A stretch of 32,746 nucleotides of DNA, taken from the NCBI GenBank assembly GCA_009694085.1, contig SHVW01000020.1, positions 1 to 32,746 of the forward strand. The letters run 5' to 3'. This document shows positions 1 through 32,746 of the stretch, one piece after another. The stretch's first letter is position 1. Each line of letters opens with the position of its first letter. Made by a program: the position numbers and the translations under genes. The notes beneath the pieces are model-generated. The model made no database searches, was not told where the DNA came from, and saw only the letters and a list, made by a program, of their open reading frames with translations. This DNA is from Alphaproteobacteria bacterium. GTDB lineage: Bacteria; Pseudomonadota; Alphaproteobacteria; SHVW01.

Positions 1-117
1 AGCAGCCTCGGTTACCGACCGCCGGCCCCGGAAACTGCGACACCGCCATTGCCGCCTTCCGGTTCCGCTACGCTCCACCTCCAGCCGGCAATGGCGAAGG
101 AGAGCCGAATGCACTAA
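1..117 (+). CDS. IS transposase (DDE/rve type), C-terminal end only
   Basis: Frame 1 is open from the window edge to a TAA at 115-117. It encodes a tail beginning SSLGYRPPAPET and ending SRMH, 38 residues in all. The SLGYRPPAPE motif is the usual C-terminal signature of integrase-core transposases of the IS3/IS481 type ('RPHSSLGYRPPAPEA...'). The catalytic domain lies outside the window, so it cannot be said whether the transposase is intact. The family call rests on this one motif. Confidence 0.7.
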   Translation, partial: SSLGYRPPAPETATPPLPPSGSATLHLQPAMAKESRMH

Positions 118-151
118 CATTCTACTCGGACCACTCAGTGGGGGCTAATCA
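118..151 (+). mobile_element. Probable right end of the IS element
   Basis: Directly after the transposase stop is a sequence with GGACCACTCAGTGGGGGC at 128-145, followed by TAATCA. GGACCAC-N-GGGGGC sequences commonly form the terminal region just after transposases with this C-terminal tail. The exact boundary and the matching left end cannot be seen here, so no target-site duplication can be assigned. Confidence 0.45.
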
Positions 152-501
152 AGCCGAACCTGGGTACATGTTGGCACTTTTCGGGATCGCGGTGAAGCTG
201 CGCGCAACGTGTGGACGATGACCTTCATCTCGGGCGACTCAGATGGCGGGCAATGGGGCAGAGCGGACTGTATAATCCGGCATTTGGCAGTGACCATACT
301 GTCGGGGCCTCTTAAACGCGCGCCCTTTCTGCCGCCTCGGGCCGGCCGGCCTGTGGATATGGTGGACAAGGCTGACGCCTTGCCCACATCTTCACAGGCC
401 CAACAGCAGCAAAAAGCGTTTAATATGATTCGGGTTTTGGCAGCATGATCAGCAATTGGAATACACTTTAACGACGCTGCCGACCTGTCCAAACAACCAG
501 G
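152..501. other. 350 bp with no supported gene between IS end and truncated gene
   Basis: There are open frames on both strands (209-448 plus, 145-492 minus). Neither has a recognisable domain or a convincing ribosome binding site, and their composition is odd (Gln- and Cys-rich). The stretch is less GC-rich than the genes to its right, for example around 400-480. It is probably IS-derived or rearranged debris separating the element from the truncated binding-protein gene. Confidence 0.4.
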
Positions 502-1017
502 ACCAGCTCAGCCGAGGCGAAGGGCTACATCGTGCCGAGCAGCGCGCGCGAACTCGGCCGCGTCGGCGTCGGCATCACGGTTCATGAAAACGCGCCCTTG
601 CCCGATATCTCCACGCCCGACGCGGTCAAGCGCACCCTGCTGGCAGCGCGCTCGATCGTCTATATCAACCCGGCGACCGGCACGAGCGGCAAGCATTTCG
701 CCCAAGTGCTCCAGAACCTCGGCATCGCCGAGGCCATGAAGCCCAAGACCACGCTGCTCGAAGGCGGCTATGTGGTCGAGGCGGTTGGGCGCGGCGAGAT
801 CGAGCTGGGCATCCACCAGATCACCGAGATCCTGCCGGTCAAGGGCATCAAGCTGGTCGGCCCGCTGCCCGAGGCCTTGCAGAAGGTGACCGTCTATGTC
901 GGCGCACTGACGCCGAAAGCGCGCGACCCCGAACAGGCTCGGCGTTTCCTCGCCCATCTGCAAACACCGGAATCGCGCCAAGCCTTCGCCAAGCGCGGCT
1001 ACATGGCGGGGCCGTAG
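502..1017 (+). pseudogene. Molybdate-type extracellular binding protein (ModA-like), N-terminally truncated
   Basis: The frame is open from 472, but similarity to the family starts only near 511 (AEAKGYIVPSS...). It continues through ARELGRVGVGITVHENAPLP, STPDAVKRTLLAA, SIVYINPATGTSGKHF, LEGGYVVEAVGRGEIELG and a C-terminal QAFAKRGYMAGP. Such periplasmic binding proteins are about 250 residues with a signal peptide. Here roughly the first 90 residues, including any signal sequence, are missing, and the break falls beside IS-derived sequence. No start codon with a ribosome binding site is present; the GTG at 532 is internal to the conserved region. The gene is therefore read as a remnant. The substrate of the intact ancestor is unknown; the family includes molybdate/tungstate binders and many unassigned paralogues. 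Confidence 0.7.
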
Positions 1018-1044
1018 CGGCGCGCGCCAAGCGGGACTGGCGGC

Positions 1045-1886
1045 TCAATCCTGGGCAAGCGTCAACCCCACCGCCAGGCTGTGGGCGAGGCACATCGGCG
1101 CCGCCAGCGTGCGTAGCGCCGCTTCGGGCATGTCGGGAATTTCGAACACGATTTGGGCGCCGGCCACGATCGGGCTGAGCAGGCTGTCGGTGATCGCCAC
1201 CGCCGGCACGCCGCGCGCGACCAGTTCGGGGAACAGGCGCACGGTGTCGGGGTTGTAGGTTTTGAAGCTGATGGCGACCAGCGCGTCTCGCCGGGTCGCT
1301 GCGGCCGCTTGGTCGCCGAGTGCGCTGCCCAGCCCGTCCAGCAGCGTCGCCCGCCGGCCCAGCTTGCGCAGCACATAGGTCAGGTGGGCGGCGACCGGAA
1401 ACGAGCCGCCCAAGCCCAGGACATAGATGGTCTCGGCCGCCACCAATAGGGATGGCGCGGGCCAGTTGCTTCTCGCCGACACTGACTTGCAGGCTTTCCA
1501 GCGCCGCCATCGCCTCGCCGGCAAACCGCGTCAGCACGGCGCGGGGATGGCGGGCATCGCCAAGGCCGCCGTCGCGGCGAAGCCCCGCGATGCGCTCCTT
1601 GTAGCTCGGCGCCACGCCGGCGATCAGGCGCGAGCGGAACACCTGCTGCATGCCGGTGAAGCCATCATATCCCAGCGCGCGCGAAGCGGATGACGGCGGA
1701 GGGCGGCACGCCCGCGCGCCGCGCGACCTTGGCCACCGTGCCCAGCGCCACGTCGGTCGGGTGGTCGAGCGCGAATTCGGCGATCTGCCGCAAGCGGCCC
1801 GACAATCCGGCATGGCGCCGGGCGATCTCGGCGCGCAGGGTCTCATAGCTATCCTGCGGACCGGGTGCGTCGGCGCGCGGCGTCAT
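1045..1886 (-). pseudogene. MurR/RpiR-family transcriptional regulator with two frameshifts
   Basis: Three minus-strand frames together make one RpiR-type regulator of about 280 residues. The first (ATG at 1886) gives the N-terminal helix-turn-helix up to PPSAVIRFARA. Family members continue '...LGYDGF', which is found one base over (ALGYDGFTGMQQVFRSRL...). That places the first shift inside a GCGCGC run near 1674-1682 (two bases lost or one gained). The second shift is near 1449-1455, after EKQLARAI, and enters the SIS sugar-phosphate-binding domain (LLVAAETIYVLGLGGSFPVA ... AISFKTYNPDT). RpiR proteins control sugar or amino-sugar catabolism by sensing phosphosugars. The gene converges on the truncated binding protein. 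It is either inactivated or affected by indel errors in the sequence. Confidence 0.8.
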
Positions 1887-1912
1887 TGGAGCCGCATGGG
1901 GCCGACCGCCGC

Positions 1913-2389
1913 TCAGCGGAACTCGACCTTTTTTACCTCGTAGGATTTCGAACCGCCGCGCGGGGTCGTGACCTCGACCGTGTCGCCCACCGTCTTGCCG
2001 ATCAGCGCGCGCGCGAGCGGCGAGGTGACCGACAGGCGCTTGCTCGCGATGTCGGCCTCGTCCTGGCCGACGATCTGATAGGCCGATTTTTCGTCCGTGT
2101 CGTCGTCGACCAGCGTGACCGTGGCGCCGAACATCACGACCTTGCCCGACAGCTTGGACACGTCGATCACCTCGGCCCGGCCGGTCTTGTCCCCCAGCTC
2201 GATAATGCGGCCCTCGATGAAGCTCTGGCGTTCGCGCGCGGCGTGGTATTCCGCGTTTTCAGACAAATCGCCGTGGGTGCGCGCTTCCGCGATCGCCTTG
2301 ATGATGGCCGGCCGCTCGACGGTCTTCAATTGGCGCAGCTCGTCCCGCAAGCGCTCAAGCCCGGCCGCCGTCATGGGGACTTTTTCCAT
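1913..2389 (-). CDS. greA: Transcription elongation factor GreA
   Basis: The 158-residue product matches the normal GreA length. An N-terminal coiled coil begins [18 protein letters not shown] and carries the family signature of acidic residues at the coiled-coil tip ([14 protein letters not shown]). The C-terminal FKBP-like domain contains [14 protein letters not shown] and ends in YEVKKVEF. GreA enters the secondary channel of RNA polymerase and stimulates cleavage of backtracked RNA. The start at 2389 is preferred over the in-frame ATG at 2413 because it gives the canonical N-terminus and has a purine-rich GCAGGAAC just upstream. It lies 91 bp downstream of carB on the same strand, an arrangement common in alphaproteobacteria, and is probably co-transcribed with it. 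Confidence 0.97.
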
Positions 2390-2480
2390 CGTTCCTGCTT
2401 CCCTGACACCCACTCAAGACAAACCGTCCACGCCCCGCGCCGCCGCTTCAGGCCGATGCGCGAGCCGCGGAACCCGTGTC

Positions 2481-5738
<3,258 letters not shown>

Positions 5739-5744
5739 GATCGA

Positions 5745-6155
5745 CTAAATGTCCCTTGCCTTGGCACCCCCCCCCCTTGTGGGGGAGGGTAGGGTGGGGG
5801 GCGATGCTTCCGCCGCCGCAGATGCCAGACGCAGAAGTGTTTGTCGAACCGATTCGAGAACAACATCGGCGTGCTGGAGCACTTCGTTGTTCCAGAAGCG
5901 AATGATAGTGACGCCTTGGGACTCGAACCACGCCGTACGCTTCGAGTCATAGGCCGCATCTTCGGTATGTTGGCCGCCATCGATTTCGATTATCAGCCGT
6001 GGGGCATAGCAGGCGAAATCTGCGATATAGTGACCGATCGGCGCCTGCCTGCGGAATTTGAAGCCTTTCATCTGGCCGAGCCGTAGCTTCGACCATAGCC
6101 GACGCTCCGCATCGGTGGCGTCACGACGGAGTTTCCTGGCTCGGGCGACGGTCAT
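5745..6155 (-). CDS. DUF559 (Vsr/PD-(D/E)XK-like) endonuclease-domain protein
   Basis: A 136-residue DUF559 protein. The N-terminus ARKLRRDATDAERRLWSKLR and the core FKFRRQAPIGHYIADFACY ... LIIEIDGGQH ... DSKRTAWFESQGVTIIRFWN carry the conserved Asp, Glu-x-Asp and His of this very-short-patch-repair-like nuclease family. Its substrate is unknown. The start ATG overlaps the carA stop (ATGA at 6152-6155) and the stop lies 6 bp before carB, so it is wedged inside the carAB operon. The last residues (PPTLPSPTRGGGAK) are a translation of a REP-like hairpin at 5767-5801. A second, inverted copy sits in the end of carA. This suggests a REP-gene-REP insertion. The family assignment is firm; the role is not known. 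Confidence 0.9.
   Translation of the reverse strand: MTVARARKLRRDATDAERRLWSKLRLGQMKGFKFRRQAPIGHYIADFACYAPRLIIEIDGGQHTEDAAYDSKRTAWFESQGVTIIRFWNNEVLQHADVVLESVRQTLLRLASAAAEASPPTLPSPTRGGGAKARDI
5767..5801 (+). repeat. REP-like GC hairpin, copy 1
   Basis: A CCCCC stem, TTGT loop and GGGGG stem (772-785) are followed by the tail AGGGTAGGGTGGGGGGC. The same hairpin-plus-AGGNTAGG-TGGGGG plan recurs at 6164-6199 (opposite orientation) and 25311-25344. Here it is translated as the C-terminus of the DUF559 protein. No T-run follows, so it does not look like an intrinsic terminator. Confidence 0.75.
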
Positions 6156-7396
6156 GCGGAAGTGCCCCCCACCCTAGCCCTCCCCCCGGAGGGGGGAGGA
6201 GAATTCTTGGACTCCATCAACCCCACGAACCGCTCGAACAGATAATGGCTGTCCTGGGGGCCGGGCGAGGCTTCCGGGTGGTATTGGACGGAGAACACCG
6301 GCTTCGATTTCAGCCGGATGCCTTCGTTGGAGCCGTCGAACAGTGAGACATGGGTGATCTCGACATCGGCGGGCAGGCTCTCCGGCACGACGCAGAAGCC
6401 GTGGTTCTGGCTGGTGATCTCGACCTTGCCCGTGGCGAGGTCCTTGACCGGGTGATTGGCGCCGCGATGGCCCCTGGCCATCTTTTCCGTGCGGCCGCCA
6501 AGCGCGAGCGCCAGCATCTGGTGGCCGAGGCAGATGCCGAACACCGGCTTGCCCTGGGCCACGAGATCGCGAATTACGGGCACGGCATATTTGCCGGTGG
6601 CGGCGGGATCTCCCGGGCCGTTCGATAGGAACACGCCGTCGGGCTTGTGGCGCAGGATGTCGTCGGTCGTGGCCGTCGCCGGCACCACCGTGACCCGGCA
6701 GCCCGAGGCGGCCAGGCAGCGCAGGATGTTGCGCTTGGCGCCGTAATCGACGGCGACGACGTGGAAGCGAGGGTTGGTTTGTTTGCCGTAACCGGGCCCA
6801 GCTTGATTGGGGCGCGAGAAATCCCAGGCCGCTTCGGTCCAGCCATAACTCTGCCGGCAGGTGACATCGATGGCGAGGTCCATGCCTTCGAGTCCCGGCC
6901 ATTCCTTTGCCAGCTTGGCGAGTGCGGCGATGTCGAACTTGCCGTCGGGCGCATGGGCCAGCGCGCCGCTGGGCGCGCCGCCATCGCGGATGCGCCGGGT
7001 CAGGCGGCGCGTGTCGACCCCGGCGATCCCGGGCAGGCCGTGGCCGGCCAGCCATTGACCGAGCGGCCGGGTCGCCCGGTAGTTCGCCGGCTCGGTCGCG
7101 TCGACCGCCAACACCGCGCCCAGCGCCGCCGGATTGACCGACTCGATGTCGTCGGGGTTGGTGCCGACATTGCCGATATGGGGAAAGGTGAAGGTGACGA
7201 TCTGACCGGCATAGGACGGATCGGTCATGATCTCCTGATAGCCGGTGATCGAGGTATTGAAGCACACCTCGCCCACCTTGACGGCGGCCGCGCCAAGTCC
7301 GCGGCCCCAGAACACGATGCCGTCGGCCAACACCAGCGCTGCCGTAGTTCCCCCCGGGGGTCCTGCCGGCGGTGTGGTCGGCATGCGGTCGGCCAT
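6152..7396 (-). CDS. carA: Carbamoyl-phosphate synthase small (glutaminase) subunit
   Basis: A 414-residue class I glutamine amidotransferase that hydrolyses glutamine and channels ammonia to CarB. The N-terminal CarA domain includes GRGLGAAAVKVGEVCFNTSI and GYQEIMTDPSYAGQIV. The amidotransferase domain has the nucleophile Cys289 in FGICLGHQ and the His373/Glu375 pair in QYHPEAS. The start at 7396 is chosen because a longer in-frame start at 7537 lies upstream of the predicted promoter (7499-7527). The family-like part ends near LFERFVGLMESKN. The final 15 or so residues are translated REP sequence, a small C-terminal extension. The stop overlaps the DUF559 start by 4 bp. Confidence 0.98.
   Translation of the reverse strand: MADRMPTTPPAGPPGGTTAALVLADGIVFWGRGLGAAAVKVGEVCFNTSITGYQEIMTDPSYAGQIVTFTFPHIGNVGTNPDDIESVNPAALGAVLAVDATEPANYRATRPLGQWLAGHGLPGIAGVDTRRLTRRIRDGGAPSGALAHAPDGKFDIAALAKLAKEWPGLEGMDLAIDVTCRQSYGWTEAAWDFSRPNQAGPGYGKQTNPRFHVVAVDYGAKRNILRCLAASGCRVTVVPATATTDDILRHKPDGVFLSNGPGDPAATGKYAVPVIRDLVAQGKPVFGICLGHQMLALALGGRTEKMARGHRGANHPVKDLATGKVEITSQNHGFCVVPESLPADVEITHVSLFDGSNEGIRLKSKPVFSVQYHPEASPGPQDSHYLFERFVGLMESKNSPPPSGGRARVGGTSA
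6164..6199 (-). repeat. REP-like GC hairpin, copy 2 (inverted relative to copy 1)
   Basis: Read on the minus strand it is a TCCCCCC/GGGGGGA stem with a three-base loop, followed by AGGGCTAGGGTGGGGGGC, the same plan as copy 1. It lies within the last codons of carA and supplies the non-family residues PPSGGRARVGGTSA. Copies 1 and 2 face each other across the DUF559 gene. Confidence 0.75.
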
Positions 7397-7498
7397 GGCA
7401 TGGTTCCAGTCACGAAGCGGCGCCCGCGAAACTTCCGCCCGGTCATGGGTGCGCCGGGCAGGGGCAAGAAAGGACTTGTCGGCGGGCTGAACGCGGCC

Positions 7499-7527
7499 TA
7501 CATAAGCGCTCGGCCCCCGGCCGTCAA
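7499..7527 (-). promoter_or_regulatory. Predicted sigma70 promoter of carA operon
   Basis: On the minus strand TTGACG (7522-7527) and TATGTA (7499-7504) are separated by exactly 17 bases. Transcription would begin near 7491, giving a leader of about 95 nt before the carA ATG at 7396. No uracil-run attenuator or known riboswitch was seen in the leader. Confidence 0.5.
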
Positions 7528-7583
7528 GCCTGATCACACTGAAAAAATCTCTTTAAATCAATGACTTGCAAAATTTTTTCGGT

Positions 7584-7612
7584 TTGCTCCCGGGGTTGAG
7601 ATGGGATATGTT
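7584..7612 (+). promoter_or_regulatory. Possible promoter of yqeY-dnaG-rpoD
   Basis: TTGCTC (7584-7589) and TATGTT (7607-7612) are 17 bases apart, 37 bp before the yqeY start and divergent from the carA promoter. The -35 match is weak. Position and spacing fit, but several AT-rich alternatives exist at 7535-7580. Confidence 0.3.
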
Positions 7613-7648
7613 CACCGCTTTCCAGAATCCATTGAGGACCGTCACGTC

Positions 7649-8104
7649 ATGCTAAGAACGCGCCTGAGCGACGCCCTTAAGCAGGCCATGAAGTCGCGCG
7701 ATGTGCGTGCGACATCAACCCTGCGCCTAATCCTGGCCGCCCTGAAAGACCGCGAAATCTGCGCCCGCGGCAAGGGCAATGCCGACGGCATCGGCGACGA
7801 CGAGACCCTCGCCATGCTCCAAACCATGATCAAGCAGCGCCGGGAAGCCATCCAGCTCTACGAGCAGGGCGGCCGACTCGAACTCGCCCAGCAAGAGCAG
7901 GACGAGATCAAGATCATCGAAGGCTTCCTGCCGCGCCAGTTGAACGAAGACGAAACCCGCACGGCCATCTCCGCCGCGCTTAAGGAACTCGGCTGTTGCG
8001 GGGTCAAGGACATGGGCCGCACCATGGCCTGGTTGAAGCAGCATTATCCCGGCCAGATGGATTTTGCCCGCGCCAGCGGGTTGGTTCGCCAGCAATTGAG
8101 TTGA
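7649..8104 (+). CDS. GatB/YqeY domain protein
   Basis: A 151-residue protein with the typical YqeY layout: MLRTRLSDALKQAMKSRD, TLRLILAALKDREI, MIKQRREAIQLYEQGGR, the EIKIIEGFLPRQL motif and a C-terminal helical domain (VKDMGRTMAWLKQHYPGQMD). The domain resembles the tRNA-binding tail of GatB, the amidotransferase subunit. The free-standing protein's role is not settled. The ATG at 7649 is chosen over an in-frame ATG at 7601 because it gives the family N-terminus and has GAGG about 11 bp upstream. It precedes dnaG and rpoD, the usual macromolecular-synthesis neighbourhood in alphaproteobacteria. Confidence 0.93.
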   Translation: MLRTRLSDALKQAMKSRDVRATSTLRLILAALKDREICARGKGNADGIGDDETLAMLQTMIKQRREAIQLYEQGGRLELAQQEQDEIKIIEGFLPRQLNEDETRTAISAALKELGCCGVKDMGRTMAWLKQHYPGQMDFARASGLVRQQLS

Positions 8105-8119
8105 GCGGCTCGCGCGGTC

Positions 8120-8164
8120 CGGCCCAGTCGGGCTCGGTCGAATCAGGCCCGGCCTAGTCAGGCT
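8120..8164 (+). repeat. Three imperfect 15-bp tandem repeats upstream of dnaG
   Basis: The units are CGGCCCAGTCGGGCT (8120-8134), CGGTCGAATCAGGCC (8135-8149) and CGGCCTAGTCAGGCT (8150-8164). They fill most of the yqeY-dnaG gap and end 24 bp before the dnaG ATG. Function unknown. Confidence 0.6.
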
Positions 8165-8188
8165 TGGGCGGCGATCAGGGGGCGGTCG

Positions 8189-10087
8189 ATGAGCTTCGCG
8201 CCCGATTTTCTCGACGAAATCAGGGCGCGCGTGCCGCTGTCCGACGTGATCGGCAAGCGCGTCCGGCTTGTGCGCAAGGGCCGCGAGTTCTCCGGCCTGT
8301 GCCCCTTCCATAACGAAAAGACGCCGTCCTTCACGGTCAACGAGGACAAGGGCTTCTTCCATTGCTTCGGCTGCGGCGCCCATGGCGATGTCATCGGCTT
8401 CGTCATGCGCACCGACGCGCTGGCATTTCCCGAGGCGATCGAGCGCCTGGCCGGCATGGCCGGGCTGGAGATGCCGGTGCGCGATTCGCAGGCGCGCGAA
8501 CGCGCGGAAGAAAACAAGACGCTTCACAACCTGCTAGAAACCGCCACGGTCCATTTCGAGAAGCAGTTGCGCATGCCCGCGGGCAAGACGGCGTTCGACT
8601 ATGTGCGCCGACGCGGTCTGGACGAGGCGACGATCACGCAGTTCCGACTGGGCTACGCGCCCGATGCCGATGGCGGCCTGCGCGCCGCCATGAAGCGCGC
8701 CGGTTTCGACGACGAGCAGATGATCGCGGCCGGCCTGCTCAAGCAGCCCGAGGACGAGCGCGCGCCCTATGAATATTTCCGCAACCGGCTGATGTTCCCG
8801 ATCGGCGATCGTGCCGGTCGGGTCATCGCGTTCGGCGGGCGTGTGCTGGGGGATGGCCAGCCGAAATATTTGAACTCGCCGGAGACCGAGCTGTTCCACA
8901 AGGGCCGCGTGCTCTACGGCCTGGCCCAGGCGCGCGCGGCCGCGCGGGAATCCGGCGCGCTGGTCGTGGTCGAGGGCTATATGGATGTGATCGCGCTCGC
9001 CCAGGCCGGTTTGCGCGCCGCCGTGGCGCCGCTCGGCACGGCGCTCACCGAAGACCAGATCGCCGAGCTGTGGCGGCTGGCGCCGGAACCGGTCCTATGC
9101 TTCGACGGCGACGCCGCCGGCCAGCGCGCGGCGGCGCGTGCGATCGAGCGTGCTCTGCCCCTGCTGGCACCCGGCCGCTCCCTCGGCTTCGTCACCCTGC
9201 CGCCGGGCGAGGATCCGGATACCTTGGTGCGCGGCCGGGGTGCCGCCGCCATGGATGGGTTGCTCAAAGCCGCCGAACCGCTGGCTCAGGCGCTCTGGCG
9301 CCTGGAGTTTCAGGCGCGGCCGGCGGACACGCCCGAGCGGCGCGCCGATCTGCATGCCCGGCTCAAGCGCCGGCTCGGCCAGATCGGCGATGCCACCGTG
9401 CGCGAATTCTACCGCCGCCATTTCGGCGAAACCATCGCCCGCGCCTTCGCCCCCCCGGCCCGCGGTGGCCAGGCTGGTGCCGACCGTTCCTGGCGGCCGC
9501 GCAACGAGGCACCCTGGCGCGGCCGATCGTCGCGCCCGCCCATGCCCGTGTTTGAACCACCGGGCGGCCGGGCAGCGCGGGCTGCGCTCGACCAGGTCAT
9601 GGGGCGCCGGCCGCAACAGGTTTTTCTCGCTACCCTGGTCAATCATCCCGACCTGATCGAGGAATTGGGCGAGAATCTTGCTCTGTTCTCTTTGCCCGAC
9701 CGCGACCTTGACAAGCTCAAGGCGGAAATCCTACACCTCTCCGCTTCGCTCCCGGGCCTTGACGGGGCGGCTATCGAGCGCCATTTCACCGACAAGGGGG
9801 AGTCCGACGTCCTCCGGACGATCCTGGGCCAAGAGGTGTTGCAGCATGCCCAATTCGCGCGGCGCGAGGCCTCGGTGGAGGTTGCGCGGCGCGGGCTGTT
9901 GCACCTGTTTGCCCGGTTCGGACGACCCCAGCTCGAAGCCCAACTCGCCGAGGCCCAGCGCCTGCTTGCGTTGGATATGACGGACGGCAACAATCTCCGG
10001 CTCGAGGCCCTGAAGCGGTCTCTGCTGGAGCTCGATGCCAAGGCCGCCGCGCTGGATGGCGAGGGTGAGGGTGCGTCGGTCGCGTGA
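8189..10087 (+). CDS. dnaG: DNA primase
   Basis: A 632-residue replicative primase that makes RNA primers at the fork in concert with DnaB helicase. The N-terminal zinc-binding CHC2 domain has Cys38-x2-His41-x17-Cys59-x2-Cys62. The catalytic core contains the YFRNRLMFPI segment. The TOPRIM domain has Glu262 in VVVEGYMDV, Asp266, and Asp306/Asp308 in CFDGDAAG. The C-terminal part (about 470-632) is the helicase-interaction region, reached after a basic, low-complexity linker near 425-460 (RPRNEAPWRGRSSRPP). The ATG is preceded by AGGGGG. It sits between yqeY and rpoD in the expected order. Confidence 0.98.
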   Translation: MSFAPDFLDEIRARVPLSDVIGKRVRLVRKGREFSGLCPFHNEKTPSFTVNEDKGFFHCFGCGAHGDVIGFVMRTDALAFPEAIERLAGMAGLEMPVRDSQARERAEENKTLHNLLETATVHFEKQLRMPAGKTAFDYVRRRGLDEATITQFRLGYAPDADGGLRAAMKRAGFDDEQMIAAGLLKQPEDERAPYEYFRNRLMFPIGDRAGRVIAFGGRVLGDGQPKYLNSPETELFHKGRVLYGLAQARAAARESGALVVVEGYMDVIALAQAGLRAAVAPLGTALTEDQIAELWRLAPEPVLCFDGDAAGQRAAARAIERALPLLAPGRSLGFVTLPPGEDPDTLVRGRGAAAMDGLLKAAEPLAQALWRLEFQARPADTPERRADLHARLKRRLGQIGDATVREFYRRHFGETIARAFAPPARGGQAGADRSWRPRNEAPWRGRSSRPPMPVFEPPGGRAARAALDQVMGRRPQQVFLATLVNHPDLIEELGENLALFSLPDRDLDKLKAEILHLSASLPGLDGAAIERHFTDKGESDVLRTILGQEVLQHAQFARREASVEVARRGLLHLFARFGRPQLEAQLAEAQRLLALDMTDGNNLRLEALKRSLLELDAKAAALDGEGEGASVA

Positions 10088-10134
10088 ACGATTGTCGCCG
10101 GTTCGAAACTCTTGAGACGGAAGGCAAATAGCCG

Positions 10135-12125
<1,991 letters not shown>

Positions 12126-12126
<1 letters not shown>

Positions 12127-12197
12127 TCGGATGCCAGATGTCGGATGTCGGATGCCGGAAGCCTTGCTAATCTGACATCCGACATCTGGCATCCGAT
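12126..12197. repeat. 24-bp perfect inverted repeat after rpoD
   Basis: The left arm 12126-12149 and right arm 12174-12197 are exact reverse complements with a 24-nt spacer. Each arm is built from a short motif repeated in tandem (GGATGCCAGAT, GTCGGATGTC). It begins at the rpoD stop codon and ends 11 bp before the tRNA. There is no T-run, so it may be a structured RNA end, an insertion-derived repeat or a barrier between the two genes rather than a classic terminator. Confidence 0.85.
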
Positions 12198-12208
12198 ATC
12201 TGATCCTC

Positions 12209-12285
12209 GGGCCCGTAGCTCAGTTGGTTAGAGCGCGCCGCTCATAACGGTGTGGTCGCAGGTTCGAGCCCTGCCGGGCCTACCA
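12209..12285 (+). tRNA. tRNA with anticodon CAU (elongator Met or Ile2)
   Basis: A complete 77-nt cloverleaf with encoded CCA. The acceptor stem GGGCCCG (12209-12215) pairs with CGGGCCT (12275-12281), with G-U as the first pair and discriminator A282. The D arm is GCTCAGTTGGTTAGAGC. The anticodon stem CGCCG/CGGTG holds the loop CTCATAA. The T arm includes GGTTCGAGCC. The anticodon CAU reads AUG, or AUA if the C is modified to lysidine. A paired first base and no run of three G-C pairs in the anticodon stem argue against the initiator. Choosing between Met and Ile2 needs comparison with the other CAU tRNAs of the genome. Its 3' end has served as an integration site (copy at 14014-14036). Confidence 0.93.
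12263..12285 (+). repeat. Direct repeat / att site, left copy (inside tRNA)
   Basis: This 23-bp segment spans the T-arm and acceptor 3' strand plus CCA and is identical to 14014-14036. If integration took place here, this copy was brought by the element and restores the tRNA. Confidence 0.75.
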
Positions 12286-12338
12286 ATGATTTCCGGCTTT
12301 CACAGCCGGGATCTCCAAAAAAATTCGAGAGTTTTGAT

Positions 12339-12493
12339 CGTTTTTCGCAAAATAACCGCAGCCAAACCGTTTTTCATGAAAAAATCACTTTTCATGGTAT
12401 TATCTGCCGTGAGCCGTAATTGACGGAGCGGCGGTTTTTCATGTCTACCAAAACCAAACGTCGTTTTTCAGGGCCGGTAACGGTTTTTCATGA
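12339..12493 (+). promoter_or_regulatory. Fic promoter with repeated GTTTTTCA boxes (putative operators)
   Basis: Copies of (C/G)GTTTTTC(A/G) occur with T-runs at 12341, 12370, 12389 (four Ts), 12435, 12464 and 12484. The second forms a perfect 14-bp palindrome TTTTTCATGAAAAA (12370-12383). A -10-like TATTAT lies at 12398-12403; a poor -35 would fall inside the palindrome. The fourth copy spans the ATG and the last two are inside the coding sequence. This layout suggests repression by a factor binding several boxes, possibly autoregulation. Confidence 0.45.
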
Positions 12494-13988
12494 CAGACGT
12501 CTTCCGGAAAGGGCCACGCCAGCTGGATATGCCGCCCTCATTGATGCCTACGAACTTGCGGTGCCTCTGCCGCGCATGCTCTCCGCGACGGGCGAGCGCC
12601 ACCGGGTAACCAACGAAGCGGGATGGCGTATCCTGACGCCCCGGCATGCGCCACCGCCGGGCCTCGACGCCCATCTCACATTCGCTCTCAAATACGAAGG
12701 GCTCGATCTTGCTGTCCTCAAACGCCTGTTCTCTATCGTTGGTTCGAGCGAGGTCGAAGCCCTAGTCCGGGCGCGGCCGACCGGCAGATATGCGCGACGC
12801 ATCTGGTTTCTTTACGAGTGGTTGACCGGACGGCGCCTCGATCTTCCCGATGCCGGCGCGGGCACGTATGTGCCGGTCGTCGATCCCGACCAACAATGGG
12901 CGACCGCCGGCGACAACGTGCGGCGTCATCGCGTCAGAAACAATTTGCCGGGCACGCCGGCCTTCTGCCCGCTGGTGTTCCGGACGGGAACGCTGGACGA
13001 GTTCGTCGCGATGGATTTGTCCAAGCGCGCCCGGGCGGCGGTCGCCGATGTGCCCCGCGATCTCCTTGCTCGCACAGCGGCGTTCCTGCTCCTAAAGGAC
13101 TCGAAGTCGAGCTACGCCATCGAAGGCGAAACCGTACCGCACGACCGCATCCAACGTTGGGGACGTGCGATCGGGGAGGCCGGTCGCCGGCCCCTCGACC
13201 TGGATGAGTTATTGCGACTACAGCGGATCGTCATTGGCGACGCACGATTTGTGCAGCTCGGTCTTCGCCGCGACGGCGGTTTCGTCGGCCAGCACGACCG
13301 CGACAGCGGCATGCCGCTGCCGGACCATATCGGCGCGCGCCCCGACGACCTGCCGTTCCTGATCGACGGCATGATCGCCTTTGACCAGCGGCCCGCACAA
13401 GAACTCGACGCCGTCATTGCCGCCGCCGTGCTGGCTTTCGGGTTCGTGTATGCGCATCCCTTCGCGGACGGAAACGGCCGACTTCACCGCTATCTCATTC
13501 ATCGCGTGCTGGCCAAGCGGGGTTTCAATCCGCCCGGCGTCGTATTTCCCGTGTCCGCCGCGATCCTCGAACGGATCGACGATTATCGTCATGTGCTGGA
13601 GGATTACGCCCGGCGATTGTTGCCGGCGATCGATTGGGAGTCCACCACTGTTGGCAACGTCAATGTGCTCAACGACACCGGAGATTTCTACCGCTTCTTC
13701 GATGCCACGCCGCATGCCGAATTTCTCTATGCCTGCGTGCGTAAGACGATCGAGGAAGATCTGCCGAACGAAGCCGCCTTCCTCCGGCGTTACGATCGGT
13801 TCCGCGCTGACGTCGAAGCGATTGTCGACATGCCGGACCGCACGATCGATCTGCTGTTCCGATTCCTTCATCGGAATCACGGCCGTCTATCGAAGCGCGC
13901 GCGCATGGGCGAATTTGCCGAGCTGACCGAGGCCGAAGTGCCGCAAATCGAGCGAATCTACGAGGATGTCTTTCGTGCCGCTCGGTAG
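12441..13988 (+). CDS. Fic-family AMP-transferase, class II (inhibitory motif N-terminal)
   Basis: A 515-residue Fic protein. The catalytic loop HPFADGNGRLHR (His339 to Arg350) matches HPFx(D/E)GNGRxxR completely, so it should be able to transfer AMP (or another nucleotide) to protein hydroxyls. The autoinhibitory (S/T)xxxE(G/N) motif is present as Ser224-Tyr-Ala-Ile-Glu228-Gly, N-terminal to the Fic core, which defines class II. The N-terminal 200 and C-terminal 120 residues are unassigned; the latter could carry a DNA- or target-binding module. ATG 12441 is preferred over an in-frame TTG at 12420; GGAG lies about 12 bp upstream. It is the sole gene of the tRNA mini-island. No separate antitoxin gene is visible, consistent with inhibition in cis. 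Target unknown. Confidence 0.93.
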   Translation: MSTKTKRRFSGPVTVFHDRRLPERATPAGYAALIDAYELAVPLPRMLSATGERHRVTNEAGWRILTPRHAPPPGLDAHLTFALKYEGLDLAVLKRLFSIVGSSEVEALVRARPTGRYARRIWFLYEWLTGRRLDLPDAGAGTYVPVVDPDQQWATAGDNVRRHRVRNNLPGTPAFCPLVFRTGTLDEFVAMDLSKRARAAVADVPRDLLARTAAFLLLKDSKSSYAIEGETVPHDRIQRWGRAIGEAGRRPLDLDELLRLQRIVIGDARFVQLGLRRDGGFVGQHDRDSGMPLPDHIGARPDDLPFLIDGMIAFDQRPAQELDAVIAAAVLAFGFVYAHPFADGNGRLHRYLIHRVLAKRGFNPPGVVFPVSAAILERIDDYRHVLEDYARRLLPAIDWESTTVGNVNVLNDTGDFYRFFDATPHAEFLYACVRKTIEEDLPNEAAFLRRYDRFRADVEAIVDMPDRTIDLLFRFLHRNHGRLSKRARMGEFAELTEAEVPQIERIYEDVFRAAR

Positions 13989-14013
13989 CGGGCACATAAA
14001 CGACACACGACTT

Positions 14014-14036
14014 TTCGAGCCCTGCCGGGCCTACCA
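14014..14036 (+). repeat. Direct repeat / att site, right copy
   Basis: An exact 23-bp copy of the tRNA 3' end, not attached to the rest of a tRNA; the upstream flank (ACACACGACTT) cannot complete a cloverleaf. It also contains the stop codon of the minus-strand gene that follows (14031-14033). Confidence 0.75.
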
Positions 14037-14435
14037 GCTTTCCAGGACCATGCCGCCGCGCACGCCGGACAACCAGAGCACGCCGGCGACGATCCAAAGC
14101 CCCGCGGCCGTCGCCGCGGCATAGATCGAATAGCGCCGAAAGGTTTCGACCAGCGCCTGGGAAATCAGCGTCTGCAACATGGCTTCGGGCAGGTCGAGCG
14201 TCTCGCGCAGCATGATCCACACCTCGGTCCGGCGATGGGGTCGGGCCGGCGCCCGGGCCGCTTTGTAGTACAGGATCGCCACTGCCAGCGTGGTCAGGAT
14301 GGCCGCCATGCGCAGCGCCACGACCGGCCAGGTGATGAAGCCGAACGATAGGGTCCAAATGCCGAGCGCGCCGAACATGCAGGCCCGTCCGACCGACACC
14401 TGCGCGGTCGCGCGGATGAGCGCCGCCTGCTCCAT
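14031..14435 (-). CDS. Small multi-pass membrane protein, function unknown
   Basis: 134 residues with three likely membrane segments: about 15-36 (ACMFGALGIWTLSFGFITW), 40-58 (LRMAAILTTLAVAILYY) and 105-125 (YAAATAAGLWIVAGVLWLSG). A basic loop and an amphipathic stretch (EVWIMLRETLDLPEAML) lie between the second and third. An AAGGA sequence precedes the ATG. I do not recognise a family. The stop codon lies within the duplicated tRNA 3' end (14031-14033), so the ancestral gene must have overlapped the tRNA tail to tail, and the insertion left both reading frames intact. Confidence 0.7.
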   Translation of the reverse strand: MEQAALIRATAQVSVGRACMFGALGIWTLSFGFITWPVVALRMAAILTTLAVAILYYKAARAPARPHRRTEVWIMLRETLDLPEAMLQTLISQALVETFRRYSIYAAATAAGLWIVAGVLWLSGVRGGMVLESW

Positions 14436-14505
14436 GAAGGTCCTTTCGCGTCGAATGCGGCAAAAATCCTAGCACCGCCGCCGCGCCCGTCAATTCACGC
14501 GCCCG

Positions 14506-15141
14506 TTAGTTCGGACGGACCGCGGTTGGCCGGCGCAAGGATTCCGCGACCGCAGCCGCGTCGGTGCGCTTGGCCAATTCTTCGTGGATGTTGCACATGG
14601 TCACGCGCAAGTAGTTGCGCACCGTCATGCCATCCCGTCCGCGCAGCTTCTCGTGGATCGGCATCAGATTGAAATAGGCTTCGGCGTAGGGTTCAGGCAC
14701 GTCCTTGGCCCATTTCGGCGCGTGCAGCCCGACCAGCGCAAGGCAGCGCTCCAGTTCGCTGCGAAGCTCGCTCCACATCTCTGCGCCCAGCCCCGTATGG
14801 ACGGGATGGCGATCGAACACGCTTAGAACAAGGGCGCGGATCGCGTCGATCTGACCGGGGCGATCGTCCGGACGCGCCGCGCATAAAATGCCCTCAGCCA
14901 ATTCCCCGACCATGGCGAGCCCCAGAGGGTAGGCGCGCCAGCGCGACCGGTCGCAGGCGTCGCGGAACCCCGACTCGCCGAACAAGACCTTGGCGTAATG
15001 CCCGGCGCGGGCGCGGGAATATTCGTAAATGCCTTTCTGCACGACGAAGGCTGCGTTCTGGTCGATGAAATCGGCCAGCGCGGCGGCATCGCGGATCGGC
15101 GCGGGGCGGCGAAAAATATTAAATATTCCAAATATTCCCAT
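14506..15141 (-). CDS. Uncharacterised alpha-helical protein
   Basis: 211 residues, soluble by composition, beginning MGIFGIFNIFRRP. It is rich in helices, with phrases such as AAFVVQKGIYEYSRARAGHY, YPLGLAMVGELAEGIL and MPIHEKLRGRDGMTVRNYL. No enzymatic motif was identified. Codon use is like the neighbours apart from the AT-rich first dozen codons. It is 70 bp upstream of the membrane-protein gene on the same strand and may be co-transcribed with it. Confidence 0.75.
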   Translation of the reverse strand: MGIFGIFNIFRRPAPIRDAAALADFIDQNAAFVVQKGIYEYSRARAGHYAKVLFGESGFRDACDRSRWRAYPLGLAMVGELAEGILCAARPDDRPGQIDAIRALVLSVFDRHPVHTGLGAEMWSELRSELERCLALVGLHAPKWAKDVPEPYAEAYFNLMPIHEKLRGRDGMTVRNYLRVTMCNIHEELAKRTDAAAVAESLRRPTAVRPN

Positions 15142-15252
15142 GGCTTACCTAATGTCTGCGCCAAGCCGTGTGCTGTCATGCGTCCCGGCACCATAACGCC
15201 GTGACGCCAGGCGGGAAAGCAAGCGTCTTCAACTGAGCGTGAGCTAAAACAC

Positions 15253-15281
15253 TTGCATTAACAAGGGCAAACGCCCACTAT
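15253..15281 (+). promoter_or_regulatory. Weak candidate promoter of the symporter operon
   Basis: TTGCAT (15253-15258) and CACTAT (15276-15281) are 17 bases apart, about 150 bp before the DUF4212 gene. The -10 matches poorly. A small GGGC-AAAC-GCCC hairpin lies in the spacer (15265-15276). The 294-bp gap 15142-15435 holds no gene that I can support. Confidence 0.25.
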
Positions 15282-15435
15282 CGACCAACTGATTCGATCC
15301 GTTGATATCCGTTATTAAGGATGGGCGAGCGGCAGAGCGTAGCGGGGGGGCGCTCGAAACATTAAGGTTAACATCCCCACCTTGATCGTCGGCCCCGTTA
15401 TGTGGGCCCGGTTTCTTGCAGGGAGTAACCGAACC

Positions 15436-15711
15436 ATGAGCCAGCCAGACAGCACAGCTAACGAAGAGGCCCACTGGAGCAAGACGACCCGGTTGATGTT
15501 TACCCATCTCGGCGTGTGGTTTTTCTTCGGTTATGTCATCCACATGTTCGTGGTTCCGCTCAATAAGATCATCATCCCGATTCTCGGCTTCCCGCTTGGC
15601 TTCTACATGGCCGCGCAAGGCTCCTTGATCGTGTTCGTCGTCATGCTGTTCATGTTTGCCAAACAGCAGGACAAGATCGACCGCGATCACGGCTACGCCG
15701 AAGAAGACTAA
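15436..15711 (+). CDS. DUF4212 small subunit of sodium/solute symporter
   Basis: 91 residues with two membrane helices (LMFTHLGVWFFFGYVIHMFVV and GFPLGFYMAAQGSLIVFVVMLFMF), then a charged cytoplasmic tail (AKQQDKIDRDHG). This is the layout of DUF4212 proteins, which are encoded just upstream of VC_2705-type sodium:solute symporters. The ATG at 15436 has GGGAG upstream; the longer in-frame start at 15382 adds non-family residues. The symporter starts 25 bp downstream. Confidence 0.92.
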   Translation: MSQPDSTANEEAHWSKTTRLMFTHLGVWFFFGYVIHMFVVPLNKIIIPILGFPLGFYMAAQGSLIVFVVMLFMFAKQQDKIDRDHGYAEED

Positions 15712-15736
15712 GAGCCGGTTCAGGGAGGGACTCACC

Positions 15737-17716
15737 ATGGCGACCAATAAAGCCTTCGTTTCAAGCGGCGATTTCATCAAGAATCTTGGCCGGATGTACG
15801 GAACTTATACCGGGAGCTTCATCGGTTTCATCGTCCTGCTCGCGATCCTGGAGCAGGTCGGGGTGCCGAACAAGGTCCTCGGCTATCTGTTCGTGTTCTT
15901 CACGCTCGCGGTTTACGCCGTCATCGGCGTGATGACGCGCACGGCCGAGATTTCCGAATATTACGTCGCCGGCCGGCGCGTGCCCGCCTTCTACAATGGC
16001 ATGGCGACCGGCGCCGACTGGATGTCGGCGGCCTCGTTCGTTGGCATGGCCGGCACCTTGTTCCTGCTCGGCTATGACGGCATTGCCTGGGTGTTGGGGT
16101 GGACCGGTGGCTTCGTGCTGGTGTCGATCCTGATCGGGCCGTATCTGCGCAAGTTCGGCGCTTATACCGTGCCGGATTTCATGGCCTTCCGCTTCGGCGG
16201 CAATTTCGCGCGCTTCATCGCGGTGGTCGTGCTCGTGTGCTGCTCGTTCACCTATGTGACGGCGCAGATCTACGGCACCGGGCTGATCGCCTCGCGCTTC
16301 CTCGGCATGCAGTTCGAGCTGGCCGTGTTTGCCGGCCTGGTCGGCATCCTGCTCTGCGCCATGCTGGGCGGGATGCGCGCGGTGACCTGGACACAGATCG
16401 CCCAGTACATCGTGCTGATCATCGCCTATCTCACGCCGATCGTGATCCTCTCGACCAAGAAATACGGCATCCCGATCCCCGAACTCACCTACGGCCAGGC
16501 GATCGCCGATATCACGGCCCGCGAGCAGCAGATGCTGGCGACCGGGCTGGCGACGGTGGCGAACCTCAAGCCGCACATCTCGCCCTTCATTAACTATTCG
16601 CCGCTGAACTTCTTCGGCATCATCCTGTGCATGATGGTCGGCACGGCCTCTCTGCCGCACATCCTGATGCGCTATTTCACCACGCCCAGCGTGCGCGAGG
16701 CGCGGCAGTCGGTGGCGTGGTCGCTGCTGTTCATCTTCTTGCTCTATTTCTCGGCGCCGGCCTATGCGGCATTCTCGAAGCTGGAGGTCTATACCCACAT
16801 CATCGGCGCCGACCTCACCACGCTTAAGCCCTGGATCTATTCGTGGGGCGAGCTAGGCTTGATCCAAATCTGCGGTAAGAACGCCTCAAGCGCGGATGCC
16901 ATCCTTGCCGCATGCAAGGCGATTGCCAGTCACCCCGGTGTCGTCAGGCTCCAGGATTTCGTGATCAACACCGACGTGATCGTGCTCTCCACACCGGAGA
17001 TCGCGGGCCTGCCCTATGTGATCTCGGGCCTGGTGGCCGCCGGTGGCCTCGCCGCCGCGTTGTCCACCGCCGACGGCCTGCTGCTCGCCATCGCCAACGC
17101 GCTCAGCCACGACATCTACTACAAGATGATTGATCCGAGCGCGCCGACGATCCGCCGGCTCACGGTCGCCCGCGTCCTCCTGTTCTTCGTCGCTGTGGCC
17201 GCCGCCGCGACCGCCGCGACGAGACCGTCGGACATTCTGGCCATGGTTGGATGGGCGTTCTCGCTCGCCATGGCCGGCAATTTCCCGGCGCTCATCATGG
17301 GCGTGTGGTGGAAGCGCGCCACCGCGACGGGCGCGATCGCCGGCATGATCGCCGGGTTCGGACTCTGCCTGTTCTACCTGGTGACCACCCGCTACTTCCC
17401 GGGCATGGGCGTGAAGTATTTCGGTATGGACTCGCTACTGAACGCGACCACCGGCGCGCCCCTGGTCGACATCGCCAAGACCATGGCGCTGCCCAACGCC
17501 ATGGAGATGTTGCCGACGCTCGCACATCCGCTGGCCAACAAGGTCGGTTGGTTCAACCTCAACAACATCAATTGCGGATTGTTGGGGGCGCCGCTCGGCT
17601 TCGCGGTCATCTATGTCGTCAGCCTGATGGGACCGGAACCGTCGAAGGAAATGCAGGCCTATGTCGACGAGATCCGCAAGCCGCGAGGCAAGACGGTGCT
17701 CCAAGACAACGTCTGA
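15737..17716 (+). CDS. Sodium:solute symporter (SSS family, VC_2705/ActP-like)
   Basis: A 659-residue inner-membrane transporter with about 13 helices. Family signatures include AEISEYYVAGRRVPAFYNGM, TGADWMSAASFVGMAG, YTVPDFMAFRFGG, AMLGGMRAVTWTQIAQY, the MVGTASLPHILMRYFT segment and GGLAAALSTADGLLLAIANA. Together with the DUF4212 subunit this is the subfamily related to acetate permease ActP, so a short-chain monocarboxylate is a likely but unproved substrate. An insertion near 385-415 (ICGKNASSADAILAACKAIA), with two cysteines, is in an external loop. GGGAGGG precedes the ATG at 15737. A strong terminator follows 25 bp after the stop. Confidence 0.95.
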   Translation: MATNKAFVSSGDFIKNLGRMYGTYTGSFIGFIVLLAILEQVGVPNKVLGYLFVFFTLAVYAVIGVMTRTAEISEYYVAGRRVPAFYNGMATGADWMSAASFVGMAGTLFLLGYDGIAWVLGWTGGFVLVSILIGPYLRKFGAYTVPDFMAFRFGGNFARFIAVVVLVCCSFTYVTAQIYGTGLIASRFLGMQFELAVFAGLVGILLCAMLGGMRAVTWTQIAQYIVLIIAYLTPIVILSTKKYGIPIPELTYGQAIADITAREQQMLATGLATVANLKPHISPFINYSPLNFFGIILCMMVGTASLPHILMRYFTTPSVREARQSVAWSLLFIFLLYFSAPAYAAFSKLEVYTHIIGADLTTLKPWIYSWGELGLIQICGKNASSADAILAACKAIASHPGVVRLQDFVINTDVIVLSTPEIAGLPYVISGLVAAGGLAAALSTADGLLLAIANALSHDIYYKMIDPSAPTIRRLTVARVLLFFVAVAAAATAATRPSDILAMVGWAFSLAMAGNFPALIMGVWWKRATATGAIAGMIAGFGLCLFYLVTTRYFPGMGVKYFGMDSLLNATTGAPLVDIAKTMALPNAMEMLPTLAHPLANKVGWFNLNNINCGLLGAPLGFAVIYVVSLMGPEPSKEMQAYVDEIRKPRGKTVLQDNV

Positions 17717-17741
17717 CCGGACTCGTTCAGCCCGAACCGGG

Positions 17742-17774
17742 AGCGGGATCCTTCGGGATCCCGCTTCTTTTTTT
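17742..17774 (+). terminator. Intrinsic terminator of the symporter operon
   Basis: A perfect 10-bp stem AGCGGGATCC / GGATCCCGCT (17742-17751, 17756-17765) closes a TTCG tetraloop and is followed by TCTTTTTTT. This is a textbook Rho-independent terminator with the extra-stable C(UUCG)G loop. Confidence 0.93.
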
Positions 17775-17848
17775 GGCTGCGGACCCGGGCCGTCCCGGTG
17801 TTGAATAAAGCTGAAACACCTAAACCGTAGTGGCCGGGGTCGAACGCC

Positions 17849-18157
17849 GTGGGCTTATCGAATCCAATCTTCGCAAACTGGTATTTTCATCTGCCGAATT
17901 TCGCCTTGGCCGCGGTGATGTACACGCTGCTCGGCCGCGCCCTGCTCGGGCTGATCGTGGAACCGGATTCGCAGAACTACATCTGGCGGTTCTTCTGCCG
18001 CCTCACCGATCCGTTCATTGCGGCGATCGCCCTGGTGACGCCGAAGGCGGCGACGCCGGTCGTGGTTTGGTTGTTCGGCGTGGTCTGGCTGTTCTGGCTG
18101 CGGGTGGGCCTGCTCTACGTGTTCCTGATCTTGGGCCTGGTGCCCAAGGCGAGTTGA
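17849..18157 (+). CDS. Small membrane protein, possibly YggT-like
   Basis: 102 residues from a GTG start. The order is a hydrophobic segment (LPNFALAAVMYTLLGRALLGLIV), then NYIWRFFCRLTDPFIAAIALVTP, then a long hydrophobic stretch (VVVWLFGVVWLFWLRVGLLYVFLIL). The phrase RxxxRLTDPFxxxxxxxxP resembles the 'R-x-TEPxL.P.R' portion of YggT-family membrane proteins, but this is a loose match. It starts after the symporter terminator and is followed 18 bp later by another small membrane gene, so the two are probably co-transcribed. Confidence 0.7.
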   Translation: MGLSNPIFANWYFHLPNFALAAVMYTLLGRALLGLIVEPDSQNYIWRFFCRLTDPFIAAIALVTPKAATPVVVWLFGVVWLFWLRVGLLYVFLILGLVPKAS

Positions 18158-18175
18158 GCCGGGAGCCCCGCGCCC

Positions 18176-18502
18176 ATGGACCGCAATTTGACCTATGTCG
18201 GCATCGCCGCCTTCGGCATGATCAACGGGCTGTTCAACCAGCTCTGGCTGTTGTTCGCGCTGCTCCACGTTCAGATTCTGTCGCCGGCGCTGTTGTTCGG
18301 CAGCGCGGGGCTGACCTTGATGTTTTCCTCGTTAATGGTGTCGACGGCGACCATCATCCTGGGCGGTATTCCGGCCGCGCTCTACGAGCGGTTCGTCGGC
18401 GCCAAGGACGATTCGACCGATACCTCCTTGTGGATTTGGCTCGCCGGAACCGGCCTGCTTACCCTGCCGGCGGCCGGGAATTTTCTGGAATTTAAGCTCT
18501 AA
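18176..18502 (+). CDS. Small membrane protein, function unknown
   Basis: 108 residues with three hydrophobic segments: YVGIAAFGMINGLFNQLWLLFALL, LMFSSLMVSTATIILGGIPAAL and SLWIWLAGTGLLTLPAA. A short polar loop (YERFVGAKDDSTD) lies before the last. I do not recognise a family. The spacing of 18 bp after the preceding membrane gene suggests a two-gene unit. In related genomes, small membrane proteins of this kind often accompany DUF4212/symporter loci; that is recollection, not something the sequence proves. Confidence 0.7.
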   Translation: MDRNLTYVGIAAFGMINGLFNQLWLLFALLHVQILSPALLFGSAGLTLMFSSLMVSTATIILGGIPAALYERFVGAKDDSTDTSLWIWLAGTGLLTLPAAGNFLEFKL

Positions 18503-18584
18503 GCACCGGGTGTCGGCGGCATCCGCGAGGGCCGCCATCAGGCTATAATGCGCTAACTTCGTCGGCTCCCTGGGGAGGCGATCG

Positions 18585-18979
18585 GTGCAGTCGCAGACCG
18601 TGATCTTCAGCCGTCTGGTGCGCGATTTCATGCGCGCGGCGCCGGTTGCTTGCTCGCTGGGTACACCAGTGGCCGAGTTGATCCAGCGCATGGCCGCATC
18701 GCCGGCATCGTCACCGAGCAGGACGTGACGCGCCGCGTCGCCTATCGGGTCGCGGCCGACACGGCCGCGGAAGCGGTGATGAGCCGGCCGGTCCAGAGCG
18801 TATCGGCGGAGGAATATCTCTACCGCGCGGTCGCGCGCATGCGCCGCAGCGGCCTGCGCCACATGCCCGTGGTCGACGGCGCCGGCCGGCCGATCGGCGC
18901 GCTCGACCTGCACGACGCGCTGGCGGCGACCATGGCTGCAAGCGCCGCCTCGCCGTCGCGTGCCACGCGCACCTCATAG
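18585..18979 (+). pseudogene. CBS-domain protein (DUF294-type) with internal deletion and lost 3' end
   Basis: A GTG at 18585 with GGGGAGG 6 bp upstream and TATAAT at 18543-18548 opens VQSQTVIFSRLVRDFMRAAP...VAELIQRMA. That frame stops soon afterwards. The continuation, GRIAGIVTEQDVTRRVAYRV, lies in a different frame from 18692. The missing middle of CBS domain 1 suggests a deletion between short GGCCGC repeats. The second CBS domain is complete ([21 protein letters not shown] ... [15 protein letters not shown]). After [13 protein letters not shown] the sequence turns into the antisense of a response-regulator gene. Intact relatives carry a nucleotidyltransferase-like domain after the CBS pair. 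This copy cannot encode one. Confidence 0.75.
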
Positions 18980-19056
18980 CCCGCCTGTTTCATCAGGAAT
19001 TCCAGCGACAGCACGATATTGGGCTCGTCATCGACGAGCAGGACCGAGCGTGCCAT
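18930..19056 (-). pseudogene. Response-regulator receiver domain, N-terminal fragment
   Basis: The minus-strand frame from the ATG at 19056 reads [20 protein letters not shown], then [19 protein letters not shown]. This is the start of a CheY-like receiver with the acidic pair DDE. The family would continue to the phosphorylated Asp (LVLLD), but after about residue 42 the sequence becomes the antisense of the CBS gene. Phosphoacceptor and output domains are absent. The fragment meets the CBS remnant tail to tail. Confidence 0.8.
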
Positions 19057-19163
19057 GGCGACGATGCTCCCCCTTTGGACGTGCGGGCCAGGGCGTCAGC
19101 TTATCGCAAGGCGTGAGCATGCGCCATTCCACCGCCCGGGGCAGGCTCGGTGATGGCCGTTAC

Positions 19164-19192
19164 TTGGCGGACGAACTGGCAAGGTCTATGAT
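19164..19192 (+). promoter_or_regulatory. Predicted sigma70 promoter of the CHAT-CHASE2 operon
   Basis: TTGGCG (19164-19169) and TATGAT (19187-19192) are 17 bases apart. Transcription would begin near 19199, 37 nt before the CHAT ATG at 19236. This argues against the in-frame starts further upstream. Confidence 0.55.
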
Positions 19193-19235
19193 TGGCTTGG
19201 CGCGAGGCGATTTCCGCTTGGGGGAGGGTGTTCCC

Positions 19236-22200
19236 ATGGCGCATGCAGTGGGCTGGAATGCGTTGGTGTTGGCCATTGGTTTGGGATTGGCCGTCGCCGT
19301 GGTTGTTGGGTTGCCGCCGCATGCGCGCGGCGAGTCGGATAATCCCGTGACGACCGCGCCCGCCCAGACCGGCAGGCCCCAGACCGGCAGGCCCCAGGGC
19401 GGCCCGCCCGCCGGCGGCCGGGATCCATCGGCACCGGGCCAGGCGGCGCCCGCCGCGGGCGCCCAGGGGTCGGGCAGCCCCGCGCCGATGATGCGTCAGA
19501 ACACCGAGGCCGGCGCTTCGCAATTGTTGGACGACACGTTGGCGGTCGACCCCGAGCGGATCGCGCGCGCCCGGGCCAAAGCCGAGGAGGCACCGCCGCA
19601 AACCGCGGACCAGAAGGAACTGGCCGAGTTCTATCGGCTGCGTGCGCTCGCGGCGCAGGTCGCCGGCCGTCAGGGCCAGGCCATGAAAGACTTCCGCCAG
19701 GCGGTCGTTCATGCCGAGCAGGCGCCCGGCTTCAATCTCGGCGAGCTGTATGCCCTGTTGGCCCGGGCGCAGGGCAGCATGGCACGCCGGGTGGCAGCCT
19801 ATCGATCCGCCGAGAAGGCGATCGCGGCGACCCCCAATGTCATGCACGGGCAACGCATCGCATACTATTTCTTTCTTGCAGGCCAGGCTGTGAGCGCGGG
19901 TCATCTCGACGTCGCCGAGCGTGCGCTGAGCGACGCGCGCAAGCTGGTCGAACAGATGTCCGGCATGCGCGGCGTCCCGGTCGAGGCCCGGCAAATGTGG
20001 GGAATCTCGCTATTGAGCGTCCAAGGCGGGCTTCTTCAGGCCAAGGGGCAGTATGTCGAGGCGGAGGATTTCATGCGGCGTGCCATAGCGCAGGCAGAGG
20101 CCAGCACGAATCCGCGCGCGCCGGGGCTGCGCGATCAGTTTCGCATGAGCTTGACGCACAACTACATTGCCCAGGGACGCTTGACCGAGGCGGAGAACGA
20201 GGTGCGCCTTGTGCTCGCCAGCGCCCAGCGCCAGGGCGGTACCAAGGGCCTACAGACCGCTGCGAGCTTGGGCACCCTTGCTAGGGTGATGTCCGAGCAG
20301 GGCCGGCTCGGGGAGGCCGAGGGGCTGGCGCGCAAAGCGCTCGAGCTGGTCCTGGCGAACGGATTGCAGGGACTCGGCCCGAGCCGCATCAACCTCGCCA
20401 ATGTCCTCGCCCTGCAAGGGAACTGGGCCGAGGCCTGGAAGGAGTTCGAGACTAACCGCCAGGGGCTCAGAGATTCGCCGGAGGAGCTTGAGGTCTACCT
20501 GCGCGGCAACCTTGCCTTGCCGATCGTGATGGTCAAAACCGGGCGGGCGGCGGAGGCGGTGTCCATGCTGGCCGAGCAGGTCAAGAACCAGCTCGCCCTG
20601 CTCGGCGACAAGGATTACGGCACGGCCGAGTTGCGCGGCATCTACGCTATGGCGCTGGCGGAGAGCGGTCAGCGCGACCAGGCGCTCGCCGAATTCGATC
20701 AGGCCGTGCCTGTTCTGCTCAGCCGGTCGCGCGAATCCGATGACGACGCCTCGTCGGCCTCGGCTAGGGATCAACGTCTGCGCCTGATCCTGGAAGCGAA
20801 GATGCGGCTGACCGCCGAGCGCGGCGGCGCCGACGCGGCCGGCCAGACGTTCCAGCTTGCCGAGGCGGCACGCGGCCGCAGCGTGGCGCGGGCGTTGGCG
20901 GCGTCGGCTGCCCGCGCCGCCGCCAGCAATCCGGCGCTGGCCGATCTGGCCCGGCGCGAGCAGGACGCCCAGCGTCAGGTCTCGGCGCTCAACGGACTGC
21001 TCGCCAATGCGATCAGCGCGCGCGCCGACGAGCAGGATGCGGCGGCGGTCAAGGCCTTGCGCGCGCGCATCGATGGGTTGCGCGACGCGCGCGCGCGCGC
21101 CATGGAGGAGATCGAGGCGAAATTCCCGGACTATGCTCAGTTGATCAACCCGAAACCGGCCTCGATCGAGGCGGCGCGCAAGCATCTGAAGGCCGACGAG
21201 GCCCTGATCGCGCTCTACAGCGCCGAGGATCGCAGCTATGCCTGGGCGGTGCCGGCGCAGGGCGCGCCGGCTTTCGTCGCCTGGGCGATGGGACGCGCCG
21301 AACTGGCCGCGCTGGTCGAGGGGCTGCGCAAGGCGCTCGACCCCAATGCCGAATCGCTCGATGACATCCCTGCCTTCGATCTGGCGGCGGCTCACAAGCT
21401 TTATGCCGGGCTGATCCAGCCGGTCGAAGCGGGTTGGAAATCCGCCAAGAGTCTGCTGGTCGTGCCGCACGGGCCGCTTGGCCAGATCTCGCTCGCCTTG
21501 TTGCCGACCGCGCCTGCCACGCTTGCCGCGGCCAAGGGCGAGCCGTTCGCCGCTTATCGCCAGGTGCCCTGGCTGCTGCGCCGGGCGGCGGTATCGCAAT
21601 TGCCGTCGGTCGCCTCGCTCGCCACGCTGCGCGCGCTGCCGGCGGGCAACGCCAGCCGCCGCGCCTTCGTCGGTTTCGGCGATCCGCTGTTCAGCACGGC
21701 GCAGGCCGCCGAGGCGGCGCCGCAAACGGCCGCGGTCACCATGCGCGGCGGCAAGATCAAGCTGCGCAGCGCGCCGAAGGCGTCGGGCATCGACGTGACG
21801 GCCGAACTCGGCCAATTGCCGCGCCTGCCCGAGACGGCCGACGAGGTGAAGAGCGTGGCACTGACGCTTAAGGGCGATCCGGCGCGCGATTTGTTCATCG
21901 GCGCCCAGGCGACCAAGGCGACCGTGTCCAAGGCCAATCTCGCCAACTATCGCGTCGTCATGTTCGCCACCCACGGCCTAGTGCCGGGCGATCTGACCGG
22001 CCTCGGTCAACCGGCGCTGGCCTTGACCAGCCCGGCGGTGACGCCCGATGGCGGCAACGGCTTGCTGACCATGGAAGACATCCTGGCGCTCAAGCTCGAC
22101 GCGGATTGGGTCGTGCTGTCCGCCTGCAACACGGCCTCGGGGCAGGGGGCGGGGGCGGAGGCGATCTCGGGCCTGGGCCGCGCCTTCTTTTATGCCGGCA

Positions 22201-22442
22201 CGCGAGCGCTGCTGGTCAGCAATTGGCCGGTTGAAACCACATCGGCGCAGAAGCTGACCACCGATCTGTTCGCGCGTCAGGCCGCCAATCCCGCGCTGAC
22301 CCGCGCCGAGGCGTTGCGCCAGGCCATGTTGGGACTGATCGACGGTCCTGGTCCCGCCGATGGCGCGGGCAAGCCGATATTCAGCTACGCCCACCCGATC
22401 TTCTGGGCCGCCTTCACCCTGGTCGGCGACGGCGGCCGCTAG
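19236..22442 (+). CDS. TPR-CHAT caspase-like protein, membrane/secreted N-terminus
   Basis: 1068 residues from an ATG with GGGGGAGGG 8 bp upstream. A hydrophobic segment (about 6-27, WNALVLAIGLGLAVAVVVGL) ending in LPPHARGE is a signal peptide or anchor. A Pro/Gly/Gln-rich linker (about 35-85) has a repeated QTGRP. TPR-like helical pairs fill about 110-520 (GRLTEAENEVRLVLASA, GRLGEAEGLARKALELV). A coiled region (about 590-690) leads to a C-terminal CHAT domain. The caspase-like dyad is intact: His913 in MFATHGLVPG and Cys964 in VVLSACNTASG. The ending FSYAHPIFWAAFTLVGD is typical of CHAT. CHAT proteins are clan CD peptidases related to separase. Substrate unknown. First gene of a three-gene operon with a CHASE2-cyclase. 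Confidence 0.93.
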   Translation: MAHAVGWNALVLAIGLGLAVAVVVGLPPHARGESDNPVTTAPAQTGRPQTGRPQGGPPAGGRDPSAPGQAAPAAGAQGSGSPAPMMRQNTEAGASQLLDDTLAVDPERIARARAKAEEAPPQTADQKELAEFYRLRALAAQVAGRQGQAMKDFRQAVVHAEQAPGFNLGELYALLARAQGSMARRVAAYRSAEKAIAATPNVMHGQRIAYYFFLAGQAVSAGHLDVAERALSDARKLVEQMSGMRGVPVEARQMWGISLLSVQGGLLQAKGQYVEAEDFMRRAIAQAEASTNPRAPGLRDQFRMSLTHNYIAQGRLTEAENEVRLVLASAQRQGGTKGLQTAASLGTLARVMSEQGRLGEAEGLARKALELVLANGLQGLGPSRINLANVLALQGNWAEAWKEFETNRQGLRDSPEELEVYLRGNLALPIVMVKTGRAAEAVSMLAEQVKNQLALLGDKDYGTAELRGIYAMALAESGQRDQALAEFDQAVPVLLSRSRESDDDASSASARDQRLRLILEAKMRLTAERGGADAAGQTFQLAEAARGRSVARALAASAARAAASNPALADLARREQDAQRQVSALNGLLANAISARADEQDAAAVKALRARIDGLRDARARAMEEIEAKFPDYAQLINPKPASIEAARKHLKADEALIALYSAEDRSYAWAVPAQGAPAFVAWAMGRAELAALVEGLRKALDPNAESLDDIPAFDLAAAHKLYAGLIQPVEAGWKSAKSLLVVPHGPLGQISLALLPTAPATLAAAKGEPFAAYRQVPWLLRRAAVSQLPSVASLATLRALPAGNASRRAFVGFGDPLFSTAQAAEAAPQTAAVTMRGGKIKLRSAPKASGIDVTAELGQLPRLPETADEVKSVALTLKGDPARDLFIGAQATKATVSKANLANYRVVMFATHGLVPGDLTGLGQPALALTSPAVTPDGGNGLLTMEDILALKLDADWVVLSACNTASGQGAGAEAISGLGRAFFYAGTRALLVSNWPVETTSAQKLTTDLFARQAANPALTRAEALRQAMLGLIDGPGPADGAGKPIFSYAHPIFWAAFTLVGDGGR

Positions 22443-22466
22443 AACGAAGTCATAGGAGCGATGACC

Positions 22467-23129
22467 ATGCGAATCCTGACCCTTGCGAGTGCCGCGCTGT
22501 TGCTCGCCACGCCCGCACTCGCCGCACCCGCGGCTATCGTCGAGGATGCCGAGGGCGGCGTCGTCGGCGTCGAGGCGCTCGACTATGTCGATGCCGGCCG
22601 GGTGATCGAACTCAAGCCCGGCGGCGTGCTGGTCCTGGGCTATCTCAAGAGCTGCGTGCACGAGACCATTCGCGGCGGCGGCACGGTCAAGATCGGCGCC
22701 GAGCAGTCCGAGGTCACGGGCGGGCGGGTCGAGCGCAAGACCAATCCATGCGATGGCGGCAAGCTCCAACTGACCACGGCCCAGGCCGGCAAAAGCGGCG
22801 CCATGGTCTTCCGCAAGGCGCCGACGGCACAAGCTGGCGCCGCTAAATCCGCCGCCGCCGATTTGACCATCTACGGCATCAGCCCGGTGGTGGCGCTGGG
22901 CGCTGGCGCGGCGGCGAAAAATCGGATCACTTTCGAGCGGATCGACCAATCAGGCGCGCCGATCGCGGTCGATGTCACCGGCGCCAAGACCGATCTCGCC
23001 AAATCCGGGGTCCGGCTGGCACCGGGCGGGCTCTACCGGGCGAGCGCGGGCGAGCGCAGTTTGGTGGTTCAGATTGATGCCGCCGCCGCATCCGGCGGTC
23101 CCGTAACCGGGCGGCTGATCCAGTTCTAA
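22467..23129 (+). CDS. Secreted small protein with two conserved-looking cysteines
   Basis: 220 residues. A clear signal peptide MRILTLASAALLLATPALAAP predicts cleavage at ALA-AP near residue 20. The mature part begins as a beta-rich module (RVIELKPGGVLVLGYLKSC) with cysteines in LKSCVHE and NPCDGG that could form a disulfide. A second glycine-rich beta module follows (GLYRASAGERSLVVQID). The ATG at 22467 is preferred to the ATG at 22461 because AGGAG is 8 bp before it but only 2 bp before the other. I do not recognise a named family; FecR-like or other envelope beta folds are possible. It lies 24 bp after the CHAT gene and 6 bp before the cyclase, so it very probably works with them. Confidence 0.85.
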   Translation: MRILTLASAALLLATPALAAPAAIVEDAEGGVVGVEALDYVDAGRVIELKPGGVLVLGYLKSCVHETIRGGGTVKIGAEQSEVTGGRVERKTNPCDGGKLQLTTAQAGKSGAMVFRKAPTAQAGAAKSAAADLTIYGISPVVALGAGAAAKNRITFERIDQSGAPIAVDVTGAKTDLAKSGVRLAPGGLYRASAGERSLVVQIDAAAASGGPVTGRLIQF

Positions 23130-23135
23130 GTCCCA

Positions 23136-25286
23136 GTGGCCGCTAAACCGCGCGATCTGGCGGCGACCGGCGCCATCGCGCTTGCCGCCGCCTTGCTTTT
23201 CGCGACGCCGCTCGCTCCGTTGCTCGAAGGCCTGTCGATCGACGCCCTGTTCTGGCTGCGCCAGCGCGCGTTCGGCCCGCTCCACCCGGCCGCCGACAGT
23301 CCCGCCGTCGTGCTGGCGATCGACGAGGAAACCTATCGCCGGCCGCCCTTCGCCGATTTGCCCCAGGCCCTGTGGACGCCCGAACTGGGCCGCGCGCTCA
23401 ACGCCGTGCTCGACGCCGGGGCCAAGGTGATCGGTTTCGACGTGGTCTATCCGACCTCGGTCGAGCCGCTGCTGCGCGGTTTCGAGCGCGACTATCTGCT
23501 GGCGCTGCGGCGCGGCGGGCGCGAGGGGCGCATCGTGCTCGGCCGGGTGCAGCATCAGGAGCGGCCGATCGCGCCTTTCGCCGGCCACGCCATCGCGGTC
23601 GGCCGCGACGCCAATATCCGCGCGCTCAACGTGTTCGAGGACGATGATGGCATCATCCGCCGCTTGCCTCTGACCTTCCGCGTTGGGGCCGCCGCGACCG
23701 CCGCCGCGCGCGAGAACGCGCTGGCCGTCGAACTGGCCGCGCGCGCCCAGGGTCTGCCCGCCGGCACCCTGCCCACGGAAGGGCCGGATGGGCGCTATAC
23801 CCTGGGCGCCTATCGCTTGCCCAGAGATCGCGGGGAAACTCTGGTGGTCAACCACGGTGGCGGTGCCGGCGATATCCCGACCTATTCGCTGGCCGACATC
23901 CATGCCTGCGCCGCGGCGGGGCGGACGGATTACCTGGAGACGCATTTCAAGGGCCGGGTCGTGCTGCTCGGCACCGTGCTCGATGTGGAGGATCGCAAGC
24001 TCACCTCCAAACGCTGGATCACCACGCCCGAAGGCGAGGGCCTGTCCGCGCGCTGCGTGCATCCCGTCATGTCGGGGCTCTATCGCGCCGGTTTCCGGCG
24101 CGATGCCATTCCCGGCGTCTATATCCATGCCGCCGGCATCAACAATCTGCTGCGCGGCGATGGGCTGGCGCCGCTCGGCGCCGGGCCTAGCTTTGCGCTC
24201 AGCCTCGGCTTCGCCCTGGTGGTGGCCGCCGCCGCCATGACGCTGGCGCCACCGATGGCGGGCGGCGCGGTGGCGCTGACGGCGCTCGCCTGGATCGCGG
24301 TGGCGACATTGGCATTCCGCCATGGAACCGTGCTGCCGCTGTTCCAGGCGCTGGCCTCGGGTCTCGCCGCCTTCCCCGCGCTGATGGCCTGGCGCTTCCT
24401 GGTGACCGATAGCGACCGGCGCCGCCTCGGCCAGGCCTTCGGCCTCTATCTGCCCCGGGCGGAGATCGACCGCATGATGGCCCAGGGCCGGCCGCCCGAG
24501 CTGGGCGGCGAGGCGCGCGCGGTCTCCATCCTGTTCTCCGACATCGCCGGCTTCACCGCGATCAGCGAGAAGCGCGATCCCGCCCGGCTGATCGAGGATC
24601 TCAACCAGTATTTCGCCGCCATGACCGAGATCGTGGAAGCCCAGGGCGGCTTCGTCGATAAATTCATCGGCGATGCCGTGGTCGCCGTATTCGGCGCGCC
24701 TGTGGCCGATCCCGATCACGCCAGGCGCGCCGTGCTGGCCGCCATCGAGATGCGCCGCGTGCTGGCCGACGAGGCCGCTCGCTTCACGCTGGGCGACGGC
24801 CAGCCCGTGCGCGCGCGCATCGGCGTCAATTCTGGCATGGCGCTGGTCGGCAATATCGGCTCGCCCCGGCGCTTCAACTACACGGTCATGGGCGACGCCG
24901 TGAACCTGGCCGCGCGGCTGGAGGGCGCCAACAAGGGCTACGGCACGCAAATCCTGGTCAGCGCGGATACCGCGGACGCCTGCGGCGCCGCTATCGTGTT
25001 CCGCGAGATCGACCGCGTGCGCGTGGTCGGCCGCACCGCGCCGGTCGGCTTGCTGGAACCGTTGGCGCCGGCCGAAGCGGCCACAGCGGCCGATCGGGCG
25101 AGAGCCGAGTCTTTCGCTGCCGCGCTGGCGCTATGGCGGACGGGTGATTTCGCCCAAGCCCGCGCGGGTTTCGCGGCGCTGGCACCCGCCGATGGCGCGG
25201 CGGCGAAATTCGCGACGCGCGCCGAAGCCATGGCCAAGGCGCCGCCGCGCGATTGGGACGGGGTGACGGATTTACGGGAGAAGTAG
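23136..25286 (+). CDS. CHASE2-domain adenylate cyclase (class III)
   Basis: 716 residues from a GTG. An N-terminal helix (about 8-30) leads into a periplasmic CHASE2 sensor (about 35-345; VVLAIDEETYRRPPF, AKVIGFDVVYPT, FKGRVVLLGTVLD, IPGVYIHAAGINNLL). Three membrane helices span about 352-425 and a cytoplasmic cyclase domain runs from about 460 to 650. Catalytic residues are all present: metal ligands Asp469 (FSDIAGF) and Asp513 (FIGDAVVAVFG), adenine-selecting Lys509 and Asp587 (TVMGDAVN), and transition-state Asn590/Arg594. It should therefore make cAMP. The ORF starts 6 bp after the secreted-protein stop. Third gene of the CHAT operon; a REP-like hairpin lies just after its stop. Confidence 0.96.
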   Translation: MAAKPRDLAATGAIALAAALLFATPLAPLLEGLSIDALFWLRQRAFGPLHPAADSPAVVLAIDEETYRRPPFADLPQALWTPELGRALNAVLDAGAKVIGFDVVYPTSVEPLLRGFERDYLLALRRGGREGRIVLGRVQHQERPIAPFAGHAIAVGRDANIRALNVFEDDDGIIRRLPLTFRVGAAATAAARENALAVELAARAQGLPAGTLPTEGPDGRYTLGAYRLPRDRGETLVVNHGGGAGDIPTYSLADIHACAAAGRTDYLETHFKGRVVLLGTVLDVEDRKLTSKRWITTPEGEGLSARCVHPVMSGLYRAGFRRDAIPGVYIHAAGINNLLRGDGLAPLGAGPSFALSLGFALVVAAAAMTLAPPMAGGAVALTALAWIAVATLAFRHGTVLPLFQALASGLAAFPALMAWRFLVTDSDRRRLGQAFGLYLPRAEIDRMMAQGRPPELGGEARAVSILFSDIAGFTAISEKRDPARLIEDLNQYFAAMTEIVEAQGGFVDKFIGDAVVAVFGAPVADPDHARRAVLAAIEMRRVLADEAARFTLGDGQPVRARIGVNSGMALVGNIGSPRRFNYTVMGDAVNLAARLEGANKGYGTQILVSADTADACGAAIVFREIDRVRVVGRTAPVGLLEPLAPAEAATAADRARAESFAAALALWRTGDFAQARAGFAALAPADGAAAKFATRAEAMAKAPPRDWDGVTDLREK

Positions 25287-25310
25287 GGGCGGTTGAAGAA
25301 AACCGCGCGC

Positions 25311-25344
25311 CTTCCCCCTTGCGGGGGAGGATAGGTGGGGGTGG
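25311..25344 (+). repeat. REP-like GC hairpin, copy 3
   Basis: CCCCC-TTGC-GGGGG (25314-25327) followed by AGGATAGGTGGGGGTGG, the same plan as copies 1 and 2 near carAB. It lies 24 bp after the cyclase stop, between it and the toxin-antitoxin pair. Confidence 0.75.
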
Positions 25345-25427
25345 TTGCCGTGACTCCGGCAACGACTTCGCAGCATCAACCCGACAATGCTATAGTTTCG
25401 CTATCGCACTCCTTCGGATGCCTCGCC

Positions 25428-25655
25428 ATGAACGCCCGACTTCAAAAAGCCTTTGCCGAACTGGCCCGGCTGCCCGAGGCCGAGCAGGATTCGATCGCCA
25501 GCCTGATCCTGGACGAAATCGAGGCCGAGCGCGGCTGGGACCAGCGATTCGCCGCCTCGCAGGACCAGCTGGCCGAACTGGTGCGCCGGGCGCGCGACGA
25601 GGCGGAGCGTGGCGACGTGTTGCCCCATGATCCGTCCGACCGCCCGGCCAGGTGA
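25428..25655 (+). CDS. Type II antitoxin-like protein
   Basis: A 75-residue, acidic, helical protein (MNARLQKAFAELARLPEAEQ ... LILDEIEAERGWDQRF ... LAELVRRARDEAERG). It resembles the short antitoxins partnered with RelE/HigB-type toxins, whose C-terminus often carries the L-A-x-L-x-x-x-A pattern seen here. Its stop overlaps the toxin start (GTGA at 25652-25655), the usual coupling in such pairs. The ATG has no strong ribosome binding site. The call rests on size, position and the downstream gene rather than on a decisive motif. Confidence 0.7.
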   Translation: MNARLQKAFAELARLPEAEQDSIASLILDEIEAERGWDQRFAASQDQLAELVRRARDEAERGDVLPHDPSDRPAR

Positions 25656-25920
25656 ACTCGCGGACGACGCGAAGTTTCTGGAAGTATTTCGATGCGCTGC
25701 CCCCTGACGTGCGGCGCCGGGCAACGAACGCCTATGATCTCTGGCGCCGCGATCCGTCCCATCCCAGTTTGCAATTCAAGCGCTTGAGCGGCGGCGCGGC
25801 TGCCTATTCCATTCGGATCGGGCTGCACTGGCGCTCGCTCGGCTATCGCGCGGCGATACCGTGACCTGGTTCTGGATCGGCTCCCATGCGGACTACGACC
25901 GGTTGATTGCCGGGTTGTAG
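25652..25920 (+). pseudogene. RelE/ParE-type toxin with a frameshift near its C-terminus
   Basis: From a GTG overlapping the antitoxin stop, the frame encodes SFWKYFDALPPDVRRRATNAY, DPSHPSLQFKRL and YSIRIGLHWRSLGYRA, the pattern of RelE-superfamily ribosome-associated RNases. It then stops at 25862-25864. The expected ending, GDTVTWFWIGSHADYDRLIA, is present one frame over and stops at 25918-25920. One base is missing, or two are extra, in the GCGCGG run near 25847-25853. The lost tail contains the conserved W-I-G-x-H-x-x-Y-D residues, so the encoded toxin is probably inactive unless this is a sequence error. Confidence 0.8.
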
Positions 25921-26029
25921 CTTTTGGCGCCCTTTGCAATCTTCACCACCCTTGCGTCCCCCGATGCCCTCGCGCTAAAACCCCAGCGCCCGCGCCCTCC
26001 GCCCCGCAATCCCCGAGGATTTCCGCCCG

Positions 26030-27712
26030 ATGGCCGCCTATCAATTCGTCTATGTCATGAAGGGCTTGAGCAAGGCCTATCCCGGCGGGCGCGAGGTGTT
26101 GAAGGATATCTGGCTCAACTTCCTGCCCGGCGCCAAGATCGGCGTGCTCGGCGTCAACGGCTCGGGCAAATCGACCGTGCTCAAGATCATGGCCGGCTTG
26201 GACAAGGAGTTTTCCGGCGAGGCCTGGTCGGCCGAGGGCGCCAGCGTCGGCTATCTGCCCCAGGAACCCCAGCTCGATCCCGCCCTCGATGTCCAGGGCA
26301 ACGTACTCCAGGCCATGGCCGGCACCAAGTCGTTGCTCGACCGTTTCAACGAGGTCAGCACCAAGCTCGGCGAGGACATGGGCGAGGACGAGATGAACGC
26401 GCTGATCGCCGAGCAGGCGGAGTTGCAGGAAAAGATCGACCACTGCAACGGCTGGGATCTCGAGCGCACGGTGGAGATCGCCATGGACGCGCTGCGCTGC
26501 CCGCCCGGCGATGGCGATGTGACCAAGCTCAGCGGCGGCGAGCGCCGGCGCGTGGCCCTCTGCCGCCTGTTGCTGGAGCGCCCGGATCTGCTGCTCCTGG
26601 ACGAGCCGACCAACCATCTCGACGCCGAATCCGTCGCCTGGCTCCAGCGCTTCCTGCACGATTATCCGGGCACGGTGGTGACCGTGACCCACGACCGCTA
26701 TTTCCTCGACGAGGTCGCGGGCTGGATTCTCGAACTCGACCGCGGCCGGGGCATTCCCTACGAGGGCAATTACACCGGCTGGCTCCAGCAGAAACAGCAA
26801 CGCCTGTCGCAAGAGGGCAAGAGCGAGGCGGCGCGCCAGCGCACGCTTGAACGGGAACTCGAATGGGTCAAGCAGAGCCCGCGCGCGCGCCAGGCCAAGA
26901 GCAAGGCGCGGCTCCAGGCCTATGACGCGCTGGTGGCGCAAAGCCTGGAGAAGGCGAGCGACACCGCCCAGATCGTCATCCCGCCCGGCCCGCGCCTCGG
27001 CGATCTGGTGATCGAGGCCCAGCATTTGAGAAAGGCCTATGGCGACCGGCTCTTGATCGAGGATTTGGATTTCCGCCTGCCGCCCGGCGGCATCGTCGGC
27101 GTGATCGGGCCCAATGGTGCCGGCAAGACGACGCTGTTCCGCATGATCACGAACCAGGAAAAACCCGATGGCGGCACGCTCAAAGTGGGCGAGACCGTGG
27201 TCGCCGGCTATGTCGACCAGTCACGCGACACGCTGGCGCCAAACAAATCGGTCTGGGAAGAAATTTCCGACGGACTGGAAGAGCTCGATCTGGGCCGGCG
27301 AAAAATGCCGAGCCGCGCCTATTGCGCCCTGTTCAATTTTCGCGGCAGCGACCAGCAGAAAAAAGTCGGCCAGCTCTCGGGCGGCGAGCGCAACCGGGTC
27401 CATATCGCCAAGATGCTAAAGCGCGGCGCGAACCTGATTCTGCTGGACGAACCGACCAACGACCTCGACGTCGATACGCTGCGCGCGCTGGAAGACGGCC
27501 TGCTCGAATTCCCGGGCTGCGCCGTGGTGATCAGCCACGATCGCTGGTTCCTCGACCGCGTTGCCACGCACATCCTCGCCTTCGAGGGCGACAGCCAGGT
27601 TGTCTGGTTCGAGGGCAACTACCAGGCCTATGAAGAAGACCGCCGGAAGCGGCTGGGCGCCCAAGCCGACCAACCCCACCGCATCAAATACAAGCCGCTG
27701 ACGCGGGCGTGA
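26030..27712 (+). CDS. ettA: Energy-dependent translational throttle protein EttA (ABC-F)
   Basis: A 560-residue soluble protein with two ABC ATPase domains and no membrane segments. Domain 1 has Walker [10 protein letters not shown] (41-49), signature LSGGERRR (167-174) and Walker [13 protein letters not shown]. The linker (about 240-320, [18 protein letters not shown]) is the ABC-F interdomain motif. Domain 2 has Walker [10 protein letters not shown] (360-368), LSGGERNR and [12 protein letters not shown]. The length and N-terminus [17 protein letters not shown] are those of EttA, which binds the ribosomal E site and gates the first elongation cycle according to ATP/ADP ratio. GAGGA lies about 11 bp before the ATG. 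Confidence 0.97.
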
Positions 27713-27715
27713 GGG

Positions 27716-28111
27716 TTAACCGACCTTGATCCCATCCACCTTGTCGCCATAGAACGCGACGCGCCCTGCAATCTCGGTCATTTCGACATAGGGCGTTTCG
27801 TAGCTCCAGGCCGCGTCGTCCAGGCGCTTGCTGCCGGCCTCGATCGTCCAATAGGTGGCGTGGCCCTTATAGGGGCAGTGGGTGGATTTCTCCGTTCGCG
27901 TCAGCGCGCCCGGGCGAATATGGGCGGCGGGGAAATAGTGGACGGGTTGATAGCCGCCGGTTTCCACCATGGTGATGGCGTCGGTGCTGTCGGCAACGAC
28001 GATGCCGCCGACGGTGACCGCGATACGCTTGCCCTCGCGTTTGAGTTCGATGCGCTTGTCCGGGTTCTTGGCGAAGCCGGGGGCCCTATTGTCCTTGATC
28101 GCTGTCGACAT
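27716..28111 (-). CDS. DUF427 domain protein
   Basis: 131 residues with the DUF427 pattern: RIAVTVGGIVVADSTDAITM, YQPVHYFPAAHIRPGAL, STHCPYKGHATYWTI and AWSYETPYVEMTEIAGRVAF, ending in YGDKVDGIKV. The family's HCPYKG motif is complete. Its biochemical role is unknown. The ATG at 28111 has GGAGAA upstream; the longer in-frame start at 28240 would overlap the gamma-glutamyltransferase gene. It lies 11 bp after that gene on the same strand, so they form an operon. It ends 3 bp from the convergent ettA stop. Confidence 0.92.
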   Translation of the reverse strand: MSTAIKDNRAPGFAKNPDKRIELKREGKRIAVTVGGIVVADSTDAITMVETGGYQPVHYFPAAHIRPGALTRTEKSTHCPYKGHATYWTIEAGSKRLDDAAWSYETPYVEMTEIAGRVAFYGDKVDGIKVG

Positions 28112-28122
28112 GGTTTTCTCCT

Positions 28123-29862
28123 TTACCAACCGAGCGCATAGGCCGGCCGGCGCGGATCGGCGCCGCCGAGTTTGATGCCAGTGGTCTCGTCGGCATGGAT
28201 GGTGCACACCGCGCCGGCGCGCCAGACCAGATCGGGCCACCAGTGAACGTCATGGCCGCGCCGCGCCAGCTCGTCGCCCGTCGCCTTGGGCAGCCGGCCC
28301 TCCAGATTGAGCCAGCCGGGGTAATAGCTATGGGGCTCGAAACTGTCGGGGAAGCTCATGGTGGCGAAACGCGGTTCTTCCACCGCGCGCTGCGGGTTCA
28401 TGCCGAACACGGCGATGTTGAGCAACACCTGAAGCATGGCCTGGGCCTGAACGTCGCCGCCGGGCGTGCCCAGCGGCAGCAAGGCCTTGCCCGCCTCGAT
28501 GGCGATCGCCGGGGCCGGGGTCAGGCGCGGGCGCTTGCCCGGCGCCACCGACGAGGCATGGGTGGGATCGGCCCAGTTCTGCGAGCCGCGTGAGGACGGG
28601 CTGAGCCCGGTACCGGGAATGACCGGCGTGTCTGTCGAGGTGTCGCTGGGCGTGGCGGAAAAAGCATTGCCATGGCGGTCGACGACGCAGACATAGGAAG
28701 TATCGAGGGATGGTCCGGGCGCGCCGACCGCGCGCTTGAGTGGGCCTGGCGCCGCGTCGCCCGGCGGCGGCATTTCGGGCCAGGCCCGGTCGGGCCGGAT
28801 CATCTGGCGCCGCTCGGCGGCATAGGCCTGGGACAGCAGGCGCTCCAGCGGCACATCGACGAAGCGCGGATCGCCATACCAGCGTTCACGGTCGGCGAAG
28901 GCCAGCTTCATGGCCTCGGTCAGGACATGGATATAGGCGGGCGAATTATGGCCGAGGGATTTGAGGTCGAAGCCCTGGACCAGATTCAGCATCTGGCCCA
29001 GCACCGGCCCCTGGCACCAGGGCCCGCAGGTGTAGAGGTCCATGGCGCCCATGCGCACGCGCGCCGGCGGCTCGATGGCGGAGCGATACTCGGCCATGTC
29101 GGCCGCGGTCATGAGGCCGCCATTTTGGCCATGGTATTTGACGATGGCGGCGGCGATATCGCCGGTGTAGAAGGCCGCGCGCGCGGCGGCAAGGCCGGCG
29201 GCGCGGCCCTTGCCCCGGGCGGCGCTCTCCTGATCGACCATGTATTGCAACGAGCGCGCCAGATCGGCCTGGACGAACAGCTCGCCCGTCCGGGGCGGCC
29301 GGTTTTGGGGCAGGAAAATGGCGGCGCTGGATGGCCAGCGGCGATATTTGTCGGCGTTGTTGGCGAGCGACTCCGCCATCAGCGGATACATGACATAGCC
29401 GTTGCGCGCGAAGCGGATGGCGGCTTCGGCAACCTCGCCGAAGCTCATGGTGCCCCAGCGCTCCAGTGCCAGGATCCAGGCGTCGGGCGCGGCCGGCACC
29501 ACCGTGCGCAACAAGCCCTCCGGGATCTTGCCGCCATGGCGCTTCTGGAAATAATCGGGCGTGACGGCGCGCGGCCAGGTGCCGAGCCCGCTGATGGTGG
29601 CGACCGCCCGGGTCGCGGCCTCGTAGTACATGATCGGGGCGACGCCGGCGACGTTGACCAGATCGGCCTGCAATACGCCCAAGGCGATGCCGGCGGCGAC
29701 CCCGGCATCGACGGCGTTGCCGCCGCTTTCCAGGATCTTGAAGCCGGCATGGGCGGCGCCGTAATGGCCGGCCACCACCATATGGCGGGTGCCGGTCACG
29801 ACCGGCCGGTAGGTGAGGCCGGCATCTTGGGAAATATCGGGGCGGGAAAGTCCGTCGGTCAT
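28123..29862 (-). CDS. Gamma-glutamyltransferase family hydrolase
   Basis: A 579-residue Ntn-hydrolase of the GGT family, which cleaves gamma-glutamyl bonds after self-processing into two chains. The large-subunit part shows ESGGNAVDAGVAAGIALGVL and GLGTWPRAVTPDYF. The conserved Thr that becomes the nucleophile is Thr388 in SLDTSYVCVVDRHGNA, followed by SPSSRGSQNW and the small-subunit GTPGGDVQAQAMLQVLLN. There is no signal peptide, unlike periplasmic GGT enzymes, so it is probably cytoplasmic. Substrates of such cytoplasmic paralogues include gamma-glutamyl amides or oxamate- and cephalosporin-like compounds; which applies here cannot be read from sequence. Confidence 0.93.
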   Translation of the reverse strand: MTDGLSRPDISQDAGLTYRPVVTGTRHMVVAGHYGAAHAGFKILESGGNAVDAGVAAGIALGVLQADLVNVAGVAPIMYYEAATRAVATISGLGTWPRAVTPDYFQKRHGGKIPEGLLRTVVPAAPDAWILALERWGTMSFGEVAEAAIRFARNGYVMYPLMAESLANNADKYRRWPSSAAIFLPQNRPPRTGELFVQADLARSLQYMVDQESAARGKGRAAGLAAARAAFYTGDIAAAIVKYHGQNGGLMTAADMAEYRSAIEPPARVRMGAMDLYTCGPWCQGPVLGQMLNLVQGFDLKSLGHNSPAYIHVLTEAMKLAFADRERWYGDPRFVDVPLERLLSQAYAAERRQMIRPDRAWPEMPPPGDAAPGPLKRAVGAPGPSLDTSYVCVVDRHGNAFSATPSDTSTDTPVIPGTGLSPSSRGSQNWADPTHASSVAPGKRPRLTPAPAIAIEAGKALLPLGTPGGDVQAQAMLQVLLNIAVFGMNPQRAVEEPRFATMSFPDSFEPHSYYPGWLNLEGRLPKATGDELARRGHDVHWWPDLVWRAGAVCTIHADETTGIKLGGADPRRPAYALGW

Positions 29863-29956
29863 GACAGGAACTCACGGAGATGAGGGAATGGTCCCCTTAG
29901 AGTTTCCCTGTCCGCGCCCTATGTCCAGGGGAAAGCCGGCAGGCCCGGCCCAACCT

Positions 29957-30106
29957 TTATCGACGGGGGCTGGCGCGCCCGAAGTCGAAAGCCTCGGAAC
30001 TGTTTCGCCGTATGACCTCTTGAAGCTTGGCGTAGTAGTGGAAGGTGATGCCCAGCACCCCGCAGATGGCCGCGATATTGAGAAAGATCGTGAACAAGCC
30101 GGACAT
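29957..30106 (-). CDS. Tiny single-pass membrane protein (putative)
   Basis: 49 residues, MSGLFTIFLNIAAICGVLGI..., one membrane segment (about 4-24) and a basic-acidic tail (KLQEVIRRNSSEAFDFGRA). It starts at an ATG preceded by GGGG at moderate distance. A longer in-frame ATG at 30139 exists. It lies in the otherwise empty gap between the GGT and DUF924 genes. Coding status rests on hydrophobic pattern and amphipathic tail only. Confidence 0.45.
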   Translation of the reverse strand: MSGLFTIFLNIAAICGVLGITFHYYAKLQEVIRRNSSEAFDFGRASPRR

Positions 30107-30203
30107 GTCGTAAACCCCGTGTGTTGTCAGCGCGCGCAATCTAGTGGGACAATCCTTACCAGTAGGTAAACGCGGCTCAGAAAAAAGGGTGGCATCGCTA
30201 ACA

Positions 30204-30749
30204 ATGGCCGATTTCCGCGGGATTTTTGACTTTTGGTTCAGCGATCAAGCCCGTCCGCGCTGGTTCGTTAAGGAGGCTGCCTTCGACGAGGCGATTCGTT
30301 TGCGCTTCGAGTCGACCCTGCGGGCGGCAGCGGCCGGTGACCTTCGGGATTGGCAGGAAACCGCCGAGGGCGCCTTGGCCCTCGTCATCCTGCTCGACCA
30401 GTTTCCGCGCAACATCTATCGCGGCACGGCGCGCGCTTTTGCGACCGACGGGCAAGCCCTGGGGGTCGCGGATTTGGCGATCCAGCGCGGCTTCGACCTG
30501 ATGGTGCCGGCGGATCGGCGGATATTCTTCTACCTGCCCTTCGAGCATAGCGAGAATCTGGCCGACCAGGATCGCGCCATCGACCTGATACGCGAGCGCA
30601 TCGGCGATGCCCGCACCATCGAATTCGCCCTCAAGCACAAGGTCATCATCGCCCGGTTCGGCCGGTTCCCCCATCGCAACGCCGCGCTCGGCCGGCCGAC
30701 CACGCCCGATGAGGCCGATTTCCTGAAAGGAGCGGACTCGTCGTTCTAG
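30204..30749 (+). CDS. DUF924 family protein
   Basis: 181 residues with DUF924 hallmarks: IFDFWFSDQARPRWFVKEAAFD at the N-terminus, ALALVILLDQFPRNIYRGTA, RRIFFYLPFEHSENLADQDRA and a C-terminal FGRFPHRNAALGRPTTPDE. The fold is TPR-like and the function unknown. The ATG at 30204 gives the family N-terminus; the in-frame start at 30144 adds unrelated residues. No strong ribosome binding site is visible. It precedes the ureohydrolase gene by 41 bp on the same strand and may share its transcript. Confidence 0.93.
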   Translation: MADFRGIFDFWFSDQARPRWFVKEAAFDEAIRLRFESTLRAAAAGDLRDWQETAEGALALVILLDQFPRNIYRGTARAFATDGQALGVADLAIQRGFDLMVPADRRIFFYLPFEHSENLADQDRAIDLIRERIGDARTIEFALKHKVIIARFGRFPHRNAALGRPTTPDEADFLKGADSSF

Positions 30750-30790
30750 CCGTCGCCGCCTATGATGGCCGCACCAACCCAGGAGCAGTT

Positions 30791-31771
30791 ATGAACGATA
30801 CGGTCCGGCCCAATTCCAATCCGCAGCCCGTCGATGGCATGGTGATGCCGCGCTTCGGCGACATCGCCACCTTCATGCGCCTGCCCGTGTTCCGCGACCC
30901 CGGCGCCGTCGATGTCGCGCTGTGCGGCGTGCCCTGGGATGGCGGCACCACCAACCGCGCCGGCGCGCGCCATGGGCCGCGCGAAATCCGCAACATGTCC
31001 AGCCTGATGCGGCGGGTCAATCACGCGACCAAGGTGGCGCCCTATGAACTCGCCCGCTGCGGCGATCTCGGGGATTGCTCGGTCAACCCGATCGACCTGA
31101 TGGAAACGCTGAAGCGGGTCGAGGCGTATTTCGGCAAACTCCACGCCGCCGGCGCGGTGCCGCTGGCGGCGGGCGGCGATCACCTGATCACGCTGCCGAT
31201 CTTCCGCGCCATCGCCAAGCATCAGCCCGTCGGCATGGTCCATTTCGACGCCCACACCGACACCTGGGACAGCTATTTCGGCGGCTTCAAATACACCCAT
31301 GGCACGCCCTTCCGCCGCGCCATCGAGGAAGGGTTGCTCGACCCCAAGCGCACCATACAGATCGGCATCCGCGGCTCGCTCTACCGGCTCGACGACATGG
31401 ATTGGGGCCTGGAACAGGGCATCCGGGTCGTCACCATCGAGGAATATTTCGACCTCGGGCCGGACAAGGTGATTGCCGAGGCCAGGCGAGTGGTGGGCGA
31501 CGGGCCGACCTATGTCAGCTTCGACGTCGACGGCCTCGATCCGGTCTATGCCCCGGGCACGGGCACGCCGGAGATCGGCGGCTATTCCACGGCGGAGGCG
31601 CAGAAGATGCTGCGCGGCCTGCGCGGGCTGGACCTGGTCGGCGGCGACGTGGTCGAGGTATCGCCGCCCTTCGACCAGACCGGCGGCACGGCCATCGTCG
31701 GCGCCACCATGATGTTCGAAATCCTGTGCCTGCTGGCCGAGGCGGTGGCCAGGCGGAAGGCGAGCAAATAA
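30791..31771 (+). CDS. Agmatinase/ureohydrolase family enzyme
   Basis: A 326-residue arginase-superfamily enzyme that hydrolyses a guanidino compound to urea and an amine. The binuclear manganese ligands are all visible: His131 (AAGGDHLIT), Asp153-x-His155-x-Asp157 (HFDAHTDTW) and Asp245/Asp247 (SFDVDGLDP). The N-terminal motif GGTTNRAGARHGPREIRNMS and GTGTPEIGGYSTAE are those of the agmatinase/guanidinobutyrase/guanidinopropionase group. Which guanidino substrate is used cannot be decided from motifs alone, so no symbol is given. AGGAG lies 7 bp before the ATG. Confidence 0.94.
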   Translation: MNDTVRPNSNPQPVDGMVMPRFGDIATFMRLPVFRDPGAVDVALCGVPWDGGTTNRAGARHGPREIRNMSSLMRRVNHATKVAPYELARCGDLGDCSVNPIDLMETLKRVEAYFGKLHAAGAVPLAAGGDHLITLPIFRAIAKHQPVGMVHFDAHTDTWDSYFGGFKYTHGTPFRRAIEEGLLDPKRTIQIGIRGSLYRLDDMDWGLEQGIRVVTIEEYFDLGPDKVIAEARRVVGDGPTYVSFDVDGLDPVYAPGTGTPEIGGYSTAEAQKMLRGLRGLDLVGGDVVEVSPPFDQTGGTAIVGATMMFEILCLLAEAVARRKASK

Positions 31772-31813
31772 CGGGTTGGCTTCGGCCTCAACGGCATGGG
31801 GCGTCGTTCGGCC

Positions 31814-32135
31814 CTAGAGTTTGACCAGAGGCCGCAGATGATCGGCGATCTCCGCCGCCGGCAATTTGGTCAGGTCCTTGTCGAGCGTGTCCGTCACAAG
31901 CCGCGCGCTCTGTTTGCCGAGCGCCGCGCGCAGATCGCCCAGCATTTGCGGCGGCGCCACAAGCACAAGCCGCTCGAATTTCTTCTGCGCGGCGCCTTGC
32001 TCGACATAATCGGCTAGCCGCTTGGCGAAATCCGCCTTCGCCTGGCGGTGAAAATCGGTCCGCGGCTCCTGGGCGTGGCGCGCGCCGCCCGCGCTATCGA
32101 AACTTCGGCCGGGTTTGTCGGTGCCGAGATCGCGG
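31814..32135 (-). pseudogene. Host-attachment-family protein, C-terminal part only
   Basis: A minus-strand frame lacking its own start encodes RDLGTDKPGRSFDSAGGARH, DFHRQAKADFAKRLADYVEQ and FERLVLVAPPQMLGDLRAAL. It then runs through TDTLDKDLTKLPAAEIADHL to a TAG at 31814-31816. This is the C-terminal two thirds of the 'host attachment' family (named after a plant-associated bacterial protein needed for attachment; role in most bacteria unknown). Upstream, near 32135, the sequence becomes the end of a pentapeptide-repeat gene in another frame, so the N-terminus and start codon are lost. Confidence 0.75.
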
Positions 32136-32746
32136 GATGGTGGCGCCGTCGAGCTTGGCGCCGTCCAGCCGCGCCTTGGTCAAATTAGCGCCGGTCAGAT
32201 CGGCGTTGACCAGCACGGCGCGCGACAGATTGGCCGACCACAGCCGGCCCGTCGCCTTGCCCGAGCTGTCTTTCAGATCGACGGGGCCGAGGATGGCGCC
32301 GCGCAAATTGGCATTGGTCAGATCGGCCTCGGTCATGTTGACGCCGTCCAGCGTTGCCAGGCTCAGATTGGAGTCGGTTAGGTCGGCATAGCCAAGGTCG
32401 GACATGACGAACAGCGACTGCGCCATATTGGCGCCCTTGAGCACGGCCGCGTTGAGATTGGCGCCGCTCAGATTGACATTGGACAGATCGACATAGGTCA
32501 AATCGGCGTTGCTCAGATTGGCGCGCTGGCCGACCCGGCCGTCCTCGCGAATCCAGACATAGTGGTTCTTCAGGATTTCGCGGATGTCCTGGGGCAATGT
32601 GTCTTCGCCGCGCACCAGATTGACGCTGGTCATGTCGGCGGCCGACAGGTCGCAGCCTTCGAGGTGGGCGCCGTCGAGATTGGCATGGCGGAAATCGGTG
32701 TTCTTGATCACCGCGTTGGCCATGTCGGCGTTTTTCAGATTGGCGT
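32094..32746 (-). pseudogene. Pentapeptide-repeat protein, 3' end fused to foreign frame; 5' end outside window
   Basis: The frame is open to the window edge (ANLKNADMANAVIKNTDFRHANL), so the gene begins beyond it; the ATG at 32723 is just an internal Met of a repeat. It shows A(D/N)LxxA repeats typical of right-handed beta-helices: ANLDGAHLEGCDL, ANLSNADLTYVDLSNVNL, ANLNAAVLKGANM, ADLTDSNLSLATL, ADLTGANLTKARLDGAKL. A non-repeat insert lies at DTLPQDIREILKNHYVWIRE. After LDGATIP, near 32140, it reads out of frame into the host-attachment remnant and ends at 32094. The junction looks like a deletion that removed the true C-terminus. Confidence 0.7.

Follow-up and report, generated by a model that had tools for sequence, protein, structure and literature searches.

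Organization of the locus

The window analysed here, a stretch of 32,746 nucleotides from an alphaproteobacterial assembly (GCA_009694085.1, contig SHVW01000020.1), contains three consecutive genes on the forward strand. They encode a TPR-CHAT protein (19236..22442, 1068 aa), a small exported protein of an unnamed family, termed MID in the following (22461..23129, 222 aa), and a class III nucleotide cyclase with a CHASE2 domain (23136..25286, 716 aa); the first and the third were assigned from the open reading frame together with Pfam matches. The TPR-CHAT start at 19236 has the sequence GGGGGAGGG about 7 nt 5' of the start codon. An earlier note, made from the letters of this DNA alone, had described an operon of three genes in 6 kb with gaps of 24 and 6 bp behind one good promoter. 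The three genes and the 6-bp gap between MID and the CHASE2-cyclase gene stand, but the gap between CHAT and MID is 24 bp only if counted to the second ATG of MID (M3) and 18 bp to the first. The promoter claim had to be dropped: the sigma70-like match on the forward strand at 19164..19192, about 45 bp 5' of the CHAT start, is weak, agrees at just 9/12 positions and carries no weight as evidence.

Within the window the locus is surrounded by housekeeping genes (carAB, dnaG, rpoD). A DUF559 endonuclease-like gene lies between carA and carB (5745-6155), and a Fic-domain protein (PF02661) is encoded 3' of rpoD (12420-13988). Just 5' of the operon, at 18557-19056, a forward-strand CBS-domain ORF ending at 18979 abuts the start of a reverse-strand response-regulator gene (~18957-19056). 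Both look truncated, by a rearrangement or an assembly join. The source assembly comprises 3.08 Mb at 70.6% completeness, with one CHAT gene found and CHASE2 matches on three contigs. By sequence, the near relatives are Alphaproteobacteria, many of them of the Rhodospirillales type, including Azospirillum, Tagaea and Reyranella.

Domain architecture of the three proteins

The TPR-CHAT protein is composed of an N-terminal hydrophobic export signal or anchor (residues 9-27), a proline-rich linker, a TPR array (TPR_12, E = 1.3e-17) and a C-terminal CHAT caspase-fold domain (PF12770, E = 1e-49). With the start at 19236, the catalytic dyad falls on His913 and Cys964, as read in the earlier note, and it is conserved in every relative whose alignment covers those columns; Cys964 is the sole cysteine of the whole protein. 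The CHAT match and the intact dyad place the protein among the TPR-CHAT caspase-fold proteases. When the N-termini were read by eye, lipobox signals (LLAAC, LLTSC, LVSC, LAGC) were recognized in most complete relatives and Sec signals in the remaining ones, including the window protein, whose own N-terminus is without a lipobox and without a clearly positive n-region. Because lipoprotein signals in most relatives are complemented by Sec signals in the others, the CHAT protein should be exported and face the periplasm, as a lipoprotein in most relatives; the N-terminal signal or anchor claimed earlier is thus supported at the level of prediction. The lipoprotein signals and conserved dyad of the CHAT relatives are new observations. 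To our knowledge, hardly any bacterial CHAT protein outside CRISPR has been assigned to a pathway.

MID carries a signal peptide, a beta domain (24-94), an Ig/FN3-like domain (135-221) and two cysteines, Cys65 and Cys97, whose invariance in the family alignments suggests that they form a disulfide. An AlphaFold2 model (pLDDT 85.7) has the signal segment and two beta domains at these positions. The second of them resembles Ig/FN3 folds weakly, the Foldseek search of MID against the PDB having returned just Ig/FN3-like matches to the C-terminal domain, none with E < 0.001. We found no solved structure related to MID by sequence, no Pfam or NCBIfam match for the window protein and no Pfam match for 17 family members. 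Two candidate identities were rejected. MID is not a FecR protein (PF04773), given the missing Pfam match in the 17 members and an hhalign probability of 0.5% against CHASE2-linked FecR proteins, nor is it MtxA, since the domains DUF7354, MtxA_IG-like and MtxA_C are absent from the window family and the hhalign probability is about 1%.

The product of the third gene matches CHASE2 (PF05226, E = 1.2e-24) and Guanylate_cyc (PF00211, E = 9.6e-26). One transmembrane helix (12-30) precedes the periplasmic CHASE2 ectodomain and three (353-371, 376-394, 399-417) follow it ahead of the catalytic domain (461-633), a topology that fits CHASE2-class III adenylate cyclase receptors. The motifs SDIAGFT (468), DKFIGD (508), VMGD (584) and NLAAR (590) are present with their metal, substrate and transition-state residues, in agreement with the earlier reading of an intact catalytic site, and the Lys/Asp specificity residues suggest ATP as substrate. 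As far as we know, CHASE2 domains are widespread among bacterial receptors, most of them with no established ligand or mode of control.

Clustering of CHAT and CHASE2 genes

The survey set consisted of 190 alphaproteobacterial genomes, 89 with CHASE2 and 41 with CHAT, and complete CHASE2 lists were available for the CHAT-bearing genomes. The earlier note had stated that CHAT and CHASE2 genes co-occur in some bacteria, and the comparison with chance that had been fixed in advance bears this out: we counted 18 CHAT-CHASE2 pairs at most 5 kb apart against 0.53-0.58 expected in the Alphaproteobacteria and, in 58 CHAT-carrying genomes of other Pseudomonadota, at least 15 against about 1, where the expectations assume random placement and independent genomes and the p-values are indicative because some genomes share a genus. 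Ten of the alphaproteobacterial pairs are co-directional with CHAT first and one with CHASE2 first; in the other seven, the two genes are on opposite strands. All pairs listed for the other Pseudomonadota are co-directional, with CHAT leading. The domains are separated by 730-920 bp in those ten pairs, which leaves space for one small gene. In most pairs one exported gene does lie between CHAT and CHASE2, the usual order being CHAT, small exported gene and CHASE2-cyclase. A literature search for “CHAT domain” together with “CHASE2”, extending mostly to journals without subscription, found no paper.

Exported proteins beside CHASE2

The family of the window protein, MID1, is a new finding: an unnamed, mostly alphaproteobacterial family encoded beside CHASE2. 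Homologues were present in 16 of the 190 genomes and adjoined CHASE2 at 13 of 18 loci. A named genome collection yielded 31 loci, mostly from Alphaproteobacteria, with one MAG labelled Gammaproteobacteria and one Rokuibacteriota; in this set, which includes some cut contigs and five duplicate records of the 190-genome set, the CHASE2-cyclase gene is directly 3' of MID in 27 loci, CHAT is nearby in 15 and a Peptidase_C14 caspase in 7. The check on the conservation of the middle gene, which the earlier note had named as partner or substrate of CHAT, was therefore positive. In L022 and L024, MID was found beside a C14 caspase gene (a fragment in L024) with no adjacent CHASE2-cyclase; a HAMP-GAF-PAS cyclase is encoded ~3 kb away from MID in L022.

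Where MID1 is missing from a CHAT-CHASE2 locus, the gap is usually taken by a different exported protein. MID2, likewise unnamed and ~235 aa long, occurs in 20 of the 190 alphaproteobacterial genomes, and 17 of its 24 loci adjoin CHASE2. Its model has two beta domains, as in MID1, and its C-terminal domain matches the MalQ Ig-like domain (E = 6.5e-4); profile comparison relates the two families over 39 N-terminal columns only (hhalign 91%). In L098, L099 and L100, MID2 is extended at its C-terminus by a segment that by eye resembles DUF4384. In other proteobacteria the gap holds an MtxA-type protein (DUF7354, MtxA_IG-like and MtxA_C) or DUF928. Among 139 CHASE2 domains, FecR was encoded within 4 kb of 44, MID1 or MID2 of 32, and both of only one (OR 0.05, p = 2e-5), as would be expected if they were alternative partners of a single receptor domain. 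MID takes the CHASE2-adjacent place that is held elsewhere by FecR, MID2, MtxA or DUF928, which is a new observation.

Caspase-fold genes and locus variants

Genes for caspase folds, either CHAT or Peptidase_C14, go with the MID1/MID2 type of CHASE2 locus. With MID1 or MID2 nearby, 17 of 32 CHASE2 domains have such a gene at a distance of at most 5 kb, versus 6 of 107 without (OR 19, p = 1e-8), and this association is also new. An exported Peptidase_C14 caspase replaces CHAT at some loci and is added to it at others. Such a gene lies between CHAT and MID in L061 (7460-8908), L064 (7646-8935) and L066 (7551-8918), giving two caspase folds per operon in the order CHAT, C14 (which carries a signal peptide and has its His-Cys motifs intact), MID and CHASE2-cyclase. 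In L030 and L033, the caspase gene and MID are divergently oriented. Azospirillum and several Hyphomicrobiales have MID and the cyclase with no CHAT or C14 nearby, so the protease is not required for the basic pair; taken with the C14 found at other loci, the Azospirillum arrangement also means that MID is not specific to CHAT. CHAT-linked loci are distributed across most branches of the cyclase tree with several changes, and Azospirillum forms a group without a protease nearby, where some labels of “none” in the tree reflect contig ends.

Two loci include large exoproteins. L084, from a MAG labelled Gammaproteobacteria, encodes directly 5' of MID and the CHASE2-cyclase a haemagglutinin-like repeat protein that ends in a Peptidase_C14 domain (10-2895). 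Clustered in L049 (5798-14710) are a CHASE2 protein of 485 aa with no cyclase, an exported 298-aa protein similar to the exported partner at other loci, a CHAT lipoprotein and a haemagglutinin-like exoprotein of the TPS type; clusters of this kind have relatives in G143 and G121, and the existence of CHASE2 loci lacking a cyclase is again a new observation.

Discussion

We propose a tentative model, to which we give a little less than even chances, in which the three genes form an envelope module and the exported caspase-like protein acts on the CHASE2 ectodomain via an exported adaptor, changing cAMP. The TPR-CHAT protein would be exported and, in most relatives as a lipoprotein, kept in the envelope; there its TPR array could recognize an envelope or external cue, upon which the caspase-like His-Cys dyad would become active or be released. 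MID would be the partner or substrate of CHAT and would lie against the CHASE2 ectodomain, in the place taken beside other CHASE2 proteins by those of the FecR type, MtxA or DUF928. The state of MID, or its cleavage, would alter the ectodomain and through it the cAMP output of the cytoplasmic class III domain. Physical contact, proteolysis, the direction of the signal, the ligand and cAMP as the product are what we infer in this model. It draws on the linkage and order of the genes, the predicted export, the conserved catalytic residues, the mutual exclusion of the partner families and the additional caspases at these loci; the loci with MID and cyclase but no nearby protease, the cyclase-free L049 and the missing lipobox of the window's CHAT protein speak against it.

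Two precedents support it. In S. meliloti, the outer-membrane beta barrel NsrA is needed for the response of the CHASE2 cyclase CyaK to an external protein signal, and the NsrA-CyaK/CyaD1/CyaD2-Clr system resembles the window in that CHASE2 cyclases are driven by an outside cue through an extracytoplasmic partner (PMC7529298, PMC13001267). It differs in that this partner is an outer-membrane beta barrel and no protease is described. Csx29 of Craspase is reported to be a proteolytically active TPR-CHAT protein (PMC10028731), in which TPR is likewise fused to a CHAT caspase-fold protease (PMC10028731, PMC9729208). There, however, the protein is cytoplasmic with an RNA-guided CRISPR partner, whereas the window CHAT is predicted to be exported and its gene is next to that of a membrane cyclase.

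Related gene arrangements are known. MtxA of magnetotactic bacteria (MGR_0208 cluster) has a signal peptide, its gene is followed by that of a CHASE2-cyclase, and deletion of mtxA was without visible phenotype; the paper does not mention CHAT (PMC4439547). As in the window, an exported protein with an N-terminal beta region and an Ig-like domain is encoded directly 5' of the CHASE2-cyclase (PMC4439547), and at non-alphaproteobacterial loci an MtxA-type protein lies between CHAT and the CHASE2-cyclase in the same place as MID, but the C-terminal domain of MtxA is TPR-like and no sequence relation between MtxA and MID could be detected. In Campylobacterota, the genes clustered with those of CHASE2 cyclases encode a phosphodiesterase, a TPR protein and an outer-membrane protein of the FecR type (PMC9239204). 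These clusters share with the window the combination of CHASE2 cyclase, extracytoplasmic partner and TPR protein, and differ by FecR instead of MID, a TPR protein described without CHAT and the extra phosphodiesterase. A metacaspase-CHASE2 fusion recorded in Trichodesmium (PMC3501461) also links a caspase fold to a CHASE2 sensor, although in one polypeptide and with the caspase predicted to be cytoplasmic.

The signal could run in the reverse direction, with CHASE2 and the exported partner controlling an envelope protease that processes surface proteins and cAMP being a side output or absent. At L049, CHASE2 occurs without a cyclase, so the unit that it forms with the exported partner and CHAT can exist without a cAMP output, and CHASE2 could be what controls the protease, which is encoded there next to a TPS-secreted haemagglutinin-like protein; the caspase domain at the end of the haemagglutinin-like repeat protein of L084, next to MID and CHASE2, points the same way. 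The window and most MID1 loci nevertheless have a cyclase and no adjacent exoprotein gene, and we consider this reading unlikely. It is rather improbable that TPR-CHAT is a non-proteolytic adaptor that holds MID against CHASE2, its catalysis being unused for signalling. TPR arrays are protein-binding scaffolds and the FecR-type CHASE2 clusters of Campylobacterota include a TPR protein (PMC9239204), but the His-Cys dyad is kept in all relatives covering those columns, and C14, which also recurs as a neighbour, likewise has a caspase fold whose dyad is intact.

Conflict systems often include caspase folds, and the cyclase domain shows the weak resemblance to the Pycsar cyclases of PADLOC that is shared by any class III domain. 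A defence or regulated-death module, in which a nucleotide cyclase and caspase-like proteins are triggered by envelope attack, would nonetheless be surprising: neither CHAT nor MID matches any PADLOC model, the protease, MID and CHASE2 are predicted to face the periplasm, no cyclic-nucleotide effector is adjacent and the surroundings are housekeeping genes. That the genes are neighbours without a functional link would accommodate the MID-cyclase pairs without CHAT, yet the survey contradicts it, with co-localization at 15 to 30 times expectation and a fixed order in separate classes, and we find it scarcely credible.

Under the favoured model of an envelope protease acting through MID, our findings suggest a little-studied form of envelope signalling that is a variant of the CHASE2-cyclase/partner systems already known. 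They assign the same place next to CHASE2 to MtxA, FecR, DUF928 and the new families. Extending the model, it is conceivable, if on balance doubtful, that Pseudomonadota share a wider class of such systems, with periplasm-facing caspase-fold proteases (CHAT lipoproteins or Peptidase_C14) acting on interchangeable exported adaptors (MID1, MID2, MtxA, DUF928) that gate CHASE2 receptors. If true, regulated proteolysis in the periplasm would control a second messenger of bacteria. The conserved unit of CHAT, adaptor and CHASE2 offers a small system in which to test how an envelope protease could control cAMP.
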